Origin: Cyclobacteriaceae bacterium
GTDB lineage: Bacteria; Bacteroidota; Bacteroidia; Cytophagales; Cyclobacteriaceae
NCBI GenBank assembly: GCA_016787645.1
Contig: JAEUUF010000016.1
Location: 1-64,000 of the forward strand
Length of the DNA: 64,000 nt
Direction of reading: 5' to 3'
The translations under genes and the position numbers were made by a program. The notes beneath the pieces are model-generated. The model worked only from the letters and a program-made list of their open reading frames with translations, was not told the DNA's origin and ran no database searches. Shown here in pieces: positions 1-64,000 of the stretch. How positions within the stretch are numbered: the first letter of the stretch is position 1; each line of letters begins with the position of its first letter.

Positions 1-2202
1 ATTGACCGGATAGTGGCCGATCCAGGCGATCGATTCAGGATTGCACAGTCCGTGGCCAGATCGCTGAAGGAAGGCAAAGGCGTGATGATGCTCATGGAGG
101 AAAATGGCACTATCCATCATTTCTCCAAGTACTTGATGGATCCGGAAACCGGGCTTTCTTATGATGAACCAGCACCGAACCTGTTCTCTTTCAATAGCCC
201 ATATGGCGCTTGTCCCGCCTGCAATGGACTTGGGGTGATTGAGGAGATCACTGAGGACTCAGTGATTCCCGACAAGAAGCTTAGCATTCTGCGCGGTGGC
301 ATCCTTCCCCTGGGGGAGTACAGAGACATCTGGATCTTCAAGAAAGTGGAAGCCATCCTGAAACGACACAAACTCTCCTTGTCAACGCCAATTAAGGATA
401 TTCCCAAAGAAGTGATCAAGACCCTCCTGTATGGCGATGACGTACCAGTGGCTGTCCCTTCGGTAAAATACCCCGGGACAGATTGGAATACCAAGTTCGA
501 GGGGATTATTAGTTTCCTCGAAAAAATGCGGGAAGACGCTTCGGAAGGAGCCAAGCGGTGGATGGAAGACTTCATGACCACCCGTGTTTGCCCGGAGTGC
601 CAGGGAGCACGCCTGAAAAAGGAGTCATTGCATTTCAAGATTGACAACAAGAATATTGCAGAGTTGTCGATGATGGATGTCCTCCAACTGAAAGCCTGGT
701 TCGACCATCTGGAGGATCGACTTTCTGACAAGCAAAAGACGATTGCCACTGAAGTACTAAAGGAAATTCGTAAGCGAATTGGGTTCCTGGTTGACGTGGG
801 GTTGGATTACCTTGATTTGAACCGGCCGTTGCGTACGCTGAGCGGGGGAGAAGCGCAACGTATCCGCCTGGCTACGCAAATTGGGACTCAATTGGTGGGC
901 GTTCTTTATATTCTGGATGAACCCAGCATCGGTTTGCATGCGCGCGACAATCTCAAGCTAATCAATGCCCTTAAGAACCTGCGTGACTTAGGAAACTCAG
1001 TGGTGGTGGTGGAGCACGATAAGGAGATGATGATGGAGTCTGATTACATCGTGGATATAGGCCCGGGCGCCGGAAGACATGGAGGCAGGGTAGTGGCAGC
1101 CGGAACACCTGCGGAATTCTTGAAAAATGATAGCCTGACGGCAGGATACCTTAACGGAATACTCAGGATTCCTTATCGAAAGGAAAAAAGAAAAGGTAAC
1201 GGTTTGGAACTGGCGCTCACCCAGGCGTCGGGCAATAACCTGAAGAAGGTAGATTTTGTCCTCCCCCTGGGTACGTTCATTTGCGTCACTGGTGTTTCGG
1301 GAAGTGGTAAATCAACCCTGGTTCACGAAACACTCTTTCCTATATTGAACCGACATGTATACCGGTCAAGAACTGAGCCCCTGCCCTACAAGAGCGTAAA
1401 AGGGCTTGAGCACATCGACAAAGTGATTGAAGTGGATCAGTCACCCATCGGTCGAACACCGCGATCGAATCCGGCGACGTACACCAGCGTGTTCACGGAT
1501 ATCCGTGACTTGTTTGCGCAAATGCCGGAAGCCAAGATTCGTGGGTATAAGCCTGGACGGTTTTCGTTCAACGTGAAAGGGGGGCGTTGTGAGACATGCG
1601 AAGGCGCCGGACTTCGGTTGATCGAGATGGAATTTCTGCCCGATGTCTATGTTCACTGCGAGACCTGCAAAGGCAAACGATATAACCGGGAGACACTTGA
1701 AGTAAGGTTTAAGGGCAAATCAATTTCGGATGTGCTGGACATGACGGTCGAAGAGGCCGTCACCTTTTTTGAGAATCAGCCGCGCATCCTTCGTAAGATT
1801 GAGACGCTCAATGAAGTGGGCTTGGGGTATATTTCATTGGGTCAACATGCCACTACCTTATCAGGTGGAGAAGCACAACGAGTAAAACTCGCGACGGAAT
1901 TGTCCAAGCGCGACACGGGAAAAACGTTGTATATACTGGATGAGCCAACTACCGGGCTTCATTTTCAGGACATTGCGCATCTGCTGGAAGTTCTTCAGAA
2001 ATTGGTGGACAAAGGAAACACTGTCCTGGTTATTGAACACAACATGGATGTGATCAAATCGGCAGATCACCTTATTGACCTGGGACCGGAAGGTGGTCAG
2101 AAAGGAGGGCGCATTGTGGCTGAAGGAACGCCCGAAGAAGTTTCAAGAAACCCGGCCAGTTTTACCGGCCGGTTTCTTAAGACTGAGTTGAAGCAAGCTT
2201 AG
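1..2202 (+). CDS. uvrA: UvrA, excinuclease ABC subunit A (5' end outside window)
   Basis: DNA-damage recognition ATPase of nucleotide excision repair; it works with UvrB and UvrC. The reading frame is open from base 1, so the true start lies upstream; about 200 N-terminal residues, including the first Walker A, are missing compared with the usual length of about 940. Visible parts in order: a CxxC zinc-binding pair near base 211 (CPACNGLG), CPECQGAR near 595, the first ABC signature LSGGEAQR near 838 with Walker B ILDEPS, the second Walker A GVSGSGKST near 1291, the UvrA zinc finger (CETCEGAG ... CETCKGKR) near 1590-1680, and the second signature LSGGEAQR near 1858 with ILDEPTTGLH. The stop codon overlaps the stop of the convergent barrel gene. 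uvrC lies in the same window at 13.9-15.7 kb but in a separate transcription unit. Identity is certain. Confidence 0.98.
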   Translation: MDRIVADPGDRFRIAQSVARSLKEGKGVMMLMEENGTIHHFSKYLMDPETGLSYDEPAPNLFSFNSPYGACPACNGLGVIEEITEDSVIPDKKLSILRGGILPLGEYRDIWIFKKVEAILKRHKLSLSTPIKDIPKEVIKTLLYGDDVPVAVPSVKYPGTDWNTKFEGIISFLEKMREDASEGAKRWMEDFMTTRVCPECQGARLKKESLHFKIDNKNIAELSMMDVLQLKAWFDHLEDRLSDKQKTIATEVLKEIRKRIGFLVDVGLDYLDLNRPLRTLSGGEAQRIRLATQIGTQLVGVLYILDEPSIGLHARDNLKLINALKNLRDLGNSVVVVEHDKEMMMESDYIVDIGPGAGRHGGRVVAAGTPAEFLKNDSLTAGYLNGILRIPYRKEKRKGNGLELALTQASGNNLKKVDFVLPLGTFICVTGVSGSGKSTLVHETLFPILNRHVYRSRTEPLPYKSVKGLEHIDKVIEVDQSPIGRTPRSNPATYTSVFTDIRDLFAQMPEAKIRGYKPGRFSFNVKGGRCETCEGAGLRLIEMEFLPDVYVHCETCKGKRYNRETLEVRFKGKSISDVLDMTVEEAVTFFENQPRILRKIETLNEVGLGYISLGQHATTLSGGEAQRVKLATELSKRDTGKTLYILDEPTTGLHFQDIAHLLEVLQKLVDKGNTVLVIEHNMDVIKSADHLIDLGPEGGQKGGRIVAEGTPEEVSRNPASFTGRFLKTELKQA

Positions 2203-2768
2203 AATTTGTAGCCTAACGAAATCTGGATCACCGAATTGGTAAGGGTTCCAGAAAGACCAACCGCAGCTTTATAGGCGGCATCAGAAATCACGTCGTTCAT
2301 TCCGATGTTGTAGCGAGCATTGAGCAGAAATTTGTCCCATTGGCCCCCGGCTCCTATTCCAATAGAGATGTCAGTTGAGGTCATGTATTGTTTGATATCG
2401 GTATTGCCACCCGTATCCTCCAGGTTTGCCGACATCAGAAAACCAACCTGTGGCCCCGCCTGCATGAAGAAGTTTTCGTTGAAATAATAGTTAAACATCA
2501 AGGGGACATTGATATAACTAAGGTTGACTTTAGCCGAGCTCCCTTTTATACCGCATCCTTGAGATGAATAGACAACTTCCGGCATGATTCCGAATTTGTC
2601 CGTTGGTTTGAACAGCGCCCAAAGCCCTCCATGAAAGACGATTTTGGATGTAGCATCCGTACTGCCTGAAATCGAGGCCATATTAATACCTAACTTACCG
2701 CCAAAGGACTGGGCTTGCGCCATCGTGCAGAAGGCAAGAAGTCCTACCAGAATTAATACCTTTTTCAT
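2199..2768 (-). CDS. Small outer-membrane beta-barrel protein (PorT-like family)
   Basis: A 189-residue protein with a clear Sec signal peptide (MKKVLILVGLLAFCTMAQAQ). It is followed by alternating strands typical of the Bacteroidetes OMP_b-brl_2 group, ending in GYKF with a C-terminal aromatic residue as expected for barrel insertion. Phrases such as FGGKLGINMA, MPEVVYSSQG and FMQAGPQVGFLMSA are typical of this family. The specific function is unknown. It is transcribed divergently from the LytS-like kinase and convergently with uvrA, sharing four bases at the stops. The 86-base divergent gap holds a 12-base palindrome. Confidence 0.8.
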   Translation of the reverse strand: MKKVLILVGLLAFCTMAQAQSFGGKLGINMASISGSTDATSKIVFHGGLWALFKPTDKFGIMPEVVYSSQGCGIKGSSAKVNLSYINVPLMFNYYFNENFFMQAGPQVGFLMSANLEDTGGNTDIKQYMTSTDISIGIGAGGQWDKFLLNARYNIGMNDVISDAAYKAAVGLSGTLTNSVIQISLGYKF

Positions 2769-2796
2769 GGCTTATTAGTTATTTGGTTGATGAGAG

Positions 2797-2808
2797 GAAG
2801 GTACCTTC
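2797..2808. promoter_or_regulatory. 12-base perfect palindrome in a divergent promoter region
   Basis: GAAGGTACCTTC is self-complementary and sits midway between the divergent barrel gene (start 2768) and the sensor kinase gene (start 2855). The position suits an operator, but only the symmetry is seen; there is no second copy and no known binding protein. Confidence 0.25.
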
Positions 2809-2854
2809 TGGGTAACAGATTTTCAATGATCTACGTCAGTTCCGGAGATAGCCC

Positions 2855-3895
2855 ATGGTGAACAAAAACAGACTATACTGGACGTTGCAAATTGGAGGTT
2901 GGTCCCTTTATGCACTGATTCAAATTCTTGGCAGTGCAGTTGTAGCCGACAACCCGGGTGTGAGCGCCCAACGAATTATTTTCCTAACATATGAGGCCGT
3001 ATTTGGCTTACTGCTCACGCATGGTTTCCGGATTTTAATTATCCGGTGGAAGTGGCTTCAGGCCGGCATGGCAGTCTTAATTCCCCGAGTGATTGGGAGT
3101 GTTTTTGTGCTGGGGCTCATCATGTATTTCCTTCGCATGCCGATATCCTTGCCCCTGGGACTTTACAGCAGCAGCGTGGCTTTCGACCTCGGCAACATCC
3201 TTGGCCTGACCACTGTTTATGCAGTGATCTTTTTTCTCTGGTCGGTACTTTATTTCATTTATAACTATTTCGAGCGCTATAATACCTCCCTGAAACTGGA
3301 GGCCTCCATCCGGGAGATCGAATTGAACAATCTAAAATCTCAACTGAACCCGCACTTCATCTTTAATGCCCTCAATAGCATCCGAGCCCTCGTAGACGAG
3401 AACCCCGGCAAATCCAAGGAAGCGATCAATCAGTTGGCCAGTATCCTCCGCAATTCGCTGACCACGGGAAAGCGAGGGCTGACAAAATTTGAAGATGAGT
3501 TGAAAATCGTCAAGGACTATCTTGGTTTGGAGAGCATTCGTTTTGAAGAGCGTTTACGGACGCAATTTGACATTGACCCCGAGTCAAGGGATTTCCTGGT
3601 CCCCCCCCTGATGATTCAAACCCTGGTAGAAAATGGGATCAAACATGGCATTGCCAAACTCACTGCGGGCGGCGTTATTCAAATGAAAGCCATGGTGCAC
3701 AATGATCGCCTGATCATACAAATCAGGAACAGCGGACATTTCGTAAATGGCACGATCACGTCTTCGGAAGGTCTGGGCCTGGAGAATACCCGGCAGCGAC
3801 TCAAACTTATTTACGGCAATGATGCGTCGTTTCGAATTCTTCCTGAAAGCGATACTTTTGTGCTTACTGAAGTTGAAATTCCGCACTTGCGCTGA
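2855..3895 (+). CDS. LytS/YehU-type membrane sensor histidine kinase
   Basis: A 346-residue sensor kinase of the His_kinase (PF06580) class. Hydrophobic segments near residues 10-30, 40-62, 70-95 and 113-138 form a membrane anchor without an obvious extracellular domain. A short coiled linker leads to the phospho-acceptor motif QLNPHFIFNALNSIR, with His167. The ATPase N-box is LVENGIKHG (Asn260) and the G-box is GLGLENTRQRL near 306-316. The LytTR regulator starts 15 bases downstream, so the two form a two-component pair. The signal is unknown. No TAnnTTTG box is visible just upstream. Confidence 0.93.
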   Translation: MVNKNRLYWTLQIGGWSLYALIQILGSAVVADNPGVSAQRIIFLTYEAVFGLLLTHGFRILIIRWKWLQAGMAVLIPRVIGSVFVLGLIMYFLRMPISLPLGLYSSSVAFDLGNILGLTTVYAVIFFLWSVLYFIYNYFERYNTSLKLEASIREIELNNLKSQLNPHFIFNALNSIRALVDENPGKSKEAINQLASILRNSLTTGKRGLTKFEDELKIVKDYLGLESIRFEERLRTQFDIDPESRDFLVPPLMIQTLVENGIKHGIAKLTAGGVIQMKAMVHNDRLIIQIRNSGHFVNGTITSSEGLGLENTRQRLKLIYGNDASFRILPESDTFVLTEVEIPHLR

Positions 3896-3910
3896 CCGAT
3901 AAACCCACTT

Positions 3911-4627
3911 ATGAAAGCACTTATCATTGATGACGAAAGGCTTGCCCGAAAGGAACTTATTAAGCTTCTGGAGGAGCACCCTTCCATTGAGATTGCCGGA
4001 GAAGCACAAAACGCGGATGAGGCGGAACAACTCATCAACGAGCTCAACCCCGATGTTCTTTTTCTGGATATCCAGATGCCGGGCCGCACGGGATTTCAGC
4101 TGCTGGAATCATTGGATACTGTGCCTCTGGTAGTTTTCACCACCGCCTACGATGAATTCGCGCTCAAGGCTTTTGAAATCAATGCGCTGGATTACCTGCT
4201 GAAGCCCATTACCGCTGAGCGCCTCGCGGAGGCTGTACACAAGATTCAGGAAAAAGAACGAGTCCGGTCTGGCCGCGGCCGTGATCAAAAGCTGGGATTG
4301 GAAGACCAGGTGTTTGTTAAAGATGGTGAGCGTTGCTGGTTTGTTAGCCTTGCCAACATCCGACTTTTTGAATCAGATGGTAATTATATCAAAGTGTATT
4401 TTGATACTAATCGACCGATGATCCATAAGTCACTCAATGCCCTTGATGAGAAACTGGATGAACGTTCATTTTTCCGCGCCAGCCGCAAACATATCATCAA
4501 CCTCAGCTGGGTGGAAGGCATAGAGCCCTGGTTCAATGGTGGATTGATGGTAAAATTGCGGGGGGGAGACAAGGTAGAAGTGAGTCGCCGACAGGCAGCC
4601 AAATTCAAGGACATGATGAGTCTTTGA
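3911..4627 (+). CDS. LytTR-family response regulator
   Basis: A 238-residue response regulator cognate to the kinase just upstream. The receiver domain occupies residues 1-120, with the acidic pair Asp7/Asp8, phospho-acceptor Asp53 (FLDIQMPG), a switch Thr in FTTAYDEF and the conserved Lys98 in LLKPI. The C-terminal LytTR DNA-binding domain spans about 140-236 (FVKDGERCWFV, FRASRKHIINL, VSRRQAAKFK). LytTR proteins usually bind short direct repeats, and I found no convincing pair next to these genes. It is convergent with the next gene, with five bases between the stops. Confidence 0.95.
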   Translation: MKALIIDDERLARKELIKLLEEHPSIEIAGEAQNADEAEQLINELNPDVLFLDIQMPGRTGFQLLESLDTVPLVVFTTAYDEFALKAFEINALDYLLKPITAERLAEAVHKIQEKERVRSGRGRDQKLGLEDQVFVKDGERCWFVSLANIRLFESDGNYIKVYFDTNRPMIHKSLNALDEKLDERSFFRASRKHIINLSWVEGIEPWFNGGLMVKLRGGDKVEVSRRQAAKFKDMMSL

Positions 4628-4632
4628 CAAGG

Positions 4633-4998
4633 CTATTTTAGCACCAGGTCCACCAGTTCTTTTTCGACGTTCCAGTCACGCGCCAGGCGAATCATGGCAG
4701 TGGCTTCCATTTCCGTCACGTAGCCCTTGAGGTTATTGGATTCCCACACCATGTTAATCAGTTCAATGCGCTTGTTCCGGGGGTAATCACCAATGATATC
4801 GTTTAGGAAAGCACGCGCCCGGTCAAAAGCAGTCACCTGGTCCTTGTCGATGAATTCCATAGCCCATTTGAACTCCTCGCTGGCTTCGAGTCGTTTGGTA
4901 GCCGCTTCAAGATCAAGCTTCTCCTGTTCATCCAACCCGTGGTAATGGAAGATCACAGCTTTCAACAAGAGGTACACCCTTTTTTCCTCAGAAGTCAT
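4633..4998 (-). CDS. Conserved hypothetical protein, 121 residues
   Basis: A soluble, helical, charged protein without a signal peptide or membrane segment. Its run of amphipathic helices and acidic residues (EEKLDLEAATKRLEASEEF, FDRARAFLNDIIGDY) resembles TerB-like or other small helical bundle proteins, but I cannot assign a family with confidence. The start ATG at 4998 is supported by a TAACTTG element 34 bases upstream (5033-5039). It is a single-gene unit between the LytTR regulator and hemW. Confidence 0.6.
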   Translation of the reverse strand: MTSEEKRVYLLLKAVIFHYHGLDEQEKLDLEAATKRLEASEEFKWAMEFIDKDQVTAFDRARAFLNDIIGDYPRNKRIELINMVWESNNLKGYVTEMEATAMIRLARDWNVEKELVDLVLK

Positions 4999-5064
4999 TT
5001 GCTTAAAGGTCGTAATTTTTTTGAGCTGCCCACAAGTTATCGTAGTTCAGATTCCTTGCGCCGC

Positions 5065-6186
5065 TCAAATCATGAGTTCTTCGGTGATCTGATCCGCCAG
5101 TAGTTTCCCTTTTCGGGTAAGTTGCAGGATGTTATTCGTAATGGTGATCAGACCTTGGTCCTGGTAGTGCTGAAGACGGGTACCTCGCCGCACAAACAGG
5201 TTGTCCGAGAATTCCTTTTGTAACTCCAACAGGTTACACCCCCATTGGGTCCTCAGTCGGGTAAGTAGGTATTCATTTATTTTGTTTTCGCGCGTTAGCA
5301 ATTCTTCTTCAGCCGGTAGACGCCCCTCCGAGATGGCCTTTACATACAACGCATTGTTGCGCACATTCAGGTACCGGCGGGCGCCATCATAAGAGTGGGC
5401 GCCGGGCCCAATGCCCAGATAATGCGCTTGCATCCAGTAGCTGCTGTTGTGACGCGAGTGATATCCGGGAAGTGAAAAGTTGGAAATCTCATATTGTTCG
5501 TAACCGGCATCAACAAGAATGTCCTGCAGGGATTCAAACTGCGAAGCCGCATCCTCCTCACTAACCTGTACAAGCCGATTCTTCTTTTTCCACTGACCAA
5601 ATACTGTTCGGTCCTCTATGGTTAAACCGTAAGCAGAGAGGTGAGCGGGTCCGAAGTTGAGTGCTTGGCGGAGTGTTTGCTTCCAACTGGCAAGCGTCAT
5701 CCCGGGAATGGCATAAATGAGATCAAGACTAAGATTGTGGAAGCCGGCCTTAGCGCTTTCCTCCAGGCACCGGCGTGCAGCAACTGAATCGTGCGCCCGG
5801 TGAAGATATTTTAGGATGGCATCATCAAAAGACTGAATGCCGATGCTGAGCCGATTCACACCGGATTGCCTCAACGCCCGCAACTTCTCTGGAGAAAGAT
5901 CATCCGGATTGGCTTCCAGGGTAATTTCCGCGTCAGGATGAATCGGGTAGAGGTCACGGATTCGTTCAAGAAGCGATGCAAGGTGAACATCTGACAAAAG
6001 GGAGGGCGTTCCTCCTCCGAAGTAGACGGTTTTTAAGGGACCCGCAATGAAGCCTTTCCGCAATTCCAGCTCCCGGAGCATAGCCTGGATCATTTCTTCC
6101 GTGTGGCGGGTATCTGTAGAAAAGTGAAAATCACAGTAATAACAGGCTTGTTTGCAGAAAGGAACATGAAGATAAATGCCAGCCAT
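5065..6186 (-). CDS. hemW: HemW-like radical SAM protein (coproporphyrinogen III oxidase-like)
   Basis: A 373-residue radical SAM protein. The cluster-binding motif CKQACYYC gives Cys11, Cys15 and Cys18, and the extra FHFS after the third Cys is typical of HemW/HemN. The motifs VYFGGGTPS (SAM binding) and ITLEANPDDL follow, and the C-terminal HemN domain (LLTRLRTQWGCNL) is present. HemW proteins are thought to be haem chaperones rather than true coproporphyrinogen dehydrogenases; the one-residue arm features that separate HemN from HemW were not examined in detail. The gene is divergent from DUF4271, and a HemD-like gene lies two genes away. Confidence 0.9.
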   Translation of the reverse strand: MAGIYLHVPFCKQACYYCDFHFSTDTRHTEEMIQAMLRELELRKGFIAGPLKTVYFGGGTPSLLSDVHLASLLERIRDLYPIHPDAEITLEANPDDLSPEKLRALRQSGVNRLSIGIQSFDDAILKYLHRAHDSVAARRCLEESAKAGFHNLSLDLIYAIPGMTLASWKQTLRQALNFGPAHLSAYGLTIEDRTVFGQWKKKNRLVQVSEEDAASQFESLQDILVDAGYEQYEISNFSLPGYHSRHNSSYWMQAHYLGIGPGAHSYDGARRYLNVRNNALYVKAISEGRLPAEEELLTRENKINEYLLTRLRTQWGCNLLELQKEFSDNLFVRRGTRLQHYQDQGLITITNNILQLTRKGKLLADQITEELMI

Positions 6187-6230
6187 TCCGTGAAATTGCG
6201 AATTGTTTCCTGAATCGGGCAGGATTGGAA

Positions 6231-6238
6231 TATTTTTG
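6231..6238 (+). promoter_or_regulatory. Bacteroidetes -7 box (TATTTTTG) for the DUF4271 gene
   Basis: It matches TAnnTTTG exactly and ends only four bases before the ATG at 6243, so the transcript probably begins at or next to the start codon. No clear -33 TTTG was found. Confidence 0.6.
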
Positions 6239-6242
6239 CCTC

Positions 6243-7325
6243 ATGATCCTCCTGTTGTTACTGCTGATCGCGCCGTGGGCCTGGGCTGCGCCAATGCCGG
6301 TTAAGGATCTTCGACCGTTGTGGACCCTCGTTGATCAGGAGAGTTACCGGCCGGCCACCTCCGAGCAGCTCTCGCACGCAACAACAGTTTACTTTCAACT
6401 GGATGCCCGAAAGCACGGTGGCCAACACTTGCTGTTGCGCACACCCGGCGGAGGCTATTTGTTTATCAATGGGAAACTGGCCTTTACCTTGCGTGATTCC
6501 ACCCTGATCGCCATGGATGATCTCAAGGCCGAATTTGGTGAATCTCTCGTGGCCGCCATCCATTCGCCAGGGGGAGTGCGTGAAGCGACTTCAGAACTGG
6601 TAGTGCTTACCCAGGACACAAACCGGCCGGCACCGGTAATGTCTCTTAGGCCCCCCACCTTCTTTCTGGATTTTGGAATCATCGCCTCGTTGATTCTGGT
6701 CCTCTTCTTCTTGGTGTTATTCCGGAATAACCCACAATTGACCCTGGATTACTTTTCGTTTTCCAAGGTCTTTTCCTCGACGGAGCGAAATGAGACCCAG
6801 CTTGCATCCAGGATAACTTCCAGCGAAAACCTTTTGTTCTACCTCTTCTGTGCCCTGCTCACCGGTTTTCTCTTGTCCGCTATCCTCTATTCATCCGGGC
6901 CGTTCTTTATGGCATCCCGGCCAATGCAATTCTCTTCGCTGAAGTCTACACTCTGGATTTGGACGCGGCTCTCCTTTTTTATCCTGTTACTGCTGGCTGG
7001 TAAACTGGTCATTGTTCTCATTTTCTCTACCCTATTTGATTTTCGGGACACCATCAGTTTCCAGTTTTTCAATTTTCTCCGCTTCATATTATTCACGGCA
7101 GTGGTGTTAACGGTCATCAGTCTGTTGTTTTTCATTTTCAAGATAGATGCCGAGGTTTGGTTTGAGCGCCTGATTGGATTGGCGCTGGTACTACTTACAA
7201 TGGGCTCGATGGTGGTGTTTGTAAAACTATTGGGTCGACTGCGTTTCTCCTTGTTTCATTTATTTTCCTACCTTTGCATTTCGGAATTTATTCCGTTGGT
7301 GATCCTATTCAAGATATTCTTCTGA
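6243..7325 (+). CDS. DUF4271 membrane protein
   Basis: A 360-residue protein with a signal sequence (MILLLLLLIAPWAWA). It has an extracytoplasmic N-terminal half of about 120 residues, and then about six hydrophobic helices from the FFLDFGIIASLILVLFFLVLF region to the C-terminus. The C-terminal part matches the DUF4271 pattern as I remember it. I chose ATG 6243 over an upstream TTG at 6225 because the promoter box at 6231-6238 lies between them. It is followed by a HemD-like gene and porP/sprF, and I recall this order from other Bacteroidetes near type IX secretion genes. The function is unknown; a role in envelope or gliding biology is inferred from context only. Confidence 0.8.
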   Translation: MILLLLLLIAPWAWAAPMPVKDLRPLWTLVDQESYRPATSEQLSHATTVYFQLDARKHGGQHLLLRTPGGGYLFINGKLAFTLRDSTLIAMDDLKAEFGESLVAAIHSPGGVREATSELVVLTQDTNRPAPVMSLRPPTFFLDFGIIASLILVLFFLVLFRNNPQLTLDYFSFSKVFSSTERNETQLASRITSSENLLFYLFCALLTGFLLSAILYSSGPFFMASRPMQFSSLKSTLWIWTRLSFFILLLLAGKLVIVLIFSTLFDFRDTISFQFFNFLRFILFTAVVLTVISLLFFIFKIDAEVWFERLIGLALVLLTMGSMVVFVKLLGRLRFSLFHLFSYLCISEFIPLVILFKIFF

Positions 7326-7349
7326 ACTGAGAACCCGAAGCGTGCTGAT

Positions 7350-8129
7350 ATGAATGATACCCTTGTTCTTGACAGGATGCGCAAAGTGAAAAGCATCCTG
7401 GTCACACAGGAAGCGCCCTCCGACCCCGCCTCACCCTATTACAAGATTGCTGAAAAGTATTCGGTGAAGGTTGATTTTAGACCTTTCATCCAGGTGGAGC
7501 CGGTTGCGGTTAAGGAGTTCCGCAAACAAAAGGTGGAAATTCTGAATTACACAGCAATTATCTTTACCAGTCGCAATGCAGTGGATCATTTCTTCACGCT
7601 GTGCCGTGAATTGAAAATTGAGATGCCTCCTGAAATGAAGTATTTCTGCATTTCGGAGCAGACGTCAAATTACCTCCAGAAATACATCGTGATCCGGAAG
7701 CGTAAAATCTTCACCGGACTTAAGGATACCCAGGATCTTCTTGAGATCATCAAAAAGCATAAAAACGAAAAATTTCTTTTCCCATGTTCTGACATTCGCA
7801 AGAATGATATACCTGATTTTCTGAGGGAAAATAACTTTCATTTTTGCGAGGCGATCACTCATCATACCGTGGCGGCTAACCTGTCTGATTTGAAGGAAGT
7901 GTTTTACGATATCCTCGCCTTTTTCAGTCCGTCGGGCATACATTCCTTGTATACCAACTTCCCGGACTTCAAGCAGAACAACACACGAATTGCGGCTTTT
8001 GGTCCGGCTACTGCCAAGGCTGTGCGTGATGCCGGATTGGTGCTGGATATTGAAGCTCCTCTACCCAATGCCCCCTCAATGACGGGAGCTTTGGAGCTCT
8101 ACATTAAAAAGGTCAACCCTCCGAAATAA
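7350..8129 (+). CDS. hemD: Uroporphyrinogen-III synthase family protein
   Basis: A 259-residue HemD-fold protein. HemD closes the linear tetrapyrrole to uroporphyrinogen III. Features are KSILVTQEAPS at the N-terminus, IIFTSRNAVDHFF, VVANLSDL-like central strands, AFFSPSGIHSL and IAAFGPATAKAVRDAGL near the C-terminus, which are the recurrent HemD motifs. The start could be 7350 or the internal ATG at 7377 (MRKVKSILV). The family is sequence-divergent and catalytic residues are poorly conserved, so enzymatic activity is not proven. It follows DUF4271 by 24 bases and precedes the PorP-like gene. Confidence 0.85.
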   Translation: MNDTLVLDRMRKVKSILVTQEAPSDPASPYYKIAEKYSVKVDFRPFIQVEPVAVKEFRKQKVEILNYTAIIFTSRNAVDHFFTLCRELKIEMPPEMKYFCISEQTSNYLQKYIVIRKRKIFTGLKDTQDLLEIIKKHKNEKFLFPCSDIRKNDIPDFLRENNFHFCEAITHHTVAANLSDLKEVFYDILAFFSPSGIHSLYTNFPDFKQNNTRIAAFGPATAKAVRDAGLVLDIEAPLPNAPSMTGALELYIKKVNPPK

Positions 8130-8191
8130 GGAAGTCCGCACCGTTTCGTTAATTCGTCGCTGAATCTCCCCGGGACGAATGGATATTGAAT

Positions 8192-8199
8192 TATATTTG
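8192..8199 (+). promoter_or_regulatory. -7 box (TATATTTG) for the porP/sprF-like gene
   Basis: Exact match to TAnnTTTG, 15 bases before the ATG at 8215. It lies inside the longer possible reading frame beginning at 8179, which argues for the 8215 start. Confidence 0.6.
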
Positions 8200-8214
8200 A
8201 TGCCTGTGCACGGG

Positions 8215-9159
8215 ATGGGAAAGAGACTTTTCTTTATGTTGATGCTCTTGGCATCGCAACCAAGCTGGTCCCAGCAGGATCCCCAGTTTACGCAATACAT
8301 GTTCAATAATTTCTACTTCAATCCCGCCTTTGCCGGAACGGAAGGAGTAATGAAGATCACCGCCATTCACAGGGCCCAATGGATGGGCTATTCACCAACC
8401 TATGGTGATGGTGGAGCGCCTACCACAGAGTTAATAAGCATGAACATGCCAATGCCCATGTTGAAGGGAGGAGTGGGGGGCTATTTTGTGTACGATAACC
8501 TTGGGGCAATCACCAATATGGAGCTCCAAGCTTCATACGCATATTATGTGCCGGTCCGAAATGGCCGGCTTAGTCTTGGTATTCGGGCAGGGATGATTTC
8601 TCAGGAGGTTGATTTTTCCAAATTCCGGGCTATTGATCCGAACGACCCACTTCTGGGAAGGAAGGGAAGTGAATCGCAGTTCAGGCCAGACCTTGCCTTT
8701 GGCGCCTTGTATCGTAAGGAGAAATTCTATCTGGGCGCGGGCATAAATCATTTAACACAGCCATCTTTTGATTTTGGTCTCTCCCAGCAGAACAAGCTAA
8801 AGCCACATTTGTATGTCACAGGGTCCTATTTCTATGATATGAATTTTGACCTTCGCTTCCAGTTTGTTGGGTTCGTAAAAAGCGACCTGGTCAAAACCTC
8901 TTTCGACCTGGGTGTGCTGGCCTACTTGCGAAATACCATGTGGGGCGGCCTTTCTTTCCGGCAGTCCGATGCGATAAGCCTGCTGCTGGGGTATAGCTTC
9001 CTGGAAGACAAGTCGTTAAGCCTTGGTTATTCGCTGGACTACGTGGTCAATGACCAGGAGGCCAAGGAGGCGACCTCTCATGAATTCATGCTATCCTACA
9101 CCATACCTGTCTCAACGAGCAGGAAAAAGGTCATCCGGACGCCACGTTTTCGTTACTAA
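8215..9159 (+). CDS. PorP/SprF family type IX secretion outer-membrane protein
   Basis: A 314-residue outer-membrane protein. A signal peptide (MGKRLFFMLMLLASQPSWSQ) is followed directly by the family hallmark QDPQFTQYMFNNFYFNPAFAGTEG, then beta-strand-rich sequence with many aromatic and Gly positions, ending FRY. PorP/SprF proteins are outer-membrane partners of type IX secretion; some work with SprB-like adhesins. A position directly before gldKLMN matches the porPKLMN order known from Porphyromonas. Many PorP paralogues exist in Cytophagales, so orthology to PorP rather than to another SprF-like copy rests on synteny. Confidence 0.92.
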   Translation: MGKRLFFMLMLLASQPSWSQQDPQFTQYMFNNFYFNPAFAGTEGVMKITAIHRAQWMGYSPTYGDGGAPTTELISMNMPMPMLKGGVGGYFVYDNLGAITNMELQASYAYYVPVRNGRLSLGIRAGMISQEVDFSKFRAIDPNDPLLGRKGSESQFRPDLAFGALYRKEKFYLGAGINHLTQPSFDFGLSQQNKLKPHLYVTGSYFYDMNFDLRFQFVGFVKSDLVKTSFDLGVLAYLRNTMWGGLSFRQSDAISLLLGYSFLEDKSLSLGYSLDYVVNDQEAKEATSHEFMLSYTIPVSTSRKKVIRTPRFRY

Positions 9160-9208
9160 ATCTCAACTTTTTTGGGTTTTTTGAAGATTTTGATGAATTT
9201 CGGAACTC

Positions 9209-9216
9209 TATTTTTG
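9209..9216 (+). promoter_or_regulatory. -7 box (TATTTTTG) for gldKLMN
   Basis: Exact TAnnTTTG match 79 bases upstream of the gldK start, in the 135-base gap after the PorP-like gene. A TTTG at 9189-9192 could be the -33 element, though its 16-base spacing is a little short. It would give gldKLMN a leader of about 70 bases, separate from porP transcription. Confidence 0.5.
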
Positions 9217-9294
9217 GCAAAACAGGCGAATGAAATAAATTTATGGTCCATTCGTTGGACTGAAGCAGGAAGACGGTGACTTAACTATTCAAGT

Positions 9295-10398
9295 ATGGAT
9301 GTACGCGTGAAATCAAAAAGTCTTGGCTATGTATCGTTGATCCTCCTGTCCCTCTCCCTGGCGGGTTGCGGCCTCTTGGGCTTAGGTGGGAAGAAAGGAA
9401 AGGGCGACTCACAAGGCGAACTGGTGGGCGTTCCTAACCGGGAAGGCTGGGTGATGACGATTCCTTATGGCATGGTGCCGATTCCTGCCGGAACGTTCCA
9501 TATGGGTCAGGCCGATGAAGACCCCGCATCCACACAAATCAACTTCAACAAGCAGGTGACCATTGGTCCATTCTTTATGGACGACACCGAAATTACCAAC
9601 AATGAATACCGTCAGTTCACCAATTTCTTTTTGGTCGATAATGGAACAATTGAAGGATTTCCTGCGGTAAGCGCGGAAGAATTCCGTCAGAAATACTATC
9701 CAGACACTACCGTTTGGGTTCGCGACTTTTCGCACCACATGGGTGATCCTATTCAGGATTACTACTACTGGCACCCGGGCTATGATATTTACCCGGTAGT
9801 TGGAATTAACTGGGATGCTGCCGTTTTCTTTGGTAAGTGGAGAACGGCCTACCTGAACGATTTTAGGAAGACGGTAGGAGAATTTCCCATGCCGGAATTC
9901 CGCCTTCCTTCCGAGGCAGAATGGGAGTACGCCGCCCGTGGTGGACGGGATATGGCAAAGTACCCCTGGGGTAACCCATACATCCGAAACTCTAAGGGCT
10001 GCATGCTGGCCAATTTTAAACCCGGCCGCGGTAACTTCTTTGATGATGGTTTTGCATATACCTCACCCATTCAATCCTATTTCCCGAACGACTACGGTTT
10101 GTTTGATACTTCAGGAAATGTGTCGGAATGGTGCTTGGATGATTTTAACCCCGCTTCGGTCCCCACCGTTTGGGACCTGAACCCTCAATACATAGACCCT
10201 CGCACAGATCCGGAAAGCAAGAAATTCAATGCCAAGGTGCCCCCCAAGAAGGTGGTTCGCGGTGGTTCCTGGAAGGATGTTGCCTACTACCTTGAGACGG
10301 GTACGCGTACGTATGAATTCAAAGATTCCTCCCGGGCTTACATCGGATTCCGTTGCGCAATGACCCACCTGGGTCGTTCGTCAGGAAAGGAATTTTAA
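9295..10398 (+). CDS. gldK: GldK/PorK lipoprotein of the type IX secretion ring
   Basis: A 367-residue outer-membrane lipoprotein. The signal peptide ends in the lipobox LSLAGC (Cys25), followed by a Gly/Lys-rich linker. The rest is a formylglycine-generating-enzyme/sulfatase-modifying fold: MVPIPAGTFHMGQ, FFMDDTEITNNEY, FRLPSEAEWEYAARGG, YPWGN, YGLFDTSGNVSEWC and VVRGGSWKD. GldK and GldN form the periplasmic ring beneath the outer membrane. Order with gldL, gldM and gldN identifies it as GldK rather than GldJ. It is about 100 residues shorter than the flavobacterial and Porphyromonas proteins as I recall them. Confidence 0.93.
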   Translation: MDVRVKSKSLGYVSLILLSLSLAGCGLLGLGGKKGKGDSQGELVGVPNREGWVMTIPYGMVPIPAGTFHMGQADEDPASTQINFNKQVTIGPFFMDDTEITNNEYRQFTNFFLVDNGTIEGFPAVSAEEFRQKYYPDTTVWVRDFSHHMGDPIQDYYYWHPGYDIYPVVGINWDAAVFFGKWRTAYLNDFRKTVGEFPMPEFRLPSEAEWEYAARGGRDMAKYPWGNPYIRNSKGCMLANFKPGRGNFFDDGFAYTSPIQSYFPNDYGLFDTSGNVSEWCLDDFNPASVPTVWDLNPQYIDPRTDPESKKFNAKVPPKKVVRGGSWKDVAYYLETGTRTYEFKDSSRAYIGFRCAMTHLGRSSGKEF

Positions 10399-10469
10399 TA
10401 ATGGAAAACACCTACTATCTTTAGAAATCTCGAGCAAAACGAACCTTAAACCTTAAACTCTAAATAATC

Positions 10470-11291
10470 ATGGCAAAGAAAAAAGGCGGATTCATGCAGT
10501 TGCTTTATGAAACCATTATGCCCAAAGTATACGGCATTGGAGCTGCAGTGGTAATCGTAGGAGCACTTTTCAAGATTTTGCACTTACCGGGAGCAAACCA
10601 AATGCTGATGATCGGTCTTTCGACTGAGGCAGTTATCTTCTTCCTGAGCGCATTTGAACCGAAACACGCCGAGCCAGATTGGTCTAAGGTTTACCCTGAA
10701 CTTTCTGAAGACTTCGAGGGCCCCGCAACCCAAACAGCGACCCGAATCAGCAATCGCCCTACTGGTGATTCACCGCTGATCAAAATTGACGAAATGCTGA
10801 AAACTGCCAAGGTCGATCAAAACTTGCTCGATAATCTTGGCAAAGGGTTGACCAATTTGGCCACCTCAGCTAATCAAATGAATAATCTTTCCAACGCAGC
10901 GGTAGCGACCAACGAATACGCCAAGAACGTTCAAGCCGCTTCTGCTTCCCTTTCGGAAATGAATAAGTCCTACGGAACGGCTATGAAGGCTGTATCCGCT
11001 ATGGCAGATGCTTCTAAAGATACGGGTGAATACCACGCGCAGGTGCAGAAGGTCACCAAGAACCTGGCAGCCCTCAATACCATCTATGAGATGGAATTGA
11101 AAGATGCGGATTCCCATGTCAAGAATATGAACAAGTTCTACGAAAGTCTGACTGGAGCCATGTCTGGTCTGTCTTCTGTAGGAGCTAATACCAGCAAGTT
11201 TACCTCTGAACTGGGCAAGTTGACGGACAACCTGACGGCATTGAACAATGTCTATGGCAGCATGCTCACTGCGATGAAGGGTTCCAAGTAG
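10470..11291 (+). CDS. gldL: GldL/PorL inner-membrane motor subunit
   Basis: A 273-residue component of the proton-driven GldL-GldM motor that powers type IX secretion and gliding. Two membrane helices lie at about residues 20-37 and 44-62. The second carries Glu53 (GLSTEAVIFF), matching the conserved motor glutamate of the family, and a Lys35/His38 pair lies at the end of the first. The remaining 200 residues are cytoplasmic, helical and Ala/Asn/Lys-rich, with repeated NLSNA..., LSEMNKSYGTA and LTALNNVYG-type coiled segments. The start ATG follows gldK by 71 bases; TATCTTTA in that gap is a weak box. Confidence 0.95.
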   Translation: MAKKKGGFMQLLYETIMPKVYGIGAAVVIVGALFKILHLPGANQMLMIGLSTEAVIFFLSAFEPKHAEPDWSKVYPELSEDFEGPATQTATRISNRPTGDSPLIKIDEMLKTAKVDQNLLDNLGKGLTNLATSANQMNNLSNAAVATNEYAKNVQAASASLSEMNKSYGTAMKAVSAMADASKDTGEYHAQVQKVTKNLAALNTIYEMELKDADSHVKNMNKFYESLTGAMSGLSSVGANTSKFTSELGKLTDNLTALNNVYGSMLTAMKGSK

Positions 11292-11333
11292 TCGTTTAAG
11301 AGTTTAAGGGTAACATACATAAACTAGAAAACT

Positions 11334-12923
11334 ATGGCAGGTGGCAAGGAAACCCCGAGGCAAAAGATGATTGGCATGATGTATCTCGTGCTCACCGCCC
11401 TGCTGGCGCTAAACGTCAGCAGTGCCGTGCTCGAGAAGTTTGCCATTCTCAATACCACGTTGGTGGAGTTGATTGAAGAAAGCAGCCGCACCAACGAGAA
11501 CAAGTTGCAGGCAATTATGCGCTCAACCAGCGATAAGCCGGTTGTTTTGGATGCGAAAGACAAAGCTCAAAAGGTTCGTGACTTGACTAAGTCCACTATG
11601 GAGACGCTCGACAAGTTGAAAGAGGAATTGTCGAAAGATCATTCAGGCAAACCTATGGTGGGTGACGAGTTGGTTTCAAACACCAATATCGCCGAGGAAA
11701 AGATGCTCAATGACAAGTCAACCATCGGAGATAATTATGAGAAAACCCTGGTAGATTTTAATACGAAGCTCCAGGAGCTGTCGGGAATGAAGTTTCCCAA
11801 GCTGAATAAAAAGGCGGTTGATTTTGAAGAATTGAAGAACGAAAAAGGTGAGGTTCAGCATGCCGAGAAGTCGTTCATTGAGTTTTCGTTCGAAGGCACA
11901 CCTACCATGGCCGCGATCACGGGGATAACCCAAATGCAAACGGAGATTCTAGAGCATGAAGGCCTTGCATTAGACTCTTTGAATAGCATTGCTGAAGGCG
12001 TGAACTTCAAGTTTGATAAAGTAGTGCCCATGGTGATTGGCCCGGATGTGGTTGCCGCCGGAGCTAAATACTCTGGCCGGCTTTTCATGGCTGGCGCCGC
12101 CTCTGGCGTAAGCCCTGAAATGTTCCGCAATGGTGCTTCGCTTGCCGTGACAACCGACCCGGAGACAAGCATTAAGATGGCAAAGATCGAGTTTGCGGCA
12201 ACCGCCTCGAATTATGACGCCAATGGACAATCTAAGCAGTCTTACAAAACGGAGATCCGCGTAGCCGGTAAGGATCCCTTGACGCGCACTATTGAGTATA
12301 CCGTTATCCGGCCAACCATCCGGATTACCAATGGCAATGCACCGAGCCTTTATATGAACTGCGGTAACTTTGTAAATATTGAAGTACCTGCCTTAGGGGC
12401 CAACTATAACCCCAGTTTCAGCATCAAGGGGGGCACCATTGAGAAGGGCGACAAGCCCGGAAAAGTGACCATCATCCCTAAGGAGCGCAAGGTTTCGGTG
12501 ACCGTGTCGAACGGCGGAGCTTTGATTGGCACTGAAAACTTTGATGTTAAGCCAATACCCAAGCCTCACTATGTGGCCCGCGATAACAGTGGAAAGGAAA
12601 TTGACCTGAAGAATGGTATTCGTTCTACAGCCGTAACTGGCCTGCGTATCAATGCAGATGCTGAGGATAACTTCAAAGCGGAGGTGCCTAAAGATGCAGT
12701 GTATCGCATTCGGACTATGGAGGTGATTCTGGCGCGTGGAACGGCGCGCGTTGACCAGTTCAATTCAACCACAGAGAACCTTGATCTCAACCGGTGGCGT
12801 TCACAAATGCGCCCTGGCGACCGGATCATTATCGATATTAAGACGGTTACCCGCAATACATTTACGGGAGAACAGGAAAACGTTCCTGTTGTATCCGGCA
12901 CAATCAACATTCCTATTCAATAA
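11334..12923 (+). CDS. gldM: GldM/PorM periplasmic motor shaft protein
   Basis: A 529-residue motor partner of GldL. The opening MAGGKETPRQKMIGMMYLVLTALLALNVS is typical: a short cytoplasmic tail and one membrane helix (about residues 14-32), then a long periplasmic region. Residues 35-190 are helical, and the remainder is a chain of beta-sandwich domains, as in known GldM/PorM structures. The C-terminus (VSGTINIPIQ) reaches the GldK/GldN ring. It lies 42 bases after gldL and 10 bases before gldN, so one transcript is likely. Confidence 0.96.
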   Translation: MAGGKETPRQKMIGMMYLVLTALLALNVSSAVLEKFAILNTTLVELIEESSRTNENKLQAIMRSTSDKPVVLDAKDKAQKVRDLTKSTMETLDKLKEELSKDHSGKPMVGDELVSNTNIAEEKMLNDKSTIGDNYEKTLVDFNTKLQELSGMKFPKLNKKAVDFEELKNEKGEVQHAEKSFIEFSFEGTPTMAAITGITQMQTEILEHEGLALDSLNSIAEGVNFKFDKVVPMVIGPDVVAAGAKYSGRLFMAGAASGVSPEMFRNGASLAVTTDPETSIKMAKIEFAATASNYDANGQSKQSYKTEIRVAGKDPLTRTIEYTVIRPTIRITNGNAPSLYMNCGNFVNIEVPALGANYNPSFSIKGGTIEKGDKPGKVTIIPKERKVSVTVSNGGALIGTENFDVKPIPKPHYVARDNSGKEIDLKNGIRSTAVTGLRINADAEDNFKAEVPKDAVYRIRTMEVILARGTARVDQFNSTTENLDLNRWRSQMRPGDRIIIDIKTVTRNTFTGEQENVPVVSGTINIPIQ

Positions 12924-12933
12924 ACACTGAACT

Positions 12934-13827
12934 ATGCTCAGGAGGTCTTTCTTAGTTGGGTTGGCTATCACTTGTTTCTCCACGGTTGCGTGGGCTCAGG
13001 AAGAGGAGGGGCAGGTGAATCCGAATTCATTGCTCAACATTCCCAAGTATGAGCAATTGTACAAGGTGCGTGTTTGGAGAGTGATCGACCTCCGCGAAAA
13101 GCAGAACAAAGGTTTCTTTGCCCGCGGAAACGAAATAACCAAGCTGTTGCTCAAGGCTATCAGCTCAGGGGAGTTGGTTGATATTTACAAGTACGATTCA
13201 CTTACTGCCAAGTACTCTAAGGATGAATTTAATGGCCTGATGGTAACGCAACAAGGTGAAACCTTTCCGGTTTGGGCGCCCGCATCGGATTACTACCAGG
13301 GAGATGTCGTTACTTTCAATGGAAAGAACTACGAGGCTGCAGTGAACAGCAGGGGAAAGAATCCTTCGACCTCACCGGATGATTGGCAGGCTACTACACG
13401 GGGCCAGGCTATCCGCTATGAGGCGAATGAGATTTATCGCATTACCCTTATGGAAGATGTGATTTTTGACAAGCGTCGTTCGCGTCTTTATTACGACATG
13501 CTGGCCATGGGCTTTGCTGCTTTTGACCAAAACACGGGCACCTTTAAATCTGTGGGCTGGTTCAAGTACAAGGACCTGGAGAAGATATTCCGGAATCACA
13601 CGAAGGATGCGGTTTGGTTCAATCGCTATAACACCGCAGAGAACAAGAATTATGCGGATGCCTTCCTCCTGCGCCTGTTTCATGGTGTGATCGACAAGGT
13701 CGAAAACCCGGATGATGAGCGGATTGCAGATACGTATAATGGTCGTCCGTACAAAGAGGCCGTTTGGGCGATGGAATGGGAAGAGATGAGGCTTATGGAG
13801 AAGGAGCACAACCTCTGGGAATACTAA
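12934..13827 (+). CDS. gldN: GldN/PorN ring protein with a chitin-binding-module-like stretch
   Basis: A 297-residue periplasmic protein that forms the type IX secretion ring with GldK. A signal peptide (residues 1-21, ending AWAQ) is followed by the GldN core: YKVRVWRVIDLREKQN, FFARGNEITKLLL, VIFDKRRSRLYYDMLAMGF, YADAFLLRLFHG and the C-terminal EHNLWEY. Residues 114-152 (bases 13273-13389) read WAPASDYYQGDVVTF, then NGKNYEAAVNSRGKNPST, then DDWQ. That is the W...Y..GD.V.y.G..Y.A...P...W pattern of CBM5/12-type carbohydrate-binding modules, placed where other GldN proteins carry a plain linker. The ring could thus contact glycan, which is inference. Confidence 0.93.
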   Translation: MLRRSFLVGLAITCFSTVAWAQEEEGQVNPNSLLNIPKYEQLYKVRVWRVIDLREKQNKGFFARGNEITKLLLKAISSGELVDIYKYDSLTAKYSKDEFNGLMVTQQGETFPVWAPASDYYQGDVVTFNGKNYEAAVNSRGKNPSTSPDDWQATTRGQAIRYEANEIYRITLMEDVIFDKRRSRLYYDMLAMGFAAFDQNTGTFKSVGWFKYKDLEKIFRNHTKDAVWFNRYNTAENKNYADAFLLRLFHGVIDKVENPDDERIADTYNGRPYKEAVWAMEWEEMRLMEKEHNLWEY

Positions 13828-13846
13828 GAGAAAAATATTGTGATCG

Positions 13847-13876
13847 AAAAAGGGAGAACCTCAGTTCTCCCTTTTT
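13847..13876. terminator. Bidirectional hairpin terminator between gldN and uvrC
   Basis: The arms AAAAAGGGAGAAC (13847-13859) and GTTCTCCCTTTTT (13864-13876) pair perfectly around a CTCA loop, with A and T tracts on both sides. It can therefore terminate both the gldKLMN transcript and the opposite porW-PBP-uvrC transcript. The uvrC stop codon (13861-13863) lies in the loop. Confidence 0.9.
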
Positions 13877-15657
13877 TGTTTCCACAAGTTGATCTTGTGT
13901 GCCTTTGATTTCCCAATCAGCGCCTCCAGTTCATTCGGGTCAGCAGTCATGATTTTCTTCACCGATTTGAAGTGCCTCAATAGGGATTCCGTGGCAGCCG
14001 GTCCTATGCCGGGTATCTCCTCCAATTCGCTCAGAAGGCTTGATTTGCTGCGCTTCTTCCGGTGAAAGGTGATGGCAAACCGATGAGCCTCATCGCGAAT
14101 CTGCTGAATAAGTAGCAACGCTTGGGACTTTTTATGAATGTGCAGTGGGAGGGGATCTTCTGGAAAATAGATTTCCTCCAATTTCTTGGCTATGCCGATA
14201 ATGGGGATTTGCCCATAAAGATTTAGTTCCTGCAGTGCCTGCGCAGCACTGCTGAGTTGACCTTTTCCACCATCAACGATGATGAGGTCAGGGAAGGGCA
14301 AGGCTTCTTGTATAATACGTTGATATCTTCGCACCACAATTTCCCGCATGGAGGCAAAATCATCAGGACCCTTCACGGTTCTGATGTTGAAATGTCGGTA
14401 GCCTCCCTTGTCGGGTTTGCCATCTACGAACCTGACCATAGAGGCAACCGGATCTGACCCCTGGAGATTGGAGTTGTCAAAGCATTCGATAGTTCGGGGT
14501 AGCCGTTGAAGCCTAAGCGCAGCCTGCAGCGAAACCAGCACTTCTTGATGGCGTTGCGCTTGTGATTCTTTAGCGGCTTCCTTCCGGGCTTTTTGGTAGA
14601 TGACGTTCTTAAGGGAGAGGTCAACGAGTCGCCGCTTGTCTCCGATTTGAGGAACAATGTTTTCAACTCCTTCATCGGCGATTTCCAATGCGAGATTGCT
14701 GTACACTTGTTGGTGGGTGCTTTTTAGGTCAGCGCGAACCTGATGGGCAACCATCGCCAAAAGTTCCGCATCGGGTTCATCAAGTTTCTTTGTTACTTGA
14801 ATGTCCCTTGAGTAGATGATGGCCCCCTCTTTCACTTGCATAAAGTTGAGAAAGGCAGTATCCTGCGTACTGAGGATAGTGATGACATCGATGTCTGTCA
14901 ACTTTCGGTTCACGACCGTAGACTTTGCCTGGAACTTCTCTAGTAGCTCGATTTTATGCCGATAGCGTTCGGCAAGTTCAAACTGAAGCGCTTCAGCATG
15001 CATCTTCATGTGGTCGGTGAAGTGAGTCTCAACAAGACTCAAATTACCTTTGAGAATGTGTCGTGCTTGTGCAATTTCCTCCAGGTACGCTTGTTCCTCC
15101 TGTAGCCCTTCACACGGACCCTTACAGTTACCCAGGTGATACTCAAGGCATACTTTGAACTTCTTTTGCTTGATGTTGGATTGAGAGAGCAGAAAGTTGC
15201 AAGTGCGAATAGTGTAAAGTTTTCTAACGAGTTCCAGTACACTTTTCATCGATTGTACACTGCTGTATGGGCCAAAGTACTCACCTTGTTCTGGAATATA
15301 TTTTCGGGTGTAAATGATTCTTGGGAACCGTTCTCTAAGGATGCAGAGATAGGGGAAGGTCTTGTCATCCTTGAGGAGGATATTGTATTTTGGCTGGTAT
15401 TGCTTGATGAAGTTGTTCTCCATCAGCAGGGCGTCGAACTCAGTATTGGCAAGTGTAAATTCAATGGAGTGTATCTCCGAAACCAACTTCTCGGTTTTTC
15501 GGCTATAGGCGGATTGTTTATTGAAATAGCTACTAACGCGCTTCTTCAGGCTCTTGGCCTTGCCAACGTAAATCAATACCTGTTCCTTGTTGTAAAAGCG
15601 GTAGATGCCCGGAGCGTCAGGAAGTGCGGCGGCCTTTTCACGTAGATCAGCCGTCAT
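13861..15657 (-). CDS. uvrC: UvrC, excinuclease ABC subunit C
   Basis: A 598-residue dual-incision nuclease of nucleotide excision repair. The N-terminal GIY-YIG nuclease (PGIYRFY at 16, LIYVGKAKSLKKRV at 28-41) makes the 3' cut. A UvrBC-interaction segment lies near residue 200. The RNase H-like C-terminal endonuclease contains ECFDNSNLQGS and DLIIVDGGKGQL with catalytic Asp residues, and a helix-hairpin-helix pair (EIPGIGPAATESLLRHF) ends the protein. It starts two bases after the penicillin-binding protein stop, so it is probably the last gene of the porW operon. Confidence 0.98.
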   Translation of the reverse strand: MTADLREKAAALPDAPGIYRFYNKEQVLIYVGKAKSLKKRVSSYFNKQSAYSRKTEKLVSEIHSIEFTLANTEFDALLMENNFIKQYQPKYNILLKDDKTFPYLCILRERFPRIIYTRKYIPEQGEYFGPYSSVQSMKSVLELVRKLYTIRTCNFLLSQSNIKQKKFKVCLEYHLGNCKGPCEGLQEEQAYLEEIAQARHILKGNLSLVETHFTDHMKMHAEALQFELAERYRHKIELLEKFQAKSTVVNRKLTDIDVITILSTQDTAFLNFMQVKEGAIIYSRDIQVTKKLDEPDAELLAMVAHQVRADLKSTHQQVYSNLALEIADEGVENIVPQIGDKRRLVDLSLKNVIYQKARKEAAKESQAQRHQEVLVSLQAALRLQRLPRTIECFDNSNLQGSDPVASMVRFVDGKPDKGGYRHFNIRTVKGPDDFASMREIVVRRYQRIIQEALPFPDLIIVDGGKGQLSSAAQALQELNLYGQIPIIGIAKKLEEIYFPEDPLPLHIHKKSQALLLIQQIRDEAHRFAITFHRKKRSKSSLLSELEEIPGIGPAATESLLRHFKSVKKIMTADPNELEALIGKSKAHKINLWKQKREN

Positions 15658-15659
15658 GA

Positions 15660-17987
15660 CTAATTGTTGATGTCCCAGGGCTTTTCGTCTACCTTGACGG
15701 AGTCAGACTTGAGTTGTTTGGCGCAATCAAGATTGATATCCAGTCCGGATTTTGGAAGCTTGAATTTTCCCTTGGTAATTCCGGTGGTAGGATCCTGATA
15801 GACCTTCATCATGAATTTATCCCAGATGGGGCGTGCGGTTCTTGTACCCTGGCCGAACACCCAGGAAGGGAAGTGAATTGCACGCTCATCGCCCCCAACC
15901 CAAACGCCGGTAACGAGGTCGTGTGTAACTCCTACATACCAACCGTCTGAGGCGTTGTTGGTCGTTCCTGTCTTGCCCCCAATTTCATTATCTATTTTCA
16001 ACTCTCGGCTTAACCCCAATGATGTGCCGCCTGACTCTTCAATGCCTCCCATAAGCATGTAGATCATCTTATAGGCGGTCTGATCATTGATAGCTTGCCG
16101 GCGGATAGGAACGAAATTTTCGATGACGTTACCGTTTTTGTCTTCGATGCGGGTAATGTAGAAAGGTTTGGTATATATGCCGTTGTTGACGAAAGTGCTG
16201 TAGGCGCCAACCATCTCAAAAAGTGAGACATCACTGACACCAAGGCAAAGCGATGGGACAGGGTCCAGTTTGCTTTCTATACCGACGCGGTGCGCGAATT
16301 CAACAACGTTCTCCTCACCCAAAGCTTTCATCATCTGGGCGGTGATGGAATTTACTGACCTGGCCATTGCCTGGCGGATTGTCATTTTTTCGCCGGTGCC
16401 CCGCGTACCATCGGAGTTGGGCGGATACCAGACGGTACCTGAGACTTTGAAGCTGGGTGCGATGTCCTCCAACACATAGCAGGGAGAGTAACCTGATTCC
16501 ATGGCAAGTCCATAAACAAATGGCTTGAATGTGGATCCAGGCTGTCGCGTGCCTTGTTTCACGTGATCATATTTAAAGTACTTATAATTGAATCCACCGA
16601 CCCACGCTTTAATATGACCGGTAGTAGGGTCCATTGACATCAGGCCTGATTGCAGGAACCGCTTGTAGTACGCAAGGGAGTCCATGGAACTGAACAGGGT
16701 ATCGCGTTCGCCGCGCCAGGTGAAGACGGTCATCGGCTTTTTCAGATTCAGCATGATGCGGACAGAGTCTGATTTTTCCCCGTATTTGGCAACGAGGTTC
16801 TTATAGGCATCGGTTTGTTTGATGCGCATGCGAAGGAAACCCTGAATTTCCTGACGGTCATCGTCGACCCAGGGATTCTTGCCTTCCCATTGTTTGCTGA
16901 ACTCGGTCTGGAGGCCTTTCATGTGTTCCAGCATGGCATCTTCGGCATATTTCTGCAATCGACTGTCAATGGTAGTGTAGATTTTCAACCCGGAATTCCA
17001 TAAGTCGATGCCTCTTTCAGCACAGAACTGCATGAGGTAGGTGCTGATCACTGTTCGGAAGTAAGTGGCCAATCCCTCATTTTGATTTTGAATCTTGAAT
17101 TTGAGTCCAAGATCCAAAGCTGCCAGGGAGTCATATTGCTCGCGGGCAACGATCTTATATTTGCTTCGGAATATCTTGTAAAGAACTTCGTTACGCTTTG
17201 ACAATGCGTTTTCAGGACGAAGTACTGGATTATAGAACGTCGGATTCTGAAGCATCCCCACCAACAATGCGGATTCCTGGAGGTTAAGACTGTCTGGGGA
17301 TTTACTAAAATAGGTTTCGCTGGCCACCTTGATGCCATACGAGTTGCTGGAGAATTCTGCCGTATTTAGATACATGGCGATGATCTCCTGTTTTGTGAAG
17401 TTTCTCTCCAGATTCACAGCAATGATCCACTCTTTGGTTTTTTGAACAATACGGCGTGGATAGCGCCCAAGCTTCGCGATGGTCCCATCTAATCCCCGGT
17501 CGCGGTTGCGGGTGTACAAGTTCTTCGCCAATTGCTGGGTGATCGTGCTCCCACCCCCAGAAGGCTGAAAGGTAAGCAGCCCATAAGCTACCCGCAGGTA
17601 CGCGGGGAAGTCAAGCCCGGAATGTTCATAGAAGCGATGGTCTTCAGACAAGACCAGGGTGTTGACCAGATCATCGGAAAGTTCATCAAAAGTTACCTGG
17701 CTTCGGTTAAACCGGAAATATCGACCGAGTGACACACCATCCGCGGAAATGAGTTCGGAGGAAAGGTCATTTTCGGGGTTTTCAACCTCAGCCAAGCTGG
17801 GCATACCACCGAATAGCCCAAAAAGATCGACGCTTACCGTAAACACATAAATCGGTAGCCCAAGGGTTAGGCACAGGAAAAGTATCCAGACATATTTGAC
17901 AACCTTTCCAAACCAGGGTTGCTTGCCTCCGAGCACTTGATGGATTTTACTTCTTGTAGTATCGGTCGAAGAAGCTGAGGTACTCAT
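15660..17987 (-). CDS. Class A penicillin-binding protein (PBP1A-like)
   Basis: A 775-residue bifunctional peptidoglycan synthase. A cytoplasmic tail and one membrane helix (about 30-52) are followed by the GT51 glycosyltransferase with SEDHRFYEHSGLD (catalytic Glu115) and GGGSTITQQLAKNL. The transpeptidase has the SxxK motif GSTFKP (Ser485, Lys488), SVN in ARSVNSITAQ and KTGT in GGKTGTTNNASDGWYVG. The start overlaps the 3' end of the porW/sprE gene by 41 bases in a different frame, which suggests translational coupling. Linkage with a type IX secretion protein suggests co-expression of wall synthesis and secretion. Confidence 0.95.
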   Translation of the reverse strand: MSTSASSTDTTRSKIHQVLGGKQPWFGKVVKYVWILFLCLTLGLPIYVFTVSVDLFGLFGGMPSLAEVENPENDLSSELISADGVSLGRYFRFNRSQVTFDELSDDLVNTLVLSEDHRFYEHSGLDFPAYLRVAYGLLTFQPSGGGSTITQQLAKNLYTRNRDRGLDGTIAKLGRYPRRIVQKTKEWIIAVNLERNFTKQEIIAMYLNTAEFSSNSYGIKVASETYFSKSPDSLNLQESALLVGMLQNPTFYNPVLRPENALSKRNEVLYKIFRSKYKIVAREQYDSLAALDLGLKFKIQNQNEGLATYFRTVISTYLMQFCAERGIDLWNSGLKIYTTIDSRLQKYAEDAMLEHMKGLQTEFSKQWEGKNPWVDDDRQEIQGFLRMRIKQTDAYKNLVAKYGEKSDSVRIMLNLKKPMTVFTWRGERDTLFSSMDSLAYYKRFLQSGLMSMDPTTGHIKAWVGGFNYKYFKYDHVKQGTRQPGSTFKPFVYGLAMESGYSPCYVLEDIAPSFKVSGTVWYPPNSDGTRGTGEKMTIRQAMARSVNSITAQMMKALGEENVVEFAHRVGIESKLDPVPSLCLGVSDVSLFEMVGAYSTFVNNGIYTKPFYITRIEDKNGNVIENFVPIRRQAINDQTAYKMIYMLMGGIEESGGTSLGLSRELKIDNEIGGKTGTTNNASDGWYVGVTHDLVTGVWVGGDERAIHFPSWVFGQGTRTARPIWDKFMMKVYQDPTTGITKGKFKLPKSGLDINLDCAKQLKSDSVKVDEKPWDINN

Positions 17988-20520
17988 CGAGGGCCTTGTT
18001 GCGGTAGAAGATGTTGAAATTGTCCTTGGTGATTACAAAGTTATGGAAATTTAGGGTGGAAAAGGGCTTTTCCTTTGCCAACCGGGATTCAAACGATTGG
18101 AGGTAAGCAAGCGCCTCCTGCAGCGTGGGCAGGTCACCCACAAAGGTCAACGCAAGTTGATCATCAAAAATGAGGTTAGTGGAAACAAGGTTATGCTTTT
18201 TGAATTGTTCAATATTGAGTTTGTCCAGACGTTGGGCGATTTCGCCGCTAGCCTGATCATAAATTCGGTGAACCACCACGAAGTAATGCGGCTCATCGAG
18301 TGAAACGGCAAAGCGAATGCCTCGGGCACGCTCCGTTTTCTCCTGGAAGGTTCTGGAACTAGTGAGCAACTCTTCCGCGTAGCTATGTAGTTTGCCTTCG
18401 GGGTACTTCTTGATAAATTCTCCCAATTCATACTGGTAACGGGTTACGTCTTCTGTCTTTCCGGTGATAAGAATTTGAAGCAGCTGGAGCTGTGGCGTGA
18501 ATTGAGTCTCTCCAATGCTGTTCGCCTGACGGAGTTTTTCCTGGGTCCCACGCAAGTTATTCCGTTGGAAATCGGCATAGGCATCGCGATAAATCAACTT
18601 TTGTTTTTCCTGGGCAACACTGGTTTCCTTCAAGTAGTCCGGGTTGAGCAATATCTTGGTGTAGGTTGAAGTCGGGAACTCCCGTTTCAATTGCTCAGCA
18701 TATGTTGAGGCTAGGCCATCCTCTTTCTCTTTGTAGATCAGGTACAACTTGTAGAGCACTTCCGGTTTGTATTCGGAAGCCGGGAAGCGACTCAGAAGCA
18801 TCTCATAAGATTGTGTGGCGTTTGCTTTTTCTTCTAACTGAAAATAATAAAGGTCGCCAAGTTTGAAATAGGCCTCTTCAATTTTCGACAGCGCCGATGC
18901 CCTTGCATCCTCTGTTCGGGGAATGGCCTTGTATAATTCGTTAAAAGCGGCGTCAGGGGCTTCGGTGGCCTTTGTTTCTGGGGCGGATTCGCCTGTTGTG
19001 GGCTGGGTCGCTGTGGCTCCCGCCGAAAGCGCAGGAGCGGCATTGGCTGTTTTGGTAGACCGGCGCCAGTTGTCTTCCAGGCTGATGTTACCCCAGATTC
19101 TTCTAAACTCACTCTGGCCCGTTGAAACAGCGGAGAGATTACCAAAGTACCAGTCCGTGGTGCTGGTTGATTCCGTTTGATAAAGGGTACTGGTTTGGCG
19201 TGTATCAGATGCTGATTCCGCGCGGCGCTTCTTTTTCTTTTTGGTATCTTCTTTGGGCTGCCGGGCGGTGAGCGTCGAATCTACCCGATGACGAAGGGAG
19301 GTTGAATCAAGTGAAGCCAACGCCAACAAACTATCCTGCCACTGAATCGTTTCGGTGTAGGTAACGAAGTCGCCCAGGACCTTTTGACGTTTGCTAATGG
19401 CCTCATAGCCTTCAATGTCCTTGGGAAGTGAAGCCACCGCGCTGTCATAATAAGCCTTGGCGGGTGAGAACTTACGGAGCGAGTCGAAATAGATTTCGCC
19501 AGTTCGGAGAAAGGCATTACCCTGGATACGCCTGTTCTTACCTGCATGGGCAGCTAGTTTATAGGCTGCAATAGCTTCATCAAGATTTCCCTGTTTGCGT
19601 TCAAACTCTCCTAATTCGTAATAGATCTTATCCTTGAATTCCGCATTCTTGGTGTCTTTGAGCAGCTTTTCAAATTGATTCCGGATCAGCCGTCTGTTCT
19701 TGTCGTTGTCCAGTTCGGCCACTTGCGCCATATTTAACCTGGCATAAAAATCAATTTCATATTCCGGATTGGTCGCCAGGCACTTCCGATAGTAGCCGTA
19801 CGCTTCGAATCGAAAACCTAACTGTTGATATACCTGCCCGATGATGAAGTAGATCCGTCCTTTCCGGTCGGCCCGGGTCAACAGGGTATCGACGGCACTG
19901 AGGTTTCGAACCATGTTATCAAAGTCGCCGCGCACCTGGTAGTAATAGGCCTTTTCAAGAAATAGACGCTTGGTATTGGCATCACTCAGTTTTTCTTTCT
20001 CCAGAAATTGAAATGCTTCTTCTGCTCGTGGAAAATCTCCATTCTCAGTAAATGTTCGAATTAGGTGAACAATGGCTTCGTGCCGCACATTGGGATCTTT
20101 TCCTTTGGTGTTAACGAACTTGAATGTTTGTATGGCATTTTGAAAATCGCAATCGTATAAGCGTGCGAGGCCAACCAGGAGGTAATTGTCATCGAGCCAT
20201 CGGCTGTTGGGGTGACGTTGAATGGAAATGGACGCCATCTTGATGGCTTCCTCGGTGTCTTTGCGATAGGACTTGGCCAGTGCAGTATCCAGCTTCGGGA
20301 ATAGGCGGAGAATCTGGTTGGGGTCATCATCCTGGCCCTGGGTGATGGTCTTCTCTATTTCAAGAATCTTTTCTTTGGCGTAGAAATAGCCGTTGAAATG
20401 TGCCGTTGTATTATGATAAATGTCGCCTGTGACCGTATTCTGATTGGAAGAGCAACGCCACCCAAAACCGCATATGGAGAGAACGATCACAGTCTTCAAG
20501 AAGGGTCGAAAATTCCTCAT
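17947..20520 (-). CDS. PorW/SprE-like TPR lipoprotein of type IX secretion
   Basis: An 857-residue lipoprotein (lipobox ending at Cys23 in FGWRCSS) with the family-typical start NTVTGDIYHNTTAHFNGYFYAKEKI. It is followed by many tetratricopeptide repeats (for example AYGYYRKCLATNPEYEIDFYARLNMA and DEAIAAYKLAAHAGKNRRIQGNA). A Lys/Arg and Ser/Thr-rich linker (KKKKKRRAESAS) lies in the middle, followed by further TPRs and a C-terminal globular region. SprE in Flavobacterium and PorW in Porphyromonas are needed for type IX secretion and link translocon and ring components. Assignment rests on length, lipobox, TPRs and the neighbouring gld genes. Confidence 0.88.
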   Translation of the reverse strand: MRNFRPFLKTVIVLSICGFGWRCSSNQNTVTGDIYHNTTAHFNGYFYAKEKILEIEKTITQGQDDDPNQILRLFPKLDTALAKSYRKDTEEAIKMASISIQRHPNSRWLDDNYLLVGLARLYDCDFQNAIQTFKFVNTKGKDPNVRHEAIVHLIRTFTENGDFPRAEEAFQFLEKEKLSDANTKRLFLEKAYYYQVRGDFDNMVRNLSAVDTLLTRADRKGRIYFIIGQVYQQLGFRFEAYGYYRKCLATNPEYEIDFYARLNMAQVAELDNDKNRRLIRNQFEKLLKDTKNAEFKDKIYYELGEFERKQGNLDEAIAAYKLAAHAGKNRRIQGNAFLRTGEIYFDSLRKFSPAKAYYDSAVASLPKDIEGYEAISKRQKVLGDFVTYTETIQWQDSLLALASLDSTSLRHRVDSTLTARQPKEDTKKKKKRRAESASDTRQTSTLYQTESTSTTDWYFGNLSAVSTGQSEFRRIWGNISLEDNWRRSTKTANAAPALSAGATATQPTTGESAPETKATEAPDAAFNELYKAIPRTEDARASALSKIEEAYFKLGDLYYFQLEEKANATQSYEMLLSRFPASEYKPEVLYKLYLIYKEKEDGLASTYAEQLKREFPTSTYTKILLNPDYLKETSVAQEKQKLIYRDAYADFQRNNLRGTQEKLRQANSIGETQFTPQLQLLQILITGKTEDVTRYQYELGEFIKKYPEGKLHSYAEELLTSSRTFQEKTERARGIRFAVSLDEPHYFVVVHRIYDQASGEIAQRLDKLNIEQFKKHNLVSTNLIFDDQLALTFVGDLPTLQEALAYLQSFESRLAKEKPFSTLNFHNFVITKDNFNIFYRNKALDEYLSFFDRYYKK

Positions 20521-20557
20521 GTGCCGGTTTACTCAATAAACGTAAAAATCAGGTTTT

Positions 20558-20565
20558 CAATATTA
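20558..20565 (-). promoter_or_regulatory. Possible -7 box (TAATATTG on the reverse strand) for porW
   Basis: One mismatch to TAnnTTTG, 37 bases upstream of the porW start in the 67-base divergent gap shared with the M23 gene. Confidence 0.3.
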
Positions 20566-20582
20566 TAATCAGCCAGATTATC

Positions 20583-20590
20583 TAATTTTG
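20583..20590 (+). promoter_or_regulatory. -7 box (TAATTTTG) overlapping the assigned M23 start codon
   Basis: Exact TAnnTTTG match whose last three bases are the TTG start codon assigned to the M23 gene. Both cannot be used at once unless transcription starts further upstream. Confidence 0.4.
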
Positions 20591-21472
20591 AGCCAATTTA
20601 CGAAGCTGAAACCCAAGAAAACCATAGCGGAGCGGTTCAATACCAAGTACCAGTTGGTAATCCGGAAGGAGGAGAACCTGGAAGAGAAATCGACCTTTGG
20701 CTTTACCTATACCCGGATTTTGGTGATCGGGTTCATTGTCTTCATGCTGATTTTTGCGGCAAGCCTTTATCTATCACAGAGCCTTCTTGCCCGTTGGTTT
20801 GATCCCCGTTATGCGCAGCGGGAGGTGGACAAGAAGTTGTATCAATTGCGGCTAAGGGTAGATTCATTAGCGCGCGAAGAAGAGGAGAAATCTGAATTCA
20901 TTTCCAATTTCAAAAGGGTGCTCAACGGGGATACTTCCAGTCGATTTGTAGATGCACCCGCCGCTTTAAAGGAACAGACTAAGCCGATCAAGCCAGTGAG
21001 CAAAGCGAAACTTTCGCCCAGCGATTCACAATTCCGGAAAGACTTTGAACAGTCTGAACTTTCTTTGATTTCCTTGACCAGCAGCAAGTATAATGAACTA
21101 AGCGAGACATTCTTTTTCACGCCGATTACCGGGTTCATTTCCGACAAGTATAATATGCAGGAGGGTCACTACGGAGTAGACATCGTGGCCAAAACCAACG
21201 AGCCGGTAAAGTGTATAGCCGATGGAACCGTACTCATGGCCTCCTGGACCCTGGATGCCGGCTATGTGATCGCCGTCCAACACCGGGGAAACCTCATCTC
21301 TGTGTACAAGCACAATGCCGAACTTTTGAAAAAAGTTGGTAGTTTTGTCAATGCAGGTGAAATCATTTCTATAGTTGGCAACAGTGGTGAAATGACGAAT
21401 GGACCGCACTTGCATTTTGAATTGTGGTACAACGGCAGTTCACTTAATCCTGAGGAATTTGTAACATTCTAA
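20588..21472 (+). CDS. LytM-like M23 family peptidase, membrane-anchored
   Basis: A 294-residue protein: basic cytoplasmic tail, one membrane helix (about 42-63), a short coiled region, then an M23 LytM domain. Zinc-ligand motifs are intact: HYGVD (His194, Asp198) and PHLHFELW (His274, His276), so it should cleave peptidoglycan cross-links or stem peptides. The start is uncertain: the frame contains no upstream ATG, TTG 20588 gives the natural-looking MSQFTKLKPKK start, but a promoter box overlaps it. The bactofilin begins 10 bases downstream; M23-bactofilin pairs recur in bacteria that shape their walls with bactofilins. Confidence 0.9.
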   Translation: MSQFTKLKPKKTIAERFNTKYQLVIRKEENLEEKSTFGFTYTRILVIGFIVFMLIFAASLYLSQSLLARWFDPRYAQREVDKKLYQLRLRVDSLAREEEEKSEFISNFKRVLNGDTSSRFVDAPAALKEQTKPIKPVSKAKLSPSDSQFRKDFEQSELSLISLTSSKYNELSETFFFTPITGFISDKYNMQEGHYGVDIVAKTNEPVKCIADGTVLMASWTLDAGYVIAVQHRGNLISVYKHNAELLKKVGSFVNAGEIISIVGNSGEMTNGPHLHFELWYNGSSLNPEEFVTF

Positions 21473-21482
21473 AACAAACGAA

Positions 21483-21908
21483 ATGTTCACTACGAAAGAG
21501 GAAAAGAAGGCAGCCGACGAGATTACCAATTCCAGCAATGTTATTGGGAAGGGCACGGTGCTGGAGGGAAACATTGAAGCGTCCGGAAACATCCGGATCG
21601 AAGGCCGGATCATCGGCAACATCAAGTCAAAATCGAAAGTAGCCCTTGGCAATTCTTGTGTTGTCGACGGTAATGTGTCGGCCCAGAACGCTGACATTGA
21701 GGGCACGGTAAAAGGCAAGGTGGAAATTGCAGACCTCCTGGTATTGAAAGCGACTGGGATGGTTCAGGGAGATATCATCACCGGAAAATTGGTGGTGGAG
21801 CCCGGGGCTGTTTTCAACGGGACTTGCAAAATGGGCGCTGCTGTGAAGGATATCAAGTCTGCCGAAAATGCCGCGTCCAGCTCCTTCCGATCCGAAGCCG
21901 CCGTATAA
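21483..21908 (+). CDS. Bactofilin (polymer-forming cytoskeletal protein)
   Basis: A 141-residue bactofilin. The central beta-helix shows the repeating short-turn pattern: NVIGKGTVLEGNIEASGNI, RIEGRIIGNIKSKSKVALG, VVDGNVSAQNADIEGTVKGK and GDIITGKLVVEPGAVFNGTCKM. It is flanked by short disordered ends. Bactofilins polymerise without nucleotides and scaffold wall enzymes at the membrane. The partner is probably the M23 peptidase directly upstream. Its 3' end overlaps the next small gene by 41 bases. Confidence 0.94.
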   Translation: MFTTKEEKKAADEITNSSNVIGKGTVLEGNIEASGNIRIEGRIIGNIKSKSKVALGNSCVVDGNVSAQNADIEGTVKGKVEIADLLVLKATGMVQGDIITGKLVVEPGAVFNGTCKMGAAVKDIKSAENAASSSFRSEAAV

Positions 21909-22092
21909 TTCATTTGTTCGATACAGTGGATTTGCCTTCCAGCTTCTCGGGGGCATTGGTGTTGCCGGGTGGCTCGGTTACAAGCTGGATGAATTTTTAG
22001 GCCTTTCATTTCCGGCATTTATGCTGACCTTCATCCTGGTCACGCTAGCAGGTATGCTCTACCAGATGTATCAAACGCTAAACAAAGATTAG
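21868..22092 (+). CDS. AtpZ/AtpI-like small membrane protein
   Basis: A 74-residue protein with two membrane helices (about 18-35 and 45-63), containing the family pattern FQLLGGIGVAGWLGYKLDEFLG. Proteins of this kind precede ATP synthase operons and help c-ring assembly or Mg/Ca handling. The ATG at 21868 lies within the end of the bactofilin gene in another frame. The stop abuts the GTG start of the next gene with no spacer. Confidence 0.85.
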   Translation: MPRPAPSDPKPPYNSFVRYSGFAFQLLGGIGVAGWLGYKLDEFLGLSFPAFMLTFILVTLAGMLYQMYQTLNKD

Positions 22093-22491
22093 GTGCTGCG
22101 CTTTGCCTTGTTGACACTTCTTCTGGCCGGCATGCTCTATGGCGGGGTTATGGTAGGCGCCAGCCAATCCTGGTTTGGGATGCCTTCCTTCGCGTTAGAG
22201 TCCACCTTATTCTTGATGGTCGCCCATGCGGGGATGTTTGGATTTGTGACCCGGCACCTCCATCAACGCCCCGGGGATTTTGTCAAGATTTACCTTGGTT
22301 CGGCTGTGCTCAGGATTCTCTTCTTTGGTGTGTTTATTTTTCTGGTCATCCGGCTGGACCCAGTTTCCAGTGCAGGAAATGCCCTCTTTTTCCTGATCAG
22401 CTACTTCTTGTTTACAGGCCTGGAAGTGATAGCCCTTTATCGAACGGTGAGCCGCAACGAACCTACAAAAACAGGCCAAAAAGGACTTTAA
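22093..22491 (+). CDS. Small membrane protein before atpB (AtpI-like role inferred)
   Basis: A 132-residue protein with four predicted helices (about 3-22, 31-50, 66-90, 93-118) and a basic C-terminal tail. It starts with GTG immediately after the previous stop. I do not recognise a domain from sequence alone; the position between AtpZ and subunit a suggests a second AtpI-like assembly factor. Residue composition is ordinary for the window. Confidence 0.7.
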   Translation: MLRFALLTLLLAGMLYGGVMVGASQSWFGMPSFALESTLFLMVAHAGMFGFVTRHLHQRPGDFVKIYLGSAVLRILFFGVFIFLVIRLDPVSSAGNALFFLISYFLFTGLEVIALYRTVSRNEPTKTGQKGL

Positions 22492-22517
22492 ACATTTTTT
22501 TTTGGGCTATTAATCAA

Positions 22518-22525
22518 TAGTTTTG
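22518..22525 (+). promoter_or_regulatory. -7 box (TAGTTTTG) for atpB
   Basis: Exact TAnnTTTG match 17 bases before the GTG at 22543. It allows an atpB-E-F-H-A-G transcript separate from the M23/bactofilin unit. Confidence 0.5.
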
Positions 22526-22542
22526 CGTCGACATTTAAGACC

Positions 22543-23607
22543 GTGAAAATCCTCCCTAGAAACGCCCTAAATACCATCAAAAAGGGCATTTTTCTGCTGT
22601 CTCTGGCCACGTTTTTGCTCGCGTTTTCGGGGGCTTTTGGACAAGAGGAACATAGTGCTTCAACCACCGAACATTCCGCCCCTTCCGGGGAGGAGCCCAG
22701 CATCAGCGAAGTGATCATTGAGCACGTCATGGACAACCATGTCTGGCACTTTTTCAATGGTGGGACATGGTACCTGCCCGTGATTGTTCACACACCGGAG
22801 CGCGGCTTGGAGATTTTTTCATCCCGCAATTTCTACAATGAGCACCACGCTTTGGTGGAATACAACGGTTACAAGCTCGAGCATAACACGATCTACCTAG
22901 AAGGCAAGCCTGTTCGGGATTTTTCCATCACCAAGAATGTGGCGATGCTGTTCCTCAATGCTGCTTTGATACTTTGGGTTATGTTGGCGGTTTCACGGGC
23001 CTACCGCGCCAATCCAGGCAAGGCCCCGAGCGGACTGCAGTCCTTTATCGAGCCGGTGATTCTTTTTGTGAAAGATGAGGTGGTGAAGCCAAATATAGGA
23101 CCGCGTTACGAGCGTTACCTTCCCTACCTGCTCACACTATTCTTTTTTATCCTCTTTGGAAACTTGTTGGGCCTGCTTCCAGGAGCAGCTAATCTTACCG
23201 GCAACATTGCCGTTACAGTTACGCTGGCGGTGTTCACCTTCCTGATTACAAACTTTAGCGGGAATTCTTCTTATTGGAAGCACATCTTTTGGACGCCAGG
23301 TGTTCCGCTTCCTTTGCGCGTGATTATCCTGCCGGTGGAGATCATTGGTGTTTTTACCAAGCCATTCTCCCTGATGATTCGTCTCTTTGCAGCCATTACC
23401 GCAGGACACATTGTGATGCTGAGCCTTATTTCGCTCACTTTCATATTCCATAGTTACATGGTGGGGATTGGCTCATCGATATTCGTGTTGTTTATCAGCC
23501 TGATTGAATTACTGGTGGCGGGGATTCAGGCGTATGTATTCACGCTGTTTACTTCGCTGTATATAGGATTGGCTGTTGAAGAACACCACGGCGAGGAAGC
23601 GCATTGA
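22543..23607 (+). CDS. atpB: ATP synthase F0 subunit a
   Basis: A 354-residue proton-channel subunit. A signal-like hydrophobic N-terminus ends in GAFGQEEHS, followed by an extra His/Glu-rich periplasmic region of about 90 residues. Long N-terminal extensions are common in Bacteroidetes subunit a. Then come the transmembrane core and the essential Arg in MIRLFAAITAGHIV. The C-terminus is also His/Glu-rich (EEHHGEEAH). The start is GTG 22543 (MKILPRNA); no ATG fits before the signal-like segment. Confidence 0.95.
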   Translation: MKILPRNALNTIKKGIFLLSLATFLLAFSGAFGQEEHSASTTEHSAPSGEEPSISEVIIEHVMDNHVWHFFNGGTWYLPVIVHTPERGLEIFSSRNFYNEHHALVEYNGYKLEHNTIYLEGKPVRDFSITKNVAMLFLNAALILWVMLAVSRAYRANPGKAPSGLQSFIEPVILFVKDEVVKPNIGPRYERYLPYLLTLFFFILFGNLLGLLPGAANLTGNIAVTVTLAVFTFLITNFSGNSSYWKHIFWTPGVPLPLRVIILPVEIIGVFTKPFSLMIRLFAAITAGHIVMLSLISLTFIFHSYMVGIGSSIFVLFISLIELLVAGIQAYVFTLFTSLYIGLAVEEHHGEEAH

Positions 23608-23646
23608 AAGAGATTAAATGCGCGGGAAGCCGTGCAATGAAGATAC

Positions 23647-23663
23647 TCCGGGATAGACCCGGA
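23647..23663 (+). terminator. Weak hairpin upstream of atpE
   Basis: TCCGGG and CCCGGA pair around ATAGA, followed by TTTTGG, in the 83-base gap between atpB and atpE. It may attenuate or process the operon mRNA rather than end it. Confidence 0.35.
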
Positions 23664-23681
23664 TTTTGGTTCACTTAATAG

Positions 23682-23951
<270 letters not shown>

Positions 23952-23960
23952 TCGGAACAG

Positions 23961-23976
23961 GGCACGGAACTGTGCC
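23961..23976 (+). other. Hairpin 1 of 3 after atpE
   Basis: GGCAC (23961-23965) pairs with GTGCC (23972-23976) around a six-base loop, 9 bases after the atpE stop. Confidence 0.4.
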
Positions 23977-23981
23977 AAGCT

Positions 23982-24016
23982 GAAACTTGCCTTAGGCGCT
24001 GGGCCGGGCAAGTTTC
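23982..24016 (+). terminator. Strong hairpin 2 of 3 after atpE (attenuator or RNA stabiliser)
   Basis: GAAACTTGCC (23982-23991) and GGCAAGTTTC (24007-24016) form a perfect 10-base stem with a GC-rich 15-base loop, followed by TTCTCTTG. It could partly terminate transcription or shield the atpE 3' end from decay, lowering expression of downstream genes relative to atpE. Confidence 0.65.
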
Positions 24017-24038
24017 TTCTCTTGAACTAACCAAGATT

Positions 24039-24054
24039 GACCGGCAAACCGGTC
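24039..24054 (+). other. Hairpin 3 of 3 before atpF
   Basis: GACCGG (24039-24044) pairs with CCGGTC (24049-24054) around CAAA, ending 20 bases before the atpF ATG. Confidence 0.4.
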
Positions 24055-24074
24055 CGTCAAAAAAATAGAATACT

Positions 24075-24569
24075 ATGGAATTACTAACCCCGGGTTCTGG
24101 TCTAATCTTTTGGCAGGCGGTCGTCTTCCTGGGACTATTCCTGCTGCTGTCAAAACTCGCCTGGAAGCCGATTCTCAGTTCCCTGAAAGAAAGGGAAACT
24201 TCGATCCAGGCAGCCCTCGATTCAGCCGAAAAAGCGAAAGAGGAAATGGCCACGCTGAAAGCGGGCAATGAAAAGCTGCTGAAGGAGTCGCGCGAGGAAC
24301 GTGATAAGATTCTCCGCGAAGCCCGGGAAGCCGCCAATCGAATTCACGAGGAGGCGCAAGTTGCTGCCAAAAAGAATGCGGATCGCTTGATTGATGAGGC
24401 CAAAGCCGTCATCAACTCCGAGAAGCAGGCCGCCATGAAGGATGTTCGTGAATTGGTCGCCAAATTCTCACTGGAAGTTGCCGAGAAGGTAATTAAGAAG
24501 AACCTGGCCGCTGATAAAGCGCAACAGGACCTGGCCCAGGGATTTGTAAAGGAAATCAAGCTGAACTAA
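24075..24569 (+). CDS. atpF: ATP synthase F0 subunit b
   Basis: A 164-residue peripheral stalk subunit. One N-terminal membrane helix (about 8-28, LIFWQAVVFLGLFLLLSKLAW) is followed by a long charged alpha-helical coiled coil (KERETSIQAALDSAEKAKEEM, EEAQVAAKKNADRL). Only one b gene is present, so it probably forms a homodimer. Four bases separate it from atpH. Confidence 0.96.
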   Translation: MELLTPGSGLIFWQAVVFLGLFLLLSKLAWKPILSSLKERETSIQAALDSAEKAKEEMATLKAGNEKLLKESREERDKILREAREAANRIHEEAQVAAKKNADRLIDEAKAVINSEKQAAMKDVRELVAKFSLEVAEKVIKKNLAADKAQQDLAQGFVKEIKLN

Positions 24570-24573
24570 GGGA

Positions 24574-25134
24574 ATGGCAGACATAAGGGTAGCATCGAGG
24601 TACGTTAAATCCCTGCTGGCACTCGCCGTTGAGCAGGGAGCGCTGGAAGAAGTGCATCGTGATATGCAATTATTCAGCCTCGTGTGCCGCGAGAACCGGA
24701 ATTTTGTGAGCCTCCTCCGCAGCCCGGTTATCCGTCATGAGAACAAGCGGTCTGTGCTAAAGAAACTGTTCACCGGCAAGGTGGGCCCTTTAAGCCTGGC
24801 CATCATAAACATTGTTACGCACAAGAATCGGGAAGCAATTCTTCCCGAAATTGCAGCAGAATTCCATAACGCCTATAACCGCCATAAAGGAATCGGCAAG
24901 GCCTACCTGACCACCACGGTACCCGCAAGCAAAGAGCTCCTGGAGACGATGCAAAGTATCTCTAAGAAGCTTACTAACCTGCAAACCATCGAACTGCAGA
25001 CCAATGTGGATAGCGATCTAATCGGGGGGTTTGTGCTGAACGTAGGTGACCAGCAAATCGACGCGTCAGTGCGCAGTAAACTGAGGACCCTGAGTTTGAA
25101 ATTTGAAGAGAACTATTTTGTTAAGAAGGACTAA
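24574..25134 (+). CDS. atpH: ATP synthase F1 subunit delta
   Basis: A 186-residue stator subunit joining F1 to the b dimer. The N-terminal helical domain begins MADIRVASRYVKSLLALAVE, and the C-terminal motif IGGFVLNVGDQQIDASVRSKL is the conserved delta/OSCP signature. It lies in order between atpF and atpA. Confidence 0.95.
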   Translation: MADIRVASRYVKSLLALAVEQGALEEVHRDMQLFSLVCRENRNFVSLLRSPVIRHENKRSVLKKLFTGKVGPLSLAIINIVTHKNREAILPEIAAEFHNAYNRHKGIGKAYLTTTVPASKELLETMQSISKKLTNLQTIELQTNVDSDLIGGFVLNVGDQQIDASVRSKLRTLSLKFEENYFVKKD

Positions 25135-25149
25135 TAAATCGAGCATATT

Positions 25150-26724
25150 ATGGCAGAGATCAGACCCGAGGAAGTATCCGCAATATTACGCGAACAACTT
25201 GCCCAAGCACGGACGGATGCAGAATTGGAAGAGGTTGGCACGGTGTTGACCATTGGTGACGGGGTAGCCCGAATCTATGGACTTTCGAAAGCACAGGCTG
25301 GCGAGTTGGTGCAGTTCGAAAACGGACTGCGGGCACTTGTCCTCAACCTTGAAGAAGACAACGTTGGCGTCGTACTCTTGGGTGATCCGCAAGGAATTAA
25401 GGAAGGAGCCACGGTCAAGCGTACTGGCAAAATTGCTTCGGTTAACGTCGGAGACGGTCTGCTTGGACGCGTGGTGGATACCCTGGCCAAGCCCATCGAT
25501 GGGAAGGGCCCAATTGCCGGCGAAGTCTATGACATGCCGCTGGAACGTAAGGCACCGGGTGTAATTTACCGTCAGCCGGTTAATGAGCCGCTCCAAACAG
25601 GTATCAAGGCCATTGACTCCATGATTCCGATTGGACGCGGTCAACGAGAGCTCATTATTGGTGACCGTCAAACAGGAAAGACCGCGGTTGCCATTGACAC
25701 GATTATCAACCAGCGTGAATTTTATGATAAGGGCAAACCGGTGTATTGCATTTATGTAGCCATTGGACAAAAGGCTTCCACGGTTGCCACGGTAGCGGCT
25801 ACACTGGAGAAAGCCGGAGCATCACCTTATACGGTGATTGTTTCAGCAACAGCCTCTGATCCTGCGCCGATGCAATATTTTGCTCCATTTACCGGCGCGG
25901 CCATTGGTGAATTCTTTCGGGACACCGGTAGGCCTGCACTGGTGATCTATGATGACCTTTCCAAACAAGCAGTTTCTTACCGCGAGGTATCGCTTCTGCT
26001 TCGTCGTCCCCCGGGTCGGGAGGCCTATCCTGGCGACGTATTCTATTTGCACTCACGCCTTCTTGAGCGTGCGGCAAAGATTATCAATAACGATGCGCTT
26101 GCCCAGCAGATGAACGATCTGCCGCCTTCGATCAAGCACCTTGTGAAGGGTGGAGGTTCGTTGACCGCGCTGCCTATTATTGAGACGCAAGCCAACGACG
26201 TTTCCGCGTACATTCCAACCAACGTGATATCGATCACCGATGGTCAGATCTTCCTGGAGACCAACCTGTTTAACTCTGGAATACGTCCTGCCATCAACGT
26301 AGGTATCTCCGTGTCGCGTGTAGGAGGTGCCGCACAAATCAAGTCAATGAAGAAAGTGGCGGGTACGCTGAAGCTTGATCAGGCACAATTCCGTGAGTTG
26401 GAGGCATTCTCGAAATTTGGATCTGACCTTGATGCGTCCACCAAATTGACGATTGAGCGAGGACGGCGCAACCTGGAAGTTCTCAAGCAGCCCCAGTATG
26501 CTCCTGTGCCGGTTGAAGAGCAGGTCGCCATCATCCTAGCCTCTACCCGTGGGTATCTCGACAAGATCCCGGCTGATAAGGTAAAGGAATTTGAAAAGGA
26601 ACTTATCGACCTGATGCGCGGTCAGTACAAGAACGTGCTCGACAACTTCCGTGCAGGTAAACTCGAGGATTCAGATCTCGAGACGGTGAAAAAGGTTTCC
26701 CTTGAATTGGCAAGCAGATATTAA
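25150..26724 (+). CDS. atpA: ATP synthase F1 subunit alpha
   Basis: A 524-residue non-catalytic nucleotide-binding subunit. The N-terminal beta-barrel ([20 protein letters not shown]), P-loop [20 protein letters not shown] and the family signature [17 protein letters not shown] are all present. Length is normal. The beta subunit gene is absent downstream; atpG follows after 40 bases. Confidence 0.98.
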
Positions 26725-26764
26725 ACTGACGATCATCCTGGTTAACAGGGAATAAGTTGAACGA

Positions 26765-27640
26765 ATGGCGAGTCTAAAAGAAGTCAAAACGCGGATAAGC
26801 TCGGTAATCAGTACCCAGCAGATTACCAAAGCCATGAAGATGGTTGCGGCTGCCAAATTGCGCAAGTCGCAGGACCGGATTATCCAAATGCGTCCCTTCG
26901 CCAAGGAAATGAACGGGATTCTTCAAAATCTGTCTTCCGGCATGACGGACGGTGACAACTGGTTTAGCAAGGTCCGGTCAGAAGAAAAGATTCTCATCCT
27001 TGCCTTGACTTCTGACCGCGGTCTTTGTGGGTCATTCAATTCCAGCACGATCAAGGGCGTATTGCGGCTGATCCAGGAGAAGTATGCCGCACAGCAAGCC
27101 CGAAAGAATGTAACCATCATGCCGATTGGCAAGAAGGCGCTTGAGTTCTTCTCGAAGCGGGGTTATCCGGTAATTGATACGTATGCCAATCTTTTCCACG
27201 GGCTGAGTTTTGAGGCTACTTCTGAAGCGGCCAATTTCCTGATGGATGCTTTCCGCACCGGGAAGTTTGATAAGATTGAAATTATTTACAACCAATTCAA
27301 GAACGTGGCGACCCAGGTGCTCATCACCGAGCAGTATCTCCCGGTTCTTCCGGTAGCCGGCGGCAAAAAGCACCCCATTGATTTCATCTTTCAGCCGAAT
27401 CAGACGGAAATCATGGCGGGTCTAATCCCTAAGTCGCTGAAAGTGCAGTTGTTTAAGACGCTGTTGGACTCCAATGCTTCAGAGAACGGGGCCCGCATGA
27501 CGGCCATGGATAAGGCCACTGAAAATGCAGGGGAAATCCTTAAGGAGCTCAGATTAACCTACAACCGTACGCGCCAGGCCGCCATCACGAAGGAGATCCT
27601 GGAAATTGTTGCCGGTGCCGAAGCACTGAAGGCCTCCTAG
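26765..27640 (+). CDS. atpG: ATP synthase F1 subunit gamma
   Basis: A 291-residue central rotor shaft. The N-terminal helix contains VKTRISSVISTQQITKAMKMVAAAKLRK and the C-terminal helix contains the signature MTAMDKATENAGEILKELRLTYNRTRQAAITKEILEI, here given in part; both pair into the coiled-coil shaft. It is the last gene of this ATP synthase unit. atpD and atpC are not in the window and must be elsewhere, as is common in Bacteroidetes. Confidence 0.97.
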   Translation: MASLKEVKTRISSVISTQQITKAMKMVAAAKLRKSQDRIIQMRPFAKEMNGILQNLSSGMTDGDNWFSKVRSEEKILILALTSDRGLCGSFNSSTIKGVLRLIQEKYAAQQARKNVTIMPIGKKALEFFSKRGYPVIDTYANLFHGLSFEATSEAANFLMDAFRTGKFDKIEIIYNQFKNVATQVLITEQYLPVLPVAGGKKHPIDFIFQPNQTEIMAGLIPKSLKVQLFKTLLDSNASENGARMTAMDKATENAGEILKELRLTYNRTRQAAITKEILEIVAGAEALKAS

Positions 27641-27791
27641 CGAACTTTCTTTCCAATGGGGATAGTTCAGGGCAAATCCCTTTCCTGCTAAATTTCCATC
27701 CCGGCCCTTATCATCTTTTGCTCTTTGTAGGGGGAAAGTTGCGCTTTTGTAACCTTTCTTACATCCCGGGCAATCGTAGAAGGCCATGACT

Positions 27792-27799
27792 TACTTTTG
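27792..27799 (+). promoter_or_regulatory. -7 box (TACTTTTG) for the PAS kinase
   Basis: Exact TAnnTTTG match ending six bases before the ATG at 27806; it overlaps an alternative TTG start at 27797, which it argues against. Apart from this box, I saw no structure or gene in the 156-base gap after atpG. Confidence 0.55.
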
Positions 27800-27805
27800 G
27801 GATTC

Positions 27806-29632
27806 ATGGCCACCACGCAGCTCTTCCGGGGCGACTTGCAGAAAGTCATCGATCACTTGCCGGTAGTGGTCTTTGAATACACATTCTTTCCGCAAGGAGA
27901 CCGGGGTTTCACTTACATCAGTCCTCGTTGTTTCGAACTAATTGGATTACCTGCCGACACCATCCTGGAGGGCCGCCTGTCGATGGGCAACTTTATCCAT
28001 CCGGATGACCTGGCCAGTTTTAATGCTGGGATTGAAGAAAGTGTGGTTACCCTCAAGGATTGGTGTTGGAGAGGCCGGGTAATGGGAAAGGATGACTATT
28101 TGTGGATTGAAACAAAGAGTACGGCCACCCGGATGCCTGACGGAAGAATCGTTTACCATGGAATCTTTTCGGACATCACAGAAACCAAACAACTGGAAGA
28201 TAAGAACCGGTTATCGGAGGTTCGTTACCGCAACCTGATTGAGCAACTGCCATTGGGCATTGCCATTCATGTTGGGGGGGTAATCAGGTTTGCGAATGCC
28301 CATGCGGTAAAGCTGATGGGTGCCAGGGAGGCTCGTGAGTTAATCGGGGAGGAGGCCATTCAATTTGTTCATCCAGATTACCGGAGTCATTCACTTGAGC
28401 GAATCAGAACTATACTGCAAGGGAAGCCGGTGCCGCCAATGGAAACAAAGTTCGTTCGGCTTGATGGCAAGGAAATCATCGTTGAAAGCATCGGACATCC
28501 TTATACCTATGAGGGCCTGCCGGCCGTGCAGGTGATCTTTTCGGATATTACCGAAAGAAAGGAAGCAGAGGCGGGGTTTCAGAAGACGGAGACCCTGTTT
28601 TTTGAATTGTTTCAGAATACTCCGCTTGCTATCGTGTTGTTGAATGAACGAAGCGAGGTGGTGAAAATCAATAAGGGTTTTGAAGACCTTTTTGGATACA
28701 CTTTCCAGGATTTGGTAGGCCGAACGTTGACCGAGGCTATTGTTCCAACTGAGTTAGAACGTGAGGGAGATGAAATAAACAGCACCATTACCGAAAACAA
28801 AGTGATCCGCGTGGAGACGGTACGCCGGAGGAAAAATGGTCACCCCGTGTCGGTAATCATTTACGGGGTTCCGGTTCTTCTGCGTGATGAAAAAATTGGA
28901 ATCTTCGGCTTGTATGTGGATGTAACCGAGCGGCAACGGGTGGCCGAAGAACTCAAGATTAGGAATGCGGAACTTGACAATTTCGTTTATAAAGTTTCGC
29001 ATGATCTGCGCGCCCCGCTTTCTTCCATGCTTGGACTGGCCCATTTGGCCGCGATGCCCGGAAACCGCGATGACCTCGCGGGGTATGTCCGTCTCATGGG
29101 AGAGAAAGCGATGCAATTGGATCACTTCATCAGTGATGTACTGAGTCATTCCAAGAACCTGAAGATGGAGGTTACTGTGGATCGTGTCGATCTGCCTGAA
29201 ATCATTGGGAAGACATTTAGCGACCTAAGTTACCTGGCAGGTTCGGATCAAGTGAGAAGAGCAGTGTCGGTAGAAGGAATGGAATTCTTCAGCGACCACT
29301 GGCGTATAGGGGAGATCTTCAGAAACCTGATTTCCAATGCCATCAAGTATCGCAAACTTAATCATGACGCGGCCGTCAATGTAAAAGTTCAGGTGGGCAA
29401 CGACAGTTGTCAAATTGTAGTGGAGGACAATGGGATCGGTGTTGATCCCGCGCTGGTACCCCGTATCTTCGAAATGTTTGTTCGCGCCAGCGACCGTTCG
29501 GATGGAAGTGGGTTGGGCCTGTATATAGTAAAGAACGCAGTCGACCGTTTGGGCGGTACCATTCAGGTCGAAAGCGAGTTACAGGTGGGTACACGTTTCC
29601 GCATTACTTTGCCCAATCTCATTCCAAAATAA
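27806..29632 (+). CDS. Multi-PAS sensor histidine kinase
   Basis: A 608-residue soluble sensor kinase with no membrane helix. Three PAS/PAC units lie at about 15-130, 135-250 and 255-380 (each ending in a SDITE or VDVTERQ PAC-type motif). The HisKA domain follows (KVSHDLRAPLSSMLGLAHL, His399), then HATPase_c with NLISNAIKYRK, VEDNGIGVDP and GSGLGLYIVKNAV. No response regulator gene is adjacent, so it is an orphan kinase; the PAS ligand is unknown. I chose ATG 27806 over TTG 27797 because of the promoter box. Confidence 0.93.
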   Translation: MATTQLFRGDLQKVIDHLPVVVFEYTFFPQGDRGFTYISPRCFELIGLPADTILEGRLSMGNFIHPDDLASFNAGIEESVVTLKDWCWRGRVMGKDDYLWIETKSTATRMPDGRIVYHGIFSDITETKQLEDKNRLSEVRYRNLIEQLPLGIAIHVGGVIRFANAHAVKLMGAREARELIGEEAIQFVHPDYRSHSLERIRTILQGKPVPPMETKFVRLDGKEIIVESIGHPYTYEGLPAVQVIFSDITERKEAEAGFQKTETLFFELFQNTPLAIVLLNERSEVVKINKGFEDLFGYTFQDLVGRTLTEAIVPTELEREGDEINSTITENKVIRVETVRRRKNGHPVSVIIYGVPVLLRDEKIGIFGLYVDVTERQRVAEELKIRNAELDNFVYKVSHDLRAPLSSMLGLAHLAAMPGNRDDLAGYVRLMGEKAMQLDHFISDVLSHSKNLKMEVTVDRVDLPEIIGKTFSDLSYLAGSDQVRRAVSVEGMEFFSDHWRIGEIFRNLISNAIKYRKLNHDAAVNVKVQVGNDSCQIVVEDNGIGVDPALVPRIFEMFVRASDRSDGSGLGLYIVKNAVDRLGGTIQVESELQVGTRFRITLPNLIPK

Positions 29633-29654
29633 CCTGTTATCTTACCGGCCGTCT

Positions 29655-30824
29655 ATGGAGATCGTCGAAGTCAAGAATCCGGCAGAGCGGCGTGAATTCT
29701 TACAGCTGCCTGTCCGCCTGTACCGTGATGTGCCGCAGTGGATTCGGCCGTTGGACAAGGATGTTGAACAGGTATTTGACCCTGAGCTGAATAAGTCCTT
29801 TCGGGAAGGTGAATGCAGCCGCTGGATTCTGAGGGATGAAGGTGGCAAAACGATTGGTCGCGTGGCGGCCTTCGTGTTAAAGCGCACCGTGAACCGCGGC
29901 AATGATCAACCTACCGGGGGAATGGGTTTCTTCGAGTGTATCGATGATCAGGCGGCAGCTTTTCATTTGTTTGATCAATGCAAACGCTGGTTGACAGAGC
30001 GTGGCATGGAAGCCATGGATGGTCCGATTAATTTTGGAAGTCGCGAAAAGTGGTGGGGATTGTTAGTGGAAGGATTTGATCGTGAACCGAATTACCAGTG
30101 CAACTATAATTTTCCTTATTATGCTAAAATCTTTGAGGCATACGGGTTTAAGTTATATTTCTCTCAATTGACCTATGCCCGGAAAGTGATGGATCCATTG
30201 TCGGAACGGCTTGCCTATAAAGCAGAGCTGGCCAGCGCAGATTCAAATTATTCCTTTCGCCATTTGTCCAAGGCGGAAATCGGCAAGTTGCCTGAACTGA
30301 TCCGCCAGGTCTACAATCAGGCCTGGAACAACCGGGCGGAAACGCCAGAGATTACCGCTGCCCAGGCGAAATTGCTGGTCAAGCAGATGAGACCAATCCT
30401 GGATGTTCGTCTCCTTTGGTTTGGATTCTACAAGGATGACCCCGTCGCCTTCTTCCTTTCACTCCCGGAGATCAATCAATGGTTCAAGTACGTGAACGGG
30501 AAGCTGGATTGGATCGGACTGATTAAATTAGGATGGTATAAGTTTACGCGGCCTAACCGAAAAGCCTTTGGGATTTTGTTTGGGGTGATTCCTGAGCATC
30601 AGGGTAAAGGTGTGGATGGTGCGCTGATCATGTCGGCCAGGAAGCTTTATCAATCAGGCAAACTCCCGTACATTGAATACGAAATGAACTGGATAGGAGA
30701 CTTTAATCCAAAGATGATACAAGTGGTTGAACAAGTTGGGGGATTTGTCAGCAAACGACACGTTACCTATCGAAAACTGTTCGATGAATCCAAACCATTC
30801 CGTCGTCATCCTATTCTGAACTAA
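29655..30824 (+). CDS. GNAT-like N-acetyltransferase superfamily protein
   Basis: A 389-residue cytoplasmic protein. The N-terminal EIVEVKNPAERREFLQLPVRLYRD, then RWILRDEGGKTIGRVAAF and a C-terminal FGILFGVIPEHQGKGVDGALI resemble the acetyl-CoA pyrophosphate loop (Q/R-x-x-G-x-G/A) of GNAT enzymes. It looks like a double or extended GNAT fold of a kind frequent in Bacteroidetes. The substrate is unknown. It follows the kinase by 22 bases and the next gene starts three bases after its stop. Confidence 0.7.
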   Translation: MEIVEVKNPAERREFLQLPVRLYRDVPQWIRPLDKDVEQVFDPELNKSFREGECSRWILRDEGGKTIGRVAAFVLKRTVNRGNDQPTGGMGFFECIDDQAAAFHLFDQCKRWLTERGMEAMDGPINFGSREKWWGLLVEGFDREPNYQCNYNFPYYAKIFEAYGFKLYFSQLTYARKVMDPLSERLAYKAELASADSNYSFRHLSKAEIGKLPELIRQVYNQAWNNRAETPEITAAQAKLLVKQMRPILDVRLLWFGFYKDDPVAFFLSLPEINQWFKYVNGKLDWIGLIKLGWYKFTRPNRKAFGILFGVIPEHQGKGVDGALIMSARKLYQSGKLPYIEYEMNWIGDFNPKMIQVVEQVGGFVSKRHVTYRKLFDESKPFRRHPILN

Positions 30825-30827
30825 TGT

Positions 30828-31409
30828 ATGGGTGAGCAAGACGAATCCCGATCCAGTTTCCTATTCCGCAATCTATTCCGGGGGCTGATCTGGTTTGCCG
30901 TCATTCTTACGGCCTATATTCTTGCCGCGGAAGAGATTGCTGTTTATCAAAAGGAGATCAATAACATTGGTGACCGGCTGCCTTTGCTGTTGGGAATTTT
31001 CACCGTTTCCGAGGTGGTGTTTGGGATTATTCCACCTGAATTGTTTATGCTCATTTGGCAATCGAAGGGAGTGTTGTCCGAATATGCCATCAATCTCACC
31101 TACCTTACCCTGATTTCCTATGGAGCCGGTGTGCTGGGCTACTACATTGGGTATTATTTTTCGAAGACGCCTTTCTATGTACAGATTCATCAGCGGTACC
31201 TCAAGCAATATGACGAGAAGTTGAGGACCTATGGATTGTACCTTGTGCTGGTGGGAGCGATCACGCCGGTGCCCTTTTCGGCAACGTGCATGTTGGCGGG
31301 GTCGGTCCACACCCCCATCGACAAGTTTTTGCTTATCTGCGTGACTCGCATCATCCGATTTGCCGGCTACGGGTGGGCTGTTTGGGCGGCACCAAATTAT
31401 TTTACTTAG
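30828..31409 (+). CDS. YqaA/VTT-like small integral membrane protein
   Basis: A 193-residue protein with about five hydrophobic segments. The stretch LTYLTLISYGAGVLGYYIGYYF followed by a basic loop and VGAITPVPFSATCMLAGSV (here split) matches the VTT/DedA-like pattern of a Gly-rich re-entrant region and a Pro-containing motif. DedA-like proteins act in lipid flipping or envelope homeostasis; the function here is inferred. The stop overlaps the convergent RND pump gene by eight bases. Confidence 0.7.
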   Translation: MGEQDESRSSFLFRNLFRGLIWFAVILTAYILAAEEIAVYQKEINNIGDRLPLLLGIFTVSEVVFGIIPPELFMLIWQSKGVLSEYAINLTYLTLISYGAGVLGYYIGYYFSKTPFYVQIHQRYLKQYDEKLRTYGLYLVLVGAITPVPFSATCMLAGSVHTPIDKFLLICVTRIIRFAGYGWAVWAAPNYFT

Positions 31410-34400
31410 CTTCGGCGGGCTGGGCACCGTGAACCGGCGTGTGGCTGGAGAGGTAGGAGTAGATAGCCGGGATAACAAACAAGGTCAGCACGGTCGAAAA
31501 GAGCATCCCGCCTATTACTGCAATGCCCATCGATACGCGGCTCTCGGAACCTGAACCGAGCGCAAGGGCAATGGGGAGAATACCCAGGATGGTAGAGAGG
31601 CTCGTCATGATGATTGGACGGAAACGGGACTCTGCCGATCCGATTACCGCATCCATCACACTCAGGCCTTGCTCCTTGCGCTGGTTGGCGAATTCAACAA
31701 TCAATATTCCGTTCTTGGTGACGAGACCAATGAGCATGATAATTCCAATCTGACTGAAGATATTCAGTGTTTGACTGAAGTACCATAGCGTGACCAATGC
31801 GCCAGCCAGGGCGAGGGGTACCGTGAACATGATGACGAAAGGGTCCTTGAAACTTTCAAACTGACCGGCCAAAACAAGATAGATGATGGCTAAAGCGATG
31901 ATGAAGGCCATGTAAATGCTTGAGGAGCTTTCCGCAAATTCACGGGCCGTTCCGTCCAGGCTGGTGGAGTAAGTTTTATCGAGAACCTCATCTGCGATTC
32001 GTTTCATTTCCTTGATGCCTTCGCCCATGGCGACTCCCCGGGCCAGTTGAGCCTGGACTTTGGCCGATGAATACCGGTTAAACCGGTATAATTGCGGTGG
32101 TTTGCTTTGCTCTTCCAGGGTGACCAGGTTGTCGAGCTGAATCAGTTCACCCTTTTTGTTTTTCACATACAGGCTCTTCAGGTCAAGAGGTTCATTGCGA
32201 TCCTTGCGTTCTACCTGGCCGATGATCTGGTATAGTTTACCTTCCATGATGAAGTTGCCAAAGCGCGTGCCGCTAAGCCCCAGTTGGAGCGTCTGGGCAA
32301 TATCAATTACGTTTACCCCGATATTACGCGCCTTGTCACGGTCAATCGTGATGTTGATTTCCGGCTTATTGAATTTCAAGTCGAGGTCTACAAATGAAAA
32401 TTTGGGACTGGCTGCTGCCTTCGCCATGAACTCCGGAAGCACAGCCTCTAATTTTTCCAGGCTTGAAGCCTGGATGACAAACTGCAAAGGGAAGCCACCT
32501 CGCCGATCGCCACCTACTGTCTGCGTTTGCGTCACATACGTTCGGACACCGCTGAATTGTTTAGCTTTTTCAGTTACATCATCCACTATTTCTTGTTGGG
32601 TACGGGTACGCTCTTCAGGATTCTTGAGTATGATTCGAACCATTCCTGAATTGACGCCGACGGTCCCAAAGCCCGGGGCCGTAACACTGACCAGCCCGGA
32701 ACTTTCCGGTACTTCTTTTTGAAGGAAGTTGGTGATATCCATTACGTAGCCGTCCATGTATTCAAACGTTGCACCCTCTGCACCCTGGGCCATAATTCGG
32801 AATTCGCTGCGATCTTCCAGCGGTGATAACTCGGAGGGCAGGCTCCTTCCAAAATAGACGATCAGCAGGCCCGAGACGAGAACAATAATGAAGGCGATCC
32901 AACGGTGCTTCATGAAGGATTCAAGGGAGGAAGCATATTGGTTGGTAAGCCATTGAAAGAAAGGTTCGGTTTTACGGTATAGCCAGGGTTGTTGTTCACG
33001 CCGTTTCAGTAAGCGTGAGCTCATCATGGGTGTTAGTGTAAGTGAAACGAACGCGGAGATGGCTACCGAACTGGCTACGACGAGGCCAAATTCCCTGAAC
33101 AAGCGACCGGTAAGTCCCTGCAGGAAAATGACGGGCAGAAAAACGGCCACCACAGATACCGTTGTGGAAATAACAGCAAAGTAGATTTCAACAGATCCGC
33201 GTTTGGCGGCCTCAACCGGGTTATCGCCCTCCTCGATCTTCACATAGATGTTCTCGAGTACCACGATGGCATCATCCACCACGAGGCCGATGGCCAGCAC
33301 AATGGCTAGCAAGGTCAGTACGTTGATGGTGAATCCGAGGACGTACATGACAAAGAATGACCCAATGAGAGAAATGGGGATGGTGGCTATGGGGATGACG
33401 GTAGTGCGCCAATCCCGCAGGAAGAAGAAGATGACAAACAATACCAGGCTAAAGGCAATGATCACTGTTTCCTCAACTTCCTTGATGGAACTTCGAATGA
33501 ATTGGGTGGAGTCCCAGCTCATGTAATATTTGATATCGGATGGCAGATCGGCCTGAATTTGTTCGAGCTTCTGGTAGAGCCGGTCAGCGATTTCAATGTT
33601 GTTGGCGCCAGGCTGTGCGACAACGGCGAGCGCTATGCCCGGCTTGCCGTCCCGGCGCAACAAGGTGCGGTCGTTTTCCGGGTATAACTGGGCATAGCCT
33701 ACATCACTGAAGCGGACAATGTTGTTCCCGTCATCTTTGATAATAAGGTCATTGAAATCGGCTACGGTTGTCAGGCGCCCCATAGTTCTCACGGTCAATT
33801 CTGTATTTCGACCCTCCACGCGTCCGGACGGCAACTCTACGTTCTCCCGGTTAAGGGCCTGGAGTACGTCCGTGGGGGCGAGTTTCAAGGAGGCCATTTT
33901 GATGGGGTCCATCCACAAACGCATGGAATACCGACGCTGTCCCCAGAGCTGCACAGAGCTAACACCCGGAATAGTCTGCAGTCGTTCCTTGAACATGATT
34001 TCTCCGACCCGGGAAAGATCAAGTAGGTCGCGATGGTCACTGGCCACCGAAAGGAAGATAATGGGCGCAGAATCAGCGTCCGCTTTCTCCACGACGGGTG
34101 GATCGACATCGCGTGGGAGATTAAACAGCGAACCGGCAACCTTGTCGCGTACATCGTTGGCGGCGGCCTCGATGTTTACGCCGAGTTCGAATTCAACCGT
34201 GATGGTGCTTCTTCCCTCGCGGCTTACTGAGGTTAGTGTGCGAATACCGGCGATCCCGTTAATGGCATCCTCAAGGGGTTCGGTAATTTGGGATTCAATA
34301 ACATCTGCATTTGCTCCGACGTAAGCCGTACTCACCGTAATTACGGGAGGGTCTACGCTGGGAAACTCCCGAATCCCCAGGAAGGTAAAGCCGATGTATC

Positions 34401-34476
34401 CGAAGAGGATAATCACCAGCGACATGACAATGGCCAGGACAGGGCGGTTGATGCTGGTGATGGATAAACTGGCCAT
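31402..34476 (-). CDS. RND multidrug efflux permease (HAE1/AcrB-like)
   Basis: A 1024-residue inner-membrane proton/drug antiporter. The opening MASLSITSINRPVLAIVMSL is typical of the family. Two repeats of one plus five helices surround two large periplasmic loops. The proton-relay Asp pair is in AIGLVVDDAIVVLENIY near residue 405, and QGLTGRLFREFG and GQFESFKDPFVIMFTVP are present. The membrane-fusion partner is 12 bases upstream. No TolC-like outer-membrane factor is in the cluster, so it must borrow one. Confidence 0.95.
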   Translation of the reverse strand: MASLSITSINRPVLAIVMSLVIILFGYIGFTFLGIREFPSVDPPVITVSTAYVGANADVIESQITEPLEDAINGIAGIRTLTSVSREGRSTITVEFELGVNIEAAANDVRDKVAGSLFNLPRDVDPPVVEKADADSAPIIFLSVASDHRDLLDLSRVGEIMFKERLQTIPGVSSVQLWGQRRYSMRLWMDPIKMASLKLAPTDVLQALNRENVELPSGRVEGRNTELTVRTMGRLTTVADFNDLIIKDDGNNIVRFSDVGYAQLYPENDRTLLRRDGKPGIALAVVAQPGANNIEIADRLYQKLEQIQADLPSDIKYYMSWDSTQFIRSSIKEVEETVIIAFSLVLFVIFFFLRDWRTTVIPIATIPISLIGSFFVMYVLGFTINVLTLLAIVLAIGLVVDDAIVVLENIYVKIEEGDNPVEAAKRGSVEIYFAVISTTVSVVAVFLPVIFLQGLTGRLFREFGLVVASSVAISAFVSLTLTPMMSSRLLKRREQQPWLYRKTEPFFQWLTNQYASSLESFMKHRWIAFIIVLVSGLLIVYFGRSLPSELSPLEDRSEFRIMAQGAEGATFEYMDGYVMDITNFLQKEVPESSGLVSVTAPGFGTVGVNSGMVRIILKNPEERTRTQQEIVDDVTEKAKQFSGVRTYVTQTQTVGGDRRGGFPLQFVIQASSLEKLEAVLPEFMAKAAASPKFSFVDLDLKFNKPEINITIDRDKARNIGVNVIDIAQTLQLGLSGTRFGNFIMEGKLYQIIGQVERKDRNEPLDLKSLYVKNKKGELIQLDNLVTLEEQSKPPQLYRFNRYSSAKVQAQLARGVAMGEGIKEMKRIADEVLDKTYSTSLDGTAREFAESSSSIYMAFIIALAIIYLVLAGQFESFKDPFVIMFTVPLALAGALVTLWYFSQTLNIFSQIGIIMLIGLVTKNGILIVEFANQRKEQGLSVMDAVIGSAESRFRPIIMTSLSTILGILPIALALGSGSESRVSMGIAVIGGMLFSTVLTLFVIPAIYSYLSSHTPVHGAQPAEAK

Positions 34477-34488
34477 ACGTGATGCTGG

Positions 34489-35556
34489 TTAATTAACCTT
34501 AACGACCTTAACAGGCATTTCGTTCCGCAGTTGGAGGATGCCGGTGGTAATGACAGTGTCGCCGGCCTGAAGACCAGACAAGATTTCGATTTTCAGATTG
34601 GTTCTTGTTCCGGTTTCAATCGTCACTAGTTTGGCTTTCCCGGAGCGGGTAACATATACGGTTTGACCCGCCTGACCGGGGATGACAGCCTGGGTGGGAA
34701 TGAGAAGGGCATCCGGTTTGGAATTGAGGATAAGATCGACCTTGACAAATTGACCAGGTATCAGTAGGCCTTTTGAGTTGTCAGCGACTGCCCGGATCTT
34801 CAGCGTACGTGTTGCCTCATCGATTCGAGGTTCTATGGCGTAAACATCCCCAAAGAATACCCGGGAGGTATCGTTCTCTACGGTAAACCTGATTTTCTCC
34901 CCATTGGCAATCATCGGGCTGTACCGGCTAGGTACTGCAAATTCAATTTTAGCGGGTGAGTTATTGTAGAGCGTGGCGATAACGGTGGCGGGTGAAATGT
35001 AGGCACCCTGGCTCACATAACGCAGCCCGATGACACCATCGAACGGAGCGAATACCCGTGTTTTCTGGAGTTGAGCTTCGAGCAGTTTGATGTCGGATAT
35101 GGTTGTGTTGAGGCGGTTGAGCGCATTGTCATATTCCTCCTGGCTGATTGCCTCTTTCTTGAAGAGTTGACGCTGACGGAATTCATTGTCTTTGTTGAGT
35201 TTTTGCATGTAGCGCTGCTTCTCAATCTGGGCCCGGATTTCCTCGTCGTTGATCTGCACCAGCAATTCTCCCTTCTTCACCCTGGCTCCCTCTTTGAAGT
35301 TGATCATGGTGATTTTACCGCTGGCCTCACTTTTGAGTTCCAGTGATTCATTGGCGATAATTGATCCTGTAATGATCAGGGAATTGTCAAAGAGAACCGG
35401 CTTCAATAAATAACCTTCCACCTGAAGAATGCTTCCCTGGGCAGGCCCTCCGGCCGCCGGGCCTGTTTCCTTTTTGTCAAACCATCCAAGTTTGGGCAAA
35501 GCCAGCAGAAAGAGGACCGCAATAGTTATGGAGATCGTGAGGATACGTTTTTTCAT
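34489..35556 (-). CDS. RND efflux membrane-fusion protein (AcrA/MexA-like)
   Basis: A 355-residue periplasmic adaptor. An N-terminal membrane anchor (ILTISITIAVLFLLALPKLG) has no lipobox Cys. The lipoyl halves (SEASGKITMINFKEGARVKKG and VFAPFDGVIGLRYVSQGAYI, each in part) flank a helical hairpin (about 105-165). Beta-barrel and membrane-proximal domains (IPTQAVIPGQAGQTVYV, VITTGILQLRNEMPV) follow. It starts nine bases after coaE, so the pump may be the tail of the yajC-YbbR-coaE transcript. Confidence 0.93.
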   Translation of the reverse strand: MKKRILTISITIAVLFLLALPKLGWFDKKETGPAAGGPAQGSILQVEGYLLKPVLFDNSLIITGSIIANESLELKSEASGKITMINFKEGARVKKGELLVQINDEEIRAQIEKQRYMQKLNKDNEFRQRQLFKKEAISQEEYDNALNRLNTTISDIKLLEAQLQKTRVFAPFDGVIGLRYVSQGAYISPATVIATLYNNSPAKIEFAVPSRYSPMIANGEKIRFTVENDTSRVFFGDVYAIEPRIDEATRTLKIRAVADNSKGLLIPGQFVKVDLILNSKPDALLIPTQAVIPGQAGQTVYVTRSGKAKLVTIETGTRTNLKIEILSGLQAGDTVITTGILQLRNEMPVKVVKVN

Positions 35557-35565
35557 GCTGAGGTA

Positions 35566-36183
35566 TTAGGCTTGCACGGGTGACTGTGCTTGCAAAAATT
35601 TTTGGTGAAGCTCAATCACCTGGGGAATGACCAGGTGGTGGTCGTCATTGTATATGATTACGTCTGCTCTTTTCATTTTTTCTTCTTCTGGCCATTGGTT
35701 TCTAATAATTTCCCGGACGCTGGCCTCTGTCCTTTGCGGGTCCCTGGCCAGAACGCGCTTAAGACGCAAGGCCTCCGGGGCTATCACCAGGATGACACAA
35801 CTCAGGCCAGTAGTCGCGCCAGCTTCATAAAGCAAGGCGGCTTCCCGAATCAAGTAGGGGTGGTTTGCGTGCTCGGCAACCCAACCTTGGTAATCAACAG
35901 CCACCCTGGGATGAACCAGACCGTTTAACGTATTCAATCGTTTCGCGTTTCCAAAAGCGACTTCGCTGAGGTGCGCCCGGTTCAGGCTTCCGTCTGGCCA
36001 ATACGACAAGGTTCCAAATTCTTTTTTGATTTGGTCGACCAGTATTCCGTCAGTGGTCATTAATTTTTTCGCACGGGAGTCGGCGTCATAAACGGGAACA
36101 CCGAAGCATTGGAATATCTTGCTTATGGTGGATTTTCCGGAGCCAATGCCCCCCGTTATCCCTACTTGATAGGGCAGTTTCAT
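35566..36183 (-). CDS. coaE: Dephospho-CoA kinase
   Basis: A 205-residue enzyme for the last step of CoA synthesis, phosphorylating the 3' hydroxyl of dephospho-CoA. The P-loop is GITGGIGSGKST at residues 8-19, followed by VPVYDADSRAKKLM (substrate-binding DAD), the lid region LVHPRVAVDYQGW, and VILVIAPEALRLKRVLARD near 130-150. Length is usual. One base separates it from the YbbR stop. Confidence 0.96.
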   Translation of the reverse strand: MKLPYQVGITGGIGSGKSTISKIFQCFGVPVYDADSRAKKLMTTDGILVDQIKKEFGTLSYWPDGSLNRAHLSEVAFGNAKRLNTLNGLVHPRVAVDYQGWVAEHANHPYLIREAALLYEAGATTGLSCVILVIAPEALRLKRVLARDPQRTEASVREIIRNQWPEEEKMKRADVIIYNDDHHLVIPQVIELHQKFLQAQSPVQA

Positions 36184-36184
36184 T

Positions 36185-37138
36185 TCAAAGTTTTCTTTGG
36201 AGTGTTACGGAATCGACATGCACGATTTTGGCATAGGAAGGCAATCCGCCCAGCAGCGGGGCCACTCGAATTGAGTCACCCTTTTGAATTCTTACAACTG
36301 GCAGGATTGCGGTCAGCGCTGTAGAATCCGTTTTGAATCGCGCCTGGTCGCGATGTGGAATTTGCAATATGCAAGTGATGCTGTCCTGATCGGTGGCCAT
36401 TCCGAAAACTTTATTGGGCTCGATAAGCGGAAGTCGAAGGCTGACGTTGCGTACCAGTCCAACCTCAAAGAAGATTTCAACCACGGGAGGATCTCGTTTG
36501 ATAAATTCACTATGCTCCATTCGCACTTCGAGCGTTTCGCGGTAATGTGCCGTTATCAGGCGCCGTGGGACTTCGATGTTGAGCGAGTCAGGGAGTGCAG
36601 TGAGATAACTCGAAGGTCCCTCCAGTCGAATTGAATCGGGCAGAACCAGCGCCGGACTGATTTGACCCATGTTCGCTCTGAAATTGACTTTACTGATGTC
36701 GGCTACAAGTTTGAGGTGACGCGTTGTTTTTTGTTCAATGGAGAGTCTTAGCGTGTCTGATACTACGAAGTTGAGTTTCAATGGCCCCAGTTGACTCACT
36801 ACCTGGGGAGCCAGGATGGCGCCAGGGATACGGTGCACCTCAGTTGGCCGTTCGATGGGAATCGTAATAACGGATGACTTTTGGTTGAGGGAGGCTCTCA
36901 ACAAGTCCCAGCCATTTCCACTGACATTCACTGTAAGTTTGACGGGGATTTCTTTTGCTGCTGCGAATTGGTCTTCATCGAACTCGATCCGGAGCGGCAC
37001 TGAAAGATTGGAAGCGTACTCCTTGTTCAGCGCATTAAACGTCCAAAAGATTATTGCGGCGAATACACACAATGCCAATGCCGTCCAATTGGTGCGGTCA
37101 AATCGAAGCAGGCTGATGATGGCACGGAGAAACTTCAA
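36185..37138 (-). CDS. YbbR-like domain protein (CdaR-related)
   Basis: A 317-residue protein with one N-terminal membrane helix (about 18-37) and an extracytoplasmic part made of YbbR-type beta domains. Examples are LSVPLRIEFDEDQFAAAKEIPVKL (part) and PALVLPDSIRLEGPSSYL. In Firmicutes YbbR/CdaR regulates a diadenylate cyclase; no cyclase gene is adjacent here, so that role is not implied. The yajC-YbbR-coaE order is a recurrent Bacteroidetes arrangement. Confidence 0.85.
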   Translation of the reverse strand: MKFLRAIISLLRFDRTNWTALALCVFAAIIFWTFNALNKEYASNLSVPLRIEFDEDQFAAAKEIPVKLTVNVSGNGWDLLRASLNQKSSVITIPIERPTEVHRIPGAILAPQVVSQLGPLKLNFVVSDTLRLSIEQKTTRHLKLVADISKVNFRANMGQISPALVLPDSIRLEGPSSYLTALPDSLNIEVPRRLITAHYRETLEVRMEHSEFIKRDPPVVEIFFEVGLVRNVSLRLPLIEPNKVFGMATDQDSITCILQIPHRDQARFKTDSTALTAILPVVRIQKGDSIRVAPLLGGLPSYAKIVHVDSVTLQRKL

Positions 37139-37167
37139 ATCGGATGTTCAAGTAAGGTTAGCTACAG

Positions 37168-37494
37168 TTAAGCCGGTGTTTTTGTAACAGCATTCGCCCG
37201 CTTGCTGGATTCCATCGAAATCGATGATTTTGAAAAGCGGATACGTACCCCCCGCTCAAACTCCAGCACCACGGTATCGTCTTCCATTTCAACAATGCGT
37301 CCGTGGGCGCCGCCAATCGTGACGACGAGATCGCCTTTCTTTACTTCATCCCGAAATTTTCTTTCTTCCTTGGCCTTCTTTTGCTGAGGGCGAATCATGA
37401 AGAAGTAGAAAATACCGATGATAGCCGCCATAAGGATGATCTGGCTCCAGGCGCCGCTTTGGCCAGGGGTGGATTGCAGGAGAATAACAAACAT
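37168..37494 (-). CDS. yajC: YajC, preprotein translocase accessory subunit
   Basis: A 108-residue protein with one membrane helix (about 17-36, IILMAAIIGIFYFFMIRPQQKK) and a small basic cytoplasmic domain (FRDEVKKGDLVVTIGGAHGRIVEM) typical of YajC, which associates with SecDF. A TACCTTTG box at 37518-37525 lies 23 bases upstream. Confidence 0.95.
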   Translation of the reverse strand: MFVILLQSTPGQSGAWSQIILMAAIIGIFYFFMIRPQQKKAKEERKFRDEVKKGDLVVTIGGAHGRIVEMEDDTVVLEFERGVRIRFSKSSISMESSKRANAVTKTPA

Positions 37495-37517
37495 GATGGA
37501 TTGGTGATTTTAGTCCG

Positions 37518-37525
37518 CAAAGGTA
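37518..37525 (-). promoter_or_regulatory. -7 box (TACCTTTG on the reverse strand) for yajC
   Basis: Exact TAnnTTTG match between the DUF1573 terminator and the yajC start. It gives the yajC-YbbR-coaE(-efflux) unit its own promoter. Confidence 0.6.
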
Positions 37526-37553
37526 GTGGTTTTTGGATCGAACCGGTATCATG

Positions 37554-37581
37554 AAAAAGGCCCCGATGAAGGGGCCTTTTT
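37554..37581. terminator. Rho-independent terminator after the DUF1573 gene
   Basis: AAAAAGGCCCC (37554-37564) and GGGGCCTTTTT (37571-37581) form a perfect 11-base stem around GATGAA with A and T tracts. It lies 19 bases past the DUF1573 stop and upstream of the yajC promoter. Confidence 0.9.
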
Positions 37582-37600
37582 CAATTTCGGGGGCTCTTGC

Positions 37601-38137
37601 TTATCGGGTCGGGCCTTTCATTTCGCTCTTGGGCGTAACCATGGCCTTGAAGCGAAGTGTGGTAGTCTTGGGCCAGGTATTGGCCGTGACGGTGATCGTC
37701 TTGTTGTTTATGCCGGGCTTTCCGCTGCTATCGAACTCGGCCTTAACAAAGCCGGAACCTCCTACTGGAATGGGGTCTTTCGTCCAATCCGGGACGGTAC
37801 ATCCGCAGGAAGGTTGGGCACTTTGAATGATCAGGGGAGCTTCACCTGTGTTTTTCACCTTGTACACATGAACCACTTTCTGGCCTTCGTTAATTGTTCC
37901 GAAATCGTGATCAGTAGTTTCATACACGGCCACGGGTAGCGGGCCTTCCGGTTTTTCTTCGGTAACGGTTTGTGCAGGTGCGGGCGTTTGTGCAGCGCTG
38001 GTGGCCTTATTGGTCTCGAGTTGTGCGAGCCGGCTCTCCAGTTCTGCAATGCGCTTCTCCGCTGCTTTGTCCTTGCAAGAAGGCAGGAGAACAACCATGC
38101 CAGCGGCAATCAAAAGAATGGAAAGGGTCTTTTTCAT
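37601..38137 (-). CDS. DUF1573 lipoprotein
   Basis: A 178-residue lipoprotein (VVLLPSC, Cys21) with a short predicted coiled coil (AEKRIAELESRLAQLE) and a Thr/Pro/Ala linker. The DUF1573 Ig-like domain follows: HDFGTINEGQKVVHVYKVKNTG, then APLIIQSAQPSCGCTVPDW. The SCGC motif is the family hallmark. The function is unknown; such proteins are exported and abundant in Bacteroidetes. A TAATTTTA sequence upstream is a one-mismatch promoter box. Confidence 0.92.
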   Translation of the reverse strand: MKKTLSILLIAAGMVVLLPSCKDKAAEKRIAELESRLAQLETNKATSAAQTPAPAQTVTEEKPEGPLPVAVYETTDHDFGTINEGQKVVHVYKVKNTGEAPLIIQSAQPSCGCTVPDWTKDPIPVGGSGFVKAEFDSSGKPGINNKTITVTANTWPKTTTLRFKAMVTPKSEMKGPTR

Positions 38138-38208
38138 AGGTAGTTTATTTCTATTGGATCGGTAAAATTAAATAGTATGAACAAACATTTCCTGTCCTTA
38201 ACAAATCG

Positions 38209-38520
38209 TTAACTCTTTTGGGTTCCCCGTATTTGTTCCAGGAGTTCATCCACATCCTCCAGCAGTCTTTCTGCTTTTCCCTTGGCCTCAGACACAACTT
38301 TTTGACCTTGGGATTTCGCTTCGGAGGTAAGTGGAGTTTCCTTTCCCGTCACCAGGTCATTGAGGTATTCCTCCAGGATCTTTTTGTATTTGTCCAGTCG
38401 GAAAGACAGTTTTTCGCGGGTGGCCGATCCTTTATCGGGTGCATAGAGGACACCCAGTATAGCCCCTGCGGCTGCACCGGCCAGAAAAGCCATTAGGGCA
38501 TTGCTACTGTTCTTGCTCAT
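38209..38520 (-). CDS. YtxH-domain protein
   Basis: A 103-residue protein. A hydrophobic, Gly/Ala-rich helix (ALMAFLAGAAAGAILGVLYAPDKG) near the N-terminus is the YtxH signature, followed by charged amphipathic helices. Members are often stress-related and membrane-associated, with no known biochemical activity. A TATCTTTG box lies 19 bases before the ATG. Confidence 0.85.
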   Translation of the reverse strand: MSKNSSNALMAFLAGAAAGAILGVLYAPDKGSATREKLSFRLDKYKKILEEYLNDLVTGKETPLTSEAKSQGQKVVSEAKGKAERLLEDVDELLEQIRGTQKS

Positions 38521-38539
38521 AACGCGTGAATTTGGACAT

Positions 38540-38547
38540 CAAAGATA
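38540..38547 (-). promoter_or_regulatory. -7 box (TATCTTTG on the reverse strand) for the YtxH gene
   Basis: Exact TAnnTTTG match 19 bases upstream of the YtxH ATG, in the 75-base gap after nusB. Confidence 0.55.
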
Positions 38548-38595
38548 GGCATTCGGCGGCATGCCCGATATGCCCGAGGGGGCGAAAAATCAGCC

Positions 38596-39726
38596 CTATT
38601 TGTTGTCAATCAGGCCGCGACCGCTCTTTTTGATTCTCCCGGAATTCACCATTTCCTTAGAGAGTGCGTCGAGAATGCCATTGATGAACTGCCGGCTTTT
38701 CGGGGTGCTGTACTCTTTTGCCAGTTCAATGTACTCGTTGATGGTCACTTTCACCGGGATGTTGGGGAAATCTGTCATTTCTGCCAGGGCCATGTGCAGA
38801 ATGATTCGGTCAGTGAGGGGCAACCGATCGACTTCCCAATTTCGGGTATGACTCGCGATCAGTTCGTGAAAATAGGGATCGAGTTGAGAAGCGGAATGGA
38901 ACAGCTTTTCTACAAAATTCTTGTCGTCCTCCCAGTTTAAGGAGAGCTTCTGGAGCTCAAGGCTTCCTTGCTCGGTTAGTGATTTTAATGTTTTGTCGAC
39001 CATGCTCCGCACAATCTCATGATCCTCTGCCCACCAAAGGTCCTGCTCCTCCAGCCATGCATTGATGGGGGTTTTGCCAAGTATGATTTTTCGAACCAGG
39101 TGTTTGACAAACCCTGCATGGTCTTCGGCGGATGGCCTGGTCAGGGCAATATATTCCTTGAATGACTTGTCCGGCTTAAGGCAGTCCCTCAGCCAATCGC
39201 GGATGAGATCCTGCTGGTGATCCCAGCTACCACCCTTTCTCAGCGTTTCCCGGCGGAGGTCAACATTGTCGCGAAGGGCTTTCACTACCGGGTTGTGGGA
39301 AAAAACACCCGCGTTGATCCGCTTGTCCTGGGAAGCCACTTGCTCGAGCGAAGGAATCAGGTTAAGAACGGAAAAGTAGATTTCGTTGATTTTTTCTACT
39401 TCGATAATGGTTTGCTTCCGGAAGTAGGCAAAATCTTTTTTAGTCAGTTTGGTATGCAAGGCAAACGCTTCGTCAAGCGATTGACCGATCCGGGGATCAG
39501 GGCTTTCAGCGATTGGCTCGCCTCGAAATTTCTTTTCAAAGAGTCGGACAGCCACCTCGCGCTGCCCTTTGAGCAACTCCTTGTCCTGAATTTTCATCGA
39601 ATTGAGATCGGGCTTGAAGAAGGCATCGATGGAATCCAGCGCGAGAAGGTAGTTGGCTTCTTTGCATTGCTCATAGGCAAAGAGGCTTTGCATGATTTTG
39701 ATGCGCAGGGTCCGTCGGTTGAGCAT
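38596..39726 (-). CDS. nusB: NusB, transcription antitermination factor with N-terminal extension
   Basis: A 376-residue protein. The C-terminal 140 residues form the NusB fold (FHELIASHTRNWEVDRLPLTDRIILHMALAEM, given in part, and INEYIELAKEYSTPKSRQFINGIL), which binds boxA RNA in rRNA antitermination. The opening MLNRRTLRIKIMQSLFAYEQC is also NusB-like, with a long Bacteroidetes-type insert between. I chose the ATG at 39726 rather than a longer frame from 39837, because homology begins there and TAACTTG lies 27 bases upstream (39754-39760). Confidence 0.93.
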   Translation of the reverse strand: MLNRRTLRIKIMQSLFAYEQCKEANYLLALDSIDAFFKPDLNSMKIQDKELLKGQREVAVRLFEKKFRGEPIAESPDPRIGQSLDEAFALHTKLTKKDFAYFRKQTIIEVEKINEIYFSVLNLIPSLEQVASQDKRINAGVFSHNPVVKALRDNVDLRRETLRKGGSWDHQQDLIRDWLRDCLKPDKSFKEYIALTRPSAEDHAGFVKHLVRKIILGKTPINAWLEEQDLWWAEDHEIVRSMVDKTLKSLTEQGSLELQKLSLNWEDDKNFVEKLFHSASQLDPYFHELIASHTRNWEVDRLPLTDRIILHMALAEMTDFPNIPVKVTINEYIELAKEYSTPKSRQFINGILDALSKEMVNSGRIKKSGRGLIDNK

Positions 39727-39835
39727 GACAAGGAACAGTAAAAAAGAAGGGCGCAAGTTACATTTTGTGGGGCATAAATGGTTGATTTGAACCAAAATTC
39801 CCTTCGGACCCGTTACATAGGTCCGGTCGCCTATC

Positions 39836-41623
39836 ATGAAGGAACTCGCCCACCTGAACCATTACCTGCTGCGCTATAAGTGGCACCTCTTCTGGGGGCT
39901 GGTCTTTGTGATAATATCCAACATCTTCCAGATTGTGCCGGCCCAGTTGGTACGTCGATCGATCGACCTGGTCACAAATAACATCAGCCTGTACCGTTCG
40001 TTCAGCGGTACCCCCCAGCAGGAGAAGTATTTTTCAGTCTTTACCCAGGGGATTCTCCTTTATGCGGTATTGATACTCGTAATGGCTCTCTTGCGAGGGT
40101 TGTTTCTATACTTTGTACGGCAAACCCTCATTGTCATGAGCCGCAGGATTGAGTATGACCTGAAGAATGATATCTTCCAGCATTACCAGACGCTCCCGCT
40201 GAGTTTTTATCGGCGCAACAATACCGGAGACTTAATGAACCGAATTTCGGAGGATGTAGGACGTGTACGGATGTACCTGGGTCCCTCCATTATGTATGGA
40301 CTCCAGCTCTTCACGTTGTTCATTATTCTTATCCCGGTCATGTTTACGATCAGTGTGAAATTGACGCTCTTCGCATTGATCCCACTTCCCATCTTGTCGT
40401 TCAGTATCTACTATGTGAATAACATCATTGAGCGGCGGTCAGAGGAAATTCAGCGCAGCCAGTCCCGGCTCAGCACGTTTGTGCAAGAAGCCTTTTCCGG
40501 CATCCGTGTGCTTAAATCATTCAATCGTGAAAAGGAATCCATCGACCGCTTTACGATGGAGAACAATGAATACAAACATCAGTCACTGCGACTCACCCGG
40601 GTCCAGGCGCTGTTCTTTCCACTTATGTTCGGGCTTATTGGTTTAAGCACGATCCTGACCGTGTATGAAGGAAGTGTGGAAGTGATCGAGGGTACCTTGA
40701 CCTTTGGAAATATTGTGGAATTCGTCATCTACGTTAACCTGCTCACCTGGCCGGTGGCATCATTGGGCTGGACGAGCAGCCTCGTACAGCGCGCAGAAGC
40801 ATCCCAAAAACGAATCAATGAATTCCTGAAGACAAAGACCGACCTGGTTTCTGAAAAGAATATGGAGCGCTCGATAGAAGGGCGAATCGAGTTCCGCAAT
40901 GTATCGTTCACTTACCCGGATACCGGCATTCAGGCTATTCGCAACGTATCTTTTGTGCTGGAGCCAGGCGACTCATTGGCTATCATTGGCGCAACTGGTT
41001 CCGGAAAAAGTACGGTGGCCAATCTTATCTCGCGGCTTTATGATGTTACCTCAGGCGAGATCCTGATCGACGGAATTCCCATTGCTGATTACAACATTAC
41101 GTGCCTTCGAAGCCAAATTGGGTATGTGCCACAGGATGTATTTCTATTCAGTGATACCATCCTGAACAACATAGGTTTCGGCCTGGACCAACCTGACGAA
41201 GAGAAAATTATCCAGGCGGCCCGCGATGCGGACGTGTATCAGAACATCATGGACTTCCCACAGGGATTTGCCACCCGGGTGGGAGAGCGGGGAATCACCT
41301 TGTCAGGTGGTCAGAAGCAACGCGTTTCCATCGCCCGCGCCATTGTTCGGCAACCCCGAATTCTCATGCTCGACGATGCCCTGTCTGCCGTGGACACGAA
41401 AACGGAGAACACCATCTTGAACAGTATGCGCGGCGTAATGCGGGGACGTACTACATTGATTGTTTCCCACCGCGTGTCTTCAGCCAAACTTGCCAATAAA
41501 ATTATCGTGTTGGAAGATGGCGGCATGGCCGAGGCGGGAACGCACGAGACGTTGATGCAACTGGATGGACTTTACAAGGAGTTGTATGAACGACAGATGA
41601 GCAGCGAAGTGCTCGAAGATTGA
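39836..41623 (+). CDS. ABC exporter half-transporter with a degenerate Walker B (Asp for Glu)
   Basis: A 595-residue type IV ABC exporter: six membrane helices (about 17-320) and a C-terminal ATPase. Walker A is GATGSGKST, the Q-loop VPQDVFLFSD, the signature canonical LSGGQKQR and the H-loop VSHR. However, Walker B reads ILMLDDALSAVD, with Asp514 replacing the catalytic Glu. This degeneracy is typical of one half of a heterodimeric exporter. The second ABC gene at 42944-44725 has the complementary fault. The gene is divergent from nusB and its stop is one base from the convergent lipoprotein stop. The substrate is unknown. Confidence 0.93.
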   Translation: MKELAHLNHYLLRYKWHLFWGLVFVIISNIFQIVPAQLVRRSIDLVTNNISLYRSFSGTPQQEKYFSVFTQGILLYAVLILVMALLRGLFLYFVRQTLIVMSRRIEYDLKNDIFQHYQTLPLSFYRRNNTGDLMNRISEDVGRVRMYLGPSIMYGLQLFTLFIILIPVMFTISVKLTLFALIPLPILSFSIYYVNNIIERRSEEIQRSQSRLSTFVQEAFSGIRVLKSFNREKESIDRFTMENNEYKHQSLRLTRVQALFFPLMFGLIGLSTILTVYEGSVEVIEGTLTFGNIVEFVIYVNLLTWPVASLGWTSSLVQRAEASQKRINEFLKTKTDLVSEKNMERSIEGRIEFRNVSFTYPDTGIQAIRNVSFVLEPGDSLAIIGATGSGKSTVANLISRLYDVTSGEILIDGIPIADYNITCLRSQIGYVPQDVFLFSDTILNNIGFGLDQPDEEKIIQAARDADVYQNIMDFPQGFATRVGERGITLSGGQKQRVSIARAIVRQPRILMLDDALSAVDTKTENTILNSMRGVMRGRTTLIVSHRVSSAKLANKIIVLEDGGMAEAGTHETLMQLDGLYKELYERQMSSEVLED

Positions 41624-41624
41624 T

Positions 41625-42179
41625 TCAGCGCGCCTTGAGCTTGACGTAAGTCAGTTTGTACGTGATTTGCTTTCCACCCTCATCGTCCACGCGAATTCCT
41701 TCCAGGAGTTCAGCTTTTTCATCCTGCGTGAAGGTAAAGCTGGTATCTTTTCCTTTTGAATCGAAATGATTGTAGAGAAGCAGGTTCCCCGAAGCCGGCT
41801 TGAACTCCCCGATGATAGAGTAGCTTGCCTGGCCTTCCTTGTTCAGGGATAGCTCAATGTAATCGTTGCTGTCCTCACTTTCCTTCAGGATGGCGACTGT
41901 GGCGTAATTATCCTTGCGGTCGGTGGTTTTCTCGCGCATTTCGCCCAACAAGTTCTTGCTCTTCTTGATAACCATTCCGGAAACGGCATACACACCTTCG
42001 ATGGAGTTGGCCCCCTGCTTTTGCATGTAGCGCTTAATAAGATCCTGAAAATTCATCTGCCGGAAGGCGGAAGATTTTGCCGTGGATTTCGGGGAGGTAG
42101 TGTGGATGATACAGCCCTGAATGACAACGGCCAGAATCAGCAAGGCAACAAAATGTCTACGTGACTTCACGCGCAGCAT
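41625..42179 (-). CDS. Hypothetical lipoprotein, 184 residues
   Basis: A probable lipoprotein (signal peptide with AVVIQGC, Cys23). The rest is soluble, mixed alpha/beta, with no recognised domain; NFQDLIKRYMQKQG and SYSIIGEFKPASGNLLLYNHF are notable stretches. It begins three bases after the stop of the barrel gene, so the two are co-transcribed. Both lie between two ABC exporter genes with matching degeneracies, which makes an export-related role possible but unproven. Confidence 0.7.
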   Translation of the reverse strand: MLRVKSRRHFVALLILAVVIQGCIIHTTSPKSTAKSSAFRQMNFQDLIKRYMQKQGANSIEGVYAVSGMVIKKSKNLLGEMREKTTDRKDNYATVAILKESEDSNDYIELSLNKEGQASYSIIGEFKPASGNLLLYNHFDSKGKDTSFTFTQDEKAELLEGIRVDDEGGKQITYKLTYVKLKAR

Positions 42180-42182
42180 TGA

Positions 42183-42896
42183 TCAAAATACGTACCGGAG
42201 GCCTACACCCCCCTGGAATCGTTGATAGCCTGGATCGATCAAGGCATCTACAAACCATTCGACCTCGATAAACGCCGATAAGGGCAACGAGAAATAGGAA
42301 TACTCGAAACCCACCACGAATACGGGCCCATAGGTGAACCGCGTCTCGGTGAACTTGCCGAATTTGCCGTCGTCCTGGTTGTTGGAACGATCGTTGAAGG
42401 TATAGTCGTATTCGAGCTCTGTGTTGCGCCATTGCCATCCTGCTCCCGCATATAATTGCAGGCCTTTGGAGATCTTCTCGGCATCCCACTGGTAGAGAAA
42501 TTTTGTCTCGAGAAACCAGTCGGCAACGGCTTTATGGGCGAGATAGGATATGGACTGATCGCTGTTTAAGGTATCCGGGAGGTATGAATTGAAGGCTTCT
42601 CGGTAGTATTTATTATAAAGTCCGCTCGCCGCTTTTCCGGCATCCACCGCGAATGAAAAATGCTTGTTGGGGTAGAACTTGTATGCCAGCGCAAATGGGT
42701 CACCTAATTTGAACCCAATCCCCTGGTAGGGATATCGGCTTGTTTCAAAGATTGGGCAGATGATCCTGGCCTTGTTTACCCCAACCCGCGGGACGGAATA
42801 TGATGAGCTGCGCGGGCTGTGCTTCATCTGACCGAGGCTGTCGGCAGCCACCAGGCAGAATATCGAAACGATAATCAAGGTTTGGGCAAAGCGCAT
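42183..42896 (-). CDS. Outer-membrane beta-barrel-like hypothetical protein
   Basis: A 237-residue protein with a signal peptide (MRFAQTLIIVSIFCLVAADSLGQ) and strand-like alternating sequence rich in Tyr and Phe. It ends QGGVGLRYVF, a C-terminal Phe as expected for outer-membrane barrels. The ATG at 42896 follows a TATATTTG box by four bases; an adjacent GTG would add one residue. The family is not identified. Confidence 0.75.
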   Translation of the reverse strand: MRFAQTLIIVSIFCLVAADSLGQMKHSPRSSSYSVPRVGVNKARIICPIFETSRYPYQGIGFKLGDPFALAYKFYPNKHFSFAVDAGKAASGLYNKYYREAFNSYLPDTLNSDQSISYLAHKAVADWFLETKFLYQWDAEKISKGLQLYAGAGWQWRNTELEYDYTFNDRSNNQDDGKFGKFTETRFTYGPVFVVGFEYSYFSLPLSAFIEVEWFVDALIDPGYQRFQGGVGLRYVF

Positions 42897-42900
42897 CACC

Positions 42901-42908
42901 CAAATATA
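42901..42908 (-). promoter_or_regulatory. -7 box (TATATTTG on the reverse strand) for the barrel-lipoprotein pair
   Basis: Exact TAnnTTTG match separated from the ATG by only four bases (GGTG), so the mRNA is probably leaderless. Confidence 0.65.
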
Positions 42909-42943
42909 GCCAATTCAACGTATTGGGATGGCCCTCGTAGTGA

Positions 42944-44725
42944 TCAGACTGCTTCCTTATACTGCATCCGATAGAGTTGGGCATAGAGCCCTTCCTGGGT
43001 CAGCAACTCCTCGTGGCGGCCCGACTCCTTGATTTCACCTTTGTCCAGGACAAGAATAGTATCTGCCTTCTGTATGGTGGATAAACGATGGGCAATGACT
43101 ATGGAAGTCCTTCCTTTCATCATCCGGGTAATGGCTTCCTGAATCATGGATTCCGTTTCCGTATCTACTGAAGAGGTGGCCTCATCCAGAATGAGAATTT
43201 TTGGGTGATAGACCATGGCCCGGATAAACGAAAGCAACTGCCGCTGCCCCACGGAAAGCGTAGCGCCCCGCTCCATGACCTGATAGTCGAGTTTGCCGGG
43301 AAGGCGTTCGATGAAACGCAAAGCCCCTACCTCATCTGCGGCCTGAAGAATCATTTCATCCGTGATATTCGGGTTGCCGAGCGTGATGTTGCTGCGAATG
43401 CTGTCCGAAAAGAGAAAGACATCCTGAAGCACTACCCCGATATGTTGCCGGAGGTAGTTGATGTCATACTCCTGGATATCGATACCATCGATCTTTATGG
43501 AGCCGCGCTGAATGTCATAGAACCGGTTGAGCAGGCTGATCACCGATGATTTTCCAGCCCCGGTAGCTCCTACCAGCGCGATGGTCTGGCCCGCACCTAT
43601 TTTGAAAGAGATGTCTCTCAGCACAGGTTCTCCTTCCTTGTAGGAAAACCAAACGTGTTCAAGAGTAACGTCACCGCGGAGGCTGGGGACAACCCGGGTG
43701 CCATTGGATATTACAAATTCCCGGTTGTCAAGCAGGTTGATAATACGGGAGGAACTCACGATGCCCATCTGCAACGTGTTATACCGATCTGCAATCATCC
43801 GGATGGGTCTGAAAAACATCTGGATGTACATGATAAAGGCGGTTAGGGTGCCGATCGTAATGCCCGTTTGCTCCTGGTGGATCACCCCCTGTGCGCCATA
43901 CCACACCAGCAAACCAATGCCCATGGCGGCGATGATTTCAGCGACCGGGAAATAGACTGAATAGTAAAGTACTGATCGGAGGTTGGAATGCAGGTGTTCT
44001 TTGTTGATCTCCTTGAATTTCTCAAACTCCCGCTTCTCACTTCCAAATATCTGAACGATGTTCATTCCGGTAATGTGTTCCTGAACGAACGAGTTAAGGT
44101 TAGCCACGGCGTTGCGCACATCATTGAAAGCCACTTTAATCTTTTCCTTGAACACATACGTAGCGAGGAGCATCAAGGGGAAGGTACAAAGGCTGATGAG
44201 GGCCATGCGCCAATCCACGATGAACATGAACAGCAGAATGAAAACAATTTGCAGCAAATCACCCGCCATGGCAGCAAGTCCTTCGCTGAACACATCTGCC
44301 AGCGTTTCTACGTCAGAAATGGTGCGGGTCACCAACCGTCCGATCGGCGTCTTATCAAAGAAGGCCAGGCGGAGATTGACCAGATGACTGTACAACTTGA
44401 TTCTAATGTCACGAATCACAAATTGCCCTATGCGTCCGGACAGGTAGGTGTGAATGTATTGGAAAACAGATTGAATGACCAACAGCCCAAACACGAGGAG
44501 CATCATGTTGACCATCGACCAATAATCGCCCTTGGCTACATCGTCGTCGAGGGTGCGCAGGATCAGGATGGGTCGAACGGCCGTGAGAATGCCGAGGACC
44601 ACGGTGAGCACAATGATCACATAAAACCGTCCTTTGTACGGGCGCACAAAAGAGATGAGGCGCTTCAGTACCTTGAAGTCGATGATATTGCCGCTACTGA
44701 CTTTTTCTTTCTCCACGAGGGTCAA
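42944..44725 (-). CDS. ABC exporter half-transporter with a degenerate signature (LSVGQ)
   Basis: A 593-residue exporter: six membrane helices in the first 330 residues, then an ATPase with Walker A GATGAGKSS, Q-loop VLQDVFLFSD, Walker B ILILDEATSSVD with the catalytic Glu515 intact, and H-loop IAHR. The signature is LSVGQRQ, with Val492 replacing the usual Gly. Together with the Asp514 partner at 39836-41623 it fits a heterodimer with one active and one degenerate ATP site. The start is TTG 44725 overlapping the truA stop (TTGA), which implies coupling. Substrate unknown. Confidence 0.93.
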   Translation of the reverse strand: MTLVEKEKVSSGNIIDFKVLKRLISFVRPYKGRFYVIIVLTVVLGILTAVRPILILRTLDDDVAKGDYWSMVNMMLLVFGLLVIQSVFQYIHTYLSGRIGQFVIRDIRIKLYSHLVNLRLAFFDKTPIGRLVTRTISDVETLADVFSEGLAAMAGDLLQIVFILLFMFIVDWRMALISLCTFPLMLLATYVFKEKIKVAFNDVRNAVANLNSFVQEHITGMNIVQIFGSEKREFEKFKEINKEHLHSNLRSVLYYSVYFPVAEIIAAMGIGLLVWYGAQGVIHQEQTGITIGTLTAFIMYIQMFFRPIRMIADRYNTLQMGIVSSSRIINLLDNREFVISNGTRVVPSLRGDVTLEHVWFSYKEGEPVLRDISFKIGAGQTIALVGATGAGKSSVISLLNRFYDIQRGSIKIDGIDIQEYDINYLRQHIGVVLQDVFLFSDSIRSNITLGNPNITDEMILQAADEVGALRFIERLPGKLDYQVMERGATLSVGQRQLLSFIRAMVYHPKILILDEATSSVDTETESMIQEAITRMMKGRTSIVIAHRLSTIQKADTILVLDKGEIKESGRHEELLTQEGLYAQLYRMQYKEAV

Positions 44726-45471
44726 TTAACAAAAATCCGTTGAGGATATTTTACGCGAACGAGGAACAGACCTTCTGCAGGAACGTTCATTCCCGCTTTT
44801 TTCCGGTCCATACTCTTCAGGATGGCCTTGAACTCGTCCAGCGTAGTTTTACCGGTTCCCACATCCAGCAAGGTGCCAACAATCGCACGTACCATCCCCC
44901 GGAGAAAACGATTGGCGGTGATCCGGAATACGAGTAAATCGCCCTTCTTTGTCCAGCGTGCCTGCTTCACATCGCACCGAAAATGGTCCACATCGGTTTT
45001 TACCTTGCTGAAGCATTGAAAGTCGTGCATGCCCAACAGTAACGCAGTCGCACGCTCCAGGGTTTGCAAATTGATGGGTTTGAAAAAATAAAAGGACAGG
45101 CCGCGGCGCAAAGGCTCTTTCGTGCGGGTTATGTGATATTCATAGGTTCGTTCCGTCGCGGAATACCGGGCACTAGCGTCAGTTTTGACCTTGCGGATTG
45201 TGCGGATGGCAATGTCGCGCGGGAGAAAGGAATTCATCCGCTGAACCAGTTGATGGGGATCGAAGGGCTTGTCGATATCACAGTGGAAGAACTGCTGCAG
45301 GCAATGCACACCGGTATCGGTACGCCCGCTGCCGACAATAGCGAGGGTATTGTCACGCAACAATTGACGAATTGTTTTCTCCACCACACTCTGTACGCCG
45401 AGCGCATTGTTTTGCGACTGCCAGCCATGGTAGTTGCGCCCATCGTAGGTGATTTCAAAAAAGTAACGCAT
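44722..45471 (-). CDS. truA: TruA, tRNA pseudouridine(38-40) synthase
   Basis: A 249-residue enzyme modifying the tRNA anticodon stem. The opening MRYFFEITYDGRNYHGWQ, catalytic Asp52 in GSGRTDTGVH, and RFLRGMVRAIVGTLLDVGTG near the C-terminus are diagnostic. The ATG at 45471 overlaps the thiolase stop as TGATG; an upstream frame extension to 45519 lies within the thiolase gene and is rejected. Confidence 0.97.
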   Translation of the reverse strand: MRYFFEITYDGRNYHGWQSQNNALGVQSVVEKTIRQLLRDNTLAIVGSGRTDTGVHCLQQFFHCDIDKPFDPHQLVQRMNSFLPRDIAIRTIRKVKTDASARYSATERTYEYHITRTKEPLRRGLSFYFFKPINLQTLERATALLLGMHDFQCFSKVKTDVDHFRCDVKQARWTKKGDLLVFRITANRFLRGMVRAIVGTLLDVGTGKTTLDEFKAILKSMDRKKAGMNVPAEGLFLVRVKYPQRIFVN

Positions 45472-46664
45472 CAACAGCGCTCGTAAATAACCGCGGCTCC
45501 TTGGCCGACACCAATGCACATAGTTGCGAGCCCATACTTCACGTTGCGCTTCTGCATTTCATGAATAAGTGTCGCGCTGATTCTGACGCCGCTGCAGCCA
45601 AGCGGATGTCCGAGGGCTATGGCGCCCCCGTTGACATTTACCTTCTCGGGATCAAGGCCAAGGTCGCGAATGCAGGCAAGCGATTGTGAGGCAAAAGCTT
45701 CATTCAGTTCAATAAGGCCAAGATCGTTCACGGTTAACCCGGCGCGTTTCAGGGCTTTTTGCGTTGCAGGGACTGGCCCGATACCCATGATGGCGGGATC
45801 AACGCCGGCCACGGCCATCGATACAATGCGAGCGAGCGGCTTAATGCCAGCTTTGCTTACAAAAGATTCTTCAGCCACCAATGCGGCGGCGGCACCGTCG
45901 TTGATGCCCGAGCTATTACCGGCAGTCACGGTACCTCCTTCTTTAAAGGCTGGCTTCAGGTTGGCGAGTTTTTCCAGCGTGGTTTCTCGCGGAAATTCAT
46001 CCAGGGCAAACTGAACTATTGCTTTTCCTTGTGTGACTGGCACGGCGATGCGCTCGGCGGCAAATCTTCCAGCGGCTTCCGCGCTGGTATATTTCTGCTG
46101 TGAGCGAAGGGCAAACGTGTCTTGTTCCTGGCGAGACAGCTTCCATCGCTCCGCGACATTTTCGGCGGTTTCTCCCATGGAATAGGGATGGTACATTTTC
46201 GCCAGCACTTTATTGGTGAAACGCCAACCCAGCGTGGTATCGTAAACTTCAGTCTTGCGGGAAAATGCTTCTTCTGCTTTTGCCATCACGTATGGAGCAC
46301 GACTCATGCTCTCCACACCGGAGGCGATGTATACCTCGCCAAGACCTGATGCGATCCCTTGTGCCGCGTTCATAATTGCTTGCAATCCAGAAGCACAAAG
46401 TCGGTTTACCGTTACGCCGCCCAGGGTGGCAGGAAGTCCAGCGAGGAGCAGGGCCATTCTGGCCACGTTCCGGTTGTCTTCACCCGCCTGGTTAGCCGCC
46501 CCCGCGATAACATCCTCGATGGCTTCCGGTGAAATTCCGGGATTTCTCCGGATCAGTTCACGCAGCGCGTGTGCCAGCAGATCATCCGGACGAACGGATG
46601 AAAGGGCGCCGCCATATTTCCCGATGGGCGTGCGAAGGATATCGATTACGAAGGCAGTTTTCAT
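45471..46664 (-). CDS. Acetyl-CoA C-acyltransferase (thiolase)
   Basis: A 397-residue thiolase. Nucleophile Cys90 is in VNRLCASGLQA, the catalytic His in GHPLGCSG, and a second active-site Cys in the C-terminal MCIGVGQGAAVIYE. LRTPIGKYGG at the N-terminus resembles 3-oxoadipyl-CoA/beta-ketoadipyl thiolases as well as FadA types. The substrate cannot be decided, as no other beta-oxidation or aromatic-degradation gene is next to it. It heads a thiolase-truA-ABC string. TAACTTG at 46720-46726 is a possible promoter element. Confidence 0.92.
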   Translation of the reverse strand: MKTAFVIDILRTPIGKYGGALSSVRPDDLLAHALRELIRRNPGISPEAIEDVIAGAANQAGEDNRNVARMALLLAGLPATLGGVTVNRLCASGLQAIMNAAQGIASGLGEVYIASGVESMSRAPYVMAKAEEAFSRKTEVYDTTLGWRFTNKVLAKMYHPYSMGETAENVAERWKLSRQEQDTFALRSQQKYTSAEAAGRFAAERIAVPVTQGKAIVQFALDEFPRETTLEKLANLKPAFKEGGTVTAGNSSGINDGAAAALVAEESFVSKAGIKPLARIVSMAVAGVDPAIMGIGPVPATQKALKRAGLTVNDLGLIELNEAFASQSLACIRDLGLDPEKVNVNGGAIALGHPLGCSGVRISATLIHEMQKRNVKYGLATMCIGVGQGAAVIYERC

Positions 46665-46704
46665 GGCAAGGCAATGGATTTTCCCTCTACAACGGAGAAA
46701 TTCC

Positions 46705-46712
46705 TACTTTTG
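46705..46712 (+). promoter_or_regulatory. -7 box (TACTTTTG) for the DUF4293 gene
   Basis: Exact TAnnTTTG match 27 bases upstream of the ATG at 46740, in the divergent gap with the thiolase gene. Confidence 0.55.
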
Positions 46713-46739
46713 GGCGGCTCAAGTTAGCGCAACCTTACT

Positions 46740-47204
46740 ATGTGGCAAAGAAAGCAAACGATATTCCTGGCGGTTACCGGCGCCTGCATGATTTTGATGA
46801 TTTTTTTCCCAGCGTGGCTGGTTAAGGAAGGTGAAGTTGAGCGGGTTCTTTACCCTCTGCATTATTCAGTTACAGAGGGAGGAGTAAAGACAACGGTGTA
46901 CTATCCCTATGCCCTGAGCGCCATCCTTGCGGTAGCGGCGGCGACTATTGCCCTTCTCGAAATCAGTAAATATGAAAACCGGATGCTCCAGATAAAATTG
47001 GGGGCCCTGAATTCACTGCTCATGGCGGGGTCGCTTGGTTCACTGGTGTACTTTGCGACGCAATTGATCAAGACCAATCAACTGGCAGGTCATTATGGTC
47101 TTTCCTTGTGGCTTCCGGCCGGCGCGATGATCTCCAACATGATCGCCAATCGGTTCATCCGCCGGGATGAAAAACTAGTCCGTGATTCTGAACGAATCCG
47201 GTAA
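46740..47204 (+). CDS. DUF4293 four-helix membrane protein
   Basis: A 154-residue protein with four hydrophobic helices (about 7-26, 56-76, 86-106, 117-137) and the opening MWQRKQTIFLAV, characteristic of the Bacteroidetes DUF4293 family. Function unknown. The tpx gene starts 30 bases downstream. Confidence 0.82.
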   Translation: MWQRKQTIFLAVTGACMILMIFFPAWLVKEGEVERVLYPLHYSVTEGGVKTTVYYPYALSAILAVAAATIALLEISKYENRMLQIKLGALNSLLMAGSLGSLVYFATQLIKTNQLAGHYGLSLWLPAGAMISNMIANRFIRRDEKLVRDSERIR

Positions 47205-47234
47205 TTCACTGTTAATTATCCAAAACACAATTTT

Positions 47235-47732
47235 ATGGCACAGACAAAACTTGGTGACCGGGTCGTGAATACCAATGGAGAATTGCCGGCCATTGGCTCC
47301 GTTGCACCCGGCTTCACACTCGTGGGCAATGACCTGAAGGAAGTCAATTCAACAACCTTTGCGGGCAAAAATGTAGTGCTGAACATCTTCCCCAGTGTGG
47401 ATACCAGTACTTGCGCTACTTCCGTGCGTGAATTCAACAAGCGGGCAGCCGCACTTTCTAACACAGTTGTTCTCTGCATTTCCAAGGATCTACCTTTTGC
47501 CATGCGGCGTTTTTGCGGTGCCGAGGGAATTGACAAGGTGATGACGCTGTCAGATTTTCGGGATCTCGGATTCTCGAAAGCCTACGGTGTGTTGATGATG
47601 GAAGGAGTGATGGCGGGATTCTTTGCCCGCTGCGTGGTCGTGATTGGCCCCGATGGGAAGGTGAAGTATACCGAAATGGTTCCCACCGTCGGGCAAGAGC
47701 CAAACTACGATGCGGCCCTCAAGGCCATTTAA
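47235..47732 (+). CDS. tpx: Tpx, thiol peroxidase
   Basis: A 165-residue atypical two-Cys peroxiredoxin that reduces hydroperoxides. Peroxidatic Cys60 is in SVDTSTCATSVREFN and resolving Cys94 in RRFCGAEG; the fold motif GSVAPGFTLVGNDL precedes them. The stop codon directly abuts the stop of the convergent acylase gene. Confidence 0.97.
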   Translation: MAQTKLGDRVVNTNGELPAIGSVAPGFTLVGNDLKEVNSTTFAGKNVVLNIFPSVDTSTCATSVREFNKRAAALSNTVVLCISKDLPFAMRRFCGAEGIDKVMTLSDFRDLGFSKAYGVLMMEGVMAGFFARCVVVIGPDGKVKYTEMVPTVGQEPNYDAALKAI

Positions 47733-50132
47733 TCAAGGCGATAGTATTTGTTTCTCACTCATGGACGATTCGACTCGCTTCCGGCTGAAGTAGACAGGGA
47801 AGTGTTGATCATTTGCCCACGCCTTGAATAAGTTTCGATAATACTTGCTTGCCGGATCCCCGCTTTGCCCCGGCGTATTGCAGAACATTGTTTTGTCCCA
47901 ATCCGCGAGATCTGTGACAATCCTGACTGAGGCACCCGAGGTCTGGTTGTTGGTGTTGCTGGTCACACCGGGAGTGGCCCCATATCCGCTGCGGGGCAAG
48001 GGACCGAGTTCAAGTAGGGAACGGGTAGCGGAATCCACCGCGTTGCTCAACGGGTGCTTGATCAGAATATGATGCATTTTTTCCTGGCCGTACACCCAGG
48101 CAGCGGTATCAGGCCCGAGGACTTTCTTCAAGTCCTCGATGCACTCTTCAAGCGAAGTCAGAAAAAGACGATTTCGTTCTGCCGACTTTAGTGGGCTGTC
48201 TTTCTTTGTTAACCAACTCACCACCTTGCGAAGCGGAATGGTGCGCAAGTATTTCTGGGCTTCTGCAGGGACGAATTGTTGCTTGAGCCGGGCACCCAGT
48301 TTCTTCTCCCAGGCAACATAGACGGTAGCTTCTGTTGAATTCTTGTTGATAATAAAGTTCCAGGATAAAAGACGATTCCGAAATGACTCAGCCAACGGAT
48401 CGTTCGATCGAACTGTTGCCAGTAAAGGCACCAGTTTGCGGGCGGGCAAGGATAAATAGTCAACCTGCAGCTGCATCATTTCCTGCTGAGTGTGCAAGTT
48501 GCGGGAAGCAAGAACCTCATTAATTCGTTCTACACGGAATCGATCCGCCCAGTTCCATCCCACTGCGTTGCGGTGGGAATAACCGTCGGGTACATTATTT
48601 TCATTGGCTGTCGCGAAGTATCCCGCTTTGGGGTTAAGAAGATGAGGAAGATCCTGGATGGGGAGGTAACCATCCCATTCGTAAGTTCCATCTCCAGGCA
48701 CAGGCAACAATCCCGTATAGTTTGTCCGTACAGGGGCAACGCCCACGGCCTGCCATCCAATGTTTCCTTGCTTGTCGGCCCAGATCATGTTCTCACCGGG
48801 CAGACGACTATAGGAGCAACCTTCGCGAAATTCTTCCCAGTTGGTGGCCTGATCGATTCTCAGGCTGGCGAGATACGGTGCGGCGCCAATATCCAGCCAA
48901 GCACATCGCGCCGCATAGGCAACGTGGCGTCCCGCGTCGATGAACATCACGGGCCCATGGCGGGTGAATCGATGTGAGATATGTTGTGCACTTCCACCTT
49001 TGACCACAATGGTGTCCGCGATCACCTTCATGTTCTCCCATTGACCTTTATATTCATATTGGTCGTGGTTGGCAGGATTAAGTCTATAGACGTAGATATC
49101 CTCGGCGTCAAGATTAAAGATGGTCAGGCCCCATGCCCCATGATCATTGTGCCCAATGGAGACCCCGGGAATTGTTGGCTCGCCGGCCCCTACCACATTC
49201 CACCCGGGGGCATTCAGGTGGACGAGGTAGCGGAGTGAGGGAACCATTATTGTTCGATGAGGATCGTTGGCCAGCAACGGTGCTCCACTCGCGGAGCGGG
49301 AGCCAGAAACAATCCAGTTATTGCTTCCAATGGATTCTTTTTCAGCATCCATCACCTCGCGCCAACGGGCTTCATCGGCATTGGCGAGTTGTTGAAAATT
49401 GTTTTCATTTCGGGAGGAGGCAATGAGTTGTTCGGGTTTGAACTTCACCGTTGCCCGGAACGCCGTGTACACTGCAGAGACGCTGTCGAACAAACCAGCT
49501 TGGTCAATCTTCGTATCAAGGCGCAAGTCGGGTTCACCTGGCTCAAACGCAACAATTTGCTTTACCTTTTCTTCACCAACCGTGGCTACCGCCCTGGCAA
49601 AGCGCAACTCGTCGGGCAAATTGCTCAGTAGCCCCTGGTGCCGGGAGATGACGTCTTCCGGTTTCCAAAGGTCGGGCTGAATTCCAAGCAACTTGAATTC
49701 CACGGTAAGAAGGGAAGTGTCGCGCTGCACTTGACGGATATAAGCGTTAATGCCATCGGTGAAGGCAGTAATGATCTCTTTTCCATGCGGGTGATAGTGG
49801 TTAAACTCGGCATCGAGATTCCCGCGAAACTTGAACAAACGCGCACCGATATCGCGTTGCACTTCCGAGGGACCCAGTATTTCGGCCACTGTTCCAGTCG
49901 CCTGGCGCCGCCAAAGTTCAAACTGAAAAAGCCGGTCGCGCGCGGCGCAATATCCCTGGGCGAAGAACAAGTCATGTTCATTCTTTGCGTAGATATGGTT
50001 CACTCCCGCGGTGTCGCGCAGTACCTCCACCGGTTCGTGAAGACCTTTGACTTGAAGTGATTGCCGGCTATCGCCGCACCCGAAGAAGGTCAGAAAAGTG
50101 AGGAGGAACAGTGCGACAGAGAGATGCTTCAT
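47733..50132 (-). CDS. Penicillin acylase family protein, lipoprotein
   Basis: A 799-residue Ntn-hydrolase precursor exported as a lipoprotein (LTFFGC, Cys19). After the A chain (VEVLRDTAGVNHIYAKNEHDLFFAQGY, in part), the self-processing site GSNNWIVSGS supplies the nucleophilic Ser. B-chain motifs include ANDPHRTIMVPSLRY and GHNDHGAWGLT. Family members hydrolyse amides such as beta-lactam side chains or acyl-homoserine lactones; the substrate here is unknown. I placed the start at 50132, where a real signal peptide begins, discarding 87 upstream codons. Confidence 0.93.
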   Translation of the reverse strand: MKHLSVALFLLTFLTFFGCGDSRQSLQVKGLHEPVEVLRDTAGVNHIYAKNEHDLFFAQGYCAARDRLFQFELWRRQATGTVAEILGPSEVQRDIGARLFKFRGNLDAEFNHYHPHGKEIITAFTDGINAYIRQVQRDTSLLTVEFKLLGIQPDLWKPEDVISRHQGLLSNLPDELRFARAVATVGEEKVKQIVAFEPGEPDLRLDTKIDQAGLFDSVSAVYTAFRATVKFKPEQLIASSRNENNFQQLANADEARWREVMDAEKESIGSNNWIVSGSRSASGAPLLANDPHRTIMVPSLRYLVHLNAPGWNVVGAGEPTIPGVSIGHNDHGAWGLTIFNLDAEDIYVYRLNPANHDQYEYKGQWENMKVIADTIVVKGGSAQHISHRFTRHGPVMFIDAGRHVAYAARCAWLDIGAAPYLASLRIDQATNWEEFREGCSYSRLPGENMIWADKQGNIGWQAVGVAPVRTNYTGLLPVPGDGTYEWDGYLPIQDLPHLLNPKAGYFATANENNVPDGYSHRNAVGWNWADRFRVERINEVLASRNLHTQQEMMQLQVDYLSLPARKLVPLLATVRSNDPLAESFRNRLLSWNFIINKNSTEATVYVAWEKKLGARLKQQFVPAEAQKYLRTIPLRKVVSWLTKKDSPLKSAERNRLFLTSLEECIEDLKKVLGPDTAAWVYGQEKMHHILIKHPLSNAVDSATRSLLELGPLPRSGYGATPGVTSNTNNQTSGASVRIVTDLADWDKTMFCNTPGQSGDPASKYYRNLFKAWANDQHFPVYFSRKRVESSMSEKQILSP

Positions 50133-50262
50133 TGAGAAATGTTTTGCGAAGAATGATGGTTGTTGCTCCGGAGTCAATTTCAAGAGTGACGAGCGGTGAC
50201 GGGCAGGGTCAGTGAATTGGAACAATTCGACCAAAGACCTATCTTCCGAAAACCCCCTGATC

Positions 50263-51603
50263 ATGGAATTAGCGACCCCCTTGCCGCAGAAGGAAAGAAT
50301 TGTGCTCCTGGATGCCATTCGGGGCGTTGCGCTCTGCGGAATCCTGATCTTGAACATGCCCGGTTTTTCAGGACCGTACCAATGGCATTTCAACTTTCAC
50401 CTCGCGAATGAGTCCGGCCGAGCAAACCTGATTGCTTGGTACTTGCAAAATTTCGTTTTCGAGGGCTCTTTCAGGGCTTTGTTCTCAATGCTGTTTGGTG
50501 CCGGTGCCATTTTGTTGATCAGTCGGTTGGAGAAAAATATGCCCGGTTTGCGTCCCGCGGAGATTTACTACCGGAGACTTATCTGGCTCCTGATCTTTGG
50601 TCTTATCAATGGCTGGGTAATCTTGTGGGTAGGGGATATCCTGTACTGCTATGCGATTTGCGGGTTGTTCCTGTTTCCATTCCGCAATAGTTCGATTCGG
50701 TTGCTGCTGACAATCGCACTCTTTTTTATTGCTGTCCTGATGTTCAAAGACTGGCTGTCCCGGCAGGACAGTCTGAAGCTTCGCGAGAAGGGAGTTGCCG
50801 CCATGGCGATTGAAGCGAAGAAGGATTCCCTCACGGAAGAACAGAAGCAAGATTTGTCAGCCTGGAAGAATCGCCTGGAGTCGAGCAAGATTGAGAACCA
50901 ACGCAAGGAAGCGGAAAGGGAAATCACCAAAGTGCAGCAGTCCTATACCGGGGTTTGGTCCCACTTTCGACAGTTAAACCACGACATTGAGTCAGTCTAC
51001 TTATACGACGAGCTTTTCTTCGACGCGATGATTTTTATTTTGTTGGGAATGGCGCTTTTCAAGATGGGTGTCTTAACCGGAGAGAAGCCGTGGTGGCTTT
51101 ATGCTGCGTTTGTAGCCGTTGGGTATACCGGGGGTTTGATCTATGCCTGGTTCGTGGGCCACTGGTGGCAACAGGCTAACTTAAACTTCTACAACTTCAT
51201 TGAAATTTCGCCGGTCAAGGTTTCCCTCTATCAAATCAGAAGAGTCTTTTTCTCGTTGGGGCATCTTGGCATGGTAGTGCTCGTATGGAAAAGTGGCGCT
51301 TTTGGATGGTTGATCAATGCCCTGGCCCGAGTGGGGCAGATGGCCTTCACCAACTATCTCATGCAGTCCATTATCTGTACGCTTTTGTTTTTTGGATATG
51401 GATTCGGGTACTATGGGAAAATCCAGCGCTATGAACAATTCTATGTGGTTGGCGCGGTGTGGGTATTTCAGATTGTATTCTCCGTCGCGTGGCTGAGGTT
51501 CTTTCGCTTCGGTCCGCTCGAATGGCTCTGGCGCAGTCTTACTTACTGGAAACTTCAACCCATGCGCAAGAGCACCCCTGCTGCGCCGGACATGCTTCCT
51601 TGA
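50263..51603 (+). CDS. DUF418 membrane protein
   Basis: A 446-residue protein opening with RIVLLDAIRGVALCGILILNM, typical of DUF418/DUF1624-type membrane proteins related to membrane acyltransferases. It has about ten hydrophobic helices, a long charged cytoplasmic or periplasmic helical loop (about residues 165-240), and the C-terminal GPLEWLWRSLTYWK signature. The function is unknown. The start ATG 50263 is preferred to a GTG-initiated 17-codon extension. Confidence 0.88.
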   Translation: MELATPLPQKERIVLLDAIRGVALCGILILNMPGFSGPYQWHFNFHLANESGRANLIAWYLQNFVFEGSFRALFSMLFGAGAILLISRLEKNMPGLRPAEIYYRRLIWLLIFGLINGWVILWVGDILYCYAICGLFLFPFRNSSIRLLLTIALFFIAVLMFKDWLSRQDSLKLREKGVAAMAIEAKKDSLTEEQKQDLSAWKNRLESSKIENQRKEAEREITKVQQSYTGVWSHFRQLNHDIESVYLYDELFFDAMIFILLGMALFKMGVLTGEKPWWLYAAFVAVGYTGGLIYAWFVGHWWQQANLNFYNFIEISPVKVSLYQIRRVFFSLGHLGMVVLVWKSGAFGWLINALARVGQMAFTNYLMQSIICTLLFFGYGFGYYGKIQRYEQFYVVGAVWVFQIVFSVAWLRFFRFGPLEWLWRSLTYWKLQPMRKSTPAAPDMLP

Positions 51604-51609
51604 GATCGC

Positions 51610-52899
51610 TTAGGAAGCGGCGATCTTAGCCACGGCATCAATCAGGCGATCCAGGTCTTTGGTCGTTGTGTAGACGTGCGGCGTTACGCGGACTGCACTG
51701 ACGTTTTCCCAAACAATCCCCGTGGTGTGGATCTGGTAATCCGAAAACAGTTTCGAGACGATGTCTCCCGGGGTCATGCCATCAATACTAAACGTTCCCA
51801 GGGCGCAGGAGTATTCAGGCTTCAGGGAAATATGGAGTTTCACCCGAGGGTTCTTTGTCACCGCCGTACACCAGTAGGTCTTCAGGTAATGCAGGCGTTC
51901 TTGTTTGCGCCGTCCGCCAATGGCGTTGTGAAAATCGATCGCCTGCCCGATGGCTTGTTCGGGTGCGAATGATCGGGTGCCCAGGGCTTCAAACTTTCTG
52001 ATGTCAGGACTTTGTGGCTTGTCGGTGGGAAAGATCGGCCAGGTGTTGGCGATCCGATCTTTTTGAATGTACATCATGCCTGTGCCGAACGGGGCGCACA
52101 GCCACTTGTGCAAACTGGTGCCAAAATAGTCACAACCCAGGTCGGTGATCTTAAAGTCGAGGTGCGCGAACGAATGGGCCGCGTCCACCAGGCTGATGAT
52201 GCCACGCTTGCGAGCTTCGGCGCAGAGTTTCGCAGCCGGGAAGATCTGGCCTGTCCAGGTGACGAGGTGCGTGATGTGCCAGATTTTTGTTTTTGACGTG
52301 GTTGCGTCGATGTAGGCCTTGATTACCGTGTCGTCGTTTTCTACGGGAAGGTTGATATTGATCCAATTGATTTTGACACCTTCGCGGAGTTCGCGCTGCT
52401 TCCAGGCGTGGATCATGTTCGGATAATCCTGTTTCGTCATGACGATCTCATCGCCACGCTTCAGGTCAATACCCCAGGTAAACGTACCAAGCGCTTCGGT
52501 CGTGTTGCGGTTGATGGCCACCTCATCCGGAGAAACGCCGGCCAGGTCGGCGAGTTTGCGGCGCACCGACTCACGACCCCGATCCAGGATCTGCCACATA
52601 TAATAGGACGGAGCTTCATTGCTCAGGTGATAATATCGATCCACGGCATCCTGAACCACTTTGGGTTGAGGACTGACGCCTCCGTTGTTGAGGTTAAGGA
52701 TGGTCGGGGAGACCGTGTACGCCTGCGACATGCGGGCCCAAAGTTCCTCGTCGGAGGCGGCGGTTTCCGGCGACAGGTCATTCAATTCCAATAAGGCATC
52801 GGCGACATCGTTGGCCTGGGCACGGTAAGAAAGTGCGGTAAGCGAGGCGGCACCGGCCAACGTGAATGATTTTTTGAAGAAGCTGCGGCGTGATGACAT
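51610..52899 (-). CDS. Class V aminotransferase-fold PLP enzyme, Tat-exported
   Basis: A 429-residue PLP enzyme. The N-terminus SSRRSFFKKSFTLAGAASL is a twin-arginine signal, so it acts outside the cytoplasm, unusual for a PLP enzyme but seen for isopenicillin-N-epimerase-like relatives. Family motifs are LNNGGVSPQPKVV, INRNTTEALGTF, SLVDAAHSFAHLDF (PLP Asp) and GTSLHKWLCAPFGTG, with the PLP Lys in LHKW. It is convergent with DUF418. A 28-base inverted repeat lies 31 bases upstream of the ATG. Confidence 0.92.
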   Translation of the reverse strand: MSSRRSFFKKSFTLAGAASLTALSYRAQANDVADALLELNDLSPETAASDEELWARMSQAYTVSPTILNLNNGGVSPQPKVVQDAVDRYYHLSNEAPSYYMWQILDRGRESVRRKLADLAGVSPDEVAINRNTTEALGTFTWGIDLKRGDEIVMTKQDYPNMIHAWKQRELREGVKINWININLPVENDDTVIKAYIDATTSKTKIWHITHLVTWTGQIFPAAKLCAEARKRGIISLVDAAHSFAHLDFKITDLGCDYFGTSLHKWLCAPFGTGMMYIQKDRIANTWPIFPTDKPQSPDIRKFEALGTRSFAPEQAIGQAIDFHNAIGGRRKQERLHYLKTYWCTAVTKNPRVKLHISLKPEYSCALGTFSIDGMTPGDIVSKLFSDYQIHTTGIVWENVSAVRVTPHVYTTTKDLDRLIDAVAKIAAS

Positions 52900-52930
52900 G
52901 GCGGTGGGATTAAGTAAAGGAAGGTAGGAA

Positions 52931-52958
52931 ATTTCCATTCATCCCGGGGAATGGAAAT
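52931..52958. repeat. Inverted repeat upstream of the Tat-exported PLP enzyme
   Basis: ATTTCCATTC (52931-52940) and GAATGGAAAT (52949-52958) pair perfectly around ATCCCGGG. It lies 31 bases before the start codon and 51 bases after the DUF2721 stop. No T tract follows, so an operator is more likely than a terminator. Confidence 0.55.
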
Positions 52959-53009
52959 GTACGAACGGTAAGGATCAGGAAGGGAGACGGCGAATCACGG
53001 GTTGCCTAT

Positions 53010-53402
53010 TTAGGCCTCCATGTCTTTCAAAGCGATTTCCAGCGCCCGGGTACTAATAAAGATTTCCTTCAGTGAAAGGGCGAGTGAGTACAGCAGGCAG
53101 ACCAGGCTGAGTCCAAAAATGGAAACGGCCCAACCGCCGTAGCCGAGGTAGGAAAGCAGCATACAGACCACACATAGAAAGAAGCTAAGCACCCCACTGG
53201 CTTGCATCAGACGCACCAGGTTGAGTCGGCGACGGAGGTTGTTGATTTGATCTTTTAGCTGAGGATCTTTTCCAGAAGCAGCATAATTGGCGTAAAGTTT
53301 CCGGATTAAACTGGCCAGTGCCAGGAAGCGATTGGTATAGGCCAGCATCATCAGGGAGATGGCTGGGAACAGGATAGCAGGCGTATTGATGGACATTTCC
53401 AT
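53010..53402 (-). CDS. DUF2721 membrane protein
   Basis: A 130-residue protein with three hydrophobic helices (about 6-26, 67-88, 92-112) separated by a basic loop (QINNLRRRLNLVRLMQASG) typical of DUF2721. Function unknown. It begins 17 bases after the MFS gene and is probably co-transcribed with it. Confidence 0.85.
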   Translation of the reverse strand: MEMSINTPAILFPAISLMMLAYTNRFLALASLIRKLYANYAASGKDPQLKDQINNLRRRLNLVRLMQASGVLSFFLCVVCMLLSYLGYGGWAVSIFGLSLVCLLYSLALSLKEIFISTRALEIALKDMEA

Positions 53403-53419
53403 GAGACAAAGGTCAGTAC

Positions 53420-54649
53420 CTATTTCACTTCCTGCAACTTTCTCAATTCAGGTGCTTTCCAGGAGGCAACCGCCACAACAATGAGAGTCATGACGCCGCC
53501 AAAAATGACAGATGGAATCACTTTAAGCAGACGGGCGGCAACACCAGACTCAAAGGCACCGATTTCATTGGAGGATCCGATGAATATATTGTTTACGGCT
53601 GACACCCGGCCTTTCATGTTCTCGGGTGTCAGGGTTTGGAGCAGGGTGCCACGTACAATCACACTGACCGAGTCGCAGGCACCGCTGATGGCCAGCACAC
53701 CCATCGATAACCAGAAGTTGGCTGACAAGGCAAACAAGATCATACACACGCCGAACCCCGCTACGGCAGCAAGGAGAATGGCGCCCATGTGTTTTCGAAG
53801 GGGATGGTAGGTTAGGTAAATCGCCGTTAATAGCGCGCCGATCCCAGGCGCCGATCTTAAGAAACCAAGGCCAATCTTTCCCACATGGAGTATCTGGTCA
53901 GCAAATATGGGAAGCAACGCAACTGCACCACCGAATAGCACAGCGAAGAGATCCAGGCTAATCGCACTTAGAATGATCCGGTTCCCAAAAACAAACTTGA
54001 GTCCCGCTTTGATTTTTTCGGCAATGCCTTGCTCTTCGGTAGCGGGAGGAACTGGTCGATCGGCAACGGAAATTACCAGCAGCAATCCAATGGCCATAAG
54101 CGCCGCATCGGCAGAATACGCAGCGGTGATGCCAAAGAATCCATAAATCAATCCACCGACGGGTGGCCCGCCAATGGAAGCCATCTCCCAAAGTGTGCTG
54201 TTCCAGGTAATTGCATTTTGGTACAGCTCACGGGGTATAAGCTGAGGCATGAAGGAGAAGACAGCCGGGGTAATAAAGCCTCGGGCAATTCCACTGATAA
54301 AGATTACGGTATAGATGGGGATGACGCCGTAAGCGAGGAGAAAACTTCCGGCATCCATCGTGAAGAAAAGCAGTGAGCCCGAACAGAAGACCAACGTGGC
54401 CACCGTGATGAGAATGATCCGTTTACGCGACATGATGTCGGCCACATGCCCGGCGTACAACGAAACTCCAATAGAAGGGATTGCTTCAGCGAGACCAATT
54501 AGCCCGAGTGACAGCGGGTCTTTCGTGATTTCATACACCTGCCAGCCAACCACGACAGCCTGTATCTGGATGGCCAGCGTGATACAGAACCTGGCGAAGA
54601 TGAACAGGCGAAAGTCCCTGATCTTCATCGCCGCATACGGACCTGTCAT
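53420..54649 (-). CDS. Major facilitator superfamily transporter
   Basis: A 409-residue, 12-helix transporter of the DHA3/enterobactin-exporter-like type. The A-motif-like loop GHVADIMSRKRIIL lies between helices 2 and 3, and LYAGHV and TPENMKGRVSAVNN are typical. The substrate is unknown. Its ATG overlaps the stop of the NadR-like gene (ATGA), so the two are translationally coupled. Confidence 0.92.
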   Translation of the reverse strand: MTGPYAAMKIRDFRLFIFARFCITLAIQIQAVVVGWQVYEITKDPLSLGLIGLAEAIPSIGVSLYAGHVADIMSRKRIILITVATLVFCSGSLLFFTMDAGSFLLAYGVIPIYTVIFISGIARGFITPAVFSFMPQLIPRELYQNAITWNSTLWEMASIGGPPVGGLIYGFFGITAAYSADAALMAIGLLLVISVADRPVPPATEEQGIAEKIKAGLKFVFGNRIILSAISLDLFAVLFGGAVALLPIFADQILHVGKIGLGFLRSAPGIGALLTAIYLTYHPLRKHMGAILLAAVAGFGVCMILFALSANFWLSMGVLAISGACDSVSVIVRGTLLQTLTPENMKGRVSAVNNIFIGSSNEIGAFESGVAARLLKVIPSVIFGGVMTLIVVAVASWKAPELRKLQEVK

Positions 54650-55197
54650 GACTTGGTCAGCAATTGTTGGATAGCTTTTACGGCTGTTGCCCTGCGTGTT
54701 TCTCGATCCCCGGATATTTCAATTACCGGGGTGCCAGTCGCCGCCGTCTCCTTCCGGTAGATTTGCATAAAATGCTCCCGCTTGTCCGGATGCTCGCGCT
54801 GCGGATCATTTTCCCAGGGGACATCAATGTTGGTGAGGAGGATCAGATCATAATGGCGGCTTTGCATCAGGCGGAGGATCTCGGGATCGCACGATCCATA
54901 CTTCGACTCGCTCCACACTTTGATCACCAATAGGTTGGTATCACAAATCAGTACTCCATTGGCGTCGGGCATCCACTCCTCTTCCATGCGCACCTGGCCG
55001 TGTGCAATCTTGGTCAGATCGGATGCTTCATAGGGATGATTTAACTTATTGAGATACCCCCGGGCATATTCCGGAACAACGGCCGTCTTTAAGTGGCTCC
55101 CCAGGTAGGTTGAAAGGTCAGTTTTTCCGGTACATTCCGGCCCAACAATGGTTACAATTTTGATGGCCGGGGAACTATCGGGTTGAAATGCTTTCAT
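54646..55197 (-). CDS. NadR-like AAA-type nucleotide kinase
   Basis: A 183-residue P-loop protein. Walker A is VGPECTGKTDLS, Walker B-like strands give VLICDTNLLVIKVWSE, and LILLTNIDVPWENDPQREHPD with its acidic and basic residues resembles the ribosylnicotinamide kinase domain of NadR. There is no adenylyltransferase or DNA-binding domain, so it would be a stand-alone kinase; nicotinamide riboside is a guess from the family. The overlapping MFS gene could be a riboside transporter, which is speculation. The start is ATG 55197; TATCTTG lies upstream. Confidence 0.82.
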   Translation of the reverse strand: MKAFQPDSSPAIKIVTIVGPECTGKTDLSTYLGSHLKTAVVPEYARGYLNKLNHPYEASDLTKIAHGQVRMEEEWMPDANGVLICDTNLLVIKVWSESKYGSCDPEILRLMQSRHYDLILLTNIDVPWENDPQREHPDKREHFMQIYRKETAATGTPVIEISGDRETRRATAVKAIQQLLTKS

Positions 55198-55298
55198 GAG
55201 GCTATTGGCAAGATACTGAAATTTGGTTCCGTATTTCCTGCCGCGGTGATTGGAGGTTGATTCTGGTAATATCGTATCTTTCAAATCGAATTCTTAAG

Positions 55299-56783
55299 GT
55301 GAAACGAAGACAAGTCATACAGCAAATCGGGATGGGAATGGCCGGTGGATGGTTGTTGCCGTCGCTATTCACCCAATGCACGCCGAATGATCCGGGACCC
55401 GAGATCAATTACGCAGGATCGGTGGCCATCATTGGCGCGGGTGCCGCAGGTCTTTATGCGGCCGATATCCTTCGATCAAAAGGAATTAAAGTAACGATCT
55501 ATGAGGCCGGCACCCAGATTGGCGGTCGTGTCAAGTCACTTCGTAACCAGCCGGTCACTGCTTATCCGAACATTCCATTAATGAGTTCCGACTTCCCGCT
55601 GGAACTGGGTGCGGACACTTTTATTGGAACGGATTCCATACTGGGAAAAATCGTTCAGGACTATCGGCTCGCCACCACAGAGTTTCCGGCTTCGGCTAAT
55701 CATTACGTCATCGATAACACGGCATATTCAGCAACGGATTGGGGTGGAGACCCGGACTTTGCCGCCGCCATGGCTTTCCGGCAGAACCTCAAGTCACTGG
55801 CCGGAAGTTCCCAAAGTGTTCAACAAGAAATTGTAGCCGCCGGAATATCGACACGGGCCCACAGCCTGCTCAATGGAACGATTGGCAATTTGTATGGGGC
55901 CGATAACGACCTGGCTGGCGCGGGAGCATTGGGTGAAGCGGAGACACTGCGCACCGGTGATGGTAAGGTATTGGTGCTTACCGGCAACCCGTTACAGGAA
56001 TTGCTCATCTCCCGCTTCAATGGGGTGTTGCCCAGCGTGAAGTTGGGCACCCCAATTACTTCTATTCAATATGGTGCGGATCCGGTTGTCCTTACAGCCC
56101 AGGACGGATCCACCTTTGAAGCCAACAAAGTTATTGTCACTGTCCCGGTGAGCATCCTCAAGAATGGAGGAATCACTTTTAGCCCGGGGTTGCCGGGTAC
56201 GCATACCGGGTCGCTGGCGAAGATTGGCATGGGTGCATCGTTTAGAGCCATCATCGAGTTCAAGAGAAACTTCTGGGGCGAAAGTGTTGGATTTATCTTC
56301 GGCTCAACCAATGTCCCGGAATTCATGTCGATGGGACTGAATCGGAGCGTGTTCAATGCCACCCTGCAGGTTACCGTCAATGGTGCTAAGGCGGCCACGT
56401 ATTCATCGCTGGGCGATGGGGCGATTGATGCGCTACTTGCTGATCTCGACTTGCTGTACAATGACAAAGCTCCGAATCCGGTGGGTTATGGTACTAAGTA
56501 TGTTCGACGCAAGGTAGATCCTGTGACATTGGCAGAAACAGATCCTATCTATGTGATGGAAGATTGGACTGTACGGGAGCATATTCTTGGCGGATACTCC
56601 TACCCCTTGCCAGGGGCCACCAATGATGACCGCAAGAACATTGGGCAACCCATCAATGGTAAGTTGTTTTTTGCCGGGGAAGCCACTGACATCACTGGAA
56701 ATTCCGGGATGGTCAATGGTGCCTTGGCTTCCGCCGAGCGGGTCGCGGAAGAAGTGGTAAAGTCAATCCTGGAGCCCGCTTAA
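55299..56783 (+). CDS. Flavin amine oxidase family protein, exported
   Basis: A 494-residue FAD enzyme. GTG 55299 gives MKRRQVIQQIGMGMAGGWLLP, a Tat-like signal that ends near a Cys (LFTQC), so a Tat lipoprotein is possible. The dinucleotide-binding motif is VAIIGAGAAGLYAADIL, followed by GTQIGGRVKSL, LELGADTFIG and the C-terminal FAD motif FFAGEATDITGNSGMVNGALASA (in part). It probably oxidises an amine or amino acid outside the cytoplasm. A longer frame from 55257 lacks a good start. The 3' end overlaps the convergent HAD gene by 21 bases. Confidence 0.9.
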   Translation: MKRRQVIQQIGMGMAGGWLLPSLFTQCTPNDPGPEINYAGSVAIIGAGAAGLYAADILRSKGIKVTIYEAGTQIGGRVKSLRNQPVTAYPNIPLMSSDFPLELGADTFIGTDSILGKIVQDYRLATTEFPASANHYVIDNTAYSATDWGGDPDFAAAMAFRQNLKSLAGSSQSVQQEIVAAGISTRAHSLLNGTIGNLYGADNDLAGAGALGEAETLRTGDGKVLVLTGNPLQELLISRFNGVLPSVKLGTPITSIQYGADPVVLTAQDGSTFEANKVIVTVPVSILKNGGITFSPGLPGTHTGSLAKIGMGASFRAIIEFKRNFWGESVGFIFGSTNVPEFMSMGLNRSVFNATLQVTVNGAKAATYSSLGDGAIDALLADLDLLYNDKAPNPVGYGTKYVRRKVDPVTLAETDPIYVMEDWTVREHILGGYSYPLPGATNDDRKNIGQPINGKLFFAGEATDITGNSGMVNGALASAERVAEEVVKSILEPA

Positions 56784-57389
56784 AATTCCTCGCTTCTGAA
56801 AGTCATCCCGCAATTGTGCAGGGCTTCTAAAATGAATGCTGTCCATGCCTAAGGCACGGGCTGCCTCAACATTCCGAATGTTGTCGTCGATGAAAAGTGC
56901 GTGGACAGGGTCTACCTGGTATCGATTCAACAGGATTTGGTAGAATTCAGGCCGTGGCTTGAGTGTTTTCTCTTCCCCGCTCACCACAATGCCTTCAAAC
57001 CAGTGGAGAAAATCGAAGTTTCGCTTCGCCCACGGGAATGTTTCCGCGGACCAGTTGGTCAGCGCGTAGAGCCTGTGTTTTTGCAGTAAACGCAAGGCCG
57101 CAAGAAGATCTACGGTTTCCTGGATAGGACCGCCGATAGTTTCATCCCATCGGGAGAACCACGCACGAATGGCGGTTTCATGTTGCGGAAATTGACTCAG
57201 CAATTCAACGGTTGCTTCTTCAAATGACCGGCCCGCGTCCTGGTGCTCATTCCATTCCGGGGTGCATACGTTTTCCAGGAACCACGACACTTCTTCCTCG
57301 GTGGAAAAAATCTTGCGGTAGAGATATCTCGGATTCCAATCAATGAGCACGCCGCCCAGGTCGAAGATGATCGTTTCGGGGTTACCCAT
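56763..57389 (-). CDS. HAD-superfamily hydrolase (YihX-like)
   Basis: A 208-residue phosphatase-like protein. Motif I is IIFDLGGVLIDWNP (nucleophile Asp10, with Gly at the position usually Asp, as in YihX/epoxide-hydrolase-like members), motif II LYALTNWSAE, motif III Lys in EEKTLKPRPEFYQ, and motif IV LFIDDNIRNVEAA. It starts six bases after the esterase stop. YihX dephosphorylates sugar phosphates; the substrate here is unknown. Confidence 0.92.
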   Translation of the reverse strand: MGNPETIIFDLGGVLIDWNPRYLYRKIFSTEEEVSWFLENVCTPEWNEHQDAGRSFEEATVELLSQFPQHETAIRAWFSRWDETIGGPIQETVDLLAALRLLQKHRLYALTNWSAETFPWAKRNFDFLHWFEGIVVSGEEKTLKPRPEFYQILLNRYQVDPVHALFIDDNIRNVEAARALGMDSIHFRSPAQLRDDFQKRGILSGLQD

Positions 57390-57395
57390 TTTGAT

Positions 57396-58250
57396 TCAAT
57401 GATTTCCAAACGCCCATGTCAGAAAGTGCGGCAGGGCTTCCGCCCACGTTTCCTGGTTGTGACGACCGTTCTTTATTTCGAGGTACTGAATGTCGTGGAA
57501 TGGCCGGTAGCCCTTGCGAGTTAATTCACTGATGAGGTCCATGGTATCGTCAATCGAATCGATCACTCCATTCTTGTTGCGGTCCTGGTCTTCGTCCAGG
57601 GTTCCTGTCTGGAACCAGAACTTAAGTCCCGGCTTGAACTTTCCCCTGCGCACCTGGAGGTGCATCAGGCGATCGCGGTAATCGGAGTAAAAGAAGCTGC
57701 CCGAGTCGCGTTTGCGCCACCAGAAGGAGCCGCTGAAGACGCCCACCTTGCCAAACAAATCCGGGTAATTCCATACAATATCCATCGCGGAAAGTCCACC
57801 CAGGGAATACCCTCCCATGGCCCGTTGCCGGATATCCCTGGTAATGGGATGGCGGTATGTAATGTAGGGAAGGAGTTCCTTCGTAATGTATTCCGCGTAA
57901 GCTTTCGCCTGTTTACCGCGACCATGATAGTCGTGCCGGTAAGAGACACCATATTCCTGCATCCGATCACCGGCGGTGACACCCACGACAATGATTGGCG
58001 GAATCACATTTTCTCCGACTAACCGCTCCAAGGTGCTCTTCACTTTGACCCCGGGGCTATCCTGTCCATCATTGAGAATCAGCAACGGATATGCTTTGTG
58101 GCTATCAATTTCCGGGGGCGTAAATATCTCCACCTCGACATTCCTTTGAAGGATTTTCGTGTAAATGCCCGTCAACTTCTCCACGTTATACGTAAAGGCC
58201 GGTGAAGGCGAAGCGATGGGTTCCGGGGCGGGGAGGGACTGTTCTTCCAT
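57396..58250 (-). CDS. Putative esterase (PF00756, Fes/esterase D-like)
   Basis: A 284-residue alpha/beta hydrolase without a signal peptide. Nucleophile motif GGYSLGGLSA, preceded by the strand AYPLLILNDGQDSPG and followed by KVGVFSGSFWW; the likely acid is in the RNKNGVIDSIDDTMD region and the His is in NGRHNQETW. A TATTTTTG box lies 10 bases upstream of the start. It is divergent from the amidoligase-cluster esterase at 58316, so the two promoters share a 65-base gap. Confidence 0.88.
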   Translation of the reverse strand: MEEQSLPAPEPIASPSPAFTYNVEKLTGIYTKILQRNVEVEIFTPPEIDSHKAYPLLILNDGQDSPGVKVKSTLERLVGENVIPPIIVVGVTAGDRMQEYGVSYRHDYHGRGKQAKAYAEYITKELLPYITYRHPITRDIRQRAMGGYSLGGLSAMDIVWNYPDLFGKVGVFSGSFWWRKRDSGSFFYSDYRDRLMHLQVRRGKFKPGLKFWFQTGTLDEDQDRNKNGVIDSIDDTMDLISELTRKGYRPFHDIQYLEIKNGRHNQETWAEALPHFLTWAFGNH

Positions 58251-58260
58251 GGGGCGCTTG

Positions 58261-58268
58261 CAAAAATA
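58261..58268 (-). promoter_or_regulatory. -7 box (TATTTTTG on the reverse strand) for the esterase-HAD pair
   Basis: Exact TAnnTTTG match, 10 bases before the ATG at 58250. Confidence 0.6.
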
Positions 58269-58315
58269 GAAGATCGCGGACTAACTTACCTTACTGTTTA
58301 CCTATCCCCGTTCCC

Positions 58316-59023
58316 ATGTACGAACATTATCATCGCTGGTACTCCACCAGCCTTAACCGAGAAATGGAAGTTCTCGCCTTCGGCACGCGGGGTTATCCGG
58401 TCATGCTGTTCCCTACCTCCATGGGGCGGTTCTATGAGAACAAGGACTTCAAATTGCTTGATAGTGTAGCGTGGTTTGTGAACGAAGGGCTTGTGAAAAT
58501 CTATTGCCCAGACGGAATTGATTCGCTCAGTTGGTACAATCGATCTATTCATCCTGCCCAACGGGTGATGAATCACATTTGGTATGACCAGTATCTTTTA
58601 ACAGAACTTGTTCCGCTGATGCAGCGCGAGACCGGCGTTCACCGCATTGCCACCGCCGGGTGCAGCTTTGGGGGCTATCATGCCACCAATTTCGGATTCA
58701 AACATCCAGAAGTAGTAAAATACATCTTTAACATGGGCGCAGCTTTTGACATTAAAGACCAGTTGGATGGGTATTACGATGATAATGTCTATTTCAACAA
58801 CCCACCGGATTTCATACCTAATGCGCAAAATCCTTACTACCAGGATATGTTTGTTGTGCTCGGAACGGGAACACATGACATGTGCTGGGATGCCAATGAG
58901 AAGATGGCCGCGGTGCTTCGTAACAAAGGCATTCAGCATTGGCTGGATGTTCGACAGGATGCACCACACGACTGGCCCGCCTGGCGACAAATGTTCCCGC
59001 ACTACTTGTCACTGATTCGGTGA
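58316..59023 (+). CDS. COG4947-type esterase, first gene of the amidoligase cluster
   Basis: A 235-residue alpha/beta hydrolase without a signal peptide. Nucleophile Ser117 is in GCSFGGYHATNFG and the likely catalytic His is in DAPHDWPAW near the C-terminus. It belongs to the putative esterase group that includes COG4947 as I remember it. The start is ATG 58316; the longer frame back to 58202 reads through the neighbour gene on the other strand. The next hydrolase begins six bases after its stop. It may trim or transfer an ester or amide product of the downstream ligases, which is inference. Confidence 0.85.
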   Translation: MYEHYHRWYSTSLNREMEVLAFGTRGYPVMLFPTSMGRFYENKDFKLLDSVAWFVNEGLVKIYCPDGIDSLSWYNRSIHPAQRVMNHIWYDQYLLTELVPLMQRETGVHRIATAGCSFGGYHATNFGFKHPEVVKYIFNMGAAFDIKDQLDGYYDDNVYFNNPPDFIPNAQNPYYQDMFVVLGTGTHDMCWDANEKMAAVLRNKGIQHWLDVRQDAPHDWPAWRQMFPHYLSLIR

Positions 59024-59029
59024 CGCGGC

Positions 59030-59950
59030 ATGGGACGTGCCGCGGTCTTCCTATTTTTTCTCATTTCATTTTCTGATGGAGCTGGACAACAGGTTCGCTG
59101 GGCGGGAGCGGTAGATATCAACGGGGTTTCACAGTGGGTGACGGCTCGTGGAAGTGACGCAAAGAACCCGGTATTGCTTTTTTTGCATGGAGGACCCGGG
59201 AACTCCGTGATAAGTTACGCGCGCAAATTCACCAGCGAACTGGAAAGAAAATACATTGTGGTGCAGTGGGACCAGCGCAACAGCGGCAAGACAGCTACTC
59301 TTTCAAGCGTGACGCCACCGGTGTCCGTGGAAATATTGAAGAGCGACGTTGCCGCAATGATTCAGCACCTCCGTAAACAGTTCTCTTGTGAAGGAATCTA
59401 TCTCGCGGGACATTCTTGGGGCGGATTCCTCGCTTTGATTGCAGCGCAAGAACACCCTGAATGGTTGTACGCCTGTTTCGCCATCAATCCCATGGTGAAG
59501 CAGGACGAGAGCGAACGACAATCCCTGGTTTGGATGAAGGAAGAAGCACGCAGGCAGGGAAAGAAGGATGCCCTCATTGAGCTGGACAACGTGAAGGTTC
59601 CCTTTGTGGATTTCGAAGACCTCTACGTTCACCGGAAATGGCTTTCTGTTCTTCAGGGCCGCAAACCCGTGTCCAGGGAATTTGTAGAACAATGGAGCAG
59701 GCAATGGCTGACCCTATTCAAGGAAGCGTCGGCCATGGACCTTACCACTGCAACCGTTTTCAGGTGCCCGGTTTATTTCTTCCTGGGAAGCAGTGATCGT
59801 CAAACTGTTGCTCAAATCACCGCGGATTACTACGGAAAGGTTCAGGCTGAAAAAAAGGACCTCTTTTGGTTTACAAAGTCCTCCCATAGTCTTAACCTTA
59901 CGGAACCGAAAAAACTGCAGGACATTATCCTTTCCCTCCGTAATCCTTAA
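59030..59950 (+). CDS. Secreted alpha/beta hydrolase (proline iminopeptidase-like)
   Basis: A 306-residue hydrolase with a signal peptide (MGRAAVFLFFLISFSDGAGQ). The oxyanion motif HGGPGN (53-58) is the S33 peptidase/iminopeptidase signature; QWDQRNSGKT, nucleophile Ser129 in GHSWGG, VYFFLGSSDRQT and His in KSSHSLNL complete the triad region. Members cleave N-terminal residues or small esters. The signal peptide places it outside the cytoplasm, whereas the downstream ligases are cytoplasmic. Confidence 0.88.
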   Translation: MGRAAVFLFFLISFSDGAGQQVRWAGAVDINGVSQWVTARGSDAKNPVLLFLHGGPGNSVISYARKFTSELERKYIVVQWDQRNSGKTATLSSVTPPVSVEILKSDVAAMIQHLRKQFSCEGIYLAGHSWGGFLALIAAQEHPEWLYACFAINPMVKQDESERQSLVWMKEEARRQGKKDALIELDNVKVPFVDFEDLYVHRKWLSVLQGRKPVSREFVEQWSRQWLTLFKEASAMDLTTATVFRCPVYFFLGSSDRQTVAQITADYYGKVQAEKKDLFWFTKSSHSLNLTEPKKLQDIILSLRNP

Positions 59951-59953
59951 AGG

Positions 59954-59962
59954 AAAGGAGGT
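59954..59962 (+). promoter_or_regulatory. Perfect Shine-Dalgarno-like sequence at unusual spacing
   Basis: AAAGGAGGT complements the canonical 16S 3' end, which is rare for Bacteroidetes. It lies 19 bases before the ATP-grasp ATG (59982), too far for normal use, with no closer start codon. Confidence 0.4.
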
Positions 59963-59981
59963 CACCAAACGAACACAGATT

Positions 59982-61010
59982 ATGAAGAAAATTGGCGTAT
60001 TGCACGGCATGGAGCGGTCCTTTCCGGAGGCCTTTGTCGAGCGAATCAACAAAATGGGCTTAAAAGACATCAGCGCTGCACCGGTTCAAGTCGACATGGT
60101 GGAACAGGGAGCGCCTTGTGGCTATGATGTTATTATCGACCGAATTTCCCAGGACGTACCTTTCTATCGCGCCTACCTGAAGAATGCCGCGAGTACCGGA
60201 ACAGCGGTGATCAACAACCCGTTCTGGTGGAGCGCGGATGAAAAGTTCTTTAACAACGCACTGGCGTTGAAGATCGGAGTTCCCGTGCCCAAAACGGTAA
60301 TACTTCCTTCACACGAGAAGCCTACTGATACACAAGATGCCTCTTTCAGCAACCTGAAATTTCCGCTGAGCTGGGAGCAGATTTTCGCGTACATCGGCTG
60401 GCCAGCCTACATGAAGCCGCACGCAGGTGGAGGTTGGAAAAGCGTATACAAACTCCGGGGACCTGATGAATTTTTTGAGGCCTACCGCCAAACCGGCCAG
60501 TTGGTCATGATGCTTCAGGAGGAAATTATTTTTGATGATTACTTCCGTTGTTATTGCCTCGGGCGCAAATATGTGCGCATCATGCAGTACGAGCCACGAA
60601 ATCCCCATCACCTGCGCTATGCGGTAAACAAAGGACCTGCATCAGAAAAACTCCTGAAGAAAGTACATGACTACGTAATGGCGCTGAACCAGTCGTTGGG
60701 TTATGACTTCAACACGGTGGAAATGGCAGTCCGCGATGGAGTGCCTTATGCGATTGACTTCTGCAATCCCGCTCCTGACGCGGAAGTAACTTCTGTGGGC
60801 CAGGAAAATTTTGAATGGGTAGTCGAGCACGCGGCCAAGATGGCTGTGGAGCGCGCCCGCATGCATCAGCCTGGCAAGGACAACCTCACGTGGGGCACGT
60901 TTGTGTCCAACGGTGTTGCTAACTTCCTTTCCAGCCAGGGGCCGAAAGAAACGCCTGCCGCCAAGCCTGCCCCCAAAGCCGCTGCGAAAGCGCCTGCGAA
61001 AAAGAAATAG
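59982..61010 (+). CDS. ATP-grasp ligase of the amidoligase cluster
   Basis: A 342-residue RimK-like ATP-grasp protein that should join a carboxylate to an amine using ATP. The P-loop-like region YMKPHAGGGWKSVYKL has the ATP-binding Lys145 and a Gly-rich loop. The hinge MLQEEIIFDDYFRCYCLGRKYVR and Mg ligands (Glu247 in FNTVEMAV; Asp259 and Asn262 in IDFCNPAP) are in the expected order. The N-terminal 100 residues resemble a pre-ATP-grasp domain. It ends with a 21-residue Ala/Pro/Lys tail. The start is ATG 59982 (MKKIGVLHGMERSF); the longer frame from 59793 lies within the hydrolase gene. The specific substrate is unknown. Confidence 0.85.
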   Translation: MKKIGVLHGMERSFPEAFVERINKMGLKDISAAPVQVDMVEQGAPCGYDVIIDRISQDVPFYRAYLKNAASTGTAVINNPFWWSADEKFFNNALALKIGVPVPKTVILPSHEKPTDTQDASFSNLKFPLSWEQIFAYIGWPAYMKPHAGGGWKSVYKLRGPDEFFEAYRQTGQLVMMLQEEIIFDDYFRCYCLGRKYVRIMQYEPRNPHHLRYAVNKGPASEKLLKKVHDYVMALNQSLGYDFNTVEMAVRDGVPYAIDFCNPAPDAEVTSVGQENFEWVVEHAAKMAVERARMHQPGKDNLTWGTFVSNGVANFLSSQGPKETPAAKPAPKAAAKAPAKKK

Positions 61011-61024
61011 TCTTATCTCTGCAC

Positions 61025-62122
61025 ATGGAAAAGTTTACGCTCGGGGTAGAGGAAGAATACATGGTGGTAAACCCGATGTCGCGGGAACTCGCCTCCCATG
61101 ATCAGAAGATTGTAGAAATCGCCGCCAAGGTGCTAAACGACCAGGTGAAGGCGGAGATGCACCAGGCGGTCGTTGAAGTAGGCTCGGGCATCTGTCGGGA
61201 TGCCGAAGAAGCGCGGAAAGATATTGTTCGTTTGAGAAAAGGTGTGGCAGAGATTGCGGCAAGCCTCGGACTGAGAATTGGTGCTTCGGGTACCCATCCG
61301 TTCTCCCACTGGTCCCAGCAACTCATTACGCCTAACCCGCGCTACGATGCCATCGTCAATGAAATGCAGGAGGCGGCGCGTTCCAACCTGATTTTCGGCT
61401 TGCACGTGCATGTGGGAATTTCAGACAAGAACACGGCCATTCACATCATGAATACGGCGCGGTATTTTCTTCCCCACATTTATGCCCTGTCGTGTAACTC
61501 TCCTTTCTGGGAAGGCCGCAACACGGGATTCAAATCTTTCCGCACGAAGGTGTTTGACAAATTTCCACGCACGGGCATCCCGGATGACTTTGCCGATTGG
61601 GATGATTACAAGAACTACGTCAACCTGTTGATCAAGACAGGCTGCATTGACAATGCCAAGAAGATCTGGTGGGATGTACGCGTTCACCCATTCTTTGACA
61701 CGATTGAGTTTCGAATCTGTGACGTTCCCATGCGGGTGGAGGAGTCGATCGCTATCGCTGCCCTGTTCCAGGCGGTGGTGGCCAAGCTATACAAGCTTCG
61801 TCAGCACAACCTGAGCTTCATCATGTACCATCGTGCGCTGATTAACGAGAATAAGTGGCGAGCTTCCCGTTACGGACTCGATGGTAAACTCATTGACTTT
61901 GGGAAAGAAGTGGAGGTTGACACCCGGACACTTATTCATGAGCTTCTTGATTTTGTTGATGACGTAGTCGACGACCTGGGCAACCGCCATGCGCTGAAGA
62001 CCATCGAGAAAATTTTGGCTGAGGGAACAGGGGCCGACCGGCAGTTAGCGGTATTTGAGCAGACGAAAAGCCTGCCAGCGGTCGTCGATTATATTGTTGA
62101 GCAGACGCTGAAGGACTGCTGA
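61025..62122 (+). CDS. GCS2/YbdK-type carboxylate-amine ligase
   Basis: A 365-residue glutamate-cysteine-ligase-2 family (COG2170) enzyme. Opening motif FTLGVEEEYMVV (metal/glutamate site, residues 7-12), GSGICRDAEEARKD, GLHVHVGISD with His127 and His129, and FRICDVPMRVEE (Arg230 region) are all intact. The family forms gamma-glutamyl or similar amide bonds. The true substrate is unknown and E. coli YbdK is only weakly active with Cys. It begins 14 bases after the ATP-grasp gene. Its TGA stop lies in the same frame as the following amidotransferase. Confidence 0.93.
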   Translation: MEKFTLGVEEEYMVVNPMSRELASHDQKIVEIAAKVLNDQVKAEMHQAVVEVGSGICRDAEEARKDIVRLRKGVAEIAASLGLRIGASGTHPFSHWSQQLITPNPRYDAIVNEMQEAARSNLIFGLHVHVGISDKNTAIHIMNTARYFLPHIYALSCNSPFWEGRNTGFKSFRTKVFDKFPRTGIPDDFADWDDYKNYVNLLIKTGCIDNAKKIWWDVRVHPFFDTIEFRICDVPMRVEESIAIAALFQAVVAKLYKLRQHNLSFIMYHRALINENKWRASRYGLDGKLIDFGKEVEVDTRTLIHELLDFVDDVVDDLGNRHALKTIEKILAEGTGADRQLAVFEQTKSLPAVVDYIVEQTLKDC

Positions 62123-62167
62123 GATGATTGGCCAGGCGCCTGTCATTTCTTTCCAAATAGGGTTAAC

Positions 62168-63019
62168 TTGCGTTCCCGTTTGAAGCACGCCGACACCATC
62201 CGAATCGCCATCCTCGACATGTATGAGGGCACCCCCAACGAAGGAATGCGGGGAATACGGGAGATTATCGAGGAATTCGGTTCAGAAAATCAACTCAACA
62301 TACACTACGACATTTTTGATGTCCGCTCGAAGGCGGAGGTTCCTGGGGTCGACTATGACGCATACATTTCCACTGGTGGCCCTGGAAGCCCATTGGACAG
62401 CGAGGGCTCTGTATGGGAACAAAAGTATTTTGAGCTGATCGAGAATATCAAGGAGCACAATCGCCAGCATCCTGAAAGCCAGAAACATGTTTTTCTTATT
62501 TGTCACTCCTTCCAGGTGTTCTGCCGGTACTACGGCTACGGACTGGTTTCGAAGCGGAAGAGCACTTCGTTCGGTGTGATGCCGGAACACAAAACCGAGG
62601 ATGGAAAGCATGAACCGCTTTTGGCGGGATTGAGTGATCCCTTTTGGGCTGTCGATTCCCGCGATTACCAGCTGACGAAACCTAATTTGAAGAAGATGGA
62701 GGAAGAAGGAGGGGTTGTCTTGTGTATCGAAAAATACCGGCCGCATGTGGCGCTCGAGCGGGCGGTGATGGCGATCCGCTTCGACGAAGCTTTCTTTGGC
62801 ACCCAATTTCATCCCGAAGCCGATGCGGAAGGTATGCGCAAGTATTTGCTCAGGGACGACAAGCGGGAGATCGTAACTGAAAAATTTGGAGAGACGAAAT
62901 ATCGCGACATGCTGGAGCATTTGAATGACCCCGACAAGATCATGCTCACGCATAATACCATTCTCCCTGGCTTTCTCACCCGGGCTCTGCGTCACCGGCT
63001 TACCGAAGTAACTTCATGA
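62168..63019 (+). CDS. Class I glutamine amidotransferase-fold protein
   Basis: A 283-residue class I GATase-fold protein. Nucleophile Cys112 is in FLICHSFQVFC, the oxyanion loop in STGGPGSPLD (68-77), and the His215/Glu217 pair in GTQFHPEADAEG, so the triad looks intact. It could donate ammonia to a ligase, hydrolyse gamma-glutamyl bonds like PuuD, or be a MetA-like acyltransferase (AVDSRDYQ is reminiscent of that group). No ATG is available before the first strand IRIAILDMY; TTG 62168 (or TTG 62180) is assigned. The frame is open back to the GCS2 stop at 62120-62122. The stop overlaps the next ATG (ATGA). Confidence 0.85.
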   Translation: MRSRLKHADTIRIAILDMYEGTPNEGMRGIREIIEEFGSENQLNIHYDIFDVRSKAEVPGVDYDAYISTGGPGSPLDSEGSVWEQKYFELIENIKEHNRQHPESQKHVFLICHSFQVFCRYYGYGLVSKRKSTSFGVMPEHKTEDGKHEPLLAGLSDPFWAVDSRDYQLTKPNLKKMEEEGGVVLCIEKYRPHVALERAVMAIRFDEAFFGTQFHPEADAEGMRKYLLRDDKREIVTEKFGETKYRDMLEHLNDPDKIMLTHNTILPGFLTRALRHRLTEVTS

Positions 63020-64000
63020 TCCCTTCCGTCCGCCAGGCTTACAACCAGCAATTCTCGGAAGAAAAATACCGCCGCTTTATCGGCGATCTGAACCGCATTT
63101 TCCATCGGGAGATCACCTTTCGCGTGGCGGAGACTCCGGTTTTTGTTGGAAAGGATTTTGAAGCCCAACTGAGAAAGGCAGGTGACGACATTATTGATTT
63201 TCTCGTGCGGCCGGATTTTAAGACAATTACCGAAAAGGCCATTCCTGAAAAGCTTCGCGTACCCAATGAAACGGACCGGTCATTGTTTCTCGCACTGGAT
63301 TTTGGTGTGGTTGATATCAATGGGAAACCGGAACCAAGACTCATTGAGATGCAAGGATTCCCATCGTTGTTTGGATGGCAGGATGTGTTGTCAGCCAAGT
63401 ACCGGGAGCACTTTGCTGTACCGGCGAAAATGCAGAGTCATTTTGGATTGAATTCCGCGGATTACCGTGCGCTGCTGAAGCAGTTGCTGCTGGATAACCA
63501 CGACCCGAACGAGACTATCTTGCTGGAGATTGACCCCATGAAGCAAAACACGGCGGTTGATTTTCTGGCCACGCAGGCGATGACCGGCATCACGCCTGTT
63601 CATATCGGTGACTTGGTGCGTAAAGGAAAGAAACTCTTTTACACTCGTGAGGGCAAAAGCATTGAGGTGAAGCGCATTTACAACCGGGTAATCTTTGACG
63701 AATTGGTGAAGCGCCCTGATCTAATCATGGATTTCAACCTAACCGAAGACGTGGACGTTTCATGGGCCGGTCATCCGAACTGGTTTTTCCGGATCAGCAA
63801 GTACACCATGCCGATGATCCAAAGCCGGTATATCCCTGAATGCAAATTCTTGTCAGACTTCACCCAATATCCCGCGGACCTTGAGAACTATGTTTTGAAG
63901 CCTTTGTTTTCTTTCTCCGGTACCGGCGTAATCTTTCATGTGACCCCCGATGATTTGAAGAATGTTCGTGAGGAAGATCGTTCCAACTTCATGTTGCAGC
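63016..64000 (+). CDS. Second ATP-grasp-like protein, apparently circularly permuted (3' end outside window)
   Basis: An open frame of 328 complete codons that runs off the window. The ATG overlaps the amidotransferase stop. LALDFGVVDINGKPEPRLIEMQGFPSLFG (in part; Glu111) looks like the metal-binding strand usually found near an ATP-grasp C-terminus. VKRIYNRVIFDEL (218-230) resembles the R-x-Y-x-R core of circularly permuted ATP-grasp enzymes, and YVLKPLFSFSGTGVIF with Lys295 (residues 292-307) is the ATP-binding Gly-rich loop. The late position of the Lys/Gly loop suggests circular permutation. The substrate is unknown. It is the third amide-ligase candidate of the cluster. Confidence 0.75.
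   Translation, partial: MIPSVRQAYNQQFSEEKYRRFIGDLNRIFHREITFRVAETPVFVGKDFEAQLRKAGDDIIDFLVRPDFKTITEKAIPEKLRVPNETDRSLFLALDFGVVDINGKPEPRLIEMQGFPSLFGWQDVLSAKYREHFAVPAKMQSHFGLNSADYRALLKQLLLDNHDPNETILLEIDPMKQNTAVDFLATQAMTGITPVHIGDLVRKGKKLFYTREGKSIEVKRIYNRVIFDELVKRPDLIMDFNLTEDVDVSWAGHPNWFFRISKYTMPMIQSRYIPECKFLSDFTQYPADLENYVLKPLFSFSGTGVIFHVTPDDLKNVREEDRSNFMLQ

Follow-up and report, generated by a model that had tools for sequence, protein, structure and literature searches.

RimK-like ATP-grasp ligases include RimK itself, which adds glutamate to ribosomal protein S6, and LysX/ArgX with the carrier LysW, and the second metal motif of this family usually holds a Glu. In permuted ATP-grasp enzymes, a D..E.N metal motif lies ahead of two ATP-binding lysines, and the amidase of Gss is of a CHAP/papain-like fold. 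PuuA of the Puu polyamine utilisation route is a γ-glutamylputrescine ligase of the glutamine-synthetase fold, while the N-acetylglutaminylglutamine amide operon is marked by an asparagine-synthetase-like amidotransferase and the Ngg ligase. A citing paper (PMC12568646) attributes peptide-spermidine ligase activity to YgiC and YjfC of E. coli, as does the annotation of the ygiC record for YgiC. No description of the cluster reported below was found in the open-access literature searched.

We analysed a window of 64,000 nucleotides (the whole stretch of DNA), which ends in a gene cluster that is conserved in many Bacteroidota and contains three unrelated amide-bond-forming enzymes (Table 1). 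On balance, we favour its interpretation as a pathway, widespread in Bacteroidota, that makes a small non-ribosomal γ-glutamyl peptide, possibly capped by an amine. The ORF coordinates bear out the predicted run of genes on one strand, with gaps of 6, 31, 14 and 45 bases and a final 4-base ATGA overlap; the 45-base gap between GCS2 and GAT holds only with the TTG start of GAT. The ATG start of EST is internal to a longer ORF. Contig C6 from the genome of the window shows cpGRASP running on to 64209, for a total of 397 aa, and the ORF that follows (64247-65059), presumably MazG-like from its appearance, lies on the minus strand, so the cluster gains no plus-strand member beyond cpGRASP, where further genes had been thought worth looking for. 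The divergent intergenic region is likely the promoter region of the cluster. Control of the operon by sigma-54 was rejected, since no sigma-54-like site was found in this region or near the operon; the window holds 5 sigma-54 matches against 9.5 expected.

Table 1 Features of the ligase cluster and its upstream flank, in window positions.
Feature	Position	Strand	Length	Family or remark
Divergent esterase	57396..58250	-	284 aa	PF00756, E 3.3e-30
Divergent intergenic region	58251..58315		65 bases	
EST, small PF00756-type esterase	58316..59023	+	235 aa	E 6.4e-7
ABH, alpha/beta hydrolase	59030..59950	+		S33 proline-iminopeptidase-like
GRASP, ATP-grasp ligase	59982..61010	+	342 aa	RimK/LysX/Ddl fold
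GCS2, carboxylate-amine ligase	61025..62122	+	365 aa	PF04107, NCBIfam PRK13515
GAT, cysteine hydrolase	62168..63019	+	283 aa	Class I glutamine-amidotransferase fold, TTG start
cpGRASP, circularly permuted ATP-grasp ligase	63016..64000, cut by window end	+		Glutathione/glutathionylspermidine synthetase fold

The cluster ligases were found in 49 to 58 of 148 sampled genomes, a third or more, with cpGRASP in 49 and GRASP, the most widespread core ligase in the sample, in 58. Conservation of the cluster extends far beyond close relatives, to which the gene order might have been confined. Cultured Spirosoma, Hymenobacter, Dyadobacter, Flavobacterium, Pedobacter and Chitinophaga strains are among the best 80 of 592 confirmed matches, and we take the names of these 80 all to be those of Bacteroidota; by these relatives, the window itself probably belongs to the same phylum. 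Near the cluster, ABH turned up in just 2 of the 49 sampled loci and 4 of the 80 named ones (the best 80 of 592 matches), so the core comprises five genes and not the six of the original prediction; ABH, with a hydrophobic, signal-peptide-like N-terminus, is lineage-specific and lies outside this core. The divergent esterase stands outside the range first proposed for the cluster, and its relatives, likewise divergent, directly adjoin the cluster esterase in 7/49 sampled loci and in 26/80 named loci (again the best 80 of 592 matches).

GCS2 is absent from two of the 49 cpGRASP carriers, and ten GRASP carriers lack cpGRASP, with another permuted ATP-grasp in its place in 8 of the 9 fetched. Thus, the ligase set is not fixed. 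A third ATP-grasp (AG4) was looked for in the genome of the window and none was found. Distances between genomes correlate among the core proteins (Spearman 0.39–0.72, for core proteins only), as would be expected from joint vertical descent. Carriage on plasmids was rejected, as 72,556 plasmid records held no match to GRASP or cpGRASP at E 1e-5.

The active sites had been predicted to be intact, and catalytic residues are indeed kept across orthologues of GAT, cpGRASP, EST and GCS2 (counts are of all orthologues above the score threshold within the fetched loci). For EST, the candidate triad Ser117/Asp188/His218 is kept in 72/75, 74/75 and 72/75 orthologues, respectively.

Predicted structures confirmed both ATP-grasp assignments. 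cpGRASP, which matches no Pfam or NCBIfam family above cut-off, is predicted to share the fold of the glutathione, glutathionylspermidine and trypanothione synthetases and of YgiC/YjfC. By sequence alone its link to these fold relatives is weak: YgiC was the best match in a PDB profile search (E 0.027), hhalign against Gss gave E 0.14 and a probability of 0.4%, and identity to YgiC/YjfC is about 13–14%. Residues D95, E111, K262 and K295 are kept in 129/129 sequences, and in all 129 the metal-binding Asn is replaced by Gln. cpGRASP lacks the Arg that Gss (R316) and YgiC (R100) have at the second residue ahead of the metal-binding Asp; its position 93 is occupied by A, Q, V, T or I across 19 aligned sequences. 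An Asn-Arg pair of cpGRASP stands opposite the Trp-Glu of YgiC/YjfC, and the invariant R224 stands opposite the Trp-Glu of Gss/YgiC in a low-identity alignment. Because of the missing Arg, the Asn to Gln replacement and the invariant R224, the substrate of cpGRASP probably differs from those of Gss and YgiC. The genomic setting also differs, since ygiC adjoins ygiB and tolC, outside any ligase cluster.

GRASP has a conserved KPxxGGG motif, E180 and D259/N262, and a Lys/Ala-rich tail. No Pfam family was matched above cut-off, and the match to the NCBIfam RimK family (E 2.6e-6) lies under its cut-off (TIGR00768, 27 bits against 143.4). The predicted structure has the fold and nucleotide loop of RimK-like ligases, and its closest folds include RimK and LysX/ArgX, with which GRASP shares 13–17% identity and from which it differs in having an Asp (D259..N262) at the second metal motif. 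This proximity to RimK and to the LysW-dependent enzymes would suit a role in peptide or protein tagging, with GRASP placing Glu or another amino acid on a protein end and the remaining enzymes editing the tag. We consider such a role very improbable, as the fold of cpGRASP is that of small-molecule ligases. No small carrier protein was seen among neighbouring ORFs of at least 110 aa, though a smaller one may exist. A trio of RLAN-RimK, GCS2 and C39 peptidase in the same genome (contig C3, about 95090-98517) resembles the cluster in combining an ATP-grasp, a GCS2 and a peptidase, but belongs to other subfamilies, and no cpGRASP, GATase or esterase is among the ORFs listed around it.

GCS2 was assigned by two profiles (225 bits against a cut-off of 21 for PF04107; 540 against 371 for PRK13515), with its EEE motif, H127, H129 and R230 kept in 93/93 orthologues. 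It reaches the only equivalog cut-off attained in the cluster, which reads 'carboxylate-amine ligase' and names no substrate. As in glutathione synthesis, a GCS2 (PF04107) and a glutathione-synthetase-fold ligase share one operon; unlike it, the cluster has an extra RimK-like ligase, hydrolases and esterases, and none of the six proteins reaches the cut-offs of the glutathione equivalogs (GshA, GshB). The original prediction that no recognised pathway fits stands for this pathway itself, but not for its type of chemistry, since that of glutathione and glutathionylspermidine fits the fold of cpGRASP. One could then read GCS2 as a glutamate-cysteine ligase and cpGRASP as a eukaryotic-type glutathione synthetase, which would yield a glutathione-like thiol, γ-Glu-Cys-X, extended by GRASP and with the esterases acting on S-acyl conjugates. 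This appears unlikely, because bshC occurs in 147 of the 148 genomes (144 over cut-off), cluster carriers and others alike, which leaves no gap that a new thiol would have to fill; the one genome without a match, G109, has the cluster. Replacement of bacillithiol by the cluster product was rejected for the same reason. The bshC of the window's genome lies elsewhere (C6:130183-131694), and the Pfam/NCBIfam matches of the cluster proteins include no BshA, BshB or BshC family, nor the glutamine-synthetase family expected of Puu polyamine utilisation.

GAT exceeds the PF00117 cut-off (38.9 bits against 22.8) and has the complete Cys-His-Glu triad of class I glutamine amidotransferases (C112/H215/E217; 111/111, 111/111 and 110/111 orthologues). 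The usual nucleophile motif of that class is C-x-G-x-Q; GAT has C-H-S-F-Q, with S114 invariant in 17 aligned sequences. It overlaps cpGRASP by 4 bases in 8/49 sampled loci, as in subunits made together. The intact triad and this overlap could point to an amidated osmolyte, in which GAT supplies ammonia for an amidated di- or tripeptide serving a purpose like that of N-acetylglutaminylglutamine amide. The altered nucleophile motif argues against this, as does the absence of any family of that operon (asparagine-synthetase-like amidotransferase or Ngg ligase) among the Pfam/NCBIfam matches of the cluster proteins. Moreover, no GAT orthologue was found in 18 of the 58 GRASP carriers (E 1e-15), and in two of these 18 an aminopeptidase of the M29 family stands where GAT would be. 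These GAT-less carriers and the M29 replacements suggest that GAT is a hydrolase; amidation by an amidotransferase, as first proposed, is doubtful and an amidated osmolyte quite unlikely. The idea that M29 generally takes over from GAT was rejected, since orthologues of this M29 occur in those two genomes only: the remaining 16 carriers without GAT yielded no M29 of that family, and distant relatives (26–36% identity) occur in nine genomes that also have GAT. Compared with Gss and trypanothione synthetase, the candidate amidase here is a separate GATase-fold protein and lacks a CHAP/papain-like domain.

Polyamine genes showed a modest association with the cluster. The DS family, which we take to be homospermidine-synthase-like, was found in 47/49 cpGRASP carriers and 72/99 other genomes (p 7e-4, with related genomes treated as independent), and is thus also common without the cluster. 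Counting a DS-family or nspC gene gave 48/49 against 75/99 (p 3e-4, likewise treating related genomes as independent), and such a gene was present in five and missing from five of the ten GRASP carriers without cpGRASP. Carboxynorspermidine decarboxylase (nspC) as the polyamine link was rejected, being over cut-off in only 5/148 genomes and without a match in that of the window. A glutathionylspermidine-like conjugate is possible, if doubtful: cpGRASP would join homospermidine or spermidine to a γ-glutamyl peptide made by GCS2 and the RimK-fold ligase, the GATase-fold amidase would release it, the peptide would be one residue longer in genomes that have AG4, and the conjugate would exist beside bacillithiol.

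The analysis supports the prediction of a set of ligases and hydrolases, with intact active sites, by which a small peptide or amide can be assembled and trimmed. For the γ-glutamyl peptide pathway that we favour, GCS2 would couple the carboxylate of glutamate to an amino compound, as its family suggests, and GRASP may add another amino acid via an acyl phosphate. cpGRASP, given its fold and catalytic residues, would form the amide at the C-terminus, with either an amine or an amino acid as its partner. GAT would then cleave rather than amidate, like the Gss amidase half or γ-glutamyl hydrolase, in keeping with its absence from some carriers and the M29 gene at its place in two. Lastly, the PF00756 esterases may act on the product or on its conjugates, taking off an acyl or ester group. 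Such a pathway would work by analogy with glutathione and glutathionylspermidine metabolism, of which we do not claim it to be a part.

To our knowledge, no product is known for these ligases, although at least a third of the Bacteroidota genomes sampled carry them. The cpGRASP family, which matches no Pfam or NCBIfam model, now has a fold and a set of catalytic residues, and the likeness of this last enzyme to glutathione and glutathionylspermidine synthetases narrows an 'unknown amide' down to a small set of directly assayable substrates.

All six genes of the original prediction are present at the spacing it gave, as ORFs in the window and in contig C6, of which the window forms bases 1-64000 (the genome comprises 4.0 Mb in 28 contigs). 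The sixth gene, encoding a circularly permuted ATP-grasp (cpGRASP), runs past the window end, and the next ORF lies on the opposite strand. Thus, the cluster ends at cpGRASP, and the check for further members beyond base 64000 returned none. A second esterase gene lies just outside the interval originally assigned to the cluster. The RimK/LysX-fold ATP-grasp ligase (GRASP) carries a tail whose length varies greatly among orthologues: some relatives lack it, and in others it extends to about 75 residues. The same genome holds a second, tightly packed amidoligase trio on contig C3.

Features of the cluster, its variants and the second amidoligase locus
Feature	Location	Coordinates	Strand	Remarks
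Second PF00756 esterase	window	57396-58250	minus	upstream of cluster, 65 bases apart, divergent
GRASP tail	window	about 60933-61010		Lys/Ala/Pro-rich, low-complexity, also in orthologues
cpGRASP stop	contig C6	64209
Amidoligase trio	contig C3	about 95090-98517 (L004:7091-10518)		C39-like cysteine peptidase, RLAN-RimK ATP-grasp (483 aa), GCS2 (412 aa)
AG4	locus L062	2840-5607		M17 aminopeptidase adjoining
AG4	locus L049	10345-11553
Symporter-cpGRASP ORF	locus L057	7637-10240		sodium:solute symporter in frame with cpGRASP, single 867-aa ORF
Altered esterase	locus L044 (G124)	8170-8895		Gly at nucleophilic Ser position, Asn at His position

Gene order was compared in 49 sampled loci and 80 named loci, the latter being the best 80 of 592 confirmed matches and biased towards relatives of the window. 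On the cpGRASP strand the order was always esterase, GRASP, carboxylate-amine ligase (GCS2), class I GATase-fold protein (GAT) and cpGRASP, with members absent at times and never permuted, which bears out the wide conservation looked for. Fourteen sampled loci are complete and 18 hold cpGRASP alone, one of these at a contig break; the corresponding numbers for the best 80 of 592 are 43 and 6. The S33-type hydrolase is rare near the cluster (2/49 sampled loci and 4 of the best 80 of 592) and is therefore not core, so the proposed six-gene unit was not supported. This neighbour search took in ORFs of at least 110 aa, a range that lies above, for example, a small carrier or substrate peptide. The symporter and cpGRASP that share one ORF in L057 are two adjacent genes in its relative L054. 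GRASP, GCS2 and cpGRASP adjoining the altered esterase of G124 are intact.

Across a fixed sample of 148 genomes spread over the phylum, cpGRASP was found in 49, GRASP in 58 (60 matches minus two at 32-34% identity), GCS2 in 52 and GAT in 40. GRASP accompanies cpGRASP in 48 of the 49 genomes and GCS2 in 47, while all 40 GAT genomes carry GRASP; the co-occurrence tests count related genomes as independent. Of the 48 genomes that carry both GRASP and cpGRASP, 18 have the two genes on separate contigs or no closer than 745 kb to each other, indicating that co-occurrence is not due to linkage alone, with the proviso that some of the 18 are drafts in which a contig break could mask linkage. Distances between genomes correlate across the core proteins, in a comparison containing no control family. 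The cluster was not found in the plasmid collection searched. A bacillithiol replacement was ruled out as the product, since bshC is present in 147/148 sampled genomes.

Several loci depart from the common arrangement. In lineage f14, GRASP, GCS2 and cpGRASP are together and GAT is at another genome position. Two genomes (G055 and G093), in neither of which GAT was found, have an aminopeptidase of the M29 family encoded between GCS2 and cpGRASP. M29 was rejected as a general replacement for GAT, as none of this family was found in the other 16 GAT-less carriers; distant relatives occur in nine genomes that do carry GAT. Ten sampled genomes have GRASP and GAT without cpGRASP. Among the nine of these whose loci were fetched, eight place a second kind of permuted ATP-grasp between GRASP and GAT, and seven have an esterase-profile match downstream of GAT, one confirmed as PF00756. 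Pfam analysis of two of the eight ligases placed one above the CP_ATPgrasp_2 cut-off and the other below. In loci L164-L171, from four lineages without cpGRASP, a CP_ATPgrasp_2-like ligase between GRASP and GAT takes the usual place of GCS2. AG4 (PF13535), a third family of ATP-grasp enzymes, lies close to the cluster in lineage f5 and several Flavobacterium loci. It occurs in 14 of the best 80 of 592 named loci and 3/49 sampled loci, adjoined by an M17 aminopeptidase in 14 and two of these, respectively. All 33 sampled genomes with AG4 (of 148) carry GRASP; AG4 was not found in the genome of the window.

A polyamine is an attractive candidate acceptor for cpGRASP, as a DS-family or nspC gene is commoner among cpGRASP genomes (48/49 versus 75/99 others in the sample of 148, a modest association) and the two closest folds, YgiC/YjfC and Gss, use spermidine. 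We take the DS family to be homospermidine-synthase-like; the carboxynorspermidine route is rare in the sample. For YgiC/YjfC, the spermidine-using activity is given in an excerpt of a citing paper (PMC12568646) and in the ygiC annotation, and for Gss the basis is the enzyme name. However, cpGRASP differs from Gss and YgiC/YjfC at the candidate amine-binding residues.

The analysis showed the folds, active-site conservation, co-occurrence and gene order. A set of GCS2, a RimK-fold ligase, a glutathione/glutathionylspermidine synthetase-fold ligase and a cysteine hydrolase most likely works along the lines of glutathione and glutathionylspermidine metabolism. We infer all substrates and the order of steps as follows. 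A gamma-glutamyl peptide would be lengthened by GRASP, and cpGRASP may close its C-terminus with an amino acid or amine. GAT would trim or release the product, a putative hydrolytic role suggested by its dispensability and by the peptidase at its place in two genomes, and an ester or thioester of the product may be the substrate of the esterases. A description of the cluster was not found in the open-access literature searched, a scope that stops short of the 2009 amidoligase survey. We rate the last enzyme, cpGRASP, as a new family, in a cluster whose enzyme folds and glutathione-like logic are already known.
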